From Rhodospirillales bacterium (GTDB lineage: Bacteria > Pseudomonadota > Alphaproteobacteria > Reyranellales > Reyranellaceae), in contig CANIEC010000002.1 in NCBI GenBank assembly GCA_947466085.1, positions 1-64,000 of the forward strand: 64,000 nucleotides of DNA. Direction: 5' to 3'. Numbering within the stretch: the stretch's first letter is position 1; each line of letters starts with the position of its first letter. Positions 1 through 64,000 of the stretch are shown in pieces. Made by a program: the position numbers and the translations under genes. Under the pieces are notes generated by a model. It was given only the letters and a program-made list of their open reading frames with translations, made no database searches and had not been told where the DNA came from.

Positions 1-134
1 CCGCCGAGAAAGTCCGCGACCTCCGCCTCGACCGCCTGAGCAAGCAAGCAACGCGCGCCACGGCGCAAGACTTCGGTGAGCTGATCGCTGAAAGTGCCTG
101 GCTGAACCAGTTTGACGACGTTAGAATTCGACAC
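1..134 (-). CDS. IS256-family transposase, N-terminal part (cut by window start)
   Basis: Reading leftwards from GTG at 134 the frame gives VSNSNVVKLVQPGTFSDQLT, then a stretch ending EAEVADFLG. This is the usual N-terminus of IS256/MULE-type transposases of alphaproteobacteria. An AGGAG box lies about nine bases before the GTG; the ATG at 139 is in another frame. The DDE catalytic core lies outside the window. The IS would mediate its own transposition, and its presence at the left of a catabolic cluster suggests it took part in assembling the island. The family call is from residue pattern alone. Confidence 0.8.
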   Translation of the reverse strand, partial: MSNSNVVKLVQPGTFSDQLTEVLRRGARCLLAQAVEAEVADFLG

Positions 135-240
135 GGCATATCACTCCTTCGATGGAGAAGTGGAGGCTTCAACTACCCCCACGATATGCCGCCTTCTTGA
201 TCTACACCGTCACCAACTTTCGACCATAGCTCCTGCCTGG
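135..240. mobile_element. Probable terminal segment of the IS256-family element
   Basis: This non-coding stretch lies between the transposase start and the gor promoter. It holds GATCTACACCGTCACCAACT followed by TTCGACCATAGCTCC, resembling the terminal inverted repeats of IS256 elements. The exact tip cannot be fixed because the other IS end is outside the window. Confidence 0.4.
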
Positions 241-253
241 TCCTGCCGAACAC

Positions 254-282
254 TTGATTTCGATTTCCTTGGTAGCTAATCA
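254..282 (+). promoter_or_regulatory. Putative sigma70-type promoter of gor
   Basis: TTGATT at 254-259 and TAATCA at 277-282 are separated by 17 bases. The dyad at 288-306 would start just downstream of the -10 box, where a bound repressor would block transcription. This is inferred from sequence only. Confidence 0.4.
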
Positions 283-285
283 TGG

Positions 286-306
286 CCGACCAAATTGGTC
301 GACCAG
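286..306. promoter_or_regulatory. Operator-like dyad A (FCD/GntR type) before gor
   Basis: GACCAAATTGGTC (288-300) is a perfect palindrome and overlaps a second one, TGGTCGACCA (296-305). The same pattern recurs at 1907-1926, 16059-16076 and 15936-15950. TGGT-Nn-ACCA is the usual operator form of FCD-subfamily GntR regulators such as LldR and PdhR. Confidence 0.5.
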
Positions 307-424
307 TACTTTGGAGGAATCTTGAGGATCTCGGTCGAATCCGCCCTGCTTCAATAGATATCAGGTTGAGGAAATTGAAGCATCTGAAACCCGCCAAATC
401 CACCTAAAGAATTGATTTCCCGGC

Positions 425-1810
425 ATGGATAGCTTTGAGACGGATCTGTTTGTCATAGGTGGCGGCTCGGGCGGCGTGCGCGCCGCGCGGATCGCCGCTG
501 GCCATGGCGCCCGCGTCATGATCGCCGAGGAATATCGGATGGGCGGCACTTGCGTCATTCGCGGGTGCGTACCGAAGAAGCTATTCGCCTACGCCTCGCA
601 TTTCAGCCACGACATCGCGGATGCCGCGGGCTTGGGCTGGACCGTTCCGCCGGCGACGTTCGACTGGGCCACCCTGATCGCCAACAAAGACAAGGAGATC
701 GCCCGGCTGGAAGCGGCCTACACCACCAACGTGGAGAAATCTGGCGTGCAGGTGATCAAGTCGCGCGCCGTGTTCGAGGACCCGCATACGCTGGTGCTCG
801 ACGGCGGCAGGAAGGTGCGCTCGAAGTATATCCTGATCGCCACGGGCGGCGCACCGAACCACGGCAAGGCCATTCCCGGCATCGAGCATGTCATCTCATC
901 GAACGAAGCATTTCATCTACCCGAATTGCCGAAGCGTATCCTGATCCAGGGCGGTGGCTATATCGCGCTGGAGTTTGCGTGCATCTTCTCGGGCCTGGGT
1001 TCCCTCGTGACTGTGGTCTATCGCGGCGACAACATCCTGCGTGGCTTCGACGACGACGTCCGCGCCCATGTCCGCGATGAGATGGAGAAGAACGGCATTA
1101 CCATCCTGACCGGTTGCACGGTCGACGGGATTGAGAAGCACGACGATCGGTACACATCGCACCTGTCGAATGGCTCCAGCATCGCGTCCGACAAGGTGAT
1201 GTTCGCCATCGGCCGTCACCCCGCCGTCGCAAATCTCGGGCTGGAGAAAGCCGGCGTCGCCATCAACCCGGATAACGGAGGCATCGCCGTCAACGAAGCC
1301 TCGCAGAGCTCGGTGCCACATATCTATGCGGTCGGCGACGTCACCCATCGCTTCAATCTGACGCCGGTAGCGATCCGTGAGGGCCACGCCTTCGCCGATA
1401 CGATTTTCGGCAAGCGGGCGGTCAAGGTCGATCACATCGATATTCCGACCGCCGTGTTCACGCGGCCCCAGGTCGGCACCGTGGGCGTCACCGAGGCGCA
1501 GGCGCGGGCGCAGTTCGCTATCGTTGATGTCTACAAGGCCGCGTTCCGCCCGTTGAAGGCGACGCTGTCCGGCAGCGAGTCGCGGGTGTTGATGAAACTG
1601 GTGGTTGACGCGGGGAGCGACCGCGTCGTGGGTTGCCATATCGTTGGATCGGACGCGGCCGAATTGGTTCAGGTCATCGCCATTGCCGTAAAGATGAAGG
1701 CTACCAAGGCGGACTTCGACGCCACTATGGCGCTGCACCCGACCTCCGCCGAGGAACTGGTGACTATGCGTACCCGCACTGCACGTTACGTGCGCGACGC
1801 GGCGGCTTAG
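425..1810 (+). CDS. gor: Glutathione-disulfide reductase
   Basis: The 461-residue FAD flavoprotein reduces GSSG to GSH with NADPH in the cytoplasm. Visible features are the FAD-binding GGGSGG at 12-17, the redox pair in GGTCVIRGCVPKKL (Cys43 and Cys48), the second Rossmann motif GGGYIALEFA followed by YRGDNILRGFD, and the C-terminal HPTSAEE that supplies the catalytic His/Glu. The length is normal for the family. The ribosome site is weak, so the start is chosen from family alignment. It stands alone behind dyad A, with the CoA-ligase operon 218 bases downstream. Its presence with a glutathione transferase at 17.8 kb suggests that island catabolism consumes or oxidises glutathione. Confidence 0.93.
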   Translation: MDSFETDLFVIGGGSGGVRAARIAAGHGARVMIAEEYRMGGTCVIRGCVPKKLFAYASHFSHDIADAAGLGWTVPPATFDWATLIANKDKEIARLEAAYTTNVEKSGVQVIKSRAVFEDPHTLVLDGGRKVRSKYILIATGGAPNHGKAIPGIEHVISSNEAFHLPELPKRILIQGGGYIALEFACIFSGLGSLVTVVYRGDNILRGFDDDVRAHVRDEMEKNGITILTGCTVDGIEKHDDRYTSHLSNGSSIASDKVMFAIGRHPAVANLGLEKAGVAINPDNGGIAVNEASQSSVPHIYAVGDVTHRFNLTPVAIREGHAFADTIFGKRAVKVDHIDIPTAVFTRPQVGTVGVTEAQARAQFAIVDVYKAAFRPLKATLSGSESRVLMKLVVDAGSDRVVGCHIVGSDAAELVQVIAIAVKMKATKADFDATMALHPTSAEELVTMRTRTARYVRDAAA

Positions 1811-1906
1811 AAAGCTCAATTTCGATCGATTGTGCGAGTTCAGGCCTTTGGCGCGCGCCGTTATGCGGCGCCGCTCAAAACGCACTTGACAATACGATTG
1901 TGATCA

Positions 1907-1926
1907 TACCAAACTGGTCCTACCAA
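1907..1926. promoter_or_regulatory. Operator-like dyad B before the CoA-ligase operon
   Basis: ACCAAACTGGTCCTACCAA contains the two overlapping half-site pairs seen in dyad A. A TTGACA hexamer lies just upstream at 1886-1891, without a convincing -10 box. It is in the 218-base gap between gor and the ligase gene. Confidence 0.5.
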
Positions 1927-2028
1927 TATATCGGTGACAATCCAGCAACAGACTAACCTCGCCATCCGCAGCCGCTTGTAGTCGAGGAGCTGGATGCGGA
2001 AGTTCTGGCGAAGAAGATTGGGCCCACC

Positions 2029-3585
2029 ATGGAAGTGGATTATTTGACTAGCCTGCCGCGACGCATCCACCTCATTGTGGATGAGGGGGCCAAAGCAGGA
2101 GCATCCCGGCCGGCTCTTACTGACGAGCGGGGCATCGTTTGGTCCTATCGGAGACTGATCGATACGATCGAGGCCGTTGCAGGTGACTTGGCGCGTCTAG
2201 GGATCCGTCCCGGTGATCGGGTCATGGTGGTGGGCGAGAATTCAATCGGCGCCATCGTCCTGATGTATGCGGCGAGCCGGCTTGATGCATGGGCAGTGAT
2301 GACGAGCGCACGGCTCGGCCCGCACGAACTGGACGCCATTGAGAGTGATTGCAAGCCCAGACGCGTATTCTATACGCATGGAATATCGGCGGAAGCAGAT
2401 GCTGCGGCGTGCCGGCGCGGCGCGGAAGCCGAAGCGTTCACGGGGATTGAAGCGATCAAGGTCGGTAAGTTGGAGGCGAGCGCCGTTCCCGAGGAGGTCT
2501 ATGAGGATCCCGCCCGTCAGGTTGCAGTTCTCATCTACACGACGGGGACTACCGGTCGCCCGAAGGGAGTGATGCTCAGTCATCGCAACCTCGCTTACGT
2601 GGCGGGCCGGGGCAAAAGAACCAACACGCTCTTTCCCGAGGACGTCACGCTTTGCGTTATGCCGATCTCTCATTCGTACGGGTTGACGTTGCTGCAAGGT
2701 ATGTTGTTTGTCGGCGCACACCTGCGGATCATGCCGAGGTTCTCTCTCACGCAAGCAATCGACGCCGTCGTGGATGGTTCGTTGACCGCCTTCAATGCCG
2801 TTCCTGCGATGTTGTCGCGGATCATCGCTTACGTCGATCAGAACAATATCAAGCTCACGCCCAATAACCTTCGTTATGTCTATACCGGAACGGCACCGCT
2901 CGATCTGTCTCTGCGACAGAGCGTCGAGCGAGTGTTCGGCGTGGTGCTTCATAATGGTTACGGGCTGACCGAGACGTCTCCGACCATCAGTCGGACGCTG
3001 TATGCCATGGGAAGCAACGAAATCAACATCGGACCCCCAATCCCGGGAATCGAAACCAAGATCGTCGGACCTGATGGGCGGGAAGTACCCGATGGCGAAG
3101 CGGGCGAACTGCTCGTCCGCGGGCCCAATGTGATGTTGGGGTACTATGGTCAGCCGGACAAGAGCGCGGAGGCGATCGATCGCGAAGGATATTTGAAAAC
3201 CGGAGATATCGTCAGCCGGTCGCCGGGCGGCGAACTGGTGGTCCAAGGGCGGTCGAAGGAGCTAATTATCAGGTCCGGCTTCAACGTCTATCCGCCCGAA
3301 ATCGAGGCTGTCCTCAATTCTCATCCGGCGGTTCTGAATTCCGCTGTAGTCGGGCGATCAATCGAGGGTAACGAGGAGATCATCGCTTTCGTTGAGCCGA
3401 CCCCTGGAAGCACCATCGAAGTGGCCGAACTGCTCGCGCTCGTGGAGCGGCAGCTCGCACCATACAAGAAGCCGCAGCAGATCATTGTCTTGCCGCAACT
3501 TCCAGTAGCCCCGAACGGGAAGATTAGAAAGCACGACTTGAAAAAGCGCGCCGAGGAGTCGCTGTCAGCGGCTACCTCAGTTTAA
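2029..3585 (+). CDS. AMP-dependent acyl/aryl-CoA ligase
   Basis: The 518-residue class I adenylate-forming enzyme should activate a carboxylic acid as acyl-AMP and transfer it to CoA. It has the phosphate-binding YTTGTTGRPKG near residue 170, GYGLTET near 312, the GDI and GRSKELI region, and the catalytic C-terminal Lys in PNGKIRKHD near 498. The overall form is close to FadD-like and benzoate/coumarate-type ligases; the acid cannot be read from sequence. It starts a same-strand run (ligase, ALDH, VOC, glcDEF) that looks like one transcription unit behind dyad B. Only a weak purine-rich ribosome site precedes the ATG. Confidence 0.88.
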   Translation: MEVDYLTSLPRRIHLIVDEGAKAGASRPALTDERGIVWSYRRLIDTIEAVAGDLARLGIRPGDRVMVVGENSIGAIVLMYAASRLDAWAVMTSARLGPHELDAIESDCKPRRVFYTHGISAEADAAACRRGAEAEAFTGIEAIKVGKLEASAVPEEVYEDPARQVAVLIYTTGTTGRPKGVMLSHRNLAYVAGRGKRTNTLFPEDVTLCVMPISHSYGLTLLQGMLFVGAHLRIMPRFSLTQAIDAVVDGSLTAFNAVPAMLSRIIAYVDQNNIKLTPNNLRYVYTGTAPLDLSLRQSVERVFGVVLHNGYGLTETSPTISRTLYAMGSNEINIGPPIPGIETKIVGPDGREVPDGEAGELLVRGPNVMLGYYGQPDKSAEAIDREGYLKTGDIVSRSPGGELVVQGRSKELIIRSGFNVYPPEIEAVLNSHPAVLNSAVVGRSIEGNEEIIAFVEPTPGSTIEVAELLALVERQLAPYKKPQQIIVLPQLPVAPNGKIRKHDLKKRAEESLSAATSV

Positions 3586-3604
3586 CGAATTATAGACCGG
3601 ACGG

Positions 3605-5065
3605 ATGGAAATGGTGACAAGTCGCGAGCAGATGTACCCCGATACAAAGTTGTTCATCGATGGATCCTGGCGCGATGGAACGAGCGGAAAGGTCGAGCCC
3701 ATCCTGAATCCGGCGACGGGAAAATTGATCGGAACGGTTGCGCACGCGTCTATCCCCGATCTCGACGACGCACTTGAATCGGCCGTGCGCGGGTTCGAAT
3801 TGTGGCGGAGGACGTCTTCCTTCGAGCGATACAAATTGATGCGTGGGGCTGCCGAAAAGCTCCGCGAGCGAGCCGCCTCAATCGCGCGTATCATGACGCT
3901 CGAGCAAGGCAAGCCGCTGGGCGAGGCGAAGATGGAGGTGTTGCTCGGCGCAGACATCATCGACTGGTTCGCGGAGGAGGCGCGTCGATCCTACGGTCGG
4001 ACCATTCCGTCTCGTTCCGGCGCCGTACAGCAGGTCGTGATCCGCGAGCCAGTTGGGCCTGTCGCCGCCTTCACGCCGTGGAATTTTCCGATCAACCAAG
4101 CCGTCAGAAAGATATCAGCTGCAATGGCGGCCGGGTGCTCCGTGATTCTGAAGGGACCCGAAGAAACGCCGGCAAGTTGTGCAGCTCTGGTCAATGCTTA
4201 TGTCGATGCCGGCTTGCCCTCCGGTGTCCTCAATCTCGTTTTCGGTGTGCCGTCCGACATATCGGAATACTTGATTGCCCACCCTGTCATTCGCAAGATT
4301 TCGTTCACGGGTTCGACGCCAGTCGGGAAGCGGCTTGCGGCTCTCGCTGGAAGTCACATGAAGCGCGTTACGATGGAGCTAGGTGGACATGCGCCTGCGC
4401 TAGTCTTCGAGGACGCAGATGTCAAACAAGCGGCAAAATTGCTGTCCGCGGCAAAGTTCAGGAATGCCGGCCAGGTTTGTGTTTCTCCGACCCGGTTCAT
4501 GGTCCATGAACGGGTCTACGACGACTTCGTTGAACAATTCACCGCTGCTGCCAAAGCTCTCGTCGTCGGGGACGGCCTCGACGAAGCGACCCAAATGGGA
4601 CCACTAGCTAATCTCCGTCGAGTCGAGGCGATGGACGCGCTGGTCTCGGACGCCGTTCAGCGCGGCGCGCGCATCCGGACAGGTGGAAGGCGCCTGCGCA
4701 ACGATGGCTTCTTCTTTCAACCGACGGTTCTGACGGACGTACCTCTGGACTCGCGCATTATGAACGAGGAGCCATTCGGCCCTGTTGTGCCAATCGCGTC
4801 GTTCTCGACATTCGAGGATGCCATGGTCGAAGCGAATCGGCTCCCTTATGGCCTTGCTGCATATGCGTATACGAAGTCAGCGGCGACGATCGGCGCGCTC
4901 GGCTCGATCGTGGAGAGTGGAATGGTGTCGATCAACCACCAAGGCCTTGCCCTACCGGAGACTCCCTTCGGAGGAATCAAGGACTCCGGATACGGTTCGG
5001 AAGGTGGTACAGAAGCGATGGACGCGTATCTCAACACTAAGTTCCTGACCCAGATGCACGGTTAG
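3605..5065 (+). CDS. NAD(P)-dependent aldehyde dehydrogenase, succinate-semialdehyde dehydrogenase-like
   Basis: The 486-residue protein has the full ALDH fold: the coenzyme site [10 protein letters not shown], the [10 protein letters not shown] turn, catalytic Glu258 in MELGGHAP and nucleophile Cys292 in [10 protein letters not shown]. The closest form by eye is GabD-type succinate-semialdehyde dehydrogenase, but the class oxidises many semialdehydes. It begins 19 bases after the ligase, and a second ATG at 3611 has a slightly better ribosome site (GGATGG). In this context it probably oxidises an aldehyde produced by the FAD oxidases or the dioxygenase route. Confidence 0.88.
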
Positions 5066-5192
5066 CATGCGTTATCGGCAATGCTGATACGCCGTCGCGG
5101 AGCATGCGTCGCGCAGGTCAAACCTCGCGACGGTCCTTCGCCGCGCCAGACTCTAGGGCCCAAAGATCCAACGCCTAAAGCGAGTTAGCGAA

Positions 5193-6062
5193 ATGTTGTT
5201 GACCATCGACCGCGTTCAGATCGCGACGCCGGATGCCAAAAGTGCCGCGGAGATGTGGCGTCGCCGATTGGGGGCGGAACAAGTCTCTGCGGATCGGGTC
5301 CGGGGATTGGGCGCCAAACGAGTGACATTGCGTGCCGGGACCGGCGAGATTGAGTTGCTGGAGCCGGAAGGCAACGGCGTTGTCGCGGACGAACTGGCAA
5401 GACGCGGGCGATCTCATCTATTCGGCGCCGGCGCGACCTCACTCGACCCGCGTGCACTGGTGCATCATGCCACGTCGGTCGGAGTTGAGCATCAGCACGA
5501 AAATGGCCAGGATTTTCTCCGGTTCGAAATCGAGGGGAAGCCGGTCCATTTCGTAATCTCTCCCCCGCGTACGGTGGAGCCGACCGGCGGGATTGATTTT
5601 CTTTATGAGGTGACTTTGCTCGCGGCCGACCAGGCAGCCGCGGTAACGCGCTTCGCCGAAGTCTTTCGTCTTGATACACGGAATTTCGTGACGATTACCT
5701 CGGAGCTCTTTGGCTATACGGGCGTCCTCACTCTCTTCGCGCCTGATCGCCTCGACCGATTTGAAGTCATCACGCCGACGGACTTCACCAAGACGCTCGG
5801 CAGGTATCACGCCCGCCAAGGCTCGTCTTTCTATATGGCGTATGCCGAAAGCCGAGAGATCGGTCGCATCGAAAGATCGGCGAAGGCGGACGACGTGGGA
5901 CACACGCTGGATCCGCGCGAGGAGAAGCGGAGCGGTCGAGATCCGGAGCAACTCTGGCTTCATCCTCCGGCCCTTGGCGGAATGATGCTAGGGCTATCGC
6001 GGCCGACGCTTGGTTGGCGCTGGTCGGGTCACCCTGAGAGGGTCGTGGCGTTAGTGCAATAG
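5193..6062 (+). CDS. VOC-fold (glyoxalase/extradiol dioxygenase superfamily) protein
   Basis: This 289-residue protein shows the VOC beta-alpha-beta-beta-beta pattern at its start (LTIDRVQIATPDAKSAAEMW, then GEIELLEPEG). A second, more divergent half begins near residue 135 (FLYEVTLLAADQAAAVTRFA). Such proteins bind a divalent metal and act as lyases, isomerases or ring-cleaving dioxygenases; no clear metal triad could be placed. It follows the aldehyde dehydrogenase by 127 bases on the same strand and precedes glcD. A ring-cleavage or lyase role in the island pathway is inference. Confidence 0.7.
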   Translation: MLLTIDRVQIATPDAKSAAEMWRRRLGAEQVSADRVRGLGAKRVTLRAGTGEIELLEPEGNGVVADELARRGRSHLFGAGATSLDPRALVHHATSVGVEHQHENGQDFLRFEIEGKPVHFVISPPRTVEPTGGIDFLYEVTLLAADQAAAVTRFAEVFRLDTRNFVTITSELFGYTGVLTLFAPDRLDRFEVITPTDFTKTLGRYHARQGSSFYMAYAESREIGRIERSAKADDVGHTLDPREEKRSGRDPEQLWLHPPALGGMMLGLSRPTLGWRWSGHPERVVALVQ

Positions 6063-6118
6063 AAGCTTGATGGTGGATGCGTCGGGCTTATGTCGATTGC
6101 ATCAGGCCGCGACTGACC

Positions 6119-6138
6119 CATCGGAAAATTATCCGATG
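6119..6138. repeat. Inverted repeat before glcD
   Basis: CATCGGA (6119-6125) and TCCGATG (6132-6138) form perfect 7-base arms around AAATTA. The repeat ends 11 bases before the glcD start and touches the ribosome site (GAGGA), so it could be an operator or a translation-control hairpin. Confidence 0.35.
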
Positions 6139-6149
6139 ACGAGGATACG

Positions 6150-7586
6150 ATGAGCAAAATTAGGTTCACCGAACCAAATCGAGAAATCCTCGCGCGCCGA
6201 GATTCAATCATAAACGATCTAACCCGCCTTGTTGACCCCGCTGGGCTAATAACGTCGACGGACGAGTGTCGGGCTTATGAGACAGATGCGTTGACGGCCT
6301 ATCGCAAGATGCCGCTCGCCGTCGTCCTACCGAAGACGACCGAAGAGGTGAGTGCCGTTCTGAAATACTGTCACGACACCGGCGTCAAGGTCGTGCCGCG
6401 CGGCGCAGGTACGTCTCTCGCCGGCGGGGCAATTCCGAGTGAAGACGCCGTCGTTCTCGGACTTTCAAAGATGAATCGGGTGCTCGCGGTCAACTACGAT
6501 GACCGCTTCATCCGCGTCGAAGCGGGAGTCACAAATTTGAGCGTAACAGCGGTGGTGGCGGAGAACGGCTTCTTCTATGCGCCAGACCCTTCCTCTCAAC
6601 TTGCCTGCACGATCGGAGGCAACATTGCCAACAACTCCGGAGGCGCGCATTGCCTGAAGTATGGAGTCACGACCAATAACCTCCTCGGCGTAAGGATGGT
6701 ACTGATCGATGGATCGATCATCGATCTCGGCGGTGACTATCTCGATAGCGCTGGACTCGATCTGCTGGGCCTGGTCGTCGGCTCCGAGGGGCAGCTCGGG
6801 ATAGTGACCGAAGCGACCCTCCGAATTCTGAAATCGGCAGAGGGAGCGCGCCCGGTTCTGTTCGGTTTCCCGTCTTGCGAGGGAGCGGGCAAGGCGGTTG
6901 CGGACGTCATTGCCGCCGGTATCATTCCCGTAGCCATCGAATACATGGACAAGGCCGCCATCGAGATCTGCGAGGCCTTCGCCAAGGCCGGCTATCCGCT
7001 CGATGTCGAGGCCCTTCTGATTGTAGAGGTCGAAGGGTCCGACGCCGAGATGGACGCGACGCTGGCGGACATCACCGCCATCGCTCGTGCGAACGGTGCG
7101 ACGACAGTGCGCGAGAGCAGGTCGGCAATTGAGACGGCGGCAATCTGGAAGGGGCGGAAGTCGGCTTTCGGTGCGACCGGGCGAGTCGCTGACTATTTGT
7201 GCATGGACGGCACGGTGCCGACCGGCAAGCTGTCGTACGTTTTGGCGGAGATCTCCAAGATCGTACAGCGACACGGATTGCGTGTCGCGAATGTTTTCCA
7301 TGCCGGTGACGGCAACATGCATCCGCTCATCCTCTACAACGCGAACGATCCGTCGCAGCAGTCGAAGGCGGAAGCAGCGGGAGATGACATTCTCAGGCTC
7401 TGCGTTGAAGTTGGTGGGTGCCTGACGGGCGAGCACGGTGTCGGTATCGAGAAGCGTGATCTAATGCGCTGCCAGTTTGACGATGCCGATCTGGTTCAAC
7501 AGATTCGGGTGCGCGCCGCGTTCGATCCGCGATGGCTGCTCAATACGGATAAGGTGTTTCCCCTCGATTTTCGATGTCAAGGTTAG
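6150..7586 (+). CDS. glcD: FAD-linked 2-hydroxyacid dehydrogenase, GlcD-like
   Basis: The 478-residue protein has the PCMH FAD-binding domain (VVPRGAGTSLAGGA near 85-98; IGGNIANNSGGAHCLKYG near 150; GSEGQLGIVTEATL) and the FAD-oxidase C domain with FHAGDGNMHP near 385 and GCLTGEHGVGIEKR. It is the catalytic subunit of glycolate oxidase-type enzymes, which oxidise D-2-hydroxyacids to 2-oxoacids and pass electrons through GlcE and GlcF to the quinone pool. GlcE and GlcF follow directly. In this island the substrate may be a larger 2-hydroxyacid rather than glycolate. Confidence 0.88.
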   Translation: MSKIRFTEPNREILARRDSIINDLTRLVDPAGLITSTDECRAYETDALTAYRKMPLAVVLPKTTEEVSAVLKYCHDTGVKVVPRGAGTSLAGGAIPSEDAVVLGLSKMNRVLAVNYDDRFIRVEAGVTNLSVTAVVAENGFFYAPDPSSQLACTIGGNIANNSGGAHCLKYGVTTNNLLGVRMVLIDGSIIDLGGDYLDSAGLDLLGLVVGSEGQLGIVTEATLRILKSAEGARPVLFGFPSCEGAGKAVADVIAAGIIPVAIEYMDKAAIEICEAFAKAGYPLDVEALLIVEVEGSDAEMDATLADITAIARANGATTVRESRSAIETAAIWKGRKSAFGATGRVADYLCMDGTVPTGKLSYVLAEISKIVQRHGLRVANVFHAGDGNMHPLILYNANDPSQQSKAEAAGDDILRLCVEVGGCLTGEHGVGIEKRDLMRCQFDDADLVQQIRVRAAFDPRWLLNTDKVFPLDFRCQG

Positions 7587-7601
7587 GGTGACGGGAGTGT
7601 G

Positions 7602-8792
7602 ATGACCGATTGCTATAAGCCGCGCGACGAGTGCGGACTGTCGTCTGCCATCAAGGATGCGGCTACAGCAAAGATGCCTCTCGTCGTGCGCGGCGCCGGC
7701 TCCAAGTCGGCGATGGGCCGGCCGCTGGGTGGATACGCCATGTCTCTAACGACCGAGCGCATGAGGGGAGTCTCGCTTTACGAGCCGACAGAGCTCGTGA
7801 TCGGTGCTTTGCCTGGAACGCCGGTTTCCGAAATCGATCGGATGCTCGCCAAGCACAACCAGATGCTTCCGTTCGAGCCGATGGATCATCGTGTGCTGTT
7901 CGGGACGAGCGCGGAGCCGACAATCGGAGGTATTGTCGCCGGGAATGTTTCGGGTCCGCGTCGTATCGCGGTCGGAGCTTGTCGCGACAGCCTGATCGGC
8001 GTTCGCTTGGTCACGGGCCGCGGAGACGTCGTCAAATCCGGCGGGCGCGTAATGAAAAACGTCACCGGACTCGATTTAGTCAAGCTGAACTGCGGTGCGT
8101 GGGGTACGCTCGGCGTTTTGAGCGAGGTCATCTTCAAGGTGTTGCCTAAGCCGGCGCGTTCCCTATCGGTGGGATTGGGCGGCATGAACGACACGACAGC
8201 GATTGCAGCGCTCACCGCAGCGCTCGGGTCGTCTTTCGCGGTCTCGGCGGCAGCGCATATTCCGGCGAGTATTGGGTCGGACTCGACTACGATCGTTCGA
8301 CTCGAGGGTTCTGACGGCTCGGTAGCATATGGTGCCCGTGAGCTTGCCAAGCTGTGGCGCTCCTTTGGTAGGGCCGAGCTGATCGAAGGTGATGAAAGCG
8401 CGAACCTGTGGTTGCGCGTGCGCGACGCGCACTGGCTGGCTCAGCCAATGGATCGTTCCATTTGGCGGTTGTCCTTGGCCCCCTCCAAAGCGCCGCATGT
8501 TCTTGCCGACATCCGGCAAAAACTCGGCGTGCGGTATTTCTTCGACTGGGGCGGCGGTCTCGTGTGGCTCGCGGTCGTGGACGCTGACGATGCAGGAGCA
8601 TCGGTTGTCCGGGAAGCTATGGCCAATACCGGTGGGCACGCCACACTCGTACGGGCTTCATCGGAGATGCGCCACAGGATCGATGTGTTCGAACCGCTTC
8701 CTCCTGCGGTGCTCAAGTTGACGCAGGAAATCAAGAAATGTTTCGATCCTGACCGCGTTCTGAATTTCGGCAGGATGTACGCCGGTATCTGA
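7602..8792 (+). CDS. glcE: FAD-binding subunit of glycolate oxidase-type complex, GlcE-like
   Basis: This protein of about 396 residues carries only the PCMH FAD-binding part (VVRGAGSKSAMG, TIGGIVAGNVSGPRRIAVGA, GRVMKNVTGLDLVKLNCGAWGT split over two lines) and lacks the HAGDGN C-terminal motif of GlcD, as expected for GlcE. It begins 15 bases after glcD; ATG 7602 is preferred over the in-frame GTG three bases earlier. GlcE pairs with GlcD as the second flavin subunit. The order D-E-F is that of the classic glc operon, although the other glc genes are absent. Confidence 0.85.
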   Translation: MTDCYKPRDECGLSSAIKDAATAKMPLVVRGAGSKSAMGRPLGGYAMSLTTERMRGVSLYEPTELVIGALPGTPVSEIDRMLAKHNQMLPFEPMDHRVLFGTSAEPTIGGIVAGNVSGPRRIAVGACRDSLIGVRLVTGRGDVVKSGGRVMKNVTGLDLVKLNCGAWGTLGVLSEVIFKVLPKPARSLSVGLGGMNDTTAIAALTAALGSSFAVSAAAHIPASIGSDSTTIVRLEGSDGSVAYGARELAKLWRSFGRAELIEGDESANLWLRVRDAHWLAQPMDRSIWRLSLAPSKAPHVLADIRQKLGVRYFFDWGGGLVWLAVVDADDAGASVVREAMANTGGHATLVRASSEMRHRIDVFEPLPPAVLKLTQEIKKCFDPDRVLNFGRMYAGI

Positions 8793-8809
8793 GGCGAGGG
8801 CGGACTGGT

Positions 8810-10117
8810 ATGCAAACAAACTTCTCGCTGACGGCCCTGGCCGATGCACATGTAAGCGAGTCAGAAAAAATCCTCCGTGCCTGTGTGCATTGTGGCTTTT
8901 GTACTGCGACATGCCCGACATATCTGCTTCTTGCTGACGAAGCGGACAGTCCGCGCGGGCGCATCTATCTGATCAAGGACATGTTGGAGGAGGAAAAGCC
9001 GGCGACCCCTCAGGTCGTCGAGCATATCGATCGATGTCTGACGTGTCTTTCCTGCATGACGACCTGTCCGTCCGGCGTGCACTACATGCACCTGGTCGAT
9101 CACGCGCGAGCCCATATCGCCCGAACCTACACGCGTCCTCTGCCTGATAGGTTGCTTCGAGGCATGTTGGCGAAGGTGCTGCCGTTTCCGGGCCGACTTA
9201 GGTTGGCTTTACGCGTGGCTACCGTGAGCAGGCCGATCAGAAAGTGGCTCGCCAATCTTCCCGGCGGCGCGCAACTCGCTGCGATGATTGAACTTTCGTC
9301 GTCATTCAAGCGAAGAAGGCCGACCCGAAGGTTACCGGGCGCGACCGTCGACAGGCCGCGCGGTCGGGTTGCGCTTCTGAGCGGATGTGCCCAGCAGGTC
9401 CTCGGCCAGAACATCAACGAGGCTGCAATCCGGTTGTTGACGCGTCACGGTATCGAAGTAGTTCAACCGATCGACGAAGGGTGCTGCGGAGCTCTCGTGC
9501 AGCACTTGGGATACGAAAGTCGGGCGCTGGATGCGGCTCGACACAACGTGGATGTATGGACGCGTGAAATCGAGAACGGCGGCCTCGATGCCATCGTGGT
9601 TACGACGTCCGGTTGCGGAACGGTCATTAAAGATTATGGCTTCCTACTTCGCAACGATAACGCCTACGCTCAGAAAGCCGCACGGATCTCGGCTCTAGCG
9701 CGGGACATCACAGAATTCTTGCATGAATTACCGCTTCAAGACGGTGTTCGGACTACCGGCCAGGTCGTGGCTTACCATTCGGCATGCTCGATGCAGCATG
9801 GACAGCAGGTTAGAGATCAGCCGAAGTCACTTTTGAGGCGAATGGGGTTTGTAGTGAGAGAAGTACCGGAAGGCCACATATGTTGCGGCTCCGCCGGAAC
9901 ATACAACGTACTGCAGCCTGAGATCGCCAATCGACTGCGCGCACGAAAGGTCACCAACATTGAGAAGGTCAAACCGCAAATCATTGCGAGTGGAAATCTC
10001 GGCTGCATAACGCAGATTGGTGCTGGAACACGCATTCCAGTCGTCCACACGGTGGAGTTGGTCGATTGGGCGATGGGCGGCCCGTTGCCTGACGTCCTAG
10101 AGGGGTGCTTGGGCTAG
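8810..10117 (+). CDS. glcF: Iron-sulfur subunit of glycolate oxidase-type complex, GlcF-like
   Basis: The 435-residue protein has two ferredoxin-type 4Fe-4S motifs: Cys25, 28, 31, 35 in CVHCGFCTATCP and Cys76, 79, 82, 86 in CLTCLSCMTTCP. Two CCG-domain regions follow (LSGCAQQVLG with DEGCCGALVQHLG; YHSACSMQHGQ with EVPEGHICCGSAGTY). This is the electron-transfer subunit that links GlcD/E to the respiratory chain at the membrane. It starts 17 bases after glcE and closes the same-strand run; the transporter genes then converge from the other strand only 27 bases away, with no obvious terminator hairpin between. Confidence 0.88.
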   Translation: MQTNFSLTALADAHVSESEKILRACVHCGFCTATCPTYLLLADEADSPRGRIYLIKDMLEEEKPATPQVVEHIDRCLTCLSCMTTCPSGVHYMHLVDHARAHIARTYTRPLPDRLLRGMLAKVLPFPGRLRLALRVATVSRPIRKWLANLPGGAQLAAMIELSSSFKRRRPTRRLPGATVDRPRGRVALLSGCAQQVLGQNINEAAIRLLTRHGIEVVQPIDEGCCGALVQHLGYESRALDAARHNVDVWTREIENGGLDAIVVTTSGCGTVIKDYGFLLRNDNAYAQKAARISALARDITEFLHELPLQDGVRTTGQVVAYHSACSMQHGQQVRDQPKSLLRRMGFVVREVPEGHICCGSAGTYNVLQPEIANRLRARKVTNIEKVKPQIIASGNLGCITQIGAGTRIPVVHTVELVDWAMGGPLPDVLEGCLG

Positions 10118-10144
10118 GTGCGGACAAGCGCCCGCTCTGACATC

Positions 10145-11185
10145 CTAGTTTGGATTGCCATTTCCGTCCATCGCGGCTTCGATTGCCTTCTTGGCTGCTG
10201 TCTCATCATACAGATGGCAGGCGATCTGCCGATTTCCGTGCAACCGCAGCGGCGGAATTTCGCGGCTGCAGACCGGCATGGCGGACGGACAGCGAGGGTG
10301 AAATGGACAGCCGGGCGGGGGGGTGGCGACGCTCGGCACCTCGCCCTGAAGGAGCACGTGATCGCGGGCGCGCTCGATTTGCGGGTCCGGCACCGCTACC
10401 GCATCGAGAAGAATGCGCGTGTAGGGATGGAGCGGTTCGCCGTAGAGGTCGTCGCGCGTCGCGATCTCGACGATGCGTCCGAGATACATCACTGCGACCC
10501 GATCGCTCATGTGTCGGACGACGCCGAGGTCGTGCGAGATGAACAGATAGGACAAGCCGAACTGCTCCTTGAGGTCGGAAAACAAGTTCAGAACCTGGGC
10601 CTGCACTGAGACGTCGAGAGCTGAGACCGGCTCATCACAGATGAGCAGTTTCGGACGCAGCGACAGGGCGCGCGCGATGGCGACCCGCTGACGCTGGCCG
10701 CCGCTGAGTTGGTGCGGATAGCGGTCGAGGAAGCGAGTACCCATTCCGACCGTATCTAGGAGTTCGGCAGCCTTCGCGCGGCGCTCGTGGCCCGATCTGC
10801 CGACGCCCTGAATCGCCATCGGTTCGGCGATCAGGTCGGCGATTGTCATGCGGGGATTTAGCGACCCGAACGGATCCTGGTAGATGACCTGCATCTCACG
10901 CCTTAGCGGTCGCATCTGGCGATGACTGAAGCTCGTGATATCGCGTCCGTCGAACACGACCCGGCCGCCGCTCGGCGGCGTCAGTTGTAGTATGGCCATG
11001 GCCGTGGTGGATTTGCCGCAACCGCTTTCGCCGACGAGCGAGAGAGTTTCGCCGCGCTGGAGTGTGAGGGATATGCCCTTGACAGCTCGAACGGAGGGGG
11101 CGCCCGTTACGCCGAAAGAGGTTGTGCTTGCATAGTCGACGCACAGGTCCGAGACCTCGAGAATATTCGTTGCTACGTCGTTCAT
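10145..11185 (-). CDS. Dipeptide/oligopeptide-type ABC transporter ATPase, DppF/OppF-like
   Basis: The protein of about 346 residues has Walker A GESGCGKST, signature LSGGQRQR, Walker B LLICDEPVSALD, the switch His in FISHDLG, and the C-terminal oligo_HPY tail (CPFHPRCPSAMPVC). It should power import of the ligand bound by the solute-binding protein of the same operon. The ATG at 11185 overlaps the dppD stop as ATGA, so it is preferred to an upstream start at 11200. It is the last gene of the leftward operon B-C-A-D-F. Confidence 0.88.
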   Translation of the reverse strand: MNDVATNILEVSDLCVDYASTTSFGVTGAPSVRAVKGISLTLQRGETLSLVGESGCGKSTTAMAILQLTPPSGGRVVFDGRDITSFSHRQMRPLRREMQVIYQDPFGSLNPRMTIADLIAEPMAIQGVGRSGHERRAKAAELLDTVGMGTRFLDRYPHQLSGGQRQRVAIARALSLRPKLLICDEPVSALDVSVQAQVLNLFSDLKEQFGLSYLFISHDLGVVRHMSDRVAVMYLGRIVEIATRDDLYGEPLHPYTRILLDAVAVPDPQIERARDHVLLQGEVPSVATPPPGCPFHPRCPSAMPVCSREIPPLRLHGNRQIACHLYDETAAKKAIEAAMDGNGNPN

Positions 11186-12180
11186 AGCGGATTCCAGCAC
11201 GCGAACAGATGGCCGTTCCGTGTGCGTTCGTCGCCGCTAAGCGGAGGGCGTTCGTCGCACCGTTCGGTCCGACGTGGGCAGCGCGGTGCGAAGGCGCAGC
11301 CCCCGGTTCCGTCGGAGGGGGCGGGTGGCTGCCCAGCGATCGACTCGAGCCGATGAGCGATCGGACCGACGATCTTGGGCACGGAGGCGAGGAGGGCATG
11401 CGTATAAGGATGGCGCCCATCGCGATAGAGCTCGTCGGCCGCCGCTGTCTCGACGATGCGGCCGGCATACATCACGTTGACCCAATCGGCGTAGCGCGCC
11501 ACGACGCCGAGATCGTGCGTGATGAGAAGCAGCGCCCCGCCCAATCCGCGGGTAAGGTCAGTGAGAAGCGTCAAAATCTGCGCCTGCACGGTGACGTCGA
11601 GTGCTGTCGTCGGCTCGTCCGCGATGATGAGTCTTGGCTCGCAGGAGATCGCGATAGCAACCATGACACGCTGGCGCATACCCCCACTGAGCTGGTGAGG
11701 ATAGGCCTCGGCTTTGGTCTCTGCATCCGGGATGCGGACCTTCTTGAGAAGGTAGATCGCCTGCGCTTTGGCGGCGCTCCAGGACATCCGGCGATGACGC
11801 ACCAGCGGCTCGGCGATCTGGCGCCAGATGCGCAGGCTTGGGTTCAGCGCTGTCATCGGCTCCTGGAAAACGATGCCGACCTCGTTGCCTCGGATGTCCC
11901 TGATCTGTTTCGGTGACTGCGTCTGCATATCACGGCCGGAGAGGCGTATTTCGCCGGCCGTGATCTTGATCGGTGGCATTGGCAGTAGATGGGTGAGCGA
12001 CATCGCGGTGATGCTCTTGCCCGCGCCGCTTTCGCCTACGAGCGCCACGACCTGGCCTGAATAGGCCCGGAACGAAACGTCTGCGACAGCACTCAGCTCC
12101 GTCTTGCCCGACCAGATGCCCACGCAGAGCCCGCGTACATCCAGTATCGGGGGCCCCGACATTTCCAAAGTTCCGTGCAT
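11182..12180 (-). CDS. Dipeptide/oligopeptide-type ABC transporter ATPase, DppD/OppD-like
   Basis: The 332-residue protein has Walker A GESGAGKS, signature LSGGMRQR, Walker B LIIADEPTTALD, LITHDLG, and the Cys-bearing tail CAFAPRCPRRTERC. It is the partner ATPase of the following gene, with which it overlaps by four bases. It starts three bases after the substrate-binding gene ends; an inner ATG at 12162 (MSGPPILD) is an alternative start. It would sit on the cytoplasmic face of the two permeases. Confidence 0.88.
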   Translation of the reverse strand: MHGTLEMSGPPILDVRGLCVGIWSGKTELSAVADVSFRAYSGQVVALVGESGAGKSITAMSLTHLLPMPPIKITAGEIRLSGRDMQTQSPKQIRDIRGNEVGIVFQEPMTALNPSLRIWRQIAEPLVRHRRMSWSAAKAQAIYLLKKVRIPDAETKAEAYPHQLSGGMRQRVMVAIAISCEPRLIIADEPTTALDVTVQAQILTLLTDLTRGLGGALLLITHDLGVVARYADWVNVMYAGRIVETAAADELYRDGRHPYTHALLASVPKIVGPIAHRLESIAGQPPAPSDGTGGCAFAPRCPRRTERCDERPPLSGDERTRNGHLFACWNPL

Positions 12181-12183
12181 CGA

Positions 12184-13881
12184 TCAGAAGCCCATCGACT
12201 TCTTTAGATCCTGATCGATCCAAGCGCGCGCCCAGACCGGCGCATCACGCCGAGCGGAGACCGAAATCTCACCATAGTAATTCTTGACCCACGGCCACCA
12301 TACCGTGAACGAGCGCTGCCTGGGCAGAAACAGGAATGGCGCTCGCGCGGTCATCTCATTGGTGAGCGCGGCGACGCCCTTCTTGACTTTGTCCGGGTCC
12401 CTCTCCTGCTGGATGGTGTCGAGTGCCGCATCGACCTTCGGGTCGTTGACGCGGGCCGAATTCCAGACGGAAGAGGACCGGTACAGTTTCTCGATTGAGG
12501 CCGTCGGATTGCTCATGCCTGCGAAATGCCAATAGCCGGGGCCGTGCTTGCCGGTGGTCATCAGACTGAGAAACGCTCCATACTCCTTTGGCTCGATGGT
12601 CATCTTTACGCCGATTGCCGACAGATATCCGGCTACAATCTGCGCTTTCTTTAGCTGCTCAGGGAAGCTCGGAACCTGTGCCTTGAACTCGAAACCATTC
12701 GCAAGACCCGCTTCGGCGAGGAGCTTCTTGGCCTTGGCCGGATCGTATTGGAGAACCTCCCGGGCCTCGTTCGGCATCTTTTCGGGCGGCGTGAAATAGC
12801 CTTCCCAAGTTTCGTCCATCGGCAGGTGCGGAAAGTCGGCGTGGCCGCCATAGATCTGCTTCGAGATGGCGGCCCGGTCGACCGCGAGATTCAAGGCGAG
12901 ACGCACCTTCTGGTTGTCGAAGGGTGGTGCATCGACCCGCATTGCCAGTGCCTCACCCGCATAGTCGGGGTGTTCGATGACTTTGATTTTATCTTGGATC
13001 GGCGCCAGTGACTTGAGTTCGTCCCAGTTGATATTCGCCATGACATCGATCTTGCCGGTGCGGAAGGCGGCTAGGCGTGTCTGTGAATCCCCGATCGTCC
13101 GCATCACAAGGTTATCGACGAATGGGATCTTGTAAGGTTTGCCGTCGATCGTCTCGCGGTCCCAGTACTCCTTGTTAGCCTGATAATCCCCGAAGGCCCC
13201 GGCCTCATACCGCGTCAACCGGAAGGGACCCGTGCCGCAGGCATTCTGCCAGTTGCCAGCACCGCCGTTAGGGGCCTCCGTGATCTCTTTGGGATAGATG
13301 CCGGCGTAATAGCCGTAGCCGAGGCGGTACTTCCACTCCGAGTTGTACTCCTTCAGGAAGAAGGTCACCTGGTGCGGTCCCGTCTCCTCGGCCCTGTCGA
13401 TGAAGGAAAAATAGACTTTGTTCGCCTTCGGACTAGCGACGAGACGGTTATACGCGAACACGACGTCTTTGGCGGTAAAGTCGCGCGCTTCCATGATGCC
13501 TTTGCAGGCCTGCCATTTCACGTTCTTGCGCAGGTTGATAACGATCGAGAGCGGTTTGTCGACGACCTCCCAGCTCTCTGCGAGTTCGCCGCGCAGCACG
13601 TCGTCGCTGAGCCAGGCCTCGCTGAAAAAGTTGTTCTTCCCGCCGCCACGTACGCCTTTGCTTAGATCGCCCACCATCAACTGCTCCATGTAGGGCCCAG
13701 CATCGATAGAGACCTTCCAGTTCCAGTCGGCGGGATCCCACGACAACGCCGCAATCCCCGGGGAGTAAGGAACGATGGTCAGCGTGCCACCGTATTTGGG
13801 TTCCTGGGCGCTCACGGCTTGGGTCGCAATCACAGCCCCGAGCGCGATAACCGCCATTGTTCCGAGATGTCGGCCTACCAT
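12184..13881 (-). CDS. ABC transporter solute-binding protein, SBP_bac_5 (dipeptide/nickel/opine type)
   Basis: The 565-residue exported protein starts with a signal peptide (MVGRHLGTMAVIALGAVIAT, cleavage likely after VSAQ). It has the family N-terminus YGGTLTIVPY, the GTGPFRLTRYE segment, the ALNLAVDRAAISKQIYGG region and the KKLLAEAGL repeat area. An AGGAGGAG-like ribosome site precedes the ATG. Family members bind peptides, opines, nickel-chelates or small glycosides in the periplasm; the ligand is unknown. It lies inside the operon, between permease C and ATPase D, rather than first. Confidence 0.88.
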   Translation of the reverse strand: MVGRHLGTMAVIALGAVIATQAVSAQEPKYGGTLTIVPYSPGIAALSWDPADWNWKVSIDAGPYMEQLMVGDLSKGVRGGGKNNFFSEAWLSDDVLRGELAESWEVVDKPLSIVINLRKNVKWQACKGIMEARDFTAKDVVFAYNRLVASPKANKVYFSFIDRAEETGPHQVTFFLKEYNSEWKYRLGYGYYAGIYPKEITEAPNGGAGNWQNACGTGPFRLTRYEAGAFGDYQANKEYWDRETIDGKPYKIPFVDNLVMRTIGDSQTRLAAFRTGKIDVMANINWDELKSLAPIQDKIKVIEHPDYAGEALAMRVDAPPFDNQKVRLALNLAVDRAAISKQIYGGHADFPHLPMDETWEGYFTPPEKMPNEAREVLQYDPAKAKKLLAEAGLANGFEFKAQVPSFPEQLKKAQIVAGYLSAIGVKMTIEPKEYGAFLSLMTTGKHGPGYWHFAGMSNPTASIEKLYRSSSVWNSARVNDPKVDAALDTIQQERDPDKVKKGVAALTNEMTARAPFLFLPRQRSFTVWWPWVKNYYGEISVSARRDAPVWARAWIDQDLKKSMGF

Positions 13882-13914
13882 TCCTTGCTCCTCCTTAGTG
13901 TTATGGTTTTTCGC

Positions 13915-14817
13915 TCAATTGCGCACTATTCCGCGTGGATCGAGAAGATCGCGGAGAGAGTCTCCGAAGATGTTCACGCAAAAAACGATCAGAGTTATCG
14001 CGAGGCCAGGGGCCGCGACCATCCAGACGTTCTCGAACATGTAAGGGCGGGCATCGCTCAGCATACGGCCCCACGCGGGTGCGGGCGGTGGCACACCAAG
14101 ACCAAGGAAGCTGAGACTCGATTCGGCCAGGATCACGCCGCCGAGGCGCGTGGTGTAAAGCACGATGAGGGGCGCGGCGATCGTCGGCAGGATGTGCCGG
14201 AGAATAATGTGCCAGTTACCGGCGCCGAAGGAATGGCCCGCCTGCACGTACAGCTGCTCGCGCGCCGACAGGACCGCGCCGCGTACGATGCGCGAACCGG
14301 CAACGCCGTAGAGGATGCCGAGGAGGGCGATGATCTGCACGATCCCGGGGCCGAGAACCGCGACGCCCGCGATCAGCACGATTAGGTCGGGAAAGCTCTG
14401 CCAAGTATCGACGAACCGCTGAACCAGGGCATCGAGACGTCCGCCGAAATACCCGGACAGAACCCCGAGCGTGACCGATAGGGCGAGCGATAGCAGCGCG
14501 GCGGTGATACAGACGATAACGGAAGTACGGGCTCCATAGATGATCCGGCTGAGGATGTCGCGTCCGAGTTCGTCTGTGCCGAGGTGGTGCGACCAGGACG
14601 GCCCTTGCATCAGCGATGTAAGGTCGATCGCGTCGAAGTCGTACGGTGCGATCCAAGGTGCCAAGAGTGCGCAGACCACGATCGCGGCGAGAAGGCCGGC
14701 GCAAACCGTTCCGAGGATATCCTGCTTAAAAAGGCGACTGAAGAAAGTCCTGACGGGTGCTGCCCAAGCGCCTCGCCCGGGACCTGTTTCGATCTTCAGA
14801 GGTGACTCGATAGTCAT
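13915..14817 (-). CDS. ABC transporter permease, DppC/OppC-like
   Basis: The 300-residue inner-membrane protein has an N-terminal segment at about 30-50 (LGTVCAGLLAAIVVCALLAP), the HHLGTDELGRDILSRIIYGAR motif split typical of DppC, several further membrane helices, and the EAA loop (GAGNWHIILRHILPTIAAP) that docks onto the ATPases. It starts four bases after dppB. It forms the translocation channel with DppB. Confidence 0.87.
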   Translation of the reverse strand: MTIESPLKIETGPGRGAWAAPVRTFFSRLFKQDILGTVCAGLLAAIVVCALLAPWIAPYDFDAIDLTSLMQGPSWSHHLGTDELGRDILSRIIYGARTSVIVCITAALLSLALSVTLGVLSGYFGGRLDALVQRFVDTWQSFPDLIVLIAGVAVLGPGIVQIIALLGILYGVAGSRIVRGAVLSAREQLYVQAGHSFGAGNWHIILRHILPTIAAPLIVLYTTRLGGVILAESSLSFLGLGVPPPAPAWGRMLSDARPYMFENVWMVAAPGLAITLIVFCVNIFGDSLRDLLDPRGIVRN

Positions 14818-14821
14818 GCGT

Positions 14822-15790
14822 TCAGCCCTGACGAATCTTGGGATCTAGGAGGGCGTAGCTGATGTCGACGAGCAGGTTGATCGTCATTACGCCGACGCCC
14901 ACGAGGAGAAAGATGCCCGTAATGACCGGATAGTCCCGCTGCGACACCGCCATCAGGAGTAGTTGGCCCATACCGGAGATCACGAAGATCTGCTCAATCA
15001 CGACCGCGCCACCGATCATCAGTGGCAACTGCAACCCGACGATGGTTATGACCGGCAGAAGCGCGTTTTTGAGGACATGGCGCAGGACGACCGTCCGCTC
15101 GTCGAGACCCTTGCTCCAAGCTGTACGGACATAATCCTGGCGCATGACTTCGAGGACCATGGTGCGGGTCATCCGCATCGTCACTCCCGACAAGGCGATG
15201 CCGAGGACGATGGCGGGCGGCACCATCTGGCGGAGACTAAGGAGGGGATCGTCGGTCAGCCGAACATATTGCACGGTCGGAGCGATCCCCCAAAGCATCG
15301 CCGGCACGACCACCACTAATGTCCCGAGCCAAAAAGGCGGGACGGACAGGGCCGTGATGGCAAAGACACGGCCGAGATAATCGACCGGCTTGTTTTGCCG
15401 GATCGCCGAGATGATCCCGACGGGCAGCGCGATCAAGAGCGCGAATATCATGGCCAGCACGCCTAGATACAGAGTAATCGGCATGCGCTCGGCGACGAGG
15501 CGGGTGACGCTATCTCCCGTCCAAAGCGAGCGACCGAAATCCCCGTGGAACACAATCGAGCTGATCCAGTGCCAATATTGTACAAGGACCGGCTGATCGA
15601 GCCCGAGTGCCTTGATAAGATCTTCGCGGGTCTGGACGCTGGCCGAGATGTCGTTCTGCGACATCATCATGTCGATCGTGTTTCCCGGTATCAGGCGAAT
15701 GGCCGAGAACACAATAACGCTCGCTAACAGGAACGTCGGCACAAGGGCGACAAGGCGACGAATTAGATATCTCAGCATGACGCGGTCCAT
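14822..15790 (-). CDS. ABC transporter permease, DppB/OppB-like
   Basis: The 322-residue inner-membrane protein opens with LRYLIRRLVALVPTFLLAS, the usual DppB signal-anchor, and has the EAA loop SKGLDERTVVLRHVLKNALL followed by the final helices and DPKIRQG end. An inner ATG at 15778 (MLRYLIRR) is the more usual family start. First gene of the leftward operon; its upstream gap carries dyad D and, further up, dyad C, so it may be controlled together with the divergent oxidase operon. Confidence 0.87.
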   Translation of the reverse strand: MDRVMLRYLIRRLVALVPTFLLASVIVFSAIRLIPGNTIDMMMSQNDISASVQTREDLIKALGLDQPVLVQYWHWISSIVFHGDFGRSLWTGDSVTRLVAERMPITLYLGVLAMIFALLIALPVGIISAIRQNKPVDYLGRVFAITALSVPPFWLGTLVVVVPAMLWGIAPTVQYVRLTDDPLLSLRQMVPPAIVLGIALSGVTMRMTRTMVLEVMRQDYVRTAWSKGLDERTVVLRHVLKNALLPVITIVGLQLPLMIGGAVVIEQIFVISGMGQLLLMAVSQRDYPVITGIFLLVGVGVMTINLLVDISYALLDPKIRQG

Positions 15791-15935
15791 TGGAGGGCGC
15801 GCTCACCATGCAGATTGGCTTGGTCCGACAGCACCACGCTCTTGTCCCTCTCTATGTGAAAAAGGCCGCTGAACGCCCGCTCATCAAAAAATGAGGTGAG
15901 TTCTCTATTTGCAGATCAGTTGCAATCTGGCACAT

Positions 15936-15950
15936 CCAATCTGGTAATAC
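15936..15950. promoter_or_regulatory. Operator-like site D
   Basis: CCAATCTGGTAATAC matches the left ten bases of dyad C exactly, with a weaker right half. It lies about 145 bases before dppB. Confidence 0.4.
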
Positions 15951-16058
15951 TATTCAAGCGTGCTCTTGGCGGCGGTGTCAAGGCGAATGTTGTCGCGGTG
16001 GCGTAGCTCCGGGGTGCCCATCTGATCCGAGAACCATTGACTGAGCGAATTGGATATG

Positions 16059-16076
16059 CCAATCTGGTCCAACCAG
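16059..16076. promoter_or_regulatory. Operator-like dyad C
   Basis: CCAATCTGGTCCAACCAG carries the core TGGTCCAACCA (16065-16075). It lies 74 bases before the oxidase start and overlaps the expected -10 region. Confidence 0.5.
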
Positions 16077-16149
16077 ATCGCGATGTCTACCAAAACGCAT
16101 GCGCACCTGGATGGTTGATTTACGTCGAAAATCTCGAAGGAGAAGCGCT

Positions 16150-17802
16150 GTGGCGAAGGAAAAGAGTGGCTACTACGGCCAGCGAAGGAAGTTCTGGTCG
16201 TGGGGATATGAAGGTGAAGATAATTCCAAGGACGAAATTCGAACCATGCGAGACCGCGTGGAGCAGCGGCTTGGAATTAAAGACATCGAAATTCTGTCAG
16301 ATCCGACTCTGGACGAGATTGAACTTTATGCGTCGCGCATAAAGATCCCGCGAACGCTGGAGGATTTCTGTACCTCGGAAAAATGGGACAGAATTGTTCA
16401 TACGTACGGTAAGGGTTTCAAGGACATGACCCTTATCTACCGGCGCGATTTCAAGAAGGCTCCGGACGTCGTGGCCTATCCGCGCGACGAAGAAGACATC
16501 GCTGCCATCTTCGACTGGTGCGGGGAAAATGGTTATGCATGCATCCCGTATGGCGGCGGATCGAGCGTCACCGGCGGCTTCTGGGGTCCCGAGCGCGACG
16601 CCTTTCCCGGGGTCGTCGTAATCGACTTGGGCAACCTCAACAAGATTCTCGAAGTCGACCCCGTGTCGCGCTGCGCGCGGATCCAGGCGGGTATTCTCGG
16701 TCCGGCTCTGGAAGAACAACTGAAGCCGCATGGCCTCACCCTGCGCCATATTCCGCAATCGTGGGAATTCTCATCGCTGGGCGGTTGGATCGCAACCCGC
16801 TCGTCCGGTCACTATGCGACCCATCTCACGCATATTGACGACATGGTGGAAAGCCTGCGCGTGGTCACCCCGGCGGGAACGATCCAGAACCGCCGCCTGC
16901 CAGGCTCGGGTGCGGGACCCAATCCGGATCGGCTGTTCATCGGGTCTGAGGGCTCGCTGGGCATCATCACCGATGCATGGATGCGTCTACAGGGGCGTGT
17001 GAAATTCCGTGCGAATGCGTCGATCTCCTTCAAGACGTTCTATCAGGGTGCCAAGGCCGTCCGTCAGATCACCCAAGCAGGACTGTTCCCGGCGAACTGT
17101 CGCTATCTGGACGAGCAGGACGCCAAATTCTACGGCGCTGGAGACGGCACCGATTCGGTCCTGTTGCTGGGCTTCGAATCCGCCGACCATCCGGTGGACG
17201 CGTGGCTGGAGCGTAGTCTCGAAATCTGCAAGGACTTCGGTGGCGTCGTGAAGCAACAGGCGGGAACTGCGGACAACGCGCTGGAGACCAGCCGTAGCGG
17301 GCCGCAGGGTAACTGGCGGCACCAGTTCAGATATCTGCCCCGGTTGATGCATACGCGCGCAGCGATGGGAATCGTCAGCTTCACGTTCGAAACTGCCTAC
17401 ACTTGGGATCGGTTCGAAGAAGTCGATACCGAGATCATGCGTCGCATCCGGAAGGCCCAGAAGGAAAATCTTGGCGGCGGCATCGTCTGCCGCAGGTTCT
17501 CCTTCCTGTATCCGGACGGCCCGGCTCCTTACTATTCGATCATGGCTCCTTCGACGCACGCCAACAGCCTTGAAGCCTATAAGATGCTCCACGACGTTGC
17601 GTCGGACGCGCTAATCGAACTCGGCGCAACCATCACGCACCACCATGCTGTCGGAAAATCGTTCCGTCCTTGGTACGACAAGGAAGTCGATCCGTTGTTC
17701 CGCCGTGTGCTGGCAGCCGCCAAGACCGAACTGGACCCGAAGTGGATGTTGAACCCTGGGCTGATCGTTGACAAGCCAGCAGGGCTCAAGATCGTCGGAT
17801 AG
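16150..17802 (+). CDS. FAD-dependent oxidase, alkylglycerone-phosphate-synthase-like (VAO/PCMH family)
   Basis: GTG 16150 is the likely start: AAGGAG lies seven bases upstream, giving about 550 residues beginning VAKEKSGYYGQRRKFWSWGY. The PCMH domain shows IPYGGGSSVTGG, the FSSLGGWIATRSSGHYATHL stretch and RLFIGSEGSLGIITDAW; the C domain ends TELDPKWMLNPG. The pattern is that of the AGPS/GlcD branch of FAD oxidases. Bacterial relatives are often annotated as oxidases of 2-hydroxyacids or alkyl/aryl alcohols; the substrate is unknown. It leads the rightward operon with GST, Rieske ferredoxin, dioxygenase subunits and reductase. Confidence 0.82.
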   Translation: MAKEKSGYYGQRRKFWSWGYEGEDNSKDEIRTMRDRVEQRLGIKDIEILSDPTLDEIELYASRIKIPRTLEDFCTSEKWDRIVHTYGKGFKDMTLIYRRDFKKAPDVVAYPRDEEDIAAIFDWCGENGYACIPYGGGSSVTGGFWGPERDAFPGVVVIDLGNLNKILEVDPVSRCARIQAGILGPALEEQLKPHGLTLRHIPQSWEFSSLGGWIATRSSGHYATHLTHIDDMVESLRVVTPAGTIQNRRLPGSGAGPNPDRLFIGSEGSLGIITDAWMRLQGRVKFRANASISFKTFYQGAKAVRQITQAGLFPANCRYLDEQDAKFYGAGDGTDSVLLLGFESADHPVDAWLERSLEICKDFGGVVKQQAGTADNALETSRSGPQGNWRHQFRYLPRLMHTRAAMGIVSFTFETAYTWDRFEEVDTEIMRRIRKAQKENLGGGIVCRRFSFLYPDGPAPYYSIMAPSTHANSLEAYKMLHDVASDALIELGATITHHHAVGKSFRPWYDKEVDPLFRRVLAAAKTELDPKWMLNPGLIVDKPAGLKIVG

Positions 17803-17814
17803 GAGTCTTCTGCG

Positions 17815-18495
17815 ATGATTGATCTATACTTCTGGCCAACCCCGAACGGGTATAAAGCAGCTATAATGCTGGCAGAGTTGGACTTGGAGTATCGTGTAGT
17901 TCCGATTGATATAACGGCAGGTGAGCAGTTTCATCCGGAATTTCTGAAGATCAATCCAAACAACAAAGTGCCGGCCATCGTGGATCACGATGGCCCGCAC
18001 AACAAGCCATATGCAGTTTTTGAATCCGCGGTCGTTCTTATCTATCTCGCGGAAAAGTCCGGTAGATTTCTCTCTCAGGATCCTGAAAAGCGCTACGATA
18101 CGCTAAAGTGGCTTGTATTTCAGAATACGACGATGGGTCCAATGCTGGGCCAAGCGCACCACTTCATGGTGTATGCGACTGAGAAGATCGATTACGCGAT
18201 CGAACGTTATGATCGGGAAGTTGGTCGAATATACAACATTCTCGAGAAGCGCCTTGGCGAATCTGAATATCTCGCCGGCGAGTATTCCATCGCTGACATC
18301 AGCACATTCCCTTGGGTTCGCACGCGAAAGCTGCATCGACGTGACTTGTCGGAGTACCCGAACATTGATCGATGGTACCAGGCGATCAAAGACCGTCCGG
18401 GGGTTAGGGCGGGCATAAATACGTTGTCCGACAGCAAACAATGGGAAGCGAAGCCGGGCACCGAGGCCTGGAAGAATATGTTCGGAAAGAACTGA
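17815..18495 (+). CDS. Glutathione S-transferase, Nu/YfcG-like
   Basis: The 226-residue protein has a thioredoxin-fold N domain with WPTPNGYKAAIML, NPNNKVPAIVDHDG (cis-Pro) and the FESAVVLIYLAEK glutathione-binding Glu-Ser. The helical C domain includes LGQAHHFM and the N-capping motif YSIADISTFPW. The T-P-N-G active-site region is typical of YfcG/Nu-class enzymes, some of which reduce disulfides or cleave thioethers and beta-aryl ethers. It follows the oxidase by 12 bases. Lower GC than the chromosomal paralogue at 52.3 kb fits acquisition with the island. Confidence 0.88.
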   Translation: MIDLYFWPTPNGYKAAIMLAELDLEYRVVPIDITAGEQFHPEFLKINPNNKVPAIVDHDGPHNKPYAVFESAVVLIYLAEKSGRFLSQDPEKRYDTLKWLVFQNTTMGPMLGQAHHFMVYATEKIDYAIERYDREVGRIYNILEKRLGESEYLAGEYSIADISTFPWVRTRKLHRRDLSEYPNIDRWYQAIKDRPGVRAGINTLSDSKQWEAKPGTEAWKNMFGKN

Positions 18496-18530
18496 AGTTC
18501 GCAACAATCCAAAAGCGAGCGTCGACTCGA

Positions 18531-18872
18531 ATGACTAACTGGGTAAAAGCCGCTTTTACCAAAGATGTGTCGGATGACAGCATTCAGCAGCTCAATATCA
18601 ACGGATGCAAAGTTGCGCTCTACCGCTGCGGCGAAGAGTATTTTGCCACGTCTGACGTTTGTACTCATGCCTATGCACTTCTGTCCGACGGTTGGCTCGA
18701 TGGTTACGAGATCGAGTGCCCGCTTCATGGCGCCCGCTTCGATGTTCGAACGGGCGCGGCGTTGACCTCACCAGCAGAAACGGCCCTGGCAACCTATCCT
18801 GTTCGTGTCGTCGGTGATGCTGTGGAAATCGATGTCACCTCGGCACCGTCTAATCCCGACGCGTCAACCTAA
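18531..18872 (+). CDS. Rieske-type 2Fe-2S ferredoxin of a dioxygenase system
   Basis: Starting at ATG 18531 the protein has 113 residues with a Rieske motif Cys44-x-His46 and Cys63-x2-His66 (CTHAY, CPLHGARF), separated by 16 residues. It would carry single electrons from the NADH-ferredoxin reductase at 21.0 kb to the oxygenase at 19.0 kb. The open frame extends upstream into the GST gene, but ATG 18531, after the GST stop, matches the family N-terminus. The ribosome site is weak. Confidence 0.88.
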   Translation: MTNWVKAAFTKDVSDDSIQQLNINGCKVALYRCGEEYFATSDVCTHAYALLSDGWLDGYEIECPLHGARFDVRTGAALTSPAETALATYPVRVVGDAVEIDVTSAPSNPDAST

Positions 18873-18975
18873 CTTAACGGCAAGGGGGGCGACGATGTCG
18901 CCATTTAGTGTGACGCCCCCATCTCGTCCGAAATAGCCGCTCCGCTTTGCTACAAGAAAAATAGAGGAGGTCGAA

Positions 18976-20391
18976 TTGACCAGCTTCAGGTCGGAAGTAC
19001 CCAGCCCTGTGAGGCCGAGCGATGGTGGTGTCAGAGGTGGGCCAATCACACCCGAAATGGTTTCGAAGCTGCTGGACGATCGACCCGATGACGGAATATT
19101 TCGGGTAGATCGGACGGTGTTCACCGATCGGGATATTTTTGAGCGCGAACTTACTCACGTTTTCGAAGGGACTTGGGTTTTCGTCGGGCTGGAAAGTCAG
19201 TTACGCAAGCCGAATGACTTCGTGACGACGTACATCGGGCGCCACCCCGTCCTGATTACAAAGGACGGGACTGGAGAAATTCGATGCTTCTTTAACACCT
19301 GTCGCCACCGCGGGGCAATCGTTTGCCCCTTTAAGAAGGGCAATCAGAAATTCCATGTTTGTCGCTATCATGGGTGGTCGTACGATAGTGCCGGCAAGAA
19401 TGTTTCGATGACCGATGAGAAGGATGGCCAGTATCCGCCGTCCTTTCTTGCGGATGATCATGGCCTCAAGCCTGTTCCCAAGATTGCAAGCTATCGAGGG
19501 CTTCTGTTTGCAAGCGTGTCGCCCGACGTGCCGACGCTAGAGGAGCATCTTGGTGACGCGCGCGCGTTTATCGATCTCGTTGTCGATCAGGGCGTCGAAG
19601 GGCTGGAGTTCGTTGACGGAAACGTAAGCTACACGTTCGACGCCAATTGGAAGCTTCAGTTCGAGAACGGGCTTGACTATTACCACTTCGCTTCAACGCA
19701 CAGTTCGTATATCGACGTTCTCAAGAAGCGTGAAGTGCGGAGAGGACCGCTAGAAGTAAAGCCGTGGAATCCGACAGAGACCGACCCCGACGCGCAAGGA
19801 AGCTTCAGCCTGGCGAGGGGGCACGCGATGATGTGGTCCATTCACGCGTCAAGGGTTTATAAGCTCCGCCCTCTCAATCAGGATGGCAAACTTCTGTCGA
19901 CGGTTCAGGGGCAGACTCGGGAAGACAAGCTCAGGTGGATGTTTCGTCAGCGCAATCTCACGATTTATCCTAACCTGCAGATCGTTGATATCGGCACGCT
20001 GCAGTTGCGGACGTGGCGGCCATTGGCTCCGGACAAGACGGAGATTACGTCTCACTGTCTTGCCCCAATTGGTGAAAGTGACGAGGCGCGCCGCGTTCGC
20101 ATCCGTCTGTACGAGGATTTCTTCAATCCGAGCGGTCTTGCGACGTCCGACGACAACGTCATGTACGAGCTTTGCCAGACCGGCTACGGAGCTCGTTTCG
20201 CTGGTCCTACGCAGGGGTATGCGCGAGGCTTGAGGCCGAAGTCCGGCGAGGCACTCAACTACTCTTCCGAATTGCAGGTTTCACCTGATCGGTGGACCTA
20301 TGGAGCGCCCCTGTTCGGCGATGAGACATGCTTTCATTCCGGTTACCGGGAATGGCTGCGCCTTATGACTCGTGATCCTTCGGAAGGCTAG
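18976..20391 (+). CDS. Aromatic ring-hydroxylating dioxygenase, alpha (large) subunit
   Basis: TTG 18976 is the start: GAGGAGG ends five bases before it and no ATG fits. The 471-residue protein has a Rieske centre Cys109-x-His111 and Cys129-x2-His132. The mononuclear iron site is NGLDYYHFASTH, with bridging Asp234 and ligands His237 and His242; a third acidic ligand is probably in the TSDDNVMYE segment near 390. It adds O2 to an aromatic ring to give a cis-dihydrodiol or dealkylated phenol. The long N-terminus and RxDPSEG tail resemble the salicylate/anthranilate/biphenyl group, but the substrate is not readable. Confidence 0.9.
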   Translation: MTSFRSEVPSPVRPSDGGVRGGPITPEMVSKLLDDRPDDGIFRVDRTVFTDRDIFERELTHVFEGTWVFVGLESQLRKPNDFVTTYIGRHPVLITKDGTGEIRCFFNTCRHRGAIVCPFKKGNQKFHVCRYHGWSYDSAGKNVSMTDEKDGQYPPSFLADDHGLKPVPKIASYRGLLFASVSPDVPTLEEHLGDARAFIDLVVDQGVEGLEFVDGNVSYTFDANWKLQFENGLDYYHFASTHSSYIDVLKKREVRRGPLEVKPWNPTETDPDAQGSFSLARGHAMMWSIHASRVYKLRPLNQDGKLLSTVQGQTREDKLRWMFRQRNLTIYPNLQIVDIGTLQLRTWRPLAPDKTEITSHCLAPIGESDEARRVRIRLYEDFFNPSGLATSDDNVMYELCQTGYGARFAGPTQGYARGLRPKSGEALNYSSELQVSPDRWTYGAPLFGDETCFHSGYREWLRLMTRDPSEG

Positions 20392-20400
20392 GTTAGCGAC

Positions 20401-20901
20401 ATGTCAGAGGATGATTACCTGAAGATTGCTACTCGCGTTCTCTTCACGGAGGCAAGACTTCTGGATCAGAAGAAATTCCGCGATTGGGTCAAGCTCTACG
20501 CTGACGATGCGATTTTCTGGGTGCCGGCCTGGAAGGACGAGTACGAGACGACGTCCAATCCGAACCGCGAGCTTTCAATGATATATCATGAGAACTCATA
20601 TGGGCTGAGTGACCGAATTGACAGGATACAGTCGCGAAAGTCCATCACGGCGATGCCGCTTCCGCGCACGGTTCATTCCTATACGAACATCATGGTCGAT
20701 GCGGCCTCGACGGATTCGATCGAGGGAAATGCCTGCTTCACGGTTCATACGTACGATCCGCGCGCTTGTAAAAGCCATACCAACTTCGGACGCCTTGAAT
20801 TTCGGCTGCGCCGTCTTGGAGAGGCTTGGCTGATCGGATTCAAAAAGATTTCCCTTACGAACGATCAAATGGCCACTGCGCTCGATTTCTACAGCGTCTA
20901 G
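20401..20901 (+). CDS. Aromatic ring-hydroxylating dioxygenase, beta (small) subunit
   Basis: The 166-residue protein has the NTF2-like beta-subunit fold: LFTEARLLDQKKFRDWVKLY, then DDAIFWVPAW, RIDRIQSRKS and the closing GFKKISLTNDQMATALDFY, as in SnpB/BphA2-type subunits. It stabilises the alpha3beta3 hexamer and does not bind metal. It starts nine bases after the alpha subunit. The pair plus ferredoxin and reductase makes a three-component (class II/III) dioxygenase. Confidence 0.88.
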   Translation: MSEDDYLKIATRVLFTEARLLDQKKFRDWVKLYADDAIFWVPAWKDEYETTSNPNRELSMIYHENSYGLSDRIDRIQSRKSITAMPLPRTVHSYTNIMVDAASTDSIEGNACFTVHTYDPRACKSHTNFGRLEFRLRRLGEAWLIGFKKISLTNDQMATALDFYSV

Positions 20902-21047
20902 CAAGTGCGTCGCAGATGAATATCAGCAGAATCTGCCAACTAGCCTTCGGCTGAAGGTATTGAATGTGAGAGTGCTCGGCGCCTGTCAACGGCGGATAAG
21001 GAGGACGGGCGCGCCGAATGTGCCCTTCCCCTACAGGGAGCGCTAAA

Positions 21048-22229
21048 ATGCGTTTTGTGATTGTCGGAGCAGGCCTCGCGGGGCACACAGCCGCCGTGCA
21101 TCTTCGCGAGTTGGCGCCACAAGCCAAGATCGATATTCTCGGAGACGAACTCGGCCTGCCGTATGATCGCCCGCCGCTGTCCAAAGAAGTCCTTGGCGAG
21201 GGCGCACCGCGCTATCTGGCAAACGCGGAGACCTATCATGAGAACGGTATTTCGTATCATCCCGGACAAACCGCGACGCAGATCGATCGAAACCGCTCCG
21301 AAATTCTAACCGCTTGCGGAAATGCTTATGCTTACGATCGGCTACTCCTCGCGACCGGATCGCGGGCGAGAAAATTGCCGGATAGCGTCGGGCAAAGCTC
21401 GAAAATTCTCTATCTGCGAACGCTTGAAGACGCGGTTCGCTTGAAATCCGTGCTTCGGGAATCGCGTCGAATTGCTGTGATCGGCGGCGGGTTCATTGGG
21501 TTAGAGGTTGCTGCCGCCGCTCGGGCGATGGCCTGCGAGGTTTTTCTGTTTGAGATGACGGATCGGATACTATCTCGCGGCATGCCTGCTATCCTGAGCC
21601 GTTGGGCTGAGAAATTGCATCGCCTGAACGGAGTCCAGTTCGAATTTGGCTCAAAGATCGATTCAATTCATCATCAGGATGATGGTTCGTTGCGATTGCG
21701 CTGGAATGCATTCGCAGATGTCGACGCAGTCGTTGTCGGGATCGGGGTTCAACCCAACACCCAACTTGCATCGGACGCGGGGCTGGACGTCGATGATGGT
21801 ATTGTCGTGGATGATCGCTGCCAGACATCTGATCCGGCGATCTTCGCTGCGGGAGAGGTGACGTCACACCCCGTCTTAGGCGGCGCGTTTCGTCAGCGAC
21901 TTGAGTCCTGGAAGGTGGCCTCGGGCCAATCGCTGGTCGCGGCGAAATCCATGGCAGGGATTGACTCGCATTATGCGGAGCCGCCGTGGCTATGGTCGGA
22001 CCAGTTTGGACACAACATTCAGTCGTTAGGAGTGCTGCAAAATGCTGACCGCAGTGTCGTGCTGGACGATCCTGAAACGAACAATTGGACGGCAATCTTC
22101 CTCGATAGTCACGATAAAATTGCCGGCGCAATCGCGGTGAACAACGGCCGTGATATTTCGATGCTAAAGCGTGCCATGCTTCATGACGGAATCATTCCAG
22201 AGAAATTGCTCAATAGGGCGGCCAGATAA
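21048..22229 (+). CDS. NADH:ferredoxin reductase (FAD) of the dioxygenase system
   Basis: Start ATG 21048 has AGGGAG seven bases upstream, giving 393 residues. Motifs are the FAD site FVIVGAGLAGHTAA, the rubredoxin/ferredoxin-reductase signature LPYDRPPLSKEVL, LLLATGSRARKLP, the NADH site IAVIGGGFIGLEVAAAA, and IFAAGEV near 275. The C-terminal reductase domain follows. It closes the electron chain NADH to FAD to Rieske ferredoxin to oxygenase. It is 146 bases after the beta subunit and ends the catabolic run. Confidence 0.88.
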   Translation: MRFVIVGAGLAGHTAAVHLRELAPQAKIDILGDELGLPYDRPPLSKEVLGEGAPRYLANAETYHENGISYHPGQTATQIDRNRSEILTACGNAYAYDRLLLATGSRARKLPDSVGQSSKILYLRTLEDAVRLKSVLRESRRIAVIGGGFIGLEVAAAARAMACEVFLFEMTDRILSRGMPAILSRWAEKLHRLNGVQFEFGSKIDSIHHQDDGSLRLRWNAFADVDAVVVGIGVQPNTQLASDAGLDVDDGIVVDDRCQTSDPAIFAAGEVTSHPVLGGAFRQRLESWKVASGQSLVAAKSMAGIDSHYAEPPWLWSDQFGHNIQSLGVLQNADRSVVLDDPETNNWTAIFLDSHDKIAGAIAVNNGRDISMLKRAMLHDGIIPEKLLNRAAR

Positions 22230-22453
22230 CGCTCCCGTTAGCGGCGACTCCACCTTCCGTGCCGAGTGGGTGGGAAGTTCTTACGCGATACGTCGATATT
22301 GGTTGTGAAAAATTCTGCGATGCCTTTTGTTGCCGAGAGTTTTCCGATGCTTCCTGACGTTCGCTAAGGCTCTCCGTTCTGCGCTTCTGCTTCCGTTGAC
22401 GTGGAAGGCGGCGCGCCTCAGGGTAGCTCTTCGATTGTAGGGGAGGAGTAACC

Positions 22454-22741
22454 TTGATACGGCGTGGTCCGGAGCTCGAACGCAGTGTCCAAATTGAACG
22501 CGAGGCGACGGCAGATAAGTCGATGCCCTGTCATCAAGGTCGACGCCTTCCGTTTGCGCAGCGGTTGACCTGCACCGTCGCGGAGGCTTGTGAAGTGACC
22601 GGTCTCGGGCGGACCAAGATTTATGAATTAATCGGCGATGGTCGAGTTACCACGACGACCGTCGGTCGTCGTCGGCTAGTCATTGTGCAATCACTGCTGG
22701 CTCTGGTTGGCGTCAATACGACACCAGCCGACCGCGGATAG
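22454..22741 (+). CDS. Excisionase/AlpA-like small helix-turn-helix DNA-binding protein
   Basis: TTG 22454 follows GGGAGGAG, giving 95 residues. The C-terminal half, LTCTVAEACEVTGLGRTKIY followed by ELIGDGRVTTTTVGRRRLV, is a typical HTH_17 (MerR-like winged helix) of Xis/AlpA proteins. It faces the integrase gene convergently, 160 bases away. It probably bends DNA at the attachment site or regulates the integrase. The 224 bases between it and the ferredoxin reductase show no gene. Confidence 0.7.
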   Translation: MIRRGPELERSVQIEREATADKSMPCHQGRRLPFAQRLTCTVAEACEVTGLGRTKIYELIGDGRVTTTTVGRRRLVIVQSLLALVGVNTTPADRG

Positions 22742-22901
22742 GTTCGCGGCTCCTGATGACAGTCACCCGAACAGGTGCGGAAGCTGACGACAGCAGGCCT
22801 ATCGAATCGATTGTGAATTAGCTCTTGATCGATTGTATATCAGCCCGGAAAAGCAGTGAGTGCGCTCCGGGCTTGGGGCCGCGGAAGCCAAGCCTGCAAA
22901 G

Positions 22902-24323
22902 TTATGCGTTAGATGGCAAAAGCTTCTTACTGTCATCCGCGCCGACCGCATTTTCACCGGGCCGCGGGACCAGCGGTACAACTGCTGCCCGAGCGAGATC
23001 TTCCAAGGCTGTCGAAATATATTTCGCGTAGTGCCGCTCGATCATTTTCACGGAAGTGTTGTGCAGCTTAGCAACGTGCTGAATAGGCAGTCGGTTTCGC
23101 AAGCCGCGGACGATGCTGGAATGTCGTAAGGCATAAGGAATGGCTTCCGGCAACCCTGCGCGCTCGCGGATAGCATGCCACGGACGAGTAAGTTCTGCCG
23201 TCTTCCACGGACCCCGTTCTGACTTTCTCCAAACGATGCTACCTGCTTCCTGCTCATGGCTCCATCGCTCGAACAACGGCGCGTCCCTCGGACGATCTAA
23301 GATTCCCGGTAAGAGGACTTCGATGATATCTTCGCCCACCGGAACCGGGACGGAGCCACCGTTTCCGCCACGCCCCTTGTAGGAACCCGGTACCATCAAG
23401 CGTTGCTCTTTCAGTTGTGCATCACTGACGCGCATCCGCCTTGCCTGCGCAAATCGCGCGCCAGTTGCTGCAAGGCAGACGACAAGGCGATATAGGTCGC
23501 CTTCAAATCCCTGCTCGTCGTCGATCTCGCATGCGGCTCGAAGCAAGGTGCTGATCTGCGCGTCCGTGAGGACTTGATTGTCTCGGGCGACAGATATCTC
23601 GTCATCGTCATCAATGCGCTCAGCCTTGAACCCGTCTTTTACGATAGATGGGAATGTTGGATTCAGCTTCTTTTGTTCCGCCGTCAAGCGTGGCCATGCT
23701 GCATTCAGCGCTGCCTTCAGGTCGTTTATGAGCCGCTGCTTCGTCGTGGCCTTCAATTCTACAGGAAGGTCCTCTCGCCACGTGAAGAGGTGATCTTCCT
23801 GTAGCGCGTGCAAATGGACTACGGCGAGAGAGGCAGCCTCAACGGCTTCCTGGCTACCGCGCTCTTCTTGACCAAGAACGTAGCGCCGCAAGCGGTGACC
23901 AGCATCGGATCGGACCTCGCGGCCAGCCCTCCGGCTATCACGGGCATTACGCTCCCTGATGTATGTCTCTACAGCCGTCCGCACGGTGGGTGCTGGTCCG
24001 GCTGCTTGCGCCGCCGCTTCTATTCTGGACCGGGTGACGTGTTCCCGCGCTTGTGTCACCGCCTGCTCGAAAGTCAGCGTTCCTTCGGCAGGTTTGTCGT
24101 TGACGTCGTTAGCGACGCCGACCGGCGCCTGCTTGTAGTTGGCTCCGGCATGGTGATTACGCCAACGCACGAACCACACGCCGCTCCGCTTGTTCTTGCG
24201 ATAGCCAAGGTGCGCCTCGGCGTCGAGGCGGCGCCAATGCACGCCAAACTCCAACCGGGCGCGCGCCTTGGCGGTCGTGATCTGAGCTTCCGTCAGTGTT
24301 TTCGTCACAGCACCCGACCCCAA
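22902..24323 (-). CDS. Tyrosine-type site-specific integrase
   Basis: The protein is about 470 residues long, starting at TTG 24323 or GTG 24308. It has an AP2-like arm-binding N-terminus (GVHWRRLDAEAHLGYRKNKR, SGVWFVRWRNH), a core-binding helix region, and a catalytic domain with ATGARFAQARRMRVSD (first Arg), PYALRHSSIVRGLR, LHNTSVKMIERHY (His and nucleophile Tyr). The box usually written HxLR reads YALR, so the first His is Tyr. The gene starts about 130 bases from the point where the P-type ATPase reading frame breaks, as expected for an island integrase beside its attachment site. Confidence 0.9.
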   Translation of the reverse strand: MGSGAVTKTLTEAQITTAKARARLEFGVHWRRLDAEAHLGYRKNKRSGVWFVRWRNHHAGANYKQAPVGVANDVNDKPAEGTLTFEQAVTQAREHVTRSRIEAAAQAAGPAPTVRTAVETYIRERNARDSRRAGREVRSDAGHRLRRYVLGQEERGSQEAVEAASLAVVHLHALQEDHLFTWREDLPVELKATTKQRLINDLKAALNAAWPRLTAEQKKLNPTFPSIVKDGFKAERIDDDDEISVARDNQVLTDAQISTLLRAACEIDDEQGFEGDLYRLVVCLAATGARFAQARRMRVSDAQLKEQRLMVPGSYKGRGGNGGSVPVPVGEDIIEVLLPGILDRPRDAPLFERWSHEQEAGSIVWRKSERGPWKTAELTRPWHAIRERAGLPEAIPYALRHSSIVRGLRNRLPIQHVAKLHNTSVKMIERHYAKYISTALEDLARAAVVPLVPRPGENAVGADDSKKLLPSNA

Positions 24324-24335
24324 AGTCGTCGAATA

Positions 24336-27050
24336 TCAGTCGAATAAGCATCGGCGTACAAGGCCGAACAGTGACGGACGGCTTTCAGATAAGCTATTGA
24401 TAAGATTAGATTGTGGCGAACAAATGTGAACCGGCCGAGAAAAAACTTCCAGCCCTTCAACGGCCGAAACCTTGTCGCCGGGCAGCAGCTCCGCCCGGAC
24501 TTCGTCGATGCCGGTTTGCTTGGCTATCGCCTCCGCCGTCGCCCGATTGTCGCCGGTGAGCATCACGACGTGCTCGATTCCGGCGCGGTGCAACGCCGCG
24601 ACGATGTCCTTCGCCTCCGGCCTGACGGCATCGGCAACGGCGACGAGGCCCCAGACTTCCTGGCCATCGCCGACGGCGACGATCGTGCGGCCGGCACTCG
24701 ACAGTGCATCGGCTCGCTGCAGGACCGCGGGCGAGCCGATTCCTCGCTCCTCGATGTAGCGGCGCGAGCCGAGCCACATCTCGCGGCCAGCAATTCGGCC
24801 AACGACCCCCCGGCCTGTGATCGCCTGGACAGCGTCGGCGGGCTCGGCGACGATTTTTAGGTCGGCAGCTTTGGCAAGGATGGCGCGCGCGATTGGATGT
24901 GCGCTGCGTACTTCCAGGGCAGCCGCCATGCCGAGGATCTCGCTTTCGCTGCGGCCATCAAGCGGCACGACCTCGACGACCTGCGGCCGCCCTTCGGTGA
25001 GCGTGCCTGTCTTGTCCATGGCAACCGCCTTGAGGCGCGCCGGGGTCTCGAGATGCACCCCGCCCTTCACCAGCACCCCCTGTTTCGCTGCGCCGGCCAG
25101 CGCGGCCACGATCGTCACCGGCGTCGAGATCACGAGGGCGCAGGGGCAGGCGATCACGAGCAGCACGAGAGCGCGGTAGAACCAGTCCTCCCAAGCACCG
25201 CCCAGAAGCAGCGGCGGAACGAGGAAGATGGCAACTGCCAGCACCATCACGACCGGCGTGTAAACACGCGCGAACTTCTCCACCCATTGCTCGCTGGGTG
25301 CGCGCCGGCTCTGCGCCGAGCCGACCATGCGGATGATCTGCGCCAGTGTCGTGTCGTTGACCGCCTTGGTGGTGACGACCTCAATGGCACCCTCGCCATT
25401 GATGGTTCCGGCGAAGACCTCGTCGCCCGGCACCTTGAAGACGGGAACGCTTTCGCCGGTGATCGGTGCCTGATTGAGCTCGCTCTCGCCGGCGACAACG
25501 CGGCCGTCCAAAGGCACCTTGTCCCCCGGCCGCACAACGACGCGTGCGCCGACCCGGACCTCGGCGGCCGGAACGTCGCGTTCCGACCCATCTTCCATCT
25601 TGACGCGCGCCGTTGGCGGGGCGAGCTCCATGAGGGCCGCGACCGCCCGCCGCGCGCGACCGAGACTCCAGGTTTCGAGCGCGAGCGCCAACGCAAAGAA
25701 GAACGAGACGGTCGCCGCCTCGAACCAGGCGCCGATGCCGATGGCGCCCGCCACCGCAATCGTCATCAGCAGGTTCATATCCGGGCGAAGCCGCTTTGCC
25801 GCGATCCAGGCCTTAGGCGCCACATAGCGCACGGCGCAGAGCACTCCGAGCGAATAGAGAACCATGCTCGGCCAGGGCGTCGAGCCCAATGCGTGTTCGC
25901 CGGCCTCGAAGGCGGCGATGATACCGCCGCCAAGCCAGGCGTGGACCGCGAAGCCCAGCGCCGCGAATACGCCGCTTGCGGTCGTCAGCCACGACTGCAG
26001 CCGCTTGCGGCGCCCTTCGGCCTTCGCGCCCTCGCTGGTAGAGCCTTCGCTCCACGGCTCGGCGCGCATGCCGGCCTGAGTCACTGCCTTTTCGATCCGC
26101 GCCTCGAGCGCGGCATCCGGCGTCACGTCGATCGACATGCGGCCGTTGAGCAGATCGAAGGCGAGCTTGTCTTCCCCGACCAGCGGGCCGACCTCGCGCT
26201 TCAACGCCGCGATCTCGTCGGCGCAATCCATGCCGTGAATGCGAAACACGACCTGACCGGGTAGGTGGGTCGGGATCGGCGGGCTGAGGGCCTCCTGCAC
26301 CTCTGCGCCGCAGCACGCCGCGGCTTCTTCTTGCGGCGAAGCCGGCGGAAGGGGCGGCGTCCAGAGCAAGGCCCGCATGCCGGTTCGAGCCACCGCCGCT
26401 TCGATCATCTCGGGCGCCGCGCCGTGCTGGGGGCCCACCGTCATCAGGCTTTTCGCGGTGTCGAAGGCGAGCTTGTCTTCACCGACCAGCGGGCCCAGTT
26501 CCCGCGTGAGCGCCGCCACCTCGTTCTTGCAATCAAGTCCGTCGACACGGAAGAGCAGTGCCTCGGCCGCGTCGTGTTGCACGAGATAGGCGCGCATGCC
26601 GGTGGCGGCGACGCGGCCCACGATTGCCTCGACAGTCGCCTGCTGTTGCGGCGCGACTGTCATCAGCCCCTTCGCCGTGTCGAACGACAACCAGGCTTCG
26701 CTGCCGACCAGAGGACCTACCTCGCGCTCGAGCACGGCCACCTCGTTCCTGCAGTCAAGGCCGTCGACTTGGAACAGAAGTGCCGGTGCGGACTGCCGCG
26801 CCGGATTTGCCAGGAGATGCGCCTGCATGCCGGTCGTTGCGACTGCGCGCTGGATGACATCGATCATGGAGGCACTGGCGGAACTTACGCCCATGACTCC
26901 GGCCCGCGTATCGAAGGATAACCTTTCCTCACCTCCCACGACGGGCCCAACCGCCACGCGAAGCGCGCGGACCTCGTTCTGGCAATCGAGACCGTCTACC
27001 TTGAAGCGCAGCGAGCCGGGAGGCCCCATCGTGGCGACATCAGCGCTCAT
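24336..27050 (-). pseudogene. cadA: Truncated heavy-metal (Cd/Zn/Pb) P1B-type ATPase with four N-terminal metal-binding-like repeats
   Basis: ATG 27050 (GGAG about nine bases upstream; earlier ATGs overlap the promoter) opens a 904-residue frame. Residues about 12-325 form four HMA-like repeats with GLDCQNE, GLDCRNE, GLDCKNE and GMDCADE. Next come membrane helices, PITGES, the ion-site ACPCALV near 635, DKTGTLTEG near 677 and LTGDNRATAEA. Family resemblance stops after LLPGDKVSAVE (24456); the last 39 residues are unrelated. The hinge GDGxNDxPAL and last two membrane helices are missing, so export activity should be lost. The break is the island junction. Its promoter carries a MerR dyad. Confidence 0.88.
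24440..24475. other. Right junction (attachment region) of the integrated island within cadA
   Basis: Left of about 24456 the sequence no longer encodes ATPase residues and leads into the integrase promoter region. The att core should overlap CTTCAACGGCCGAAACCTTG (24455-24474). The matching site and the missing cadA 3' part should lie beyond the left window edge. Confidence 0.5.
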
Positions 27051-27117
27051 TTCTCGTCTCCTTCGCACAGGGGCCGGCGCGCAGGGATCAGGTTCGGTCA
27101 CGGCCATCCCATGTCTC

Positions 27118-27148
27118 ATGATATATTCTGTAGTCACTACAGGATCAA
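27118..27148 (-). promoter_or_regulatory. MerR-type promoter/operator 1 (cadA)
   Basis: On the minus strand TTGATC (27148-27143), 19 bases and TATCAT (27123-27118). The perfect dyad CTGTAGTGACTACAG (27142-27128) fills the spacer. A stretched 19-base spacer with a dyad is the hallmark of MerR/ZntR/CadR/PbrR-activated promoters. Confidence 0.8.
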
Positions 27149-27323
27149 GGGCGCAGCGGACCGGTGTTTCACTACCGAATACCGATCACCAACTACCTGA
27201 ATCGGAACGCTGACGACGGCGCGCCCGCCCCCCCAAAGGAACGCCATTCTGCCAGCGCCAAACAGGAGAATGGACGCGCCGATATCAGGGCATCGGCGAG
27301 TCCGGGCTCGGTGCCTGCCAACG

Positions 27324-27521
27324 TCATCGCTGAATCCATGCATAGTACGTGAGCAGCAGAAGAATGATCGCCCAAGCGCCTGCAGCGATCGTATTGAGTC
27401 CTTGGCTATAGGTGATTCCGAACAGACTGAACTGAACGCTTGCCGCTGCGAAAGCTCCGTGTGTTAGAACTTGGTTGGCTGCAAAGCCGGCGAAGAACTT
27501 GGCAATTTCCTTCCGCTTCAT
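27324..27521 (-). CDS. Small inner-membrane protein, 65 residues, unrecognised
   Basis: ATG 27521 has GGGAGA about six bases upstream. The protein MKRKEIAKFFAGFAANQVLT and onward has one amphipathic N-terminal part and a strong membrane segment near residues 46-62 (TIAAGAWAIILLLLTYYAW), possibly a weaker one at 20-40. It begins 22 bases after the PaaK-like gene on the same strand, so it should be cotranscribed from MerR operator 2. No family is recognised; a role at the membrane together with the adenylating enzyme is inference. Confidence 0.65.
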   Translation of the reverse strand: MKRKEIAKFFAGFAANQVLTHGAFAAASVQFSLFGITYSQGLNTIAAGAWAIILLLLTYYAWIQR

Positions 27522-27543
27522 CGATAGTCTCCCTGAGGCTGCT

Positions 27544-28935
27544 TCACGTCCGAGCACCCGAGAGCGGAACAACCTCCCGGAACTTTCCGCCGCGACCCTG
27601 TTGCGGCGGTTCGCCGCCGCGCTCGACGCCGACGTGTTCAAGCCCATGCTCAGCAAGCATGTTCCGCAGGCCTGCTTCGGCCTCGCGCCAGACGGTGTCT
27701 GCATTCGCCGTCGGCGCGATTTGGAGACGCAGTTCAAGTCTTTCCGGCTCGGACTGCGCGAGCTGGAAGAGCGTGACTCCGCGGACAGCCTCGATCGGTT
27801 GGGTGAGCGCCAGCGGAGGCAGCCTGACATCGCCGCTCGAAGTCTGGAACGTGAGAACGTCCGCCGAGCGACCCTGTACGCGGAGTGCGGGCAAGGGGTT
27901 GCCGCACGGGCACGGGTCCGGCCGCTGCAGGACGCTGTCACCGAGATCGTAGCGCAGGATCGGCTGCACACGATTGGCGAGATTGCTGATTAGGATCGTG
28001 TGCGATTGCTCGCCGGGAGCGACCGGCCGGTAATCGGCATCGACCGGTTCGAACGCCACCCAGTCGGCATTGACGTGCAGCCAGCCTTCGCTGCACATGT
28101 AGCTGAGGAACATGCATTCCGAGGCGGCGTAGCTGTTGCCGACTTTGGCGCCGAACACGCGCGCTATACGGACGTACTCCGCCTCCGGGAGACCTTCGGC
28201 CGAGAGGGCCAGCAGTACGGGATCGATATGGAGCCGTCCGGCTTCCTGTTCGTCGGCCAGCATGGCGGCCATGCTGGCGTAGGGTGTAAGCAGCGACGGC
28301 CGGAATCGGTTCAGCCGCTCGACAAGCTCCGCCATCGGCATGTGCGCCGAGAGCACCTCTACGAGTTTTCCGCGCCGCTTCTTCAGGCGTGCCGCGGCAA
28401 CGGCCGACGCGAAATGGCCGCCCGTCGCCATGACCATCGCCAGCCGCCCGCGGCGGGCGATGATCTTGAGGATGTCACTCGGGCTGAGCCAGTCACCCAT
28501 CCAGCGGAGCATCATGGCGGTCACGACCGCCATCGTGCGATCGTCGGTCAGGAATATCCCGCGGCGGCCGGTCGTGCCTGAGGTGGTAGCCAGGGTGTAC
28601 TTTCCGAGGAACCTCTCTCCAATTCGAGCGGGATCGTCGACAACTGCTTCTGCCGCTTCGAGCGTGACGGCGCGGTCGGTGCACCATCCGTCGAAGCGCT
28701 CCATGAGCATCTTTTTGTCGGTAACTGGAAGCTGCTCGACGCTTTCGATTCGCTCCGGCAGATCACGGTACAGCTCACGGTAATGCGGCGAGCGGGACCG
28801 GGCGTGGGCGACCATCTCGGCGAGACGGGGATGCTGGCGCTGCGCGATTGCGCCGACGCCGATCTTTCGCGTCCGCCACGCGTCCCAGATCACCCTACGA
28901 CATGCTCGGTCATAATCGTTCTCGGATTCAAACAT
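27544..28935 (-). CDS. PaaK-like adenylate-forming enzyme (phenylacetate-CoA ligase / F390 synthetase family)
   Basis: The 463-residue protein has the PaaK N-terminal signature (LAEMVAHARSRSPHYRELYR, LPVTDKKMLMERF), the phosphate loop TTSGTTGRRG near 120, GNSYAASECMF near 270, YDLGDSVLQRPDPCPCGN (the PaaK-type CxCG turn) and a C-terminal Lys in GRGGKFREVV. It should adenylate a carboxylate and perhaps thioesterify it. No paa genes are nearby. It lies ten bases behind a MerR-type promoter, so it should be metal-induced with the 65-residue membrane protein. That pairing is unusual; substrate unknown. Confidence 0.8.
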   Translation of the reverse strand: MFESENDYDRACRRVIWDAWRTRKIGVGAIAQRQHPRLAEMVAHARSRSPHYRELYRDLPERIESVEQLPVTDKKMLMERFDGWCTDRAVTLEAAEAVVDDPARIGERFLGKYTLATTSGTTGRRGIFLTDDRTMAVVTAMMLRWMGDWLSPSDILKIIARRGRLAMVMATGGHFASAVAAARLKKRRGKLVEVLSAHMPMAELVERLNRFRPSLLTPYASMAAMLADEQEAGRLHIDPVLLALSAEGLPEAEYVRIARVFGAKVGNSYAASECMFLSYMCSEGWLHVNADWVAFEPVDADYRPVAPGEQSHTILISNLANRVQPILRYDLGDSVLQRPDPCPCGNPLPALRVQGRSADVLTFQTSSGDVRLPPLALTQPIEAVRGVTLFQLAQSEPERLELRLQIAPTANADTVWREAEAGLRNMLAEHGLEHVGVERGGEPPQQGRGGKFREVVPLSGART

Positions 28936-28951
28936 CTCTGGTTACTCGCTA

Positions 28952-28982
28952 TGTCTACATCCTGTGGCCGCTACAGGATCAA
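28952..28982 (-). promoter_or_regulatory. MerR-type promoter/operator 2 (PaaK-like gene)
   Basis: Minus strand TTGATC (28982-28977), then CTGTAGCGGCCACAG in a 19-base spacer, then TAGACA (28957-28952). The dyad has one mismatch. Transcription would start only about ten bases before the PaaK-like ATG. Confidence 0.75.
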
Positions 28983-28989
28983 CCCGCTG

Positions 28990-29052
28990 ATGATGACCAT
29001 TGGACCTCTGGCTCAATGCACGCGCGTCAATATCGAAACGATCCGCTCGATG
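28990..29052 (+). pseudogene. Relic of a merR gene (first 21 codons)
   Basis: The frame reads MMTIGPLAQCTRVNIETIR, against MITIGTLSKRTGVNIETIR in the intact merR at 29933. The preceding operator-to-ATG segment is also similar (CTACAGGATCAACC versus CTACAGCATCAACC). Similarity stops where the convergent metallopeptidase gene ends. It is a truncated copy of operator plus merR start. Confidence 0.8.
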
Positions 29053-29059
29053 GCCATCA

Positions 29060-29779
29060 TCAATTCGGGGGAAACGGAATCATCCTCTCGAGAGGCGTCG
29101 GCACGAACTCAGCTGTCAGCAGGCGGCGAACCAAGTCGCGTCCGCCAAAGACACTATACGACTTGAAGACGAGCACCGCGAAGGTGTCGGGATCAGCAAG
29201 GCCATGAGTGAACGGATTGATCTGTGTCAGCGCAGAGGCGGGCGCCAGGTTGGAATAGCGCTCCAGAATGCTGGCCCGGATCGCCGGCTCCATCAGCTCG
29301 AACTGTACCGCATAGGCGATGAATTCGTGCCACTCGCGTGGAAGTGCCAACCCGCGCATCGCCAATATCTGGACCACAACCGCATGGGCCACCTCGTGGC
29401 GAATGAAGCTGCCACCGACGTCTTGCCAGGGCTCGCCCCATGGCCGCGCCTGCTCACGCGCATACAGCTTGATCGCCCGTGCGGCGGGGTCGTAGGAACC
29501 GTGTGCGTGCTTGCGCCCGCCTTTCGCATCGACGTCGCCCCAGAAAGCGATCGAGACATGGGGATCGACTTTGAAGCCAATGCCATCGAAATATGTCAGC
29601 ACGTCGGAAACAGCCTCACAGGCTTCACGGATCTGCTGCGGGTTGGCAGACTGCACGAACACGTCCCCTCGGCTGCAGGTGCCTGGCGCCCGGCTTTGAG
29701 CAACGGTTCGGTTGTCGAACGTGGCGGCGGCGACGGTGACGGCGAGGGTCCATAGCAACGTCAGCTTCATCGGAGCCAT
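29060..29779 (-). CDS. Exported HEVAH-motif putative zinc metallopeptidase
   Basis: From ATG 29779 (GAGG four bases upstream; ATG 29770 also possible) the protein has 239 residues. A signal peptide (KLTLLWTLAVTVAAATF) is followed by a periplasmic domain with the zincin motif His128-Glu-Val-Ala-His132. Glu152 in WHEFIAYAVQ is 20 residues further on and is a plausible third ligand. The family is not named with confidence. It is transcribed away from merR across a shared dyad, so metal induction is likely. A frameshifted paralogue lies at 37.8-38.0 kb. The role may be envelope protein turnover or metal handling. Confidence 0.7.
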   Translation of the reverse strand: MAPMKLTLLWTLAVTVAAATFDNRTVAQSRAPGTCSRGDVFVQSANPQQIREACEAVSDVLTYFDGIGFKVDPHVSIAFWGDVDAKGGRKHAHGSYDPAARAIKLYAREQARPWGEPWQDVGGSFIRHEVAHAVVVQILAMRGLALPREWHEFIAYAVQFELMEPAIRASILERYSNLAPASALTQINPFTHGLADPDTFAVLVFKSYSVFGGRDLVRRLLTAEFVPTPLERMIPFPPN

Positions 29780-29894
29780 ACGGCCTCGGCAGGATGGCGT
29801 TGCCGTCGCCGATCCCTTGACGTCGCCGTTCAGGCCTACGACACGCTGGGACATGGTCGTTCCAGTTCACGTGCTTCCAGTTGCTGGTTGTGCT

Positions 29895-29925
29895 ACGCCT
29901 AAACCCGTAGCCACTACAGCATCAA
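29895..29925 (-). promoter_or_regulatory. MerR-type operator 3 between metallopeptidase and merR
   Basis: The dyad CTGTAGTGGCTACGG (29919-29905, minus strand) follows TTGATG (29925-29920). The expected -10 (AGGCGT) is poor. The merR ATG at 29933 is 13 bases away on the other side, so the site probably also autoregulates merR. Confidence 0.65.
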
Positions 29926-29932
29926 CCGGCAA

Positions 29933-30394
29933 ATGATCACCATCGGAACCCTGTCCAAACGTACGGGCGTCAACATCGAGACCATTCGCTACTACGAGCG
30001 GAGCAGGCTCATTCCCCCGGCGCCGCGCACCGAGAGCGGACGGCGGCTCTACAAAGCAGAGGACATCCGGCGACTGACGTTCATTCGCCATGCCAGAGAC
30101 CTCGGTTTCGACATCGCGGCCATCAAGACGATGCTCGCCCTGCAGGATGTGCCGGAGGAGTCCTGCCAGCGGGTGAGCAGTATCGCCTCAGATCAACTCC
30201 AAGCCGTCGAGAGCCGGATCCGCCGGCTTCGCGGGCTCAGGACCGAGCTCGTGCGCATGATCAAGGAGTGCGACAACGGCAAGGTCGCCACGTGCCGGAT
30301 CATCGAAGTCCTGGCCGACTCTCCGCGGCCATCCGAACGGCCCAGGACACCGCCGAAGAGTGCCAGGCATCATGATATCCGGCTTCCTCGATAG
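29933..30394 (+). CDS. MerR-family metal-responsive regulator (CadR/PbrR/ZntR type)
   Basis: The 153-residue protein has the winged-helix N-terminus (IGTLSKRTGVNIETIRYYER, then LIPPAPRTESGRRLYKAEDI), a long dimerisation helix and metal-binding cysteines Cys78, Cys113 and Cys121. Cys78 is typical of sensors of divalent or Hg ions; Cu(I) sensors have Ser there. A C-terminal extension ends RHHDIRLPR and overlaps the convergent methyltransferase 3' end by 25 bases. It is the best candidate regulator of the five CTGTAG dyads between 27.1 and 38.1 kb. Metal identity (Cd, Zn, Pb, Hg) cannot be decided by eye; the PbrT-like gene nearby favours Pb or Cd. Confidence 0.88.
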   Translation: MITIGTLSKRTGVNIETIRYYERSRLIPPAPRTESGRRLYKAEDIRRLTFIRHARDLGFDIAAIKTMLALQDVPEESCQRVSSIASDQLQAVESRIRRLRGLRTELVRMIKECDNGKVATCRIIEVLADSPRPSERPRTPPKSARHHDIRLPR

Positions 30395-31035
30395 AGCGAG
30401 ATCGAGCCACTGGGCGTCGGAATGACGAGCGTCTCCTCCGCGTTCCTGAATCCGGCCGCCCGCATGAGGTCGCGGAGCACGCCGCGGGCATTCGGCTCGG
30501 TATTTTCGCGGCCGTCGAGGTTCTGAATGATCCCCCTGAAGAGGGCGCGCATGAGTGGCGTGCGCTGTAACCCGTAGTCTGCAATGTGAACTTCGCCGTC
30601 GGCCCTCAGGACGGCGTGCATCGCGGCGAGCGCGGCCACCTTCTCGTCCATCGGCACCTGGTGGAACACGAGGCTCGACACGACTTTGGTCGGTCGTGTT
30701 CCCTTCAGTAGACCGGCCGCTTGCCGGGCAAAGCCGAGGTGCAGTTCGACTGAGAGGCCAAAGGCCGCGAACCTTTTGCGGGCACGCGCCAATATCGCGG
30801 GGTCCGGATCGATGCCTATGAGCCGAGAGGATGGCGCGGCCTTGCCCAGACGCGCCAGCATCGATCCCGTGCCGCAGCCGACATCGACGATCACGTCGCC
30901 AGATCGCGGACGGACCTGTGCGATGAGCGCGCTCCTCCACCGTTTCTCGCGTGTCAGGGCCGCCACTCCGAAATCGTACAAGGGAGTGAGCCAATGATGC
31001 CCGGCGGCGGGGGTATAGGTCAGGTCAGGCGGCAT
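30370..31035 (-). CDS. SAM-dependent methyltransferase (class I, UbiE-like)
   Basis: From ATG 31035 the protein has 221 residues with SAM motif I VDVGCGTGSML at 50-60, motif II IGIDPDPAILARARKRF, VSSLVFHQVP and HIADYGLQRTP. The substrate is not readable; the UbiE/Methyltransf_11 form acts on small molecules. Operator 4 sits 22 bases upstream in a typical MerR-type promoter, so expression should rise with metal. A role in metal or metalloid methylation, or in modifying a chelator or quinone, is inference. The 3' end overlaps merR. Confidence 0.82.
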   Translation of the reverse strand: MPPDLTYTPAAGHHWLTPLYDFGVAALTREKRWRSALIAQVRPRSGDVIVDVGCGTGSMLARLGKAAPSSRLIGIDPDPAILARARKRFAAFGLSVELHLGFARQAAGLLKGTRPTKVVSSLVFHQVPMDEKVAALAAMHAVLRADGEVHIADYGLQRTPLMRALFRGIIQNLDGRENTEPNARGVLRDLMRAAGFRNAEETLVIPTPSGSISLYRGSRIS

Positions 31036-31056
31036 GACAGTCCTCTTCGATGGAGG

Positions 31057-31087
31057 ACCCTGCATCCTGTAGCGCCTACAGGATCAA
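31057..31087 (-). promoter_or_regulatory. MerR-type promoter/operator 4 (methyltransferase)
   Basis: Minus strand TTGATC (31087-31082), the perfect dyad CTGTAGGCGCTACAG (31081-31067) in a 19-base spacer, and CAGGGT (31062-31057), comparable to the TAAGGT -10 of the mer promoter. Confidence 0.78.
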
Positions 31088-31193
31088 GGTCGTGGCGCGC
31101 CGCGAGAACGACCCGCGATCGCGGAGCATCGACATTCCGCTTTTCACCAAGCCGCATGGATGAGATAGAGAAGCATTCGCAATAAGGTTTCGA

Positions 31194-33107
31194 ATGCACC
31201 TGTCCGCCAAGCCCTTCGCCATCGCTTTCCTGGTTGTCTGCAGCCTGTTGGTGGCGATTCCGGCGCACGCGGAGGACCGTTCGGCTCAGACGGTGTGGCG
31301 CCTCCTGGACTACGTCTCGGTCGACTACAGCGAGGCGGTCTCGGACGGCCGGGTCGTCAACGCAGCGGAATATGCAGAGATGGTGGAATTCACGAACTCT
31401 GTACGCGAGCGCCTTGGTGCGCTGCCAGCAACGGAGGCGCAGCCGCGCCTGGTGAACCAAGCGGAAGTCCTGCAGGCCGCTGTGCAAAGAATGGCCCCTT
31501 CCGATGAGGTGGCGCGCCTCGCGCGGAAGCTCGCTGGCGATCTCTTGGCCGCTTACCCGATGGCTCTCGCACCGTCGCGCGCCCCCGATGTTGCCCGCGC
31601 AGCAACCCTCTATCGGGGGCAGTGCGCAGCCTGCCACGGCGCCTCCGGGGCAGGAGACGGGCCGAACGCCAAAGGCATGGACCCGCCGCCCGTTGCCTTC
31701 ACCGACGAGGCACGCGCCCGACTGAGAAGCGTCTTCGGCCTCTATCAGGTTATCGACCTCGGCCTCGACGGCACAGCGATGGCGAGCTTCGCCCATCTGC
31801 CGGCGGACGACCGCTGGGCCCTCGCGTTCTACGTGGGCCAGCTCGCCTATTCCAATGCAGAGGCCAGCCGAGGTGAACAGCTGTGGCGCAGTGATGCGAA
31901 GCTGCGCGGCCTGTTTCCCACTTTGGAAGCGGTCACGCAGATGACGCCGGCGGCATTGGCCGACCAGGTCGGCGACGACCAGGCACGCGCCCTGATCGCA
32001 TTCCTTCGCCGAAACCCCGGCTCGGTTGGCAATCGGCCGGGCGGTACACTGGCCATCGCGCGCGAGCGGTTGGCAGAAAGCGTCAATGCGTACCGAAGCG
32101 GTGACCGACGAAAGGCAGCGGACCTCGCGCTTGTGGCGTACCTGGACGGCTTCGAGCCCGTGGAGCCCGTGCTGGCGGTGCGGGACGCGGCGCTCCTGCG
32201 CGGCGTCGAAGAGGCAATGGCGGACCTGCGGACGGCAATAAACCGGGGCGTGTCCGTTGCGGACGTCCAGGCGAAATCCGAACGGATAGCCACGCTCGTT
32301 GACGCGGCCGAGCGCGTGTTGTCTGCGGAAGAGGCGAGTTGGGGCTCGAGCTTTGTCGGGGCGTTCACCATCCTTGTGCGTGAGGGCCTGGAAGCATTGC
32401 TGATCGTCATCGCGATGATCGCCTTCCTGCGCAAGACGGAACGCGTCGAACTCATGCCGTACGTTCATGCCGGCTGGGGTGCAGCCCTTCTTGCCGGCGG
32501 CCTGACATGGCTGGCAGCCACGCGCCTCGTGGCGATCAGCGGCGCTAGTCGCGAACTGACGGAGGGATTCGGCTCGCTCATCGCCGCTGCAGTGTTGGTT
32601 TCAGTGGGCATTTGGATGCACGGCAAGGGGCAAGCTAACGCCTGGCAGCAGTATGTAGAGGAAAAGCTGACGCGCGCCCTGTCACGCCGATCGGCATGGT
32701 TCCTGTTCCTGCTGGCATTCATCGTGGTGTACCGCGAAGTCTTCGAAACCATCCTGTTCTTCACGGCGCTGTGGAGCGAAGGAGCCGGCTTGGCCCTGCT
32801 ATCCGGCTCTGCCGTCGCGATTGCCATCCTTGCAGCGATTGCAGTGGCGCTGCTGCGTTACAGCCGCCGTCTCCCGATCGCCCAGTTCTTTTCCTTAAGC
32901 TCGATATTGATCGCCGGCTTGGCCGTCGTACTGGCCGGCAAGGGCATCGCCGGACTGCAGGAAGCCGGATTGCTGGACTCCTGGCCCGTTAGCGGTCTGC
33001 CACGCATCGAGATCCTCGGCGTGTACCCAACGCGTGAGGGTATAGTTGCCCAGCTCCTGACGTTGGGTTTCATGCTGACCGGCTTTTGGTACACGCGCCG
33101 CAATTAG
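31194..33107 (+). CDS. Cytochrome c / FTR1-family metal permease, PbrT-like
   Basis: The 637-residue protein has a signal peptide (FAIAFLVVCSLLVAIPAHA), a periplasmic region with one haem c site CAACH near 144, and a C-terminal FTR1/ILT domain of about seven helices. The two REXXE motifs are REGLE near 397 and REVFE near 513. This cytochrome-permease fusion is the layout of PbrT, the Pb(II) uptake protein of the Cupriavidus pbr operon, and of some iron permeases. It is divergent from the methyltransferase; operator 4 lies about 110 bases upstream but is oriented the other way. Together with MerR and the P-type ATPase it suggests a Pb/Cd resistance block. Confidence 0.87.
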   Translation: MHLSAKPFAIAFLVVCSLLVAIPAHAEDRSAQTVWRLLDYVSVDYSEAVSDGRVVNAAEYAEMVEFTNSVRERLGALPATEAQPRLVNQAEVLQAAVQRMAPSDEVARLARKLAGDLLAAYPMALAPSRAPDVARAATLYRGQCAACHGASGAGDGPNAKGMDPPPVAFTDEARARLRSVFGLYQVIDLGLDGTAMASFAHLPADDRWALAFYVGQLAYSNAEASRGEQLWRSDAKLRGLFPTLEAVTQMTPAALADQVGDDQARALIAFLRRNPGSVGNRPGGTLAIARERLAESVNAYRSGDRRKAADLALVAYLDGFEPVEPVLAVRDAALLRGVEEAMADLRTAINRGVSVADVQAKSERIATLVDAAERVLSAEEASWGSSFVGAFTILVREGLEALLIVIAMIAFLRKTERVELMPYVHAGWGAALLAGGLTWLAATRLVAISGASRELTEGFGSLIAAAVLVSVGIWMHGKGQANAWQQYVEEKLTRALSRRSAWFLFLLAFIVVYREVFETILFFTALWSEGAGLALLSGSAVAIAILAAIAVALLRYSRRLPIAQFFSLSSILIAGLAVVLAGKGIAGLQEAGLLDSWPVSGLPRIEILGVYPTREGIVAQLLTLGFMLTGFWYTRRN

Positions 33108-33130
33108 CTTGGGGAATATTCACCGTCAAA

Positions 33131-33334
33131 GGTTCAGGGTCGGAGCCGTTAGAACGCCTGTGCAAGACCTTGGACGCGTCGATGGTAGTCTCGGAAGAGG
33201 CAATGTCGGCGGCTGGGTACGCCCGGGCACTCCCGTGGCATTGGATCAACGATATCCAGTTGGGAGGCCGCTCCGGGCGATTGCGCGTCACGCGCCTCCA
33301 AGCATACGGTTTCGGTCGCAATGACGATAATTAA
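33131..33334 (+). pseudogene. Probable relic: C-terminal end of a class III adenylate/guanylate cyclase
   Basis: The frame GSEPLERLCKTLDASMVVSE followed by EAMSAAGYARALPW and a GRSGRLRV end resembles the last part of a cyclase catalytic domain (the region after NVAARLE). The N-terminal and catalytic residues are absent and no start is apparent. It abuts the FTR1 stop and overlaps the opposite gene by four bases. Identification rests on pattern only. Confidence 0.4.
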
Positions 33335-34844
33335 GCCTGCTTCCGCGGCGTAAGGTCGCCTCTTGATCTTTCCCTGCGGCCAAATGCTTGCGCCCATCCC
33401 ATGCCGAGAAGGGCGCTGACCACGAAGCCGATAGCCGGCATCTGCAGGCTGAAATCGACCATTGAATGAAGGATCGGCACGGCCGCCACGGCGAAGGCAG
33501 CTCCGGGCAGATAGCGATGCGCGCGTCGCCGCGTTGCGGCCCCGTAAAGCGGTACGCCCCACGGGATGAGCACGATGGCAAAGCCATCAGGGCCATCGGC
33601 ACGCCGACCTCGACCATGGTCTCAAGGGGCGTGGAGTGCGCAAGATCGTTGGGTACGGGGAGGGTCATCGGCTGCACGATCGCGTAGATGTCGGCGTAGC
33701 TGCCGAGCCCCCAGCCCAGCCAGGGCGACATCCGCACGGCCTGCAGCGAGGCCCGCCAGATCTGCATGCGGTCGCCACCGTCGCTGGCGCGTATCGCCTT
33801 GTCGATGATGGTGTTGCCAGCGATCACAAGCACGATGATGCCGACGACGGCGCTGATCGCCACGAAGAGGCGCACCAGGTCCGGCCGCGAGCGCCAGCGG
33901 CCGCGCAGCATCAACACGGTAGGGGCAGCGGCGCTGGCCAAGGTGGCGGCGAGGCCGGCGCGCGATGCCGAGAACAGCAGGCCACCCAGCAGCAGCAGGC
34001 AGACCGCCAGCATGGTCACACGAAAGCCGGTCAACGAGGCGATGATGCCTTCCTCGTCATCCTCGTCGTACCCGTAGGGCATGTCGCCCTTGCGCCGCCT
34101 GCCGGCGAAGATCAGCGCCATGGCCGCCACCATGCCCATGCCGCAGTAGGAGCCGAACGAATTGCTGCTGACGAAGGTGCCCGACATCACGCACCGATTC
34201 GACAGCTCGTAACCGCCGACCTTCTTGAGGTAGCCGCCGAGATAACAGGAGTGCGTCGTCACCTGCATCAGCACGCCGTAGGCCACGACCAGAACGGCGC
34301 CGGCAATGAACATCATCAGCAGCAGCCGCGCGCGGTCGCGGTCGCGGCAGAGGGCTCGGGCCGTCAGGAAGATCGCGCCGCACGTCAGGCATTTGAGCAG
34401 CGTGTTGCGTGCCGCATCGATCGCAAGGTCGGGCACCGGCGCGTGGGCGCTGCCGAGCAGGCGGGCGGCCGCCTCATAGAGCCAAGCGCTGCCCGACAAC
34501 GGCGCCATGGTCGACATCTGGAAGGGCCCGAACAGGACGAATAGGGCAAAGCAGGCGGCAACCGCCAGCAACGGCTTGCGCTCGGCCTCGCTCACCTCGA
34601 AGCCCTTGCGCGTCCCTACCCCGGCGGCGACGAGGACGGCGAGCACGCCCAGCATCACGCCGATGGGCGCCCACGCCCAATCGCGATTGGCGCCCATCGG
34701 CAGGGCGGCAAACGACACGATGGCGAAGAACAGCGCCGCCACCGACCAGTCGGCAAGCCCGCGCAGCGCCATCAACGGATGGCGCCGCCGCTCGACCCGC
34801 GCCTCGGCGTCAAAGGCTACTTCTTCCCCAGGTGCGTGAGCCAT
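33331..34844 (-). pseudogene. O-antigen ligase/polymerase-like membrane protein with a frameshift
   Basis: From ATG 34844 (AGGAG upstream) the frame encodes about ten membrane helices with the Wzy_C pattern (SASRAGLAATLASAAAP, RMQIWRASLQAVRMSPWLGW, HSTPLETMVEVGVPMALMA). Near 33577 one base is missing. The original frame then runs on as unrelated Arg/Cys-rich sequence to 33288, while the correct continuation (VLIPWGVPLYGAATRRRAH, HSMVDFSLQMP) is in the next frame and stops at 33331. Such proteins ligate or polymerise O-antigen or exopolysaccharide. No sugar-biosynthesis genes are near. A sequencing error is possible. Confidence 0.75.
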
Positions 34845-35167
34845 TGCGGCAGCTCCTCTTGGGCGTTCGGCTCGCGCACGAAGTAAAAGGACGAAAAGTT
34901 TGTCGATCGGCGAGCGGATCATCAGGGCGATCCGACTGGGCTCAATTTCGAGACCTATCCCTGCCGATCACGCACTCACCGGGAGAGCTTCGGCGCATGC
35001 AAAGCGCCCTATGGCGTGATGGAAGTCGCGGGCAGCGTTATCGCGACAGCCAGTCGCCGGCGACCATGCGAAGCGTCGTTGCCACCTTGGTGGCACAGGA
35101 TGGACAATCCATTCCAGCGACGCGGCAGCGTACCGTGGCGGACCGGCTGCCAACATGTTCATCCCGG
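34845..35167. other. Intergenic stretch without a recognisable gene
   Basis: These 323 bases lie between the O-antigen-ligase-like gene start and the ArsR gene end. Short open frames occur on both strands, but none has a ribosome site or familiar residues. Confidence 0.4.
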
Positions 35168-35542
35168 CTACGTTGCCTCGGTCGCATCCGTCAAGTCGGC
35201 GGGCTCGTCAACATGCTCGACCATGTCGAGCAGCACGCAGCGCACGTGCTCGTCCGCCGTCAAATAGAGCACCTGCCGACCCCGGCGCTCAGACCGGAGC
35301 AACCGCGCGGCGCGCAGCAGGCGCAAGTGATGGCTGACCAGGCTCACGCCGAGACCGAGGCCCTCGCTGACCTCGGTCACCGCCCGCGGCCGGTCGAGAC
35401 AGAAGAGGGCGATCCGCAAGCGGGAATTGTCCCCGAGCAGACGGAACACGTCCGCCAGTTCCTGAGTGCGTTCGACATCGGCGGCGGTGCGTGCGCCGGC
35501 GCTAAGGGCCTGAGGACTGAACGGCTTCATGGCTTGACTCAT
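35168..35542 (-). CDS. ArsR/SmtB-family metal sensor with an alpha5 Zn/Co-type site
   Basis: From ATG 35542 the 124-residue repressor has the ArsR fold (ELADVFRLLGDNSRLRIALF) and recognition helix VSLVSHHLRLLRAARLL. A C-terminal helix carries Asp97-x-His99-x10-His110-x2-Glu113. That spacing is the alpha5 ligand set of SmtB, CzrA and ZiaR, which sense Zn(II) or Co(II). The alpha3 ELCVCDL motif is absent (FCLDRP instead). An AT-rich stretch at 35543-35582 separates it from the divergent TRAP genes and probably carries its operator, so it may repress them. Confidence 0.85.
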   Translation of the reverse strand: MSQAMKPFSPQALSAGARTAADVERTQELADVFRLLGDNSRLRIALFCLDRPRAVTEVSEGLGLGVSLVSHHLRLLRAARLLRSERRGRQVLYLTADEHVRCVLLDMVEHVDEPADLTDATEAT

Positions 35543-35639
35543 TCTCACATTTGTTCAAGTTTAATAGTTATAAGAATGTTTCAGCAAGACCAAAGGCGGC
35601 CCAGTCGCCATGCGGTCGCGGGCTTCTGGGGGAGTGCTC

Positions 35640-36188
35640 ATGTCAGTGATCGGCGCCTGCCGCACGTTGGAGCGGGGCATCATCTGGTTGGGTGCGCTTG
35701 TCGCCTGGATGACCCTGATCCCGCTGATCGCCGTCTCGGTCTACGACATGATCGGCCGGCAATTCTTTAATGTCGGTTCAACCCGGCTGCAGGAGCTCGA
35801 GTGGCACTTCTTCCTCGCCGTGGTGATGCTCAGCCTCGGTTATGCCTACCTGCACAACGCCCATGTGCGGATCGATATCCTTCGCGATCGGTTCGCGCCC
35901 CGCACGAGCGCCTCGATCGAGCTGCTCGGCTGCCTGCTGGTCCTGGTTCCGTTTTGCACGGTGCTCATCGTCTACGGCGGCCAGTTTGCGCTGGACTCCT
36001 TCGTTCAGATGGAGGGCGCGCGCGCGGCACTAGGCCTGCCGATGCGCTGGATCATCAAGTCCTGCCTGCCGATAGGCGGTCTGCTGCTGCTGCTGGCCGG
36101 CCTGTCCGTCGCCATCCGCAACGCGATGTTTCTCGCCGGGCGCGCGACAGGGCCAGCGCCGACCAGCGGCGCGTTGCAACGCGGCTAG
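35640..36188 (+). CDS. TRAP transporter small membrane subunit (DctQ family), copy 1
   Basis: ATG 35640 follows GGGGGAG. The 182-residue protein has four membrane helices, with family features VYDMIGRQFFNVGSTRLQELEWHFF split around the helix 1-2 loop and NAHVRIDIL. It partners the large subunit that begins 32 bases downstream, in a secondary transporter driven by an ion gradient. No periplasmic DctP protein is encoded nearby. It is divergent from the ArsR sensor. Confidence 0.85.
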   Translation: MSVIGACRTLERGIIWLGALVAWMTLIPLIAVSVYDMIGRQFFNVGSTRLQELEWHFFLAVVMLSLGYAYLHNAHVRIDILRDRFAPRTSASIELLGCLLVLVPFCTVLIVYGGQFALDSFVQMEGARAALGLPMRWIIKSCLPIGGLLLLLAGLSVAIRNAMFLAGRATGPAPTSGALQRG

Positions 36189-36220
36189 GCGAAGGCACAG
36201 CGGCGCAGGGGGGGAGCGCG

Positions 36221-37588
36221 GTGGATTTCCTGATCGACAATCTCGCTCTGTTCATGATCCTGGCCTTGGCATTGCTGCTGTTCAGCGGCTATCCGGTGGC
36301 GCTCGTTCTCATCGGCGTCGCGTTGGGCTTCGGCTTGATTGGCTACACACTCGACCAGTTCCCGCTCATCGCTTTGTTCAATATTCCGCTTCGCATCTAT
36401 TCGACACTCGCCGAGAATCTAATCTACCCCGCGGTGCCGATGCTCCTCTTCATGGGCATCGCGCTGGAAAGAAGCGGGATCGGGCGCGAGCTGTTGCTCT
36501 GCCTACAGGTGTTGCTGCGCCGCGTGCCGGCCAGCCAAGTGGTCGCTGTCACGGTGATCGGCATCATTCTGGCGCCATCTGCAGGCCTGGTTGGCGCCTC
36601 GGTGGCGACGCTCGCCTATCTCGCGCTCCCCACCATGTTGGAGAGCGGGTACAAGGCATCCTTCGCCACAGGCTCGATTGCCGCCGCCGGCACCCTCGGC
36701 CTGATCCTGCCGCCGGCGATTATGCTGTTTTTCCTCGCCGACGAGTTGGGCGTACTGATCTCGCAGATGTTCCTTTCGACGATCGTGCCGGGATTGGTCC
36801 TGGTGGTGCTGTATGTTGCCTACTACATTGGCGCAGCCCTGCTCGATCCGCGAATCGCGCCCCCGCTCGCGGCGGTACCAGTCCGCAGCACGCTGCGGTT
36901 CGCCCTGTATGTTGCCCGCAGCCTGGCGCTTCCGGTGCTGCTGATCGCCATGGTGCTCGGCTCCGTCATTGCCGGTCTGGCCACACCGACACAGTCGGCA
37001 TGCGTCGGTGCGGCAGGCGCGATTCTGTTGATGCTGCTCAACCGCAGCCTCTCACTGCGTGCCATGCATGAGATAGTCCAGCGCACGGCGTTGATGACCG
37101 CGATGGTCTTCTTCATCGCCCTTGCCGCGACGGTGTTCTCCTACGTGTTCCGCTATTTCAGCGGCGACACGCTGGTGCTCGAGCTGCTTCGTGGTCTGGG
37201 CTTCGGTGATTGGGGGATGTTGCTGACCATGCTCGCCATCATCTTCGTGCTCGGCTTCTTCATCGACTGGATCGAGATCGCGCTGATCACCCTGCCGATC
37301 TTCGAGCCGGTGCTGAAGGCGCTGGATTTTTCGACCTATGTCGGCTCGCCCCAGCTTGCCTTGGTGTGGATCGCGGCGCTGATCGCGCTAACGCTGCAAA
37401 CTTCGTTCCTGACGCCGCCCTTCGGCTTCGCGCTGTTCTTCCTCAAGGGCGCTTCGCCACCGAGCGTGGCGCTGCGCGACATCTACCGGGGCATCGTGCC
37501 GATCGTGGCGATCCAGCTGCTCGGCATCGCACTTGTCCTCGTTCTGCCGGGACTCGCGACCTGGCTGGCGATGCGCGCCGCCGGGTGA
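36221..37588 (+). CDS. TRAP transporter large membrane subunit (DctM family), copy 1
   Basis: GTG 36221, eight bases after GGGGGGAG, gives 455 residues with about 12 helices. Features are YPAVPMLLFMGIALERSGIG split at helix 3, LAPSAGLVGASVATL, GTLGLILPPAIMLFF, ATPTQSACVGAAGA and the end motif FLTPPFGFALFFLKG. It is the translocating subunit of a TRAP system for carboxylates or similar compounds. With the small subunit it forms a Q-M pair lacking DctP. Confidence 0.87.
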   Translation: MDFLIDNLALFMILALALLLFSGYPVALVLIGVALGFGLIGYTLDQFPLIALFNIPLRIYSTLAENLIYPAVPMLLFMGIALERSGIGRELLLCLQVLLRRVPASQVVAVTVIGIILAPSAGLVGASVATLAYLALPTMLESGYKASFATGSIAAAGTLGLILPPAIMLFFLADELGVLISQMFLSTIVPGLVLVVLYVAYYIGAALLDPRIAPPLAAVPVRSTLRFALYVARSLALPVLLIAMVLGSVIAGLATPTQSACVGAAGAILLMLLNRSLSLRAMHEIVQRTALMTAMVFFIALAATVFSYVFRYFSGDTLVLELLRGLGFGDWGMLLTMLAIIFVLGFFIDWIEIALITLPIFEPVLKALDFSTYVGSPQLALVWIAALIALTLQTSFLTPPFGFALFFLKGASPPSVALRDIYRGIVPIVAIQLLGIALVLVLPGLATWLAMRAAG

Positions 37589-37810
37589 ACCAGACCGCTC
37601 TGAGAAGCCCTCCGCACTGGCGGAAGGGAGCGGCCCGGCGGCGGCGCCAAAAATCCCAACAACAGGCTGCCCAGGGACGCGCAGCGGTCAGGGTCCCTTG
37701 AGCCGTTCCCGGTCCGGCACGACCGGGAACTGATATGACATAGGCGGCGGCAAGACTTCGGCGCGCAGCAGCTGCGCCGCGAACTTCGCCGCAGCCTTGG
37801 CAAGACAATA

Positions 37811-38035
37811 TTAGGTGTACGCGGCGACGGCGAACCCTTCGGGATTCATGCCATATGTAAACTCATTGATCTGCTCTAGATGCTCAACCGCCGGCGTCTC
37901 GGCGTATATTGCAAGAAGCTCGCTCAAAAGCTGGGCGTCCATGAGATCGAGCTTGGATCGCGTAGGCGATGAACTCGTGCCACTCACGCCCCAAGCGGAC
38001 CTGGCATTGGCTGGCAATTTGGAAGCACGCCTTCT
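37811..38035 (-). pseudogene. Frameshifted relic of the HEVAH metallopeptidase paralogue
   Basis: Reading leftwards, LGREWHEFIAYAIQ matches PREWHEFIAYAVQ of the gene at 29.1-29.8 kb. After a one-base shift near 37950 the other frame continues LDLMDAQLLSELLAIYAETP and then INEFTYGMNPEGFAV, matching ELMEPAIRASILERY and INPFTHGLADPDTFAV. The N-terminal half with the HExxH motif is missing. It abuts MerR operator 5, repeating the arrangement at 29.9 kb. Confidence 0.75.
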
Positions 38036-38041
38036 TTGTCC

Positions 38042-38072
38042 TTGAACCTCTAGTGGCTACAGGAGGCAATAT
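38042..38072 (+). promoter_or_regulatory. MerR-type promoter/operator 5 (second TRAP pair)
   Basis: Plus strand TTGAAC (38042-38047), a 19-base spacer with the imperfect dyad CTCTAGTGGCTACAG, and CAATAT (38067-38072). It points at the DctQ/DctM genes starting at 38160. Confidence 0.6.
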
Positions 38073-38159
38073 GTCAGCCAGAAGGGGAGGACCAAGCCAA
38101 ATGAGGCTTTGCGCGGCGATGCCGTAGAGATGCTTCTACGCCGGACAAGGTAGGCGGTC

Positions 38160-38714
38160 GTGCAGATATTTCTGAGATTCGCGGGAGTGATCGACCGTCT
38201 CAACCGCGCCGTCGCCCAGATCGTACGTTGGGGACTGCTCGCAAACGCGTTGCTGATTGCCGCCAATGCTTTCAGTCGGAAATTTTTCTCGATCGCGTCA
38301 CCCTCCGCCTTCGATCTGCAATGGCAGTTCTTCGCGGCAGTCGTGCTGCTGATGGCGGCCTACACGTTCCAACGCGACGAGCACGTTCGAATCGATATTC
38401 TGTCAGGTCGCTTAGGCGAGCGTGGACTCGCTTGGCTCGATCTCCTGGGAATCTGCCTCGTACTCCTTCCCGTATGTGCCGCCCTCGTATGGGTGAGCTG
38501 GCCTCAGTTTCTCGTCTCATTCCTGTCGGGCGAAAGCCGGGCCACGCGCGACAGCACAAGCGATATCCCGGCCTGGATCATCAAGGGCTTCATCCCTGCC
38601 GGCTTCTTTCTGCTGGGCTTGCAGGGCGTGGCCGAAGCCATCCGCTGCGTCGCGTGCTTGAAAGGCTTCCCGTCGCGCCCGGTGAACCGACGCAGGCTGA
38701 TCGAAGGAAGGTGA
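38160..38714 (+). CDS. TRAP transporter small membrane subunit (DctQ family), copy 2
   Basis: GTG 38160 gives 184 residues with four membrane helices. LLIAANAFSRKFFSIASPSA and FQRDEHVRIDILSGRLGERG are the family signatures. It is only distantly similar to copy 1 at 35.6 kb, so this is not a recent duplication. Operator 5 lies 88 bases upstream in the same orientation, suggesting metal-linked expression. The large subunit follows after one base. Confidence 0.84.
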   Translation: MQIFLRFAGVIDRLNRAVAQIVRWGLLANALLIAANAFSRKFFSIASPSAFDLQWQFFAAVVLLMAAYTFQRDEHVRIDILSGRLGERGLAWLDLLGICLVLLPVCAALVWVSWPQFLVSFLSGESRATRDSTSDIPAWIIKGFIPAGFFLLGLQGVAEAIRCVACLKGFPSRPVNRRRLIEGR

Positions 38715-38715
38715 C

Positions 38716-40095
38716 ATGAGCGACATCCTCGCGCCGGCCATGTTCGCTTGTCTCTTTGTCGCTCTCTTCGCCGGTTTTCCCGTCGCCTTCTCCCTCGCCG
38801 CGGTAGCGGGAGTGTTCGGGGCCGTCGGCCTGGCCACCGGCGACTTCAATGTCTCGTTCCTAAACAACATGCTGTTCCGCATCCAGGGCACGTTCAACAA
38901 CGACAACCTATTGGCTCTGCCGATGCTGATCTTCATGGGAATGTTGCTGGAACGCACCGGGATTGCCGAGGACTTGTTCGTTGCGCTCAACCGGCTGTTT
39001 GGACGCTTGTCGGGCGGATTGGCCTATACGACCGTCATCGTCGGCGGCGTGTTGTCGGCAATCACGGGCTTCGTCTCTGCATCGGTTGTCGCCATCGGAT
39101 TAATCGCGCTGCCAGTGATGTTGCGGGCCAAATACGACCCGCGCCTGGCGACCGGGGTCGTTGCCGCGTCTGGAACGCTTGCCCAGGTCATTCCGCCCAG
39201 CCTGGTGCTTATCATTCTTGCCGAACAACTGGACGTGTCGCTTATCGAGATCTATCGCGGCGCCCTCCTGCCGAGCGCTCTACTGATCTCTTCTTATCTC
39301 GTCTACATTTTCGTCATCACCCAATTGGTACCAGAGCGCGCACCTCCATCCGTCCGCGTCGAGGGAGATTCTTCGACGGTATCGACAGCGATCGCCGCCG
39401 CGGCCGTCACTGCAGGTCCTCCCTTGGGGATCGTGTTGGCTATGTTGGCGGCAATCTATTTCGGTGTGGCAACTCCGAGCGAGGGTGGCGCGTTCGGGGT
39501 CACGGCAACACTCATATTGGCGTTGGCAAAGCGGAAGCTGACGGGTCGCAACCTGCGGCGAGCGATGGACGTCACGGGCGTATTGTGTTCGGGGATCATC
39601 TTTCTGTTGCTTGGCGCGTCGTTCTTCACACTCGTCTTTCGCGGCCTCGACGGTCAGGTCTGGATCGAGTCCCTCTTCAGGCACATTCCAGCCGGGCAAA
39701 TCGGCTTCATCTTGTTCATCAACGTGGCGATCTTCTTCCTCGCCTTCTTCCTGGATTTTTTCGAAATTGCCTTCATTGTCCTGCCGCTGATCGCACCGGT
39801 TGCCCGGCAGCTCGGAATAGACATGGTTTGGTTGACGGTCTTGCTCGCCGTCAACCTCCAAACGTCATTCATGCATCCGCCTTTCGGCATTGCCCTTTAC
39901 AACCTCCGAAGCGTAGCGCCTCTTTCCGTTCGTACATCGCAAATCTATTGGGGAGCGATCCCTTTCCTTGCTCTTCAAGTCTTGATGGTCGGGCTCCTGA
40001 TCGTGGCTCCGCAGATTGTGACGAAAGCGCCGCCTTCAAAGATCGAATGGAACACGCGCCAGATTGAATTGCCCCCGCCGCCCGATGATCCGTGA
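38716..40095 (+). CDS. TRAP transporter large membrane subunit (DctM family), copy 2
   Basis: The 459-residue protein has about 12 helices, with LLALPMLIFMGMLLERTGIA, GRLSGGLAYTTVIVGGVLSA, GTLAQVIPPSLVLIILAEQL, ATPSEGGAFGVTATL and SFMHPPFGIALYNLRSVAP. The last motif is the usual end of DctM. It pairs with the preceding small subunit; again no DctP gene is present. The TRAP family imports organic acids, amino-sulfonates and related solutes, and here could import or exchange a metal-binding carboxylate, which is inference. Confidence 0.87.
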   Translation: MSDILAPAMFACLFVALFAGFPVAFSLAAVAGVFGAVGLATGDFNVSFLNNMLFRIQGTFNNDNLLALPMLIFMGMLLERTGIAEDLFVALNRLFGRLSGGLAYTTVIVGGVLSAITGFVSASVVAIGLIALPVMLRAKYDPRLATGVVAASGTLAQVIPPSLVLIILAEQLDVSLIEIYRGALLPSALLISSYLVYIFVITQLVPERAPPSVRVEGDSSTVSTAIAAAAVTAGPPLGIVLAMLAAIYFGVATPSEGGAFGVTATLILALAKRKLTGRNLRRAMDVTGVLCSGIIFLLLGASFFTLVFRGLDGQVWIESLFRHIPAGQIGFILFINVAIFFLAFFLDFFEIAFIVLPLIAPVARQLGIDMVWLTVLLAVNLQTSFMHPPFGIALYNLRSVAPLSVRTSQIYWGAIPFLALQVLMVGLLIVAPQIVTKAPPSKIEWNTRQIELPPPPDDP

Positions 40096-40279
40096 CGGTT
40101 GTCGGTCAGTCCGCCTTTGCGTCATTAGCTACCACCGAAGCAGGCAATGAGATCGACCCAACGGTGAAGGCTCGTCCCGAGATGACCGGCCACGGCGAAC
40201 CCGATCAGCAGGCCGGTCGTGCCGAGCCACTTCGATCTGCGGTACCTCCCTGAAGCCTTCCTTCTCGCTTTCTTTATCG

Positions 40280-40555
40280 TCACAGGACCCGGCTTGGAGC
40301 CAGCGTTTCCAACTCCAGAGTGATGAAAGGCACGGCGATGGAAGCGACGGCGAGCGCCGGACCAGGTGCAACGCAGGTCGCTGGACAACTTGCCAGCGCG
40401 GGTGCGCAAGGTGCGCCTTTGCAGTCCGGACACTGATCACAGGGCTCGGAGGTCGCGGTTTGTACCGGCGCCGCAGCGAATATGACGGCCGGCAAGCGCG
40501 TCGCGAGAACGGCGAGACAGCCCAGCAGACTGGCAAAGACGCGCAGATGCTTCAC
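40280..40555 (-). CDS. Small exported Cys-rich protein, unrecognised
   Basis: A GTG-initiated frame of about 91 residues begins VKHLRVFASLLGCLAVLATR, a signal-anchor-like segment, followed by PCDQCPDCKGAPCAPALASC and further Cys. The clustered cysteines suggest metal binding in the periplasm, in keeping with the neighbourhood. The start is uncertain: in-frame GTG 40573 and TTG 40588 also exist, and no good ribosome site is seen. It lies downstream of ynfA and of a strong dyad. Confidence 0.45.
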   Translation of the reverse strand: MKHLRVFASLLGCLAVLATRLPAVIFAAAPVQTATSEPCDQCPDCKGAPCAPALASCPATCVAPGPALAVASIAVPFITLELETLAPSRVL

Positions 40556-40580
40556 GCGAGCAAGTGTCGCCACGATGGGG

Positions 40581-40602
40581 GACTGCAAGTCACATTGCAG
40601 TC
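40581..40602. promoter_or_regulatory. Perfect 8-base dyad before the Cys-rich protein
   Basis: GACTGCAA (40581-40588) and TTGCAGTC (40595-40602) flank a six-base centre. On the minus strand it overlaps a TTGACT box. It may be an operator for the second MerR or another metal regulator, or a hairpin. Confidence 0.45.
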
Positions 40603-40731
40603 AATCTGATACCTGCTCAGCGGATCGCACACTAACTGCCGGCCGTCGGCACAGCCAGAGCGCCGCAGAGCATCTGCGCCACGATGAAAGCCGGCGCATT
40701 CGTCGACAGGATGCCGGTCTTCGAGGCCCGT

Positions 40732-41073
40732 TTAGGCGGCCCGGGCACCGAAGAGAATGATAGCCGCCCCGACAAGCATCACGGCTGCCCCCGTCACATC
40801 CCACCGGTCCGGCCGAGCTCCCTCGAGCAACCATAGCCAGCCAATGGAAGCCACAACGTAGATGCCGCCGTAGGCCGCGTAGGCGCGTCCTGCATATTCA
40901 GAATCGATCAGGGTCAGGAGCCAAGCGAATACGATCAGGCTGACGATACCTGGCAATATCCATAACGCCGACTTGCCACTGCGCAGCCAAATCCAGAACG
41001 CAAAGCAACCGCCTATCTCCGCATGGGCAGCACCTGCGTAGATGAACAGCGTCTTGATCGCGCGTTCGCCCAT
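40732..41073 (-). CDS. YnfA/UPF0060 family small membrane protein
   Basis: From ATG 41073 ([20 protein letters not shown]) the protein has 113 residues and four membrane helices. [40 protein letters not shown] and [20 protein letters not shown] are strong UPF0060 signatures. The family is related to small multidrug transporters; its function is uncertain. The gene start overlaps the 3' end of the second merR by 61 bases, so translation is probably coupled and metal-responsive. Confidence 0.88.
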
Positions 41074-41576
41074 CGAGGTTTCATCGGGATCGGCGCCGCG
41101 GCTGCGGACTGGGCCTGACAGTTCGTTTCTCTGCAGGATTGGTGCGTGCCACCCGAGCGTTGGCGCCCGCGATCTTCTTCGCCTCTTGGTGCTGCCAAAG
41201 CTTCCAGCAACAGGCATTCAGGCACCGTCCGACCTTCGCAAGAACGTATCAAGTCTGACAGCACCCTTTCCATCCGACGCAGATCGGCGAGTTTTGTTCG
41301 TACTTCCCCCAGGTGCGTGGTGGCCAGTTCTCGAACCTCTTCGCAGGTGTCCACCTTGCGATCAACCAGGCTGAGCAGCCGGCGCACGGAGTCGACTTTG
41401 AACCCGAGCTCGCGGGCCTGGCGGATGAAGGACAGCCGCTCGATGTCGGATGCGCCGTATATCCGGTATCCGCCGGCGGTGCGCTCGGGCTTCGGCAGCA
41501 GCCCTTCGCTCTCATAGTAACGGATGGTTTCCGCCTGCACGCCGGAACGTCTGGCAAGAATGCCGATCGAGATCAT
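41013..41576 (-). CDS. MerR-family metal-responsive regulator, second copy
   Basis: From ATG 41576 ([20 protein letters not shown]) the frame has 187 residues; an upstream ATG at 41591 is possible. The winged helix is followed by the dimer helix and cysteines Cys78, Cys113 and Cys121, at the same positions as in the regulator at 29.9 kb. The last 55 or so residues after GRQRSG are low-complexity and overlap ynfA, so the original stop may have been lost. It probably controls ynfA and the Cys-rich gene. It lacks an obvious CTGTAG dyad nearby. Confidence 0.83.
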
Positions 41577-41591
41577 CCCTTCGAAAACCAT

Positions 41592-41973
41592 GGGCGACAC
41601 TCTCTCTGCGCCGTCACGCTTGACCCAATCCAGGGGAGAACGCTGACGCCACGTTCTCCTTGCAACCAACATCTGCAACCGAAAAGCCTACGCGGCGGCG
41701 CGAAATAGGCCCCAGTAGCTCGCTACCGCCAGATCACCGTTGGGAATGGCGGATCGCAATTTGAGATCAATGCGGGTCCTGCTTTGAACCTAGGCGGCGG
41801 CCCGAACTAGCAAGTTAAGCTGGTTGCGCTCCCCCGCAACCAATTTGAAAACGCCGCCCTCGAAAGAGGGCGGCGTTCTTGCGTCCGGGCCGTATGCGCG
41901 TGTCTGTCAAAGGCCTGCGATCGCATCATTCATCGCCGCTACCTACGCTTCCTGGCTCAATGGAGCCCGGGCC
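41592..41973. other. Intergenic region between merR-2 and the FAAL gene
   Basis: No gene is seen. It contains an 8-base-stem hairpin TGGTTGCG/CGCAACCA (41821-41842) and the terminator at 41850-41877. Confidence 0.5.
41843..41877 (-). terminator. Rho-independent terminator of the FAAL gene
   Basis: On the minus strand AACGCCGCCCTC and GAGGGCGGCGTT form a perfect 12-base stem with a TTTC loop. It is followed by TTTTCAAATT. It lies about 100 bases after the FAAL stop. Confidence 0.8.
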
Positions 41974-43764
41974 CTAAGTTGAATAGTCGCCGGCGGCAAA
42001 CTTCGACTTGGCGTGCGTGCGGCTCAGCTTTCCGGAGGAGGTGCGGGGCAGGCCGGGTTGGCGCTTGATCAGGACGACCTGTCCGTCTACCCCGGCGGCT
42101 TCCTTGACCGCCTGCCTTATGTCGCCCACCAGCGACTCGCGTTCCGCAGGTTCGCTTGGATAGGCCTGAACGATGACCACGACGGTTTCGGTGTCGCCGT
42201 CTTCGATCGAGAAGGCACAGGCGTCGCCGCGACCGACCTGCGGCAGCGCCTCGATGGCCCACTCTATGTCCTGCGGCCAGATATTGCGGCCGTTCACGAT
42301 GATCAGATCCTTGGCCCGACCGGTGATCACCAGTTCGCCTTTGTGCCAGTAGCCGAGATCGCCGGTATCGAGCCAGCCGTCGCAAAGCACGCGCGCGCTC
42401 TCCTCGGGCATCTGGAAGTATCCCGGCATCACGCTGGGCCCTCGGACGAACAACCGGCCGACATGGCGTTCGCCCAGGGGCACGCCGTGCTCGTCACGGA
42501 TCTCGACGCTGTGTCCGGCCATAACCCTGCCGCAGACGACGAAGTCTCGCGACTGGCCCGACTGCGGATCGGCAAAGCTGTCCACTTTGACGCCGCCGAA
42601 CGGCGCGCCGAAGCTCAGGCCGACGCAGACCTCGGCCATGCCATAGCTTGGCATGTAGGCGCGCTCGTCGAAACCCGCCGCCTTGAAGGCCTCGGCGAAG
42701 CGCCGCAGGACGGGAAGCTGGATCATGTCAGCACCGACGCCCGCAAGGCGGAGGCTCGACAAATCGAGTTCGCCCATCGGCGCGGTCTGCGCGCGCCGGG
42801 TCAGCAGGTCGTAGCCGAAGCTGGGACTGTAGGTGATCGTGGCGCGGCGCCGCGAGATCAGCGAAAGCCACTGCATCGGCCGCCGGGCGAAGTCGCGGGG
42901 CGCCAGCAGGTCGACGCTGCGCTGTGCGCACATCGGCGCCAGGATGAACCCGATCAGGCCCATGTCGTGATAGAGCGGCAGCCAGCTCACGCCGGAATCG
43001 TTCTCGTCGAGCCCCTGCGCGGCGATCGACCCGTCGATGTTCGCCATCAGCTGGTCCTGGCGGATGTCCACACCGAGCGGCGCACGCGTGCTGCCGGAGG
43101 AGAATTGCACGTAGCAGGGCATGCCCGCGCCGAGCGGCCGCAGGTCGGCCTTGGCCTCGGGACGCGCGGTGAAGATCGCCGTCCCTCCGGCAAACCGCGC
43201 CGTCGTGCCTTCGGCGGCGGTCTGGGCGAACTCGACCAGTTCGTCGGGGGCGAGGACGCCCACGGCCTGCGAGGCGACGATCTGCTTCCTGAGCTGGAAG
43301 ATGTAGTGCGCCTTGGCGCCGAGACCGACCGGCACGGGAACGGGAACCGGGACGACGCCGGCATACTGGGCGCCGAAGAAAGCAACGCAGAAGCCCGGCC
43401 AGGTGTCGGCGATCAGGACGAGCCGTTCACCGGGCGCCACTCCGGCGCCGATCAGGCGGCGGGCGAAGGACTGTGCGTCAGCCTGCAGTTGCCGGTAGGA
43501 CAGGCGGGTGAGCAGCTTGCCGCGGGCATCGAAGAAGTTGAAGCCGGTCTCGCCCCTCGCGGCATAGTCCAGCGCCTCGCACAGGCTGGTGAAGCCGCCG
43601 CGGCGGAAGGGCAGGGATACGTTGTGGGTGGGCGTCGGGATCGCGACCCAGCGATCCGGGCTCGATTGCAGGGTCGACGCATAGCGTTGCATGCGGCCGG
43701 CTACACCATCGGCCGGCGTGGCACTTGAATGAAGAACAGGCAGGATTCCTCGGATCGACGTCAT
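41974..43764 (-). CDS. Fatty-acyl-AMP ligase-like adenylate-forming enzyme (FAAL/FadD-like)
   Basis: From ATG 43764 (GGGAG eight bases upstream) the protein has 596 residues. Features are SYRQLQADAQSFARRLIGAG, the phosphate loop VQFSSGSTRAPLGV, SWLPLYHDMGLIG (a FAAL/mycosubtilin-synthetase signature), SYGMAEVCVGLSFG, WLDTGDLGYWHKGELVITGR split and the C-terminal Lys in RTSSGKLSR. FAALs make acyl-AMP for transfer to an acyl carrier protein in lipid or polyketide assembly. No carrier or synthase gene is adjacent. A cobalamin riboswitch precedes the gene. Confidence 0.87.
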   Translation of the reverse strand: MTSIRGILPVLHSSATPADGVAGRMQRYASTLQSSPDRWVAIPTPTHNVSLPFRRGGFTSLCEALDYAARGETGFNFFDARGKLLTRLSYRQLQADAQSFARRLIGAGVAPGERLVLIADTWPGFCVAFFGAQYAGVVPVPVPVPVGLGAKAHYIFQLRKQIVASQAVGVLAPDELVEFAQTAAEGTTARFAGGTAIFTARPEAKADLRPLGAGMPCYVQFSSGSTRAPLGVDIRQDQLMANIDGSIAAQGLDENDSGVSWLPLYHDMGLIGFILAPMCAQRSVDLLAPRDFARRPMQWLSLISRRRATITYSPSFGYDLLTRRAQTAPMGELDLSSLRLAGVGADMIQLPVLRRFAEAFKAAGFDERAYMPSYGMAEVCVGLSFGAPFGGVKVDSFADPQSGQSRDFVVCGRVMAGHSVEIRDEHGVPLGERHVGRLFVRGPSVMPGYFQMPEESARVLCDGWLDTGDLGYWHKGELVITGRAKDLIIVNGRNIWPQDIEWAIEALPQVGRGDACAFSIEDGDTETVVVIVQAYPSEPAERESLVGDIRQAVKEAAGVDGQVVLIKRQPGLPRTSSGKLSRTHAKSKFAAGDYST

Positions 43765-43860
43765 CTGACGATCTCCCAAACGGTTCGCACTAAGCGCGTC
43801 ACCGCTCGGTTGACCGTCCCGTTGGATCATCCCGTCCATCGGAAGAGCGACGCTATCGCC

Positions 43861-44032
43861 GGCAGGTCTTCTGGCTCACGGGTCACGGCTCCTGCCCGTC
43901 TTCCCGGACCGAAGTCCAGTGACATATGGGCTCTCGCTCGCCGCTTACAGCTGCGGGTACAGCTGCCGATTGGCTCCCCGTGGAGGGAGCGGCACGGCAT
44001 TCCCTGTTAGCCTCCGGTTAGGGAGGACCGTC
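43861..44032 (-). promoter_or_regulatory. Cobalamin riboswitch
   Basis: On the minus strand the region shows AACAGGGAATGCCGTG, CCCGCAGCTGTAAGCGG, then TCACTGG with TCCGGGAAG, and ends in the B12 box GAGCCAGAAGACCTGCC (43877-43861). These are the conserved blocks of AdoCbl riboswitches in the right order. The only downstream gene is the FAAL at 43764, about 96 bases on. In bacteria this element normally lowers expression when cobalamin is abundant. Confidence 0.92.
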
Positions 44033-44107
44033 GATATGCATTCGTTAAGCTTGCGCTCGCCGCTGGTCAATTGCTTTGATGGTCCAAACTCGGGAGGATA
44101 CTGCAAG

Positions 44108-45397
44108 ATGTCGATGGTTCGTATGGCCGCCGCCGCGGCGCTTATCGTCGCGCTGGCCTGGCCGGCCGGCGCACAGGGCATACCAAAGGTACAGTCCCCA
44201 GAAGAGGTAGGGTTTCTCTCGACTCGCCTGAAGCGCCTCAGCGACCGGCTGAACGAGGGCGTGAAGAACAACGAACTGCCCGGCGCCGTCGTGCTGATCG
44301 CCCGGAACGGCAAGATCGTGATGTTCGAGTCCTACGGCTTCCGCGACAAGGACGCCAAGGTCGCGATGACCAACGACACGATCTTCCGCATCGCCTCGAT
44401 GACCAAGCCGATCGTCACCCTGGCCGCGATGATGCTGATGGAGGAGGGCAAGCTCACGCTCGCCGACCGCGTGTCGATGTACATACCGGCGTTCGCCGAC
44501 ACCAAGGTCGCCGTCCAGAAGAAGAAGGAAGACGGCACGACCGAGACGGTGCTGGAGCCGCAGTTCCGGCCGATGACGGTGCACGACCTGATGCGCCATA
44601 CGTCCGGACTGACCTACGGCGCCGTGGGCGCCAATCCGGTGAAGCAGTCCTATCTCGACATGAAGGTCGCCGACCGCAATCAGACCAATGCCGAGATGGC
44701 CGACAAGCTGGGAAAGCTCGCACTGCTCTACCAGCCTGGCACGACCTGGGAATACTCGATGTCGACCGACGTGCTGGGCCGCGTCGTCGAGGTCGCGTCC
44801 GGCATGCCGCTCGACAAGTTCATCGAGGAGCGCATCACCAAGCCGCTCAAGATGGGCGATACCGGCTTCGAGGCCAGCGCCGACAAGAAGGCGCGCGGGG
44901 CGAAGCCGATGAAGGAGGGGCCGAAGAACGAAGTGCCGGCGATTCCCGACATCACCGAGAAATTCAACTGGCGCTCGGGTGGCGGCGGCATGGTCTCCAC
45001 GGCGGCCGACTATGCCCGCTTCCTGCAGATGTTCGCCAATGGCGGCCAGCTCGACGGCGTGCGCCTGGTCTCGCGCAAGACGATCGACCTGATGACCGCC
45101 GACGCGCTGCCGCCCGACATCAAGATGGGCGCCGACATGTTCCGCTTCGAGGCGCTCGAGCCGAGCGCCCGGATGGGCCAGGGCTTCGGCCTGGGCTTCG
45201 CGGTGCGCAACGTGCAGGGCGTCAATCCGCTGCCGGGATCGCCCAACGACTATTTCTGGGGCGGCGCCTATGGGACCTATTTCTGGCACGATCCGCGTGA
45301 GCGCATGTATGTCGTTTTCATGATGCAGTCGCCACAGGCACGTCTGCGTTACCGTTTCCTGATGCGTGACCTCGTCTACCAGGCGATGGTGAACTAG
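44108..45397 (+). CDS. Serine hydrolase, beta-lactamase class C / esterase family
   Basis: ATG 44108 has GGGAGG upstream. The 429-residue protein begins with a signal peptide (VRMAAAAALIVALAWPAGAQ). It has the catalytic S-x-x-K as SMTK (after FRIAS), the Tyr motif WEYSMSTDVLG, and a late GGAYGTYFW segment. It resembles EstB-type esterases and 6-aminohexanoate-dimer hydrolase-like proteins rather than true beta-lactamases. It is transcribed divergently from the FAAL gene. Confidence 0.88.
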   Translation: MSMVRMAAAAALIVALAWPAGAQGIPKVQSPEEVGFLSTRLKRLSDRLNEGVKNNELPGAVVLIARNGKIVMFESYGFRDKDAKVAMTNDTIFRIASMTKPIVTLAAMMLMEEGKLTLADRVSMYIPAFADTKVAVQKKKEDGTTETVLEPQFRPMTVHDLMRHTSGLTYGAVGANPVKQSYLDMKVADRNQTNAEMADKLGKLALLYQPGTTWEYSMSTDVLGRVVEVASGMPLDKFIEERITKPLKMGDTGFEASADKKARGAKPMKEGPKNEVPAIPDITEKFNWRSGGGGMVSTAADYARFLQMFANGGQLDGVRLVSRKTIDLMTADALPPDIKMGADMFRFEALEPSARMGQGFGLGFAVRNVQGVNPLPGSPNDYFWGGAYGTYFWHDPRERMYVVFMMQSPQARLRYRFLMRDLVYQAMVN

Positions 45398-45740
45398 GGC
45401 CTGTCCTCATAGAGAGATTCCGCTTGGGGAATCATCTGTGATTGACTGGCGGTCAGCTGAGTCGGAGCTGATCGATACGTCGCTACATAGTGCGGGACGT
45501 TCAATGGGATCGGACCAAGGACCCGTTGCCGTGCCGAGAAGGAGACATCGGCGTCACGGCGAAGAACAACCGGCTCTTTGATGAGATCGCCTGCGCTTAC
45601 GGCAGTGGCCAGCGTATTGAACTGACCAGCTTTCACCGCCGTATCGACGCTGGATCTCTGCCAAGCCGGATACTGTGGACAACAGAGGGAGGTCATGTGG
45701 TGACATCGGGCAAAAGCTTGGTATCGACGGGCCACTAAAG
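45396..45740 (+). mobile_element. Remnant of an IS5-family insertion sequence
   Basis: GTG 45490 opens VRDVQWDRTKDPLPCREGDI followed by GVTAKNNRLFDEI, the N-terminus of IS5-family transposases (DxQWxRIxxxLPG...NRLFVEAV). After about 35 residues the match is lost and the frame ends at 45738 without catalytic residues. It lies between the hydrolase stop and the reductase gene; 45740-45847 shows nothing further. The remnant explains the missing intergenic promoter region. Confidence 0.6.
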
Positions 45741-45847
45741 CCTCGATACCGGCAGGTCCGGGGCGCGTGTTGGCTCGTACTGTGTACGCATCCATTGCCT
45801 CGAAAGCCGTGGCCGTGATGCTTGCCGAGCCTTCAGGGAGCACCAGC

Positions 45848-46486
45848 ATGGTACACGTACTGATCATCGGAGCCAGCAAGGGCATCGGGCTCGAAACGAC
45901 ACGGCTGGCGCTTGAGGGCGGGCACAAGGTGCGGGCTCTGGCCCGCTCGGCGGCTGGGAAAGGGTTGTCCGATCCCAACCTGGAGACAATCCAGGGCGAC
46001 GCACTTGATCGCCGGGACATAGAAGCGGCGCTCGACGGCATGGACGCCGTCATCCAGACCCTGGGCGTCTCTTCACTGGGAGATCTTCTCCGGCCAGTCC
46101 ACCTTTTCTCGGACGCGACCCGTATTCTGTTGAGTGCCATGGAAGCCAAGGCCGTGAAGCGGCTGATCTGCGTCACTGGTTTCGGGGCCGGTGACAGCCG
46201 CTCCAGCATCAGCTGCCTCCAGCGCCTGCCATTCCAGGTCGTGTTCGGCCGCGCTTATGCCGACAAGTCCGAGCAGGAACGGCTGATTAAAGACAGTTCG
46301 CTCGAGTGGACGATTGCACGGCCCGGGGTCCTGACCAACGGAAAGAGAACCAGGCGCTACAAGATTCTGCGCGAGGCGTCGGAGTGGCGTAACGGGATCA
46401 TCTCTCGCTCAGACGTCGCTGACTTTCTGGTTCGACAGATCGATGATCAAACCTGCATTCATAGGACGCCCGTCCTGGTCTACTGA
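45848..46486 (+). CDS. NAD(P)-binding oxidoreductase of the NmrA/atypical SDR type
   Basis: ATG 45848 (GGGAG seven bases upstream) gives 212 residues. The Rossmann motif VLIIGASKGIGLETTRLALE is followed by VRALARSA, IQGDALDRRDIEAALDGMDA, VKRLICVTGFGAGDS and SSLEWTIARPGVLTNG. This is the NAD(P)H-binding YwnB/SDR_a5 pattern; it lacks the classical YxxxK pair. The substrate is unknown. A 25-residue relic of a related gene lies at 47.7 kb. Confidence 0.82.
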   Translation: MVHVLIIGASKGIGLETTRLALEGGHKVRALARSAAGKGLSDPNLETIQGDALDRRDIEAALDGMDAVIQTLGVSSLGDLLRPVHLFSDATRILLSAMEAKAVKRLICVTGFGAGDSRSSISCLQRLPFQVVFGRAYADKSEQERLIKDSSLEWTIARPGVLTNGKRTRRYKILREASEWRNGIISRSDVADFLVRQIDDQTCIHRTPVLVY

Positions 46487-46792
46487 TGTGTTCGTTGTCG
46501 GAAGGCTTCCGTGCAGTCCGAGACATTGAGGTCAGTCAAATCAGCATCGGTTGTGAGAACGTGATCGGCGCTTGATGGAACGGCCGGATGCGATGATCTG
46601 CTACGCCATGATAGCTTGCCTATAGCTCTGCGGCAGGGGCGCACTGCGGGACCATCGGCGGCACCAATTGTCATCGCAGGTGCGACACAGCATCCCCGCG
46701 TGGCGCGATGAACTTGCCGGCGACCTCACGCGACACCAGTTCCCTCTCTGGTGTTTCCGACTTGCGAAGGCGCCGAGGCTTGGGAGTTTGCG
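46487..46792. other. Intergenic stretch without a recognisable gene
   Basis: About 306 bases between the reductase and the HIG1 gene. No familiar residues occur in any frame and no clear promoter or hairpin is seen. Confidence 0.4.
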
Positions 46793-47005
46793 ATGACGCT
46801 TGCCGGTGTTCTGTTCGTTCTGGTGATTGTATGCGGTCTGTCGACGTTGGGCGTAATGATGGTGGGCGTTCTCTCGATGGGGCACGACGCTGCCGACGGT
46901 CTCGACAATCAACGCCGCAGCAACCGTCTGATGGTCTGGCGCGTCCGTCTGCAGTTGCTTACCGTCCTGTTGATGCCGCTGTGGTGGCTGGCAAGTCGCG
47001 GGTGA
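46793..47005 (+). CDS. HIG1-domain small membrane protein
   Basis: ATG 46793 has GGGAG eight bases upstream and yields 70 residues: helix 1 (LAGVLFVLVIVCGLSTLGVM), a short loop, then RRSNRLMVWRVRLQLLTVLL in helix 2. The RSNxLMxxRVxxQ motif is the HIG1 (hypoxia-induced gene 1) signature. Bacterial members associate with or modulate cytochrome oxidase. It is convergent with the SOUL gene. Confidence 0.75.
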   Translation: MTLAGVLFVLVIVCGLSTLGVMMVGVLSMGHDAADGLDNQRRSNRLMVWRVRLQLLTVLLMPLWWLASRG

Positions 47006-47023
47006 GCACGCTTCGCGGCGGTC

Positions 47024-47638
47024 TCAAGGGGCGACGGGGAACATTACTTCGTTCCGCCGCATGAACCACGGCGTCCAGGGCGGATTGTACTGGGACAGTG
47101 ACGACGGCCCGAGGACGCGCAAGCCCCTTGCCTGGACGAGTGCGGCAAGCTCGGCGGTCCTGGCCGCAACGTCGTCCGGTTGGGCCAGTCCCGAAAACTG
47201 CAGGACCGCAAAGCGGGCCGGCGGCAAAGTCCTCAACTGCACACGGGGGTCGTTCGGATGGGGAAGTGTTTCCAGGGAATAGGCGCTAGGCATGGTGAAT
47301 CGCACGGTCCAGTCGCCGGCATCCAACGTCTGGGTGACCGGTGCGGTCATCGCGATCTTCTCGCTTGAGCGTTCCTGGGCGACCGGCGCCGTCATGGCGA
47401 TATCCTGGCGTTTCGTGTTGCCGCCGAAGATATAGCCGGCGAGCAGGCGAAAGCCCTGGCTTGCAGCTTCCTTCTGCGCACCCGTGACCAAGACCTCGGC
47501 CACGACCAGCACGGGATAGTCGCGGATCTCGAAGGCTCCTTCCTGAACAACGATTGTGAAAGAGGGTTCTTCAACAGCCATTGCGGGGCTTCCAGAAAGA
47601 GCGAGAGCGGCGAGGGCGCCGAGGATAACGCGCGTCAT
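47024..47638 (-). CDS. SOUL-family haem-binding protein
   Basis: From ATG 47638 (or 47647) the protein has 204 residues with a signal peptide (RVILGALAALALSGSPAMA). The SOUL pattern follows: FEIRDYPVLVVAEV, GFRLLAGYIFGGNTKRQDIA, MTAPVAQ and MTAPVTQ, then FTMPSAYSLETLPHPNDPRV and YNPPWTPWFMRRNEV. These exported proteins bind tetrapyrroles or hydrophobic ligands. No operon partner. Confidence 0.9.
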   Translation of the reverse strand: MTRVILGALAALALSGSPAMAVEEPSFTIVVQEGAFEIRDYPVLVVAEVLVTGAQKEAASQGFRLLAGYIFGGNTKRQDIAMTAPVAQERSSEKIAMTAPVTQTLDAGDWTVRFTMPSAYSLETLPHPNDPRVQLRTLPPARFAVLQFSGLAQPDDVAARTAELAALVQARGLRVLGPSSLSQYNPPWTPWFMRRNEVMFPVAP

Positions 47639-47647
47639 GATGGGCAT

Positions 47648-48135
47648 GGCCTTGGGTTCGAAATGCTCCGCGTATACGCAGGATCAGCAGTCCCTGGATC
47701 ATGTGCGCGATCGCCGAGGGCTATTGAGCCACGCTACCGCGTGGCGCCCTCAAGCGCCTGCATTGGCATTTCGAGCCCGATGCCCTTGCTGGCTCCGATG
47801 ACGAATTGTTCCCTCAAGGCTGCGGCCACCCCTTGATTTTTTAGCCTTCTCCAGTAATCGCCAAGTGACGACATCCTCCGGCTTCGCGGAGTGTCCATGC
47901 ACCATGGCTGGCCAGATAGCAGCAGGACGTCGGAATGCGCTCTTGAGGCGCCGTCTCGACCTGTCCGCATGCCGGGCTTGGCGACAAGATGGGTCTGGTG
48001 CGGCACGCCGTCTCCTGCACTTTCGTTATGGTGGGTCGAGATGCCGAGTAGCCCGCACGATAACAATAGCGTGTGCCCGCGATCCTCCAGTCCATGCCCG
48101 CCGTAACAGCACCAGAACGCACCGGGAGATGCACA
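47648..48135. other. Gene-poor gap with one short relic
   Basis: Apart from the reductase relic at 47734-47811 no gene is recognisable in these roughly 490 bases. Confidence 0.45.
47734..47811 (-). pseudogene. Relic of an NAD(P)-binding reductase
   Basis: The minus strand reads EQFVIGASKGIGLEMPMQAL then EGATR and a stop. It matches VLIIGASKGIGLETTRLALE of the intact gene at 45848. Only the dinucleotide-binding loop survives. Confidence 0.65.
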
Positions 48136-48444
48136 GTGATTTCGATCTATCGCGCCGTCATGGATTCCACTGTCAACCCGTTGCGCAGCCTGCCGCCGGC
48201 TCAATGCTTCCAGCTGATGCTGCTTCTCAGCATCATGTGGACGACCATCTTCTGCGTGAGCGCCGGTGCGTGGATGTGGTACGGCGAGCTGATGGTGTTC
48301 CATGTGCTCGTCCTGGCCGGAATCTTCGTCACGAGCCTCGTATTTCAGCGGGCTTCGCACGCCGCGAAACATCGCTATGCCACCTATCGCCATCATCCCC
48401 TGAAGGACGGAACGGCGCGCTATGACGACGTCTGGGGTGGCTGA
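48136..48444 (+). CDS. Small two-helix membrane protein, unrecognised
   Basis: GTG 48136 has GGGAG seven bases upstream. The 102-residue protein has two membrane helices (FQLMLLLSIMWTTIFCVSAG and ELMVFHVLVLAGIFVTSLVF) and a basic, His-rich tail (HAAKHRYATYRHHPLKDGTA). Its last 23 bases overlap the start of a DCC-protein relic. A copy of the tail end (FRHHRLTDGP) lies before the intact DCC gene at 49.4 kb, so membrane protein and DCC protein were once an operon. No family name. Confidence 0.6.
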   Translation: MISIYRAVMDSTVNPLRSLPPAQCFQLMLLLSIMWTTIFCVSAGAWMWYGELMVFHVLVLAGIFVTSLVFQRASHAAKHRYATYRHHPLKDGTARYDDVWGG

Positions 48445-48545
48445 CTGCCCGACCGCGCCGTCTTCACTACACGACGGACCGATTGCCTACTATGACGGCG
48501 CCTGTACGCACTGCGCCCCCGAAGGTCACCTTCTATTGCTGCCAG
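48422..48545 (+). pseudogene. Relic of a DCC-family (DUF393) gene, 5' part
   Basis: The frame MTTSGVADCPTAPSSLHDGP then IAYYDGACTHCAPE closely matches MTTSGVADCPAAPSSGHDGP then VAYYDGACPLCARE of the intact gene at 49400. After about 38 codons it degenerates. It is one arm of a duplication that flanks the response-regulator gene. Confidence 0.8.
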
Positions 48546-48667
48546 ATCCACTGCTACTGCTGCTGCGCTTTGGGGCACCGGTCAGTTCGGCAATTTGGCA
48601 TCAACAAGCCAGTCGTCCGTAGACGACGGCTCAAGCCCAGAGTGAAGCCGATGTCGAAGGATTTGGT

Positions 48668-49246
48668 ATGAGCCAGGCCGCAGGTGCTGAGCAGTCGGGA
48701 CCGCCCGCGATTGCAGTCGCGGCGTTGCCCCAAGACAGAACGTTGCTGATCGCTGACGACGATGTCGCGTTCCGCAACCGAATCGCGCGTGCCCTCGAGT
48801 TGCGTGGCTTCAGCGTGACGGCCGTCGGTTCGGTCGCGGAGGCGTTGTCTCAGACGTCTCGTTCGCCGGCCTTCGCCGTTCTCGACCTGCGCCTTGGCGA
48901 TCGCAACGGCCTCGAGTTGGTGGGCCCGCTGCGTCAAGCCAGGTCAGATATCCGCATCCTGGTGCTTACCGGGTACGGCAACATCGCCACCGCCGTTGCC
49001 GCCGTAAAGGAGGGCGCCGTCGACTATCTCGCCAAGCCGGCGGATGCAGACGCCATCGAGCAAGCGTTGATGGCCCACGGCCGGAATTTGCCACCGCCGC
49101 CCAGAAATCCGATGGCGGTAGACCGCGTGCGATGGGAGCACATTCAGCGGGTTTTCGAGCAGTACAATCGCAATGTTTCGGAGACGGCTCGCCGCCTCAA
49201 CATGCATCGACGCACCTTGCAGCGGATCCTGGCCAAGAATGCTTAA
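48668..49246 (+). CDS. ActR/RegA/PrrA-type response regulator
   Basis: The 192-residue protein has a receiver domain (LLIADDDVAFRNRIARALEL, phospho-acceptor Asp in FAVLDLRLGDRNGLE, LTGYGNIATAVAA, Lys in YLAKPAD) joined by a Pro-rich linker to a Fis-type helix-turn-helix (VSETARRLNMHRRTLQRILA). That is the RegA/ActR/PrrA layout of redox-responsive regulators in alphaproteobacteria. The usual partner kinase RegB/PrrB is not adjacent, so it is an orphan here, possibly a second paralogue. Confidence 0.88.
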   Translation: MSQAAGAEQSGPPAIAVAALPQDRTLLIADDDVAFRNRIARALELRGFSVTAVGSVAEALSQTSRSPAFAVLDLRLGDRNGLELVGPLRQARSDIRILVLTGYGNIATAVAAVKEGAVDYLAKPADADAIEQALMAHGRNLPPPPRNPMAVDRVRWEHIQRVFEQYNRNVSETARRLNMHRRTLQRILAKNA

Positions 49247-49399
49247 CCGGAGCGTCTGTCACTGTTCGACGCGAAAATAGTCGCCGCCAGTGCGGATTTT
49301 TCGAAACGACATCAGTGGTATGTACCGATTCTGGGACGAGGTCACAGTTGAATGCGATTTCAAAGCCTTCCGTCATCATCGCCTGACGGACGGCCCGCT

Positions 49400-49822
49400 A
49401 TGACGACGTCTGGGGTGGCTGATTGCCCGGCCGCGCCGTCGTCGGGCCACGACGGACCGGTTGCCTACTATGACGGCGCCTGTCCGCTCTGCGCACGCGA
49501 GATCTCCTTCTACCGCCGCCAGGCCGGCGCTAGTCGGATCCACTGGATTGACGTCAGTCGGATAGGCGGCAACGAGGTAGCGCCGGATCTTTCAAACGAG
49601 GCGGCACTTGCCCGATTTCATGTGCGCGACATCGATGGGAGCCTTGTTTCTGGCGGCGCGGCGTTTGTCCTTGTTTGGAAGAACCTGCCGCGCTTCCGCT
49701 GGCTGTGCACGATCTTCGCACTACGACCCTTCACTTGGGCACTCGATCGGCTTTACGCCGCGTTCCTGAAAGTCCGGCCTCGCTTGCAATCGCTGGTCGG
49801 GTCGCGCGGTGCGGGCGAATAG
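49400..49822 (+). CDS. DCC-family (DUF393) thiol-disulfide-oxidoreductase-like protein
   Basis: The 140-residue protein has the family motif VAYYDGACPLCAREISFYRR (D-G-x-C-x-x-C), then IHWIDVSR, ALARFHVRDIDGSLVSGGAA split and WALDRLYAAFLKVRPRL. The CxxC suggests a thioredoxin-like redox role, though function is unproved. The start is set by comparison with the relic at 48422. A short relic of the upstream membrane protein precedes it. Nothing is recognised in 49823-49950. Confidence 0.85.
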   Translation: MTTSGVADCPAAPSSGHDGPVAYYDGACPLCAREISFYRRQAGASRIHWIDVSRIGGNEVAPDLSNEAALARFHVRDIDGSLVSGGAAFVLVWKNLPRFRWLCTIFALRPFTWALDRLYAAFLKVRPRLQSLVGSRGAGE

Positions 49823-49950
49823 CTACGTCTCAGTCGGACGCCCGGCATCCTTATCCTCTACGATGCCAACACCACGGTGGCCTATGCTCCGTTCAGCCCG
49901 CTCGGCCGCGACCTGGTCCAATTCTACGATCGTGGCCGGCACGCGACCGA

Positions 49951-50565
49951 CTAACGCCCGATTATGCTGAGAAACTCGCGCCGCGTATCGGCGTCGTCGC
50001 GGAAAGCGCCGAGCATGCGGCTGGTCACCATGGTGACTCCGGCCTTGTGAACGCCGCGTGTGGTCATGCATTGATGGGCGGCCTCGATGACCACCGCAAC
50101 CCCACGCGGGCACAGCACCTCGTCGATGGTGTTGGCGATCTGCGCGGTCATCTTCTCCTGGATCTGCAGGCGCCGGGCGTAGGTCTCGACCACCCGGGCG
50201 AGCTTGCTGATGCCGACGACGCGCCGGTCGGGCAGATAGGCCACGTGCACGCGACCGATAATGGGCACCATGTGGTGTTCGCAGTGCGACTCGATACGGA
50301 TGTCGCGCAGCACGACCATCTCGTCGTAGCCGTCGATCTCCTCGAACGTCCGCTGCAGGATTTCCCGGGGATTCTCGCCATAGCCCGCAAAGAATTCCTC
50401 GTAGGACCGCACGACACGATCCGGCGTACCAACGAGACCCTCCCGATCCGGATCGTCGCCCGCCCAGCGGATCAGGGTGCGCACTGCTTCTTCCGCTGCG
50501 GCGCGCGACGGATGTTCCGAAATCTCGGCTCGCTCGAGCTCTCTTCTTTTTACAATCACGTTCAT
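49951..50565 (-). CDS. folE: GTP cyclohydrolase I
   Basis: The 204-residue enzyme converts GTP to 7,8-dihydroneopterin triphosphate for folate or queuosine-type pterins. It shows the zinc ligands in [20 protein letters not shown] (Cys and His), [20 protein letters not shown], and HQCMTTRGV (Cys). The length is normal. Its ATG overlaps the TGA of the DUF3429 gene by four bases, so the two are translationally coupled. Confidence 0.95.
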
Positions 50566-51032
50566 CGTCCGACCCCCACCGGTCCGGCTATATTGCTTAA
50601 GAGAAGGGCAGCGATCACCGCAATGGACAGTGGTCGCCGAAGACGCGGATACCAGGACGGCATCTCGCCGGCGCGCGTTGCACGAATGTCGACGTAGAGA
50701 ATGGCCACAAACCCGGCCGCCAGAACCAGCAAACCGACCCTGAGTGGCAAGAGCAACCCGGCCCAGGCGACGAGGGATGGCGCCACGCTCACCGCCAGAC
50801 GTCGCGGCAACGCTCCGTTCCCGGGATCGCTGGCGATGGCCACTCCCCAGTGAATGCCACCGAGGAAGGATAGGATCACCGCGCCATAGGTCATGAGTGC
50901 GGCCAACGCCCAGCCGCCATACTGTTCGCCGAGGAGGGCAGCCGAGAGGGCGGAACCGCCGAAAGGCAGAAGCCCGAACACGCCAAACCAGAGCGCGGAT
51001 TCCGGAACCGCGATAGAGTTTCCGGGACTCAT
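50562..51032 (-). CDS. DUF3429 membrane protein
   Basis: From ATG 51032 the protein has 156 residues and five membrane helices: [75 protein letters not shown] and a final helix. The [15 protein letters not shown] motif is the DUF3429 signature. Function unknown. It is upstream of and coupled to folE. Confidence 0.85.
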
Positions 51033-51631
51033 TGTCGATTTTTTCACGTAAGCCTTACGGCGCAACGACAGCACCGGATGAGGCGCGCTTCCGGCTTTCT
51101 GTGGATGCGACCAAACGCCCAGCCCGGGAGACGCTGGCGGTTCACATACTTGAGCGTCGGACTGCGTCGGGCGAGCCTTAGTTTGGTCGTCTCGCGACGC
51201 ACCGCAGGTTTGGGAGCTGGCGTGCTCTCAAGGCCGAACACATGGCGCAGCCCTTCGCCGTAAATGCCATCGGCCCGGGGCCTCTGATGAAGCGTCTCCC
51301 GTCGCTGCTGTCGCGGCCTGGAATGTCCGTGTTCGCCGCGTTGTCGGCGAGGGGCGGCAGCATCGGCGATTGCCGCTCGGGTGGCTGGTGCAGCTACCGG
51401 GCATCCAAGGCCACCCTCAACCAGCCGGTCCGGATGGCCGCGTTGGAACTCGTGGGATAGCCGCGCGCTCGAAGACTCGAGATTCTCGTCCTGCCCGAAG
51501 AATTGCCCATTCTCGATTGCCTCCAGCTCCGATCTTCATACCCTCTGTGACGAACTCGCGGCCGCCCTTGACGCTCCGCCGACGGGCAACCACGTTGGCG
51601 GAGCCCAACGTGGTAGGGCGGGAGACTGGTC
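51033..51631. other. Gene-poor gap containing an SDR relic
   Basis: Apart from the SDR relic at 51242-51460 nothing is recognised in these 599 bases. Confidence 0.45.
51242..51460 (+). pseudogene. Relic of a short-chain dehydrogenase (C-factor-like SDR)
   Basis: The frame FAVNAIGPGPLMKRLPSLLS, SVFAALSARGGSIGDCRSGG and CSYRASKATLNQPVRMAALE matches the middle of SDRs (NAIGP, the SARVGSIGDN strand and YxxxK as YRASK). The N-terminal Rossmann loop is missing and the frame stops early at 51460. Confidence 0.7.
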
Positions 51632-52300
51632 ATGCAACAGCAGGAACGCGATCTGATCTCGGGTCTGTTCGATCGGCTGAAGCCGTTCGAGTTACAGTCG
51701 CGTGACGGCGAAGCCGAGTCGTTCATCAAGGGACTCGCGGCGCAACAGCCGGCCGCGACGTACCTTCTGGTTCAGACGGTTCTCGTTCAGGAGCAGGCGC
51801 TGAAGGCCGCGCAGGAGCGCATTGCCGAGTTGGAAGCAAAGGCGGGGACCGCCCAGCCGGCGGCTGCCGGGTTCCTGGGCAGCGCGCCCCAGATCGGACC
51901 GTGGGGCGCGGCCGCCGCCAGCGCTGCGCCGCGCACGTCGGTGCCGTCGACGTCACCGACCACACGCTCGCCGTTGCAGGCTGCCCTTGCGCCGCAGCAG
52001 CCGCCACAGCAGCAGCAGCCGGCGGGCGGGAGTTTCCTGCGGACGGCGATGGCCACCGCTGCTGGCGTGGCTGGCGGGGCGCTGCTGTTCGAAGGCATTC
52101 GCGGCCTGATGGGCAGCAACCCGTTCGGCCAGCAGCAGCAGGCCGCAATGGGCGGCACCACGCCGCCGGAACTGCGGCCGCCGGAGTCCTCGACCCAGCA
52201 GCAACAGGCCCTTGCCGACGACCAGGCGGGGGCGGGGGACTACGATACCGCTGCGCTCGACGATGGCGGCGTCGGCGGCGACGACGACAGCTGGGCCTGA
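51632..52300 (+). CDS. DUF2076 protein
   Basis: The 222-residue protein begins MQQQERDLISGLFDRLKPFE, with ATYLLVQTVLVQEQALKAAQ and a coiled-coil RIAELEAK. An Ala/Gln/Pro-rich linker follows, then a glycine-rich hydrophobic stretch (FLRTAMATAAGVAGGALLFE), poly-Gln and an acidic Asp/Gly tail ending GGDDDSWA. This is the DUF2076 layout of alphaproteobacteria. The role is unknown; it may be a peripheral or envelope-associated protein. Confidence 0.85.
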   Translation: MQQQERDLISGLFDRLKPFELQSRDGEAESFIKGLAAQQPAATYLLVQTVLVQEQALKAAQERIAELEAKAGTAQPAAAGFLGSAPQIGPWGAAAASAAPRTSVPSTSPTTRSPLQAALAPQQPPQQQQPAGGSFLRTAMATAAGVAGGALLFEGIRGLMGSNPFGQQQQAAMGGTTPPELRPPESSTQQQQALADDQAGAGDYDTAALDDGGVGGDDDSWA

Positions 52301-52345
52301 AGCCCGGCGGACCTATCTCATATCGATGAACGGGGGACCTGGGAG

Positions 52346-52972
52346 ATGATCGAGCTTCACACGTGGGGCACGCCGAACGGCCGCAAGATTTCCATCATGC
52401 TCGAAGAGTGCGAACTGCCGTACAGCGTGCACAAGATCGACATCTCCAAGGGCGAACAGCACAAGCCCGAGTTCCTGCGCATCAGCCCGAACAACCGCAT
52501 TCCCGCGATCGTGGATCCCGACGGTCCGGGAGGCAAGCCGTACAGCCTGTTCGAGTCGGGTGCGATCCTGATCTACCTCGCCGACAAGACGAAGAAGTTC
52601 CTGCCGGCCGACGGCACCAGGCGCTACGATTCGATCCAGTGGCTGATGTGGCAGATGGGCGGCTTCGGCCCGATGCTCGGCCAGGCCCATCACTTCCTGC
52701 GGGCTGCCCCGACCAAGATCGAGTACGGCATGAAGCGCTACGTCGACGAGGCCAAGCGGCTCTATGGCGTGCTCGACAAGCAGCTTGCCGGCAACGCCTT
52801 CGTGGCGGGTGAGGATTACACGATTGCCGACATGTCGATCTTCCCGTGGGCGGCGCGTCACGAGTGGCACACCGTGAACCTTTCCGATTATCCGAACGTG
52901 AAACGCTGGTACGACATCGTGAACGCCCGTCCCGCCGTTACAAAGGGCATGGCCGTTCCGTATCTCAACTAG
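52346..52972 (+). CDS. Glutathione S-transferase, Nu/YfcG-like (second copy)
   Basis: The 208-residue protein has WGTPNGRKISIMLEECELPY, NPNNRIPAIVDPDG-like SPNNRIPAIVDPDGPG, LFESGAILIYLADKTKKFLP and YTIADMSIFPWAA. GGGA-type ribosome site GGGAG lies just upstream. It shares LGQAHHF and the KIxYxxxRY segment with the island enzyme at 17.8 kb but is more GC-rich, so it is probably the native copy. It acts on disulfides or electrophiles with GSH. Confidence 0.9.
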   Translation: MIELHTWGTPNGRKISIMLEECELPYSVHKIDISKGEQHKPEFLRISPNNRIPAIVDPDGPGGKPYSLFESGAILIYLADKTKKFLPADGTRRYDSIQWLMWQMGGFGPMLGQAHHFLRAAPTKIEYGMKRYVDEAKRLYGVLDKQLAGNAFVAGEDYTIADMSIFPWAARHEWHTVNLSDYPNVKRWYDIVNARPAVTKGMAVPYLN

Positions 52973-52973
52973 G

Positions 52974-53396
52974 ATGCCGGCCGGATCCTGGCGCGGGGTG
53001 TTGGGGGCGTCCTTGCTCTGCCCGTTGCTCTTCGCCTGCGCGCAGCCGGGGCCGTCCGCGGTCTGCGCAGTGCCCCTCAAGCCGGCCGTCGAGGTGAATC
53101 TCTACTTCGGCCGGGACAAGCCGGCGGGCGGCGAGGTGAGCGATGCGGAATGGGCATCGTTCCTGGCCGACACCGTGACGCCGCAGTTTCCGGCCGGTCT
53201 CACGGTGATCGACGCGCGCGGCCAGCATCGCGATCCGGCGGGAGTTATCGGAGCCGAGCGCACGAAGCTCGTGGTGGTCGTCGTATTCGATGCGCCCGCG
53301 CATCGGCCGAAGGTCGCCTCGATCGTCGACACCTACGCGAAGCGCTTCGGTCAGCACGAGGTGTTCCGGGTCGAGCAGCCGGTCTGCGCCGGCTGA
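52974..53396 (+). CDS. DUF3574 lipoprotein
   Basis: The 140-residue protein has a signal with lipobox LLFACAQ (Cys22). Its mature part, VEVNLYFGRDKPAGGEVSDA, EWASFLADTVTPQFPAGLTV and RTKLVVVVVFDAP, is typical of DUF3574. It starts one base after the GST stop. Function unknown, probably anchored in the outer or inner membrane facing the periplasm. Confidence 0.85.
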   Translation: MPAGSWRGVLGASLLCPLLFACAQPGPSAVCAVPLKPAVEVNLYFGRDKPAGGEVSDAEWASFLADTVTPQFPAGLTVIDARGQHRDPAGVIGAERTKLVVVVVFDAPAHRPKVASIVDTYAKRFGQHEVFRVEQPVCAG

Positions 53397-53454
53397 CGGG
53401 TTTGCCGAATCACGCTAGGTTTTCAACGTAGTATCTCTTCAGGAGAGTCAGCCC

Positions 53455-53973
53455 ATGAGCAAGGACGCCAAGGAACGCAAGAAGGCCGCGCTCGCCACCC
53501 CGACCGACCTCGGCGAGAACGCCACCAGGGATCTGAGCGGTGGGCTCAATATCCTCCTGGCCGACGTGGCCGCGCTCTACTGGAAGACCAAGAACTTCCA
53601 CTGGCACATGTCGGGCCCGAACTTCCGCGACTACCACCTGCTGCTCGACGAGCAGGCGACCGAGATCGACGCCATGACGGATGTGATCGCCGAGCGCGTG
53701 CGCAAGCTCGGCGGCACGACGCTGCGGTCAATCGGCCATATCTCCCGGCTGCAGCGCGTGCTCGACAACGATGCCGACTATGTGACGCCGCTCGACATGC
53801 TCGCGGAGCTGCGCGATGACAACAAGCAACTCTGCGTGCACATGCGCACGCTCCACGAGCTGTGCGACGAGCATGGCGACATTGCCACGGCCAGCCTGAT
53901 CGAGAACTGGATCGACGAGGCCGAGAAGCGCGTCTGGTTCCTGTTCGAGACGACGCGCCGCACCGAAGGCTAG
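53455..53973 (+). CDS. dps: Dps-family ferritin-like DNA-protection protein
   Basis: The 172-residue protein has the dinuclear ferroxidase signature KTKNFHWHMSGPNFRDYHLL followed by LDEQATEIDAMTDVIAERVR. Helix C-D carries GHISRLQRVLDND, and the C-terminus is IENWIDEAEKRVWFLFETTR. A basic N-terminal tail (KDAKERKKAA) could bind DNA. It oxidises and stores iron with H2O2 in a dodecamer. An AGGAGAG ribosome site precedes the ATG, and a strong terminator follows. Confidence 0.93.
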   Translation: MSKDAKERKKAALATPTDLGENATRDLSGGLNILLADVAALYWKTKNFHWHMSGPNFRDYHLLLDEQATEIDAMTDVIAERVRKLGGTTLRSIGHISRLQRVLDNDADYVTPLDMLAELRDDNKQLCVHMRTLHELCDEHGDIATASLIENWIDEAEKRVWFLFETTRRTEG

Positions 53974-53982
53974 ATCAGATTC

Positions 53983-54032
53983 TTCCCCTTTGCGGATTCA
54001 GCAAAGGGGAAGTGCCCTCGTCTGACGAGGGC
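53983..54032. terminator. Double hairpin between dps and argE-like gene
   Basis: TTCCCCTTTGC (53983-53993) and GCAAAGGGGAA (54001-54011) form a perfect 11-base stem. GCCCTCG (54014-54020) and CGAGGGC (54026-54032) form a second. They should stop transcription from both convergent genes. Confidence 0.75.
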
Positions 54033-54049
54033 GATGGGGTCATGCCACC

Positions 54050-55210
54050 CTATTGCCGCTCGGCCCAGCCGATCATCCTCCCGATGAACGCGTCGCAGGC
54101 GTCCATCTGCGACTTCGCGACGAATTCGTTGGGCTGGTGGGCCTGCGAGATGTCGCCCGGTCCGCAGATCACGGTCGGGATGCCGTGGCTGCGGAAGATG
54201 CCGGCCTCGGTGCCATAGGGCACGGCATAGGTGCGGTTGCCGCCAGTCCATTGCAGGGCAAGCTTCGCGGCTTCCTCGTTCTCCTGCGGCATCAGCCCTG
54301 GCACGAAGGAGCGGCGTTTCAGCTGGATGTCGGCGTCGGGATGCTTGGCCTTCATCTTCGGAAGCAGCAGTTCGGCGACATAGGCTTCGGCGCGGCGCTG
54401 GACCTCCCACGGATCGTCGCCGGGCAGGGTGCGGTAGCCCCAGTTGAGGGTGCACTCGCGCGCCAGGATGTTGCCCGCCGTGCCGCCGGTCACGATGCCG
54501 ACATTGATTGTTGTATGGCCGGGCACGGTGTCGATGTCGGTCCGCTTGCGCCCGGCCAGCTCGACCTGCAGCTCGTTCAGCCAGTGGATGAAGTCGCCGG
54601 CGAAATGGATGGCGCTGACGCCGAGATGCGTCATGGAGGAGTGGGCCTCGACGCCGGTGAAGGTGGCGATGATGCCACCTCCGGCATTCTGGGCGTTGAC
54701 CACGCCCATCATGGTCGGTTCGCCCACGATCACAGCCTGCGGGCGCGGCACGTTGCCGACCAGCTTCTCGACCAGCGAATGCGCGCCGAGGCAGCCGATC
54801 TCTTCGTCGTAGCTGAAGGCGAAATGCATTGGCACCTTGAGCTTCGCCTTCTTGAGGGCCGGCACGTGGGCAAGGCAGGCGGCGATGAAGCCTTTCATGT
54901 CGCAGGTGCCGCGGCCGTAGAGATTGCCGTCTGGCTTCTCGGTCAGCGTCCACGGGTCGGTGTCCCACGGCTGGCCGTCGACCGGCACGACGTCGGTGTG
55001 GCCCGACAGGACGATGCCGCCCTCGGCCTCGGGACCGACCGAGGCGAACAGGTTGGCCTTGGTGCCTTCCTCGTTGGGGACCAGCGTGCTGCGGATGCCG
55101 TGATCGTCCAGGTAGCCCTGGATGTACTTGATCAGATCGAGGTTGGAGTTGCGCGAGGTGGTGTCGAACGCCACCAGGCGCTGGAGCATGTCGATTGAAC
55201 TGGATGTCAT
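54050..55210 (-). CDS. argE: Acetylornithine deacetylase-type M20 metallopeptidase
   Basis: From ATG 55210 the protein has 386 residues. M20 landmarks are the metal site GHTDVVPVDGQPWDTDPW, RGTCDMKGFIAACLAHVPAL, the catalytic Glu pair in YDEEIGCLGAHS, and GTEAGIFRSHGIPTVICGPG near the end. The ArgE branch removes the acetyl group from N-acetylornithine in arginine synthesis; related M20 enzymes act on other acylated amino acids, so the exact substrate is not certain. A TTG start 36 bases upstream is possible. Confidence 0.88.
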   Translation of the reverse strand: MTSSSIDMLQRLVAFDTTSRNSNLDLIKYIQGYLDDHGIRSTLVPNEEGTKANLFASVGPEAEGGIVLSGHTDVVPVDGQPWDTDPWTLTEKPDGNLYGRGTCDMKGFIAACLAHVPALKKAKLKVPMHFAFSYDEEIGCLGAHSLVEKLVGNVPRPQAVIVGEPTMMGVVNAQNAGGGIIATFTGVEAHSSMTHLGVSAIHFAGDFIHWLNELQVELAGRKRTDIDTVPGHTTINVGIVTGGTAGNILARECTLNWGYRTLPGDDPWEVQRRAEAYVAELLLPKMKAKHPDADIQLKRRSFVPGLMPQENEEAAKLALQWTGGNRTYAVPYGTEAGIFRSHGIPTVICGPGDISQAHQPNEFVAKSQMDACDAFIGRMIGWAERQ

Positions 55211-55359
55211 GGAAGCAGCGTCGCATGCTTCAGGCGGTCCCGCCAAGAGCCTGTAAATACTCGCAAAATTGCGACATCGTTTGACACTCCGGGCCCCCGC
55301 CGCTAGAACCGCCCGGCATCCGTCGTGAGTTATGGTCGCCGGGGTCTTGAACGGGCTGC

Positions 55360-55452
55360 GGAGGGGTGGCCGAGTGGCCGAAGGCGGCGGTTTGCTAAAC
55401 CGTTAATGGGGGTAAACCCCATTCGTGGGTTCGAATCCCATCCCCTCCGCCA
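55360..55452 (+). tRNA. tRNA-Ser(GCU)
   Basis: The acceptor stem GGAGGGG pairs with CCCCTCC, followed by discriminator G and an encoded CCA (55450-55452). The D arm is TGGCCGAGTGGCCGAAGGC, the anticodon arm GCGGTTTGCTAAACCGT has GCT, the long variable arm is typical of tRNA-Ser, and the T arm has GGTTCGAATCC. It reads AGC and AGU codons. Confidence 0.97.
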
Positions 55453-55461
55453 TTACTTAGA

Positions 55462-55482
55462 AGCCCAATAAAATGGGCGTTT
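55462..55482 (+). terminator. Terminator of tRNA-Ser
   Basis: GCCCA and TGGGC flank a short A-rich loop, followed by GTTTC, ten bases after the tRNA end. Confidence 0.6.
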
Positions 55483-55639
55483 CGCGCGTATGTTCCACAC
55501 AGGCAGAGCCGTCGCGCATTAGGGCTACGCCGCCGATGTTTCGACTGCGGCGGCTATTGTTCCATGCAGCAATAGCGGCTGGCGTCTCCCAGTTCTTGGT
55601 CAGTTCTTCGGGCGGCAAACATTCGAGGGGGCCATCAAC

Positions 55640-56704
55640 TTGTCGGACTTGACGAAGAAGTCTACTGGCCAAAAGGCAGCCGAGGCCGAGGTCAAGGAAT
55701 TCCGGGACCATCTAGGGCCGTTTGTCGTAGCCGCCGAGACCACTCGCATGGCCATGGTGTTCACGGATGCCACGGATCCCGAAAATCCGATCATTTTTGC
55801 CAACGATGCCTTCCTCGCCTTGAGTGGATACGAGCGCCGAGAGGTTCTGGGAAAGAACTTCAATTTCCTTCTGGCCCATGCAGTGGATGCGGAGGGGCAG
55901 GCCGCCATCGACGCGGAATTCTCGGGCAAGTCGGAATGCGGTTGCGAACTGCAGTACCGCCGAAAAGATGGCGGCGTCTTCTGGGTCGGGCTGTTCGTCA
56001 GCCCTGTCCGCAACGAACAGGGCAAGATCGTCCAGTATTTTGTGTCTTTCGTCGACCTTTCCATTCTGAAGGCCCAGCAGGCGCAATCCCTGGCACTGAT
56101 CGATGAGCTGAACCATCGGGTGAAAAACACGCTCGCGGTCGTGCAGTCGATCGTCTGGCAGGCGCTACGGTCGACCCCGGATCCCAAGGTCGCTCGGGAG
56201 GCGATCGAGTCCCGGCTCTTTGCGCTTTCGCGGTCACACGATCTCCTGACGCGCGAAAACTGGAAAGGAGCCGGGCTGCGGCAGGTGATCAGCGAGGCGC
56301 TGCAGCCCTTCACAGATGCCGACCCGGATCGCATCGGGCTCATAGGCGCAGATGTGCGCCTGCCGCCCAAGACAGCCTTGGCGCTATCCGTCGTCTTCAA
56401 TGAACTCGGGACAAACGCGCTCAAATATGGCGCGTTGTCGACGGCGGAAGGAAAAGTCCGGATTGACTGGAAGACACGCTCCGCACCGGCCGGCAAGCGC
56501 CTCGTCCTGAACTGGCGGGAGACAGGGGGCCCCTTGGTGAAGCCTCCATCGCACAAGGGCTTCGGCTCGAATGCGATCGAGCGAGGACTGACCCATGAGT
56601 TGGGTGCTGATGTAAGGCTCGACTACAGGCCCGAGGGAGCTGTCTGCACCATCGACATCCCCGCGCCGGACAGTGGCGCCCTGGACGGTGGCTCCATTGG
56701 ATAA
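55640..56704 (+). CDS. PAS-domain HWE-family sensor histidine kinase
   Basis: TTG 55640 after GAGGGGG gives 354 residues and no membrane segment. A LOV-like PAS domain (residues about 30-145) has NPIIFANDAFLALSGYERRE and GKNFNFLLAH, where photoactive LOV proteins have NCRFLQ, so the photo-adduct Cys is Phe. The kinase part has the H-box ELNHRVKNTLAVVQSIVWQA, the N-box FNELGTNALKYGALS and NWRETGGP, the HWE signature. It is soluble and probably senses a ligand, redox state or nothing through light. The receiver gene overlaps its end. Confidence 0.87.
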   Translation: MSDLTKKSTGQKAAEAEVKEFRDHLGPFVVAAETTRMAMVFTDATDPENPIIFANDAFLALSGYERREVLGKNFNFLLAHAVDAEGQAAIDAEFSGKSECGCELQYRRKDGGVFWVGLFVSPVRNEQGKIVQYFVSFVDLSILKAQQAQSLALIDELNHRVKNTLAVVQSIVWQALRSTPDPKVAREAIESRLFALSRSHDLLTRENWKGAGLRQVISEALQPFTDADPDRIGLIGADVRLPPKTALALSVVFNELGTNALKYGALSTAEGKVRIDWKTRSAPAGKRLVLNWRETGGPLVKPPSHKGFGSNAIERGLTHELGADVRLDYRPEGAVCTIDIPAPDSGALDGGSIG

Positions 56705-57074
56705 GCTGCTTTCAGGCCTCCGGGTCCTGGTCGTCGAGGACGAGCACCTCATTCTCATGATGATTGAAGGCTGGCTATCGGACCTCGGCTGCAGCGCGGT
56801 GACGAGCGCCCCGAGCGTCGACAAGGCTCTGGGTCTCCTCGCCGGGCAGCAGTTCGACGTCGCCATGCTCGACATGAACCTCGGCGGCAGCGACAGCGGC
56901 GTGGTTGCGGAAGCCTTGGAACGGCATGGCGTTCCGTTCCTCTATTGTACGGGCAACAGGGCAAGCAAAGAGGCGAAGGGCGAACTCGCCCACCCGGTGC
57001 TCAAAAAGCCCTTCAGTGTTGAGGAACTGGCTGCGGCCCTGTCACGACTGATCAAGGCCGACTATTCGGAGTGA
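56673..57074 (+). CDS. Single-domain response regulator
   Basis: The protein of up to 133 residues has only a receiver: VLVVEDEHLILMMIEGWLSD, phospho-acceptor Asp in VAMLDMNLGGSDSG, the Thr in FLYCTGN and Lys in VLKKPFS. The start may be GTG 56673 or TTG 56698, the latter overlapping the kinase stop as TTGGATAA. It has no output domain, as for many partners of HWE kinases that act through protein contacts or phosphorelay. Confidence 0.87.
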   Translation: MAPWTVAPLDKLLSGLRVLVVEDEHLILMMIEGWLSDLGCSAVTSAPSVDKALGLLAGQQFDVAMLDMNLGGSDSGVVAEALERHGVPFLYCTGNRASKEAKGELAHPVLKKPFSVEELAAALSRLIKADYSE

Positions 57075-57149
57075 CGATGTCATTGCCGCCGTCAGGCTGG
57101 GGCTGACGACGATCGGAGGAGCGGTCTCTGGTGCCGGCGAAGCAGTGTC

Positions 57150-57380
57150 CTATTTCTTCAGGGTGAATCCCCTACCGATCAGAACGACGCCAAGCACCAA
57201 GGCGCTGCCGCTCAGCTGCGGTGGACTGATGTGCGATGTCGTTTCCGTGGTCTGGAGCTTGAGCTCGCCGATCCGGGCCAGCTCCGTGGTCTCCTGGGTC
57301 GTGAAGATCGGGATGGCGAAGCCGATCAATCCGAGGACGACCAGCACAGCGCCCACGGCGACCAACGGAAAACGACTCAT
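57150..57380 (-). CDS. Small two-helix membrane protein (DUF3185-like)
   Basis: The 76-residue protein MSRFPLVAVGAVLVVLGLIG and onward has an N-terminal helix, a 30-residue polar loop (TTQETTELARIGELKLQTTE) and a second helix (GSALVLGVVLIGRGF). This helix-loop-helix form resembles DUF3185. It is convergent with the receiver gene. Function unknown. Confidence 0.6.
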   Translation of the reverse strand: MSRFPLVAVGAVLVVLGLIGFAIPIFTTQETTELARIGELKLQTTETTSHISPPQLSGSALVLGVVLIGRGFTLKK

Positions 57381-58097
57381 GCAATTCTCCGGCTCACATA
57401 CCGCCCAGATACCTTGTGCTGGGGTCCGGACTCATTTGAGCCATTAGGTGTGGGATCCTGACGGCTACAGTTGGGCGCTGGGTATGACGGCGGCGCCGCA
57501 GGCGGTCGCGCGCGGCGCTGGTCATGGTGACGGCGCTGCGCCGGCGTCCCTGACGGGCCTGGTAGCCCGTGGAACGGCGCGTATGCCAGCGGCAGGGGAG
57601 CGAGACCAATGGTCAGGCAACAACGCGCGCAGGTCGCGATCATCGGCGCGGGACCGTCGGGCCTGCTGCTGGCCCTGTCCCTGCCCATACAGCGAACGCC
57701 GTTGCCGGGGACAGGACAGGGTAGGGGGCGGCTATGGATTGGGGCGGGGATCTGATGGTCGCGCATCTGAGATCCGACAGCATCATCACTTTTCAGAACC
57801 ATCTTCCCAACCTCGGTGACGGCGCCAAGGTTAATGCCGATACCATCACGGAGGACGTGATTGTTAGCATTCAACATTGGAACGGAAGCGGAGAGCGTTG
57901 GAACTGAGATGGCGCAGCTCCCCAGGTCCGATGCGATCCTTTGCAAATTGCAAATGTGGCAAGGATCGAGGGGCTCCGATTCGCATTCTGCAAAGACGAC
58001 GAGCGGAGGAAACGCCCTGAAACCGCGATTCTACGCATGTTCGCCCCGCGGCACGGACAGTGCAAGCCGGTGCCCGAGCCTCAGGAAGGGACATCGA
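57381..58097. other. Gene-poor gap with a monooxygenase relic
   Basis: In this stretch of about 717 bases only the relic at 57609-57680 is recognisable. A frame at 57734-57907 (MDWGGDLMVAHLRSDSIITF) has no known match and no supporting signal. Confidence 0.4.
57609..57680 (+). pseudogene. Relic: FAD-binding N-terminus of a PobA-like monooxygenase
   Basis: ATG 57609, behind GGGGAG, reads MVRQQRAQVAIIGAGPSGLL followed by LALSL. This is the beta-alpha-beta FAD motif of 4-hydroxybenzoate 3-monooxygenase and its relatives. The match ends after about 24 residues. Confidence 0.55.
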
Positions 58098-58931
58098 ATG
58101 AACATCCGAACGATCGCCACGGCCTTGGTCCTCTCGGTCACGATTCTCGCGTCCGCGCTGCCGGCATGGGCGCAGGCGTTTCAGGTCGGTGTCCTGCCCA
58201 ACCTCAGCCCGCGGGTTCTTCTCACCAACTACAGGCCGCTGCGCGACCATCTCTCCGCAGCACTCGGCCTGCCGGTCGAGATCGCGACGGCCCCCGATTT
58301 CCGTACCTTCCAGGCACGTACCGTGGCCGGCGAATACGATCTCGTGGTGACGGCGGCCAATCTGGGGCGGATCGCCCAGCAGGACGCGGGATTGACGTTG
58401 ATCGCGGGCTTCGATCCCCCCATTCCAGCCCTGCTGGTGACGCTCAAGGCAACGCCGGCTCACTCGATCGAGGCTCTGCGCGGCAAGGCGCTCGCTGTGT
58501 CCAACCCGCAGTCGATGCTGGTCCTGATCGGCAAGAACTGGCTGCGACAGCGCGGACTGTCGGCCGGTGCCAACTACGAAATGGTTTGGACCCGCAACGA
58601 GGACAGTCTCGCCCAGGTGCTGACCTCGGGAAGCGCGCCGCTGGCCATGATGAGTGCCGGCGAACTGCGCGCCATCCGTCCCGAGATCGCCGAACGTCTG
58701 TCGGTCATGGATGAGTTTGCCAAGCTGCCGAACTTCCTGCTGCTCCAGGGGCGCACCATGCCGGCGGAGAGGGCTGCTGCGCTCAAGGCGGCCCTCATGG
58801 CATTCCCCGCAACGGACCTCGGCCGGGAGTTCGCGACCCTGACGGGCGTACGAGCCATCCGACCCGTGCCCGAACGGGATCTGGAGACGATCGACTCTGT
58901 TACGGCGGAAACCCGTGAGCAGCTTCGTTGA
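58098..58931 (+). CDS. PhnD-like periplasmic solute-binding protein
   Basis: The 277-residue protein has a signal peptide (RTIATALVLSVTILASALPA, cleavage near WAQA) and the PhnD/SsuA fold: FQVGVLPNLSPRVLLTNYRP, DHLSAALGLPVEI, GEYDLVVTAANLGRIAQQ, LRGKALAVSNPQSMLVLIGK. Transport permease genes are absent; instead its 3' end overlaps a hybrid kinase gene by 17 bases. It probably acts as a periplasmic sensing partner for that kinase, as TorT does for TorS. Confidence 0.85.
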   Translation: MNIRTIATALVLSVTILASALPAWAQAFQVGVLPNLSPRVLLTNYRPLRDHLSAALGLPVEIATAPDFRTFQARTVAGEYDLVVTAANLGRIAQQDAGLTLIAGFDPPIPALLVTLKATPAHSIEALRGKALAVSNPQSMLVLIGKNWLRQRGLSAGANYEMVWTRNEDSLAQVLTSGSAPLAMMSAGELRAIRPEIAERLSVMDEFAKLPNFLLLQGRTMPAERAAALKAALMAFPATDLGREFATLTGVRAIRPVPERDLETIDSVTAETREQLR

Positions 58932-60858
58932 TCTCGCGGGTGCCCACAGGGGCGCCATGAGTCCGCTGCAAGGCTGGATCGCGCGGGCAATCGTCCGCGG
59001 ACACCACTGGCGGAACTCCTTCCGCGTACGCCTGTTGGCGCTGGGTCTGATTGCCATCACCGGCACGGCGGTTGCCCTGACTTATACCCAGTCGATCCAG
59101 ATGCGCGAGGCGCTGCTGGTCGAACTTCACGCCCGTGCGCGCACCGACGGCCAGCTGCTCAATGCCATGTTCGCAGCGCCGCTGACCGAACGAGACTATG
59201 CCAGCGTTGCCGACGCCGTAAGGGAAAGCGTTCGGGCCGGCAGCTTCGAGGCGCTGCTTCTGTGCGACAACCGGGGGATGGTGATAACGGCGGCCGGGCC
59301 GCTCTCGGACTGCGGGGGGCCTGTGGTCCCGTTCAAGGGGCTGTCATTGCCCCAGGCTGACGGCACCGTCCTGCAACTGTTCGAGGTTCTGCTGTCCTTC
59401 GAGGGGCAGAGGCTGGGCCGCGCCCGGTTTGCCTTCTCGCTGGCAGCGATCGACCATATTCGACACGAGTTGATGACGCGCGTCATCGTCATTTCCAGCC
59501 TGGCAATCGCGGCCTTCATGGCGGCCTTTGCCGTGGCACAACGCCAGGTGATCCGTCCGCTGGGCCAACTCGTCCAGGCGGCGGAAGCGATCGGGCAGGG
59601 CGACTATTCCGTGCGGCCGCGGATCAGCCGCCGAAACAGCGAACTGACAATCCTCGCCTCCGCCCTTTCGCGCATGGCGACCGACATCGAGGAGCGTGTC
59701 ACGGAACTGGCGCTGGCCCGCGATGCTGCAACGGCGTCCGATCGTGCAAAGTCGCTGTTCCTCGCCAACATGAGCCATGAAGTGAGAACGCCCCTGGCGG
59801 GAGTCCTCGGCATGCTGGACCTCGCAAGGCCGGGCACGACCGATCCCGTCGTTCGGGAGTACCTCGACACGGCCGAGCACGCGGCGCGTCATCTGCTGAC
59901 GATCGTCAACGATATTCTGGATTTCGCGCAGCTGGAGAAAGGTCGACTCGCCGTCACGTCGGCTCCTTTCTCGGTTCGCGAGCTCGTTGAGTCGACGATA
60001 CCGCTCGTGGCGGCAGCTGCAGAGGAGCGGGGCAACTCCTTGGAGGTGCGGATTGCCGACGACCTGCCACGGCAGATTCTTGGCGACGAAGGTCGTTTGC
60101 GGCAGGTGCTCCTCAATCTGCTCTCCAACGCCGTGAAGTTCAGCTCGCAGGGCAGGGTATCCGTCGAGGCCCGGACGGTCGATGCGGGACACCGACTTCT
60201 TCTCACCGTGGCCGATACCGGCATCGGCATGGCGCCCGAAATGCAGCAACGGATCTTCGAGAGTTTCGTGCAGGCCGACGAGAGCATCGGCCGGCGGTTC
60301 GGTGGCACGGGGCTCGGTCTGCCGATCTGTCGCCAGCTGCTCACGCTGATGGGAGGGAGCATCTCCGTCGAATCGAGCCCCGGCCGGGGCTCGCTGTTCA
60401 CGGTCGATCTGCCCTGCCGGGCGGTTGTCGACACTGTTCCCTCGGCCGCCGGTCCCGCCGCCGATCGCCCGCTGGGAGCGCGGCGCATTCTGGTGGCCGA
60501 CGATGCCCCAACCATGCGGATTCTCCTCCAGGCGCTCCTGACGAGAGACGGCCACACCTGCGATCTTGTCGATGACGGCAACGAAGCCTTGGCCGCCGTG
60601 CAGGCCAACGACTACGACGCCGTTCTGATGGACGTGCAGATGCCGCACCTCGACGGGCTGGCAGCGACTCGGCTGATCCGCAAGGCGGAGGGGCCGCGGA
60701 GTCGGGTGCCCATCGTGTTCGTGACGGCCAGCGCGATGGCAGGCGATGAGGAGCGCTTCCTTGCGGCCGGCGGCGACGGCTACGTCAGCAAGCCGATTGC
60801 ACCGGACGTGCTGCGCACGGTCCTCGCGAAGGCTTTGGCACGCCGCCGAACCGCCTGA
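58915..60858 (+). CDS. Hybrid sensor histidine kinase with C-terminal receiver
   Basis: GTG 58915 gives 647 residues. Helix 1 is near 40-58, a periplasmic domain of about 130 residues follows, helix 2 is near 190-210, then HAMP (RPLGQLVQAAEAIGQGDYSV), HisKA with FLANMSHEVRTPLAGVLGML near 285, HATPase (LLNLLSNAVKFSS, ADTGIGMAPE, FGGTGLGLPICRQLL), and a receiver with VLMDVQMPHLDGLAA (Asp near 573). It starts inside the PhnD-like gene. The output phosphotransfer protein or regulator is not in the window. Confidence 0.92.
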   Translation: MSSFVDLAGAHRGAMSPLQGWIARAIVRGHHWRNSFRVRLLALGLIAITGTAVALTYTQSIQMREALLVELHARARTDGQLLNAMFAAPLTERDYASVADAVRESVRAGSFEALLLCDNRGMVITAAGPLSDCGGPVVPFKGLSLPQADGTVLQLFEVLLSFEGQRLGRARFAFSLAAIDHIRHELMTRVIVISSLAIAAFMAAFAVAQRQVIRPLGQLVQAAEAIGQGDYSVRPRISRRNSELTILASALSRMATDIEERVTELALARDAATASDRAKSLFLANMSHEVRTPLAGVLGMLDLARPGTTDPVVREYLDTAEHAARHLLTIVNDILDFAQLEKGRLAVTSAPFSVRELVESTIPLVAAAAEERGNSLEVRIADDLPRQILGDEGRLRQVLLNLLSNAVKFSSQGRVSVEARTVDAGHRLLLTVADTGIGMAPEMQQRIFESFVQADESIGRRFGGTGLGLPICRQLLTLMGGSISVESSPGRGSLFTVDLPCRAVVDTVPSAAGPAADRPLGARRILVADDAPTMRILLQALLTRDGHTCDLVDDGNEALAAVQANDYDAVLMDVQMPHLDGLAATRLIRKAEGPRSRVPIVFVTASAMAGDEERFLAAGGDGYVSKPIAPDVLRTVLAKALARRRTA

Positions 60859-61092
60859 CGACGCTGGCCGGCCCCTCGCGAACGTTCTCCAAAGCGCGAG
60901 GAACTGGACTGCAAACTCGACAAAAACCCCTCTGACAGTGTGGGTTGGCATGGTCGAGCGGCTTCACTCGCTTCCTGTCAGCCTCGAACGCCGTTACGTC
61001 GCGGAACGGTTTGTCCCGCGTCTGCGGGATTGACCCGTGATGTCAGGTCTGTAGGGATGGATGCAGGTATTCATGGACCTGAGGAAACGTAG

Positions 61093-62370
<1,278 letters not shown>

Positions 62371-62378
62371 GCCGCGAT

Positions 62379-62420
62379 CCGGGCCTGGCCTTGACAGGCC
62401 GGGCCCGGCATATTTTCCTT
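62379..62420 (+). terminator. Rho-independent terminator after the acyl-CoA dehydrogenase
   Basis: CCGGGCCTGGCCT (62379-62391) and AGGCCGGGCCCGG (62396-62408) form a 13-base stem with one G-T pair and a TGAC loop. TATTTTCCTTT follows. Confidence 0.8.
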
Positions 62421-62448
62421 TGCTGGTGTTACGAGACGGGACGAGTGG

Positions 62449-62808
62449 ATGAAGGCGACAAGGACATCCCTGCAGGCGGCAATGGTGCTTCTTCCGGTGC
62501 TGCTGGGAGGCTGCGAGGCGGCGAGTTCCATGAGCGGCGCCGGCCTGTCCGATCCCAAGCTGATGAAGAGCATCAATGATGCTTACGAGGCGCGTGACAA
62601 TTGTCTGGTCGCGAACATTCACCTCGCCGACGCCTTCGCCAGCGCCCAATCCCTCGCGGCCCAGGCGACCGCGTCCTGCCAGACGCAGACCGACGTGCTC
62701 AACGCCCTCAGCAATCCCCACGGCGATCCGCGGATCACCTCGGCGATCCAGAAGGACTCTAGTTTCCGGGCGATGGGCTACGTGATGAAGGCCCGCGGCC
62801 AGGGCTGA
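62449..62808 (+). CDS. Small putative lipoprotein, unrecognised
   Basis: The 119-residue protein has a signal with lipobox LLGGC (Cys22) and a mostly helical mature part with two further Cys (ARDNCLVANIHLADAFASAQ, ATASCQTQTDVLNALSN), perhaps a disulfide. No family is recognised. It follows the terminator and is convergent with the GMC genes. Confidence 0.65.
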   Translation: MKATRTSLQAAMVLLPVLLGGCEAASSMSGAGLSDPKLMKSINDAYEARDNCLVANIHLADAFASAQSLAAQATASCQTQTDVLNALSNPHGDPRITSAIQKDSSFRAMGYVMKARGQG

Positions 62809-62817
62809 CGAGCCCCG

Positions 62818-63261
62818 TCAGGCGCGACGCCACATCGGCGGGCGATTCCTTACCTGATCGAGCAACGACCAGTCGCCCTGTTCCACGACATGGCCCTTGG
62901 GGAAGGGCGAGCGCGGCTCCTGCCCGAGCGAGCGCATCACGCGATCGTCCCGGTAGTAACACAGCAGCACCACGCGATTGAGGGCGAAGAGCGGGGCGCC
63001 GCCTTCCTGTCTGAAGCGGGCTGCGACCTCGGTACGGCGGTCGATGGGAAGATCGGCGAAGGCGCCACCGGACAGGTCGGCGAGTTGCCGGAGAGCGGTC
63101 TGGGCGTCGGCGGTATCGCGTTCCAAGTTCTTGACGATATCGGCGAAGATCAGCTCGTCATCGGCGCCTGGCACGCCATAGGTCGTGCTGGCGGGGATCA
63201 TCAGGCCAGCCAGCGCGCGCAGGTCGCGGATTTCGGCGTCGGTCAGTGTGTCGTACGTCAT
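62818..63261 (-). CDS. Gluconate 2-dehydrogenase subunit 3-like (GMC partner) protein
   Basis: From ATG 63261 the protein has 147 residues: LTDAEIRDLRALAGLMIPAS, TTYGVPGADDELIFADIVKN and LNRVVLLCYYRDDRVMRSLG. This pattern is the small (gamma) subunit family that accompanies membrane GMC dehydrogenases. No Tat signal is seen, unlike classical members. It begins 11 bases after the GMC gene ends, so they form an operon. Confidence 0.75.
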   Translation of the reverse strand: MTYDTLTDAEIRDLRALAGLMIPASTTYGVPGADDELIFADIVKNLERDTADAQTALRQLADLSGGAFADLPIDRRTEVAARFRQEGGAPLFALNRVVLLCYYRDDRVMRSLGQEPRSPFPKGHVVEQGDWSLLDQVRNRPPMWRRA

Positions 63262-63272
63262 GTTGGTCGGCC

Positions 63273-64000
63273 TCAGTCGAAGAGCGTGGCGTCGGCGAGA
63301 CGCCGCTTGATGTTGTCGGCGATGTAGAGCGCCAGCGCCTGGATGGTCGAGGTCGGGTTCACGCCGCCCGAGGTCACCCAGATGCTGCCGTCGACGATGA
63401 ACAGGTTCTTCACATCGTGGCTGCGGCCCCATTCGTTGACCACGGAGCGCTCGGGATCGGTCCCCATGCGGGCCGTGCCCATCAGGTGCCAGCCGGCATT
63501 GAGCATCGGCGCCTCGCCCCCGATGTTTTTCGCGCCGGCCGCTTCGAGGATGTCCTTCGACCGCGCCACGCCGTGGACAATCATCTTCCTCGTGTTGTCG
63601 CTCAGCGTGTAGTCGATCCTGGGCGCGGGAATGCCGTTGCTGTCCTTCAGCACCGGATCGAGCGTCACCCTGTTATGCTCTTCGGGCAGGTCCTCGCAGA
63701 TCGCCGAGAGGCCGAGCTTGCGGTTGAAGATGGTGCGGTAAACGTCGTGATGCGCCTCGCCCCACGGCAGGAAGCCCCGCGCGGTGTTGGCGATCGCGTC
63801 GACGATCATGCCGGCGCCGCGATGGAGCTGCAGGGTGTAACCGCGCACGAAGCCGCGGGTCTTGTCGGTCTCGTAGAATTCCTGGCTCCACAGCGACAGC
63901 TGCGCGCCGGTGTTTCCGTCGATCGGCTCATCGACGTAGCCGTAGGTGTGGGCGAACGGGTGGAACATCAGGTTCCTGCCCACGAGGCCGCTCGAATTGG
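63273..64000 (-). CDS. GMC-family oxidoreductase, C-terminal part (cut by window end)
   Basis: The frame is open to the window edge (reading NSSGLVGRNLMFHPFAH) and ends at 63273. It shows MLNAGWHLMGTARMGTDPER with the catalytic His region, VVNEWGRSHDVKNLFIVDGS and GGVNPTSTIQALALYIAD, the GMC_oxred_C pattern of sugar and alcohol dehydrogenases. The FAD-binding N-terminus lies beyond the window. With the small subunit it should oxidise a sugar or polyol in or near the periplasm and pass electrons to a cytochrome c or quinone. Confidence 0.9.
   Translation of the reverse strand, partial: NSSGLVGRNLMFHPFAHTYGYVDEPIDGNTGAQLSLWSQEFYETDKTRGFVRGYTLQLHRGAGMIVDAIANTARGFLPWGEAHHDVYRTIFNRKLGLSAICEDLPEEHNRVTLDPVLKDSNGIPAPRIDYTLSDNTRKMIVHGVARSKDILEAAGAKNIGGEAPMLNAGWHLMGTARMGTDPERSVVNEWGRSHDVKNLFIVDGSIWVTSGGVNPTSTIQALALYIADNIKRRLADATLFD

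Follow-up and report, generated by a model that had tools for sequence, protein, structure and literature searches.

A cobalamin riboswitch lies directly upstream of a gene for a fatty-acyl-AMP ligase (FAAL) on the minus strand of the window, by which is meant the whole 64,000-nucleotide stretch of DNA that was analysed; the features are collected in Table 1. The sequence-only reading had described an AdoCbl riboswitch with a B12 box on this strand, and a search with the Rfam covariance model (cmscan) bore this out, returning the full RF00174 model (positions 1-189) far above its gathering score of 31.5 bits. By this model the aptamer is a cobalamin riboswitch, with a predicted ligand response. 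The first minus-strand open reading frame after it is the ligase gene, which starts 80 nt past the aptamer. A divergent gene for a protein of serine-hydrolase/beta-lactamase fold (44108-45397) lies back to back with the ligase leader across a common intergenic region, a pairing that recurs in several relatives. The only further Rfam match at the gathering threshold within the window is a tRNA gene (55360-55449), and four relatives (L087-L090) have a comparable tRNA at a distance of about 5 kb from their ligase.

Table 1. Features of the ligase gene and its leader (window positions)
Feature	Position	Strand	Details
Terminator-like hairpin after the ligase, 14 bp	41848..41879	-	-27 kcal/mol, short T-rich flank
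Fatty-acyl-AMP ligase, PRK09192 type, 596 aa	41974..43764	-	NCBIfam NF006624, 686.9 bits, cut-off 600
Start codon and codons 2-5 (ATG ACG TCG ATC CGA)	43750..43764	-	common to the btuB-like leader
Hairpin holding the Shine-Dalgarno GGGAG	43767..43818	-	3/5 Shine-Dalgarno bases paired, 2 in internal loop
Cobalamin riboswitch aptamer (RF00174)	43844..44047	-	123 bits, E 2.2e-30
B12 box GCCAGAAGACCTGCC	43861..43875	-	read in sequence; also in other leaders
-35-like box TTGACC	44065..44070	-	17 nt before TAACGA (44042-44047)

The ligase belongs to a family against whose model (cut-off 600) a paralogue in the same genome scores 740, three other orthologues 650-686 and the relative L095 680. Its PRK09192 family core begins at residue 48, and among solved structures the chain nearest to it in sequence is that of a fatty-acyl-adenylate ligase, 3pbk (E 1.4e-126). 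The adenylation motifs, which we take to correspond to A3, A5, A7, A8 and A10 with its lysine, are intact in the window's ligase; the ligase of genome G027 ends before A10, at the end of its contig. The loop after A5, presumably the FAAL-specific insertion, is shorter in the riboswitch-linked ligases than in the paralogue encoded by genome G000. It is shortest in one of the clades with a riboswitch and in the clade that has none, is short also in two members of the paralogue clade (L099 and L101), and in the ligase of G025 approximately 34 residues are missing after A5. The dN/dS ratio of the ligase ranges from 0.095 to 0.181 over six pairs, and the gene is under strong purifying selection. 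The best models for the protein are those of acyl-AMP/CoA ligases and related adenylating enzymes, which places it outside the B12-independent isoenzymes. The claim that the gene has a terminator of its own stood in part: a stable hairpin follows it, and the next minus-strand genes, encoding a MerR-type regulator and a YnfA-family protein, begin beyond this hairpin, but a consensus terminator scan, which needs at least five T in eight positions, listed none after the ligase.

The Shine-Dalgarno sequence of the ligase (GGGAG, 43773-43777) is situated 8 nt before the ATG within a hairpin whose minimum free energy is -33.4 kcal/mol (z -4.5), with none of 200 shuffled sequences being equally stable. 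The same expression platform recurs in a set of 42 leaders of the genus, described below and referred to here as cassettes. When each of these was folded singly, a hairpin whose 3' arm holds the Shine-Dalgarno sequence formed, with its inner helix, in all 42; the outer helix is absent from the minimum free energy structure of G001, and typically three of the five Shine-Dalgarno bases are paired across the cassettes, with the other two in an internal loop. In an alignment of the platforms 89% of cells pair, as opposed to 32-46% when the 3' arm is slid, and covariation within the hairpin was not above that of shuffled alignments because the 5' arm hardly varies. As to an anti-anti-Shine-Dalgarno helix, the duplex between linker and arm beat 95% of shuffled linkers in none of the 42 cassettes.

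This layout resembles that of E. coli btuB, where, in the available part of the published account (PMC11162775), the AdoCbl riboswitch is a translational OFF switch that sequesters the Shine-Dalgarno sequence in a stem-loop, and where a putative attenuator located in the first part of the coding region contributes to the switch. Reyranella likewise has the Shine-Dalgarno sequence in a predicted hairpin and has kept the first codons; it differs from the E. coli case in that the related leader stands on a ligase gene, with a mechanism that is predicted. From this resemblance AdoCbl is expected to shut off ligase translation, the direction being inferred from the likeness, and this is the most likely mode of control. 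Translational OFF switches are described also, in the part of the account available (PMC11260477), for the B12 riboswitches of M. tuberculosis metE and ppe2, one of which is over a gene of uncertain function. The ligase leader is a predicted switch of that type, although metE encodes an isoenzyme that works independently of B12, which the ligase is not.

The regulons of cobalamin riboswitches, as the available part of a 2013 survey gives them (PMC3766115), comprise B12 synthesis, B12 transport, cobalt transport and isoenzymes. A fatty-acyl-AMP ligase lies outside all four classes of that text and can indeed be called an unexpected target, as had been proposed. The parts of the present arrangement are of known kinds, and for their combination a literature search, in which subscription journals were thinly covered, found, among the matches listed, no paper joining a cobalamin or B12 riboswitch with a fatty-acyl-AMP ligase or acyl-CoA synthetase.

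The occurrence of the pair was examined in 37 same-genus (Reyranella) genomes among a set of 61, using stricter search filters under which weak riboswitches may be lost. An orthologue of the ligase, at 67% identity or more, is present in 22 of the 37, besides a fragment in G030. The survey of FAAL homologues that had been proposed as a check gave a riboswitch directly upstream of the ligase in 16 of the 22 genomes; it is absent from five (G018, G019, G021, G023 and G032), where the neighbourhood differs, and the remaining locus (G017) is truncated where its contig ends. The aptamers ahead of the 16 ligases score 116-128 bits and the hairpin is kept in all 16. The sequence-only reading had taken a btu or cob gene between riboswitch and ligase in relatives as evidence against its claim; none was found in any of the 16 same-genus pairs by an open-reading-frame heuristic (at least 60 codons), and an intervening btu/cob gene as the true target is ruled out for these. 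Neighbourhood maps, for which proteins were grouped by single-linkage clustering of blastp matches and each group was named after one or a few members, revealed no neighbour shared by all copies of the ligase.

In a wider survey the best 80 of at least 564 relatives of the ligase were all scanned with cmscan. RF00174 matched in six of these 80 (L087-L092), each with a match directly before the ligase; four overlap the same-genus set, L087 and L092 provide two additional pairs, and the isolate R. aquatilis (L090) is among the six. A pattern scan of the relatives found the same six together with scattered weak matches. Outside Reyranella, no link between riboswitch and ligase was found among these best 80 of at least 564. 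L095 retains the ribosome site and first codons, with a folE-like gene directly upstream and no riboswitch, which looks like natural loss; L094 lacks the cassette codons in a record with only 103 nt upstream.

The leader itself is a shared one. Two cobalamin riboswitches are present in the window's genome, and the second precedes a gene for a BtuB-like receptor (303.7 bits, below the B12-receptor model cut-off of 599.7) with BtuC-like and related transport genes alongside. The ligase and btuB-like leaders are 88% identical (265 of 302 columns) from the aptamer to codon 5. Across Reyranella one expression platform is common to 42 of 93 cobalamin aptamers, the targets being 19 BtuB-like receptors, one other TonB receptor, 16 ligases, two carbon-nitrogen hydrolases, two proteins without a Pfam match (D22), one NicO transporter and one ferredoxin-domain protein, such that TonB receptors or the NicO transporter account for 21 of the 26 non-ligase targets. 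The pattern of the 5' arm, with up to two mismatches allowed, occurs in three of 289 genomes drawn from the class: it is exact in the window's genome and in G031, has two mismatches in G321, from another family, and is not found in G016, the third genus member in that sample alongside the first two.

In 39 of the 42 cassettes a TTGAC sequence occurs 8-32 nt upstream of the aptamer, as it also does for 40 of the 51 other cobalamin aptamers of the genus, and so it appears to be a mark of a promoter rather than of the cassette; a sigma-70 consensus scan listed no promoter ahead of the window's riboswitch. At the other end of the leader, the motif MT[SP][IF]R opens the gene in 37 of the 42 cassettes, the exceptions being two BtuB-like receptors, one D22 protein, the NicO transporter and the ferredoxin-domain protein. 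Among the 16 ligase genes, whose starts were located by a motif over codons 2-5 that all 16 carry and that is seen unaided also, codons 2 and 3 are identical in all, codon 4 in 15 and codon 5 in 13. Over the whole gene 130 columns are degenerate and residue-invariant, and only 10 of these, codons 2-4 included, are codon-invariant as well; this difference points to constraint at the RNA level on the first codons.

Several other arrangements of cobalamin riboswitches were observed in these genomes. Head-to-head pairs occur 47 nt apart in L080 (4331-4791) and 66 nt apart in both L078 (G022, 5362065-5362537) and L092 (1327-1799), which suggests inverted duplication as one route of cassette spread. 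The D22 protein lies behind a ligase-type cassette in G018 (L179) and G030 (L199:5016-5921), the protein of the latter beginning MTSIREFLPVFF. In several genomes the carbon-nitrogen hydrolase (L191:5073-5921, L077:3596-4363), possibly a B12 salvage amidase at a guess, belongs to btuB-like/btuFCD-like gene clusters, and in G015 and G034 it stands behind a cassette of its own. A protein without a Pfam match, methyltransferase-like by eye only, is encoded by the first gene after 15 riboswitches (L171:5136-5912 and 14 further loci of its cluster), and in most cases genes resembling a TonB receptor and BtuFCD come next.

Two explanations had been suggested for the pairing, a B12-alternative lipid or ligand pathway, in which the ligase might conceivably act, and an original riboswitch-controlled gene replaced by the ligase. 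The second fits in so far as the leader, first codons included, is related to that of the btuB-like gene; however, that gene and its leader survive elsewhere in the window's genome. Given this survival, and the recurrence of the pairing across the genus under selection, the arrangement is better described as a capture than as a remnant. A remnant of a btuB gene lost at the ligase site is ruled out as the whole story, the pairing recurring in different neighbourhoods. In the ligase tree, a topology that unites the riboswitch clades is worse by 0.25 log units (p 0.49), and the figures for two rival groupings are 0.79 and 2.82 (p 0.42 and 0.25); a single capture is compatible with this tree, as are the rival groupings, and the tree permits it without establishing it. 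In the tree of leaders, a clade made up of just the 16 ligase leaders is rejected (p 0.004), and one that also takes in the carbon-nitrogen hydrolase and D22 leaders is not (p 0.061). The hydrolase leaders of G015 and G034 group with the ligase leaders from those two genomes (support 100 and 99), so that the ligase-type leader may have spread to other genes; the D22 leaders of G018 and G030 fall among the ligase leaders with weak support.

As for function, the ligase is a paralogue (54% identity) of another PRK09192 ligase in the window's genome, which is encoded approximately 1.1 kb from an ACP-like gene (its models under their cut-offs) and a serine palmitoyltransferase gene (over the cut-off). 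In the available part of the relevant account (PMC9386255), Caulobacter AasR charges a special ACP, AcpR, rather than CoA, for sphingolipid synthesis. The gene setting of the Reyranella paralogue is like that of AasR, and both Reyranella ligases belong to NCBIfam PRK09192, the likeness being one of family and setting rather than of direct sequence comparison with AasR. Unlike AasR, the riboswitch-linked ligase has a shortened loop after A5, a B12 riboswitch and an N-terminal extension with btuB-type codons at its start, and has no ACP or serine palmitoyltransferase gene noticed nearby in maps read by protein starts and clusters.

We consider it reasonably probable that a btuB-type cassette was captured by an AasR-like ligase, which would be switched off by AdoCbl and would charge an ACP encoded elsewhere. 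The cassette, consisting of the aptamer, Shine-Dalgarno hairpin, start codon and first five or so codons, and probably the promoter, would have been copied in an ancestral Reyranella, placed before the ligase gene and fused to it in frame. With AdoCbl bound, the hairpin would hide the Shine-Dalgarno sequence and ligase translation would stop; when B12 is scarce, the ligase would be made along with the BtuB-like uptake system, turn free fatty acid into acyl-AMP and pass the acyl group to its ACP partner, which would most simply be the one near serine palmitoyltransferase.

The cassette could instead be a neutral passenger that arrived by duplication and is without consequence. That the cassette is readily duplicated is evident from the head-to-head and repeated copies of the leader, and some ligase orthologues manage without it, yet all 16 ligase leaders retain the hairpin and an aptamer of 116-128 bits while the proteins drop to approximately 65% identity with that of the window, and there is codon-level constraint at the start together with dN/dS of 0.1-0.2, which makes this explanation highly improbable. 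A part in B12 uptake or salvage, such as the adenylation of a corrinoid carboxylate or the modification of an envelope lipid needed for uptake, draws on the ties to B12 genes seen in five genomes: the ligase and btuB-like leaders are head to head, 66 nt apart, in G022, and divergent with one gene between them in G035 and G020; a cobC-like gene (under its model cut-off) overlaps the ligase by 4 nt in G010; and in G003 a ferredoxin-domain gene follows the ligase, a relative of which has its own cobalamin riboswitch in G010. (The gene between the divergent leaders encodes a DUF6925 protein in G035 (L077:6600-7553) and, by clustering, in G020 (L082:1811-2725).) However, the protein is by sequence a fatty-acyl-AMP ligase with its motifs, and many of the mapped genomes have no recognised btu gene close to it; we regard such a part as distinctly improbable.

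Another explanation is that the ligase serves as an acyl sink or bypass, in which a shortage of AdoCbl would stall AdoCbl-dependent mutases and the odd-chain or branched acids that accumulate would be channelled by the ligase into lipids. The window's genome (89% complete) contains two mutase-type genes over cut-off, as well as MetH and NrdJ-type enzymes, and in the same 89% complete sequence there was no CobN match and no MetE over cut-off; it is therefore likely that of a B12 scavenger with a B12-dependent core metabolism, and this speaks for a sink. Conversely, the ligase is not an alternative form of any B12 enzyme, and mutases are present in all 25 of the 37 same-genus genomes in which CobN, MetE and mutases were surveyed, with or without the riboswitch-ligase pair, so that a sink of this kind seems unlikely.

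Returning to capture of the cassette by an AasR-like ligase, it is possible, and we propose it tentatively, that B12 supply controls the acyl traffic of membrane lipids in Reyranella, a duplicated acyl-ACP synthetase of the AasR type having been recruited into the response to B12 limitation by means of the captured cassette. A conserved, lipid-activating target of this sort would tie B12 status to envelope or acyl metabolism. The ligase leader is in addition a testable case of the growth of a riboswitch regulon by the copying of a whole leader with its first codons and, if the proposal is true, portable cassettes of this type, in which the first codons travel with the RNA and which stand before six kinds of gene in the genus, would offer riboswitch regulons a general way of acquiring new members.
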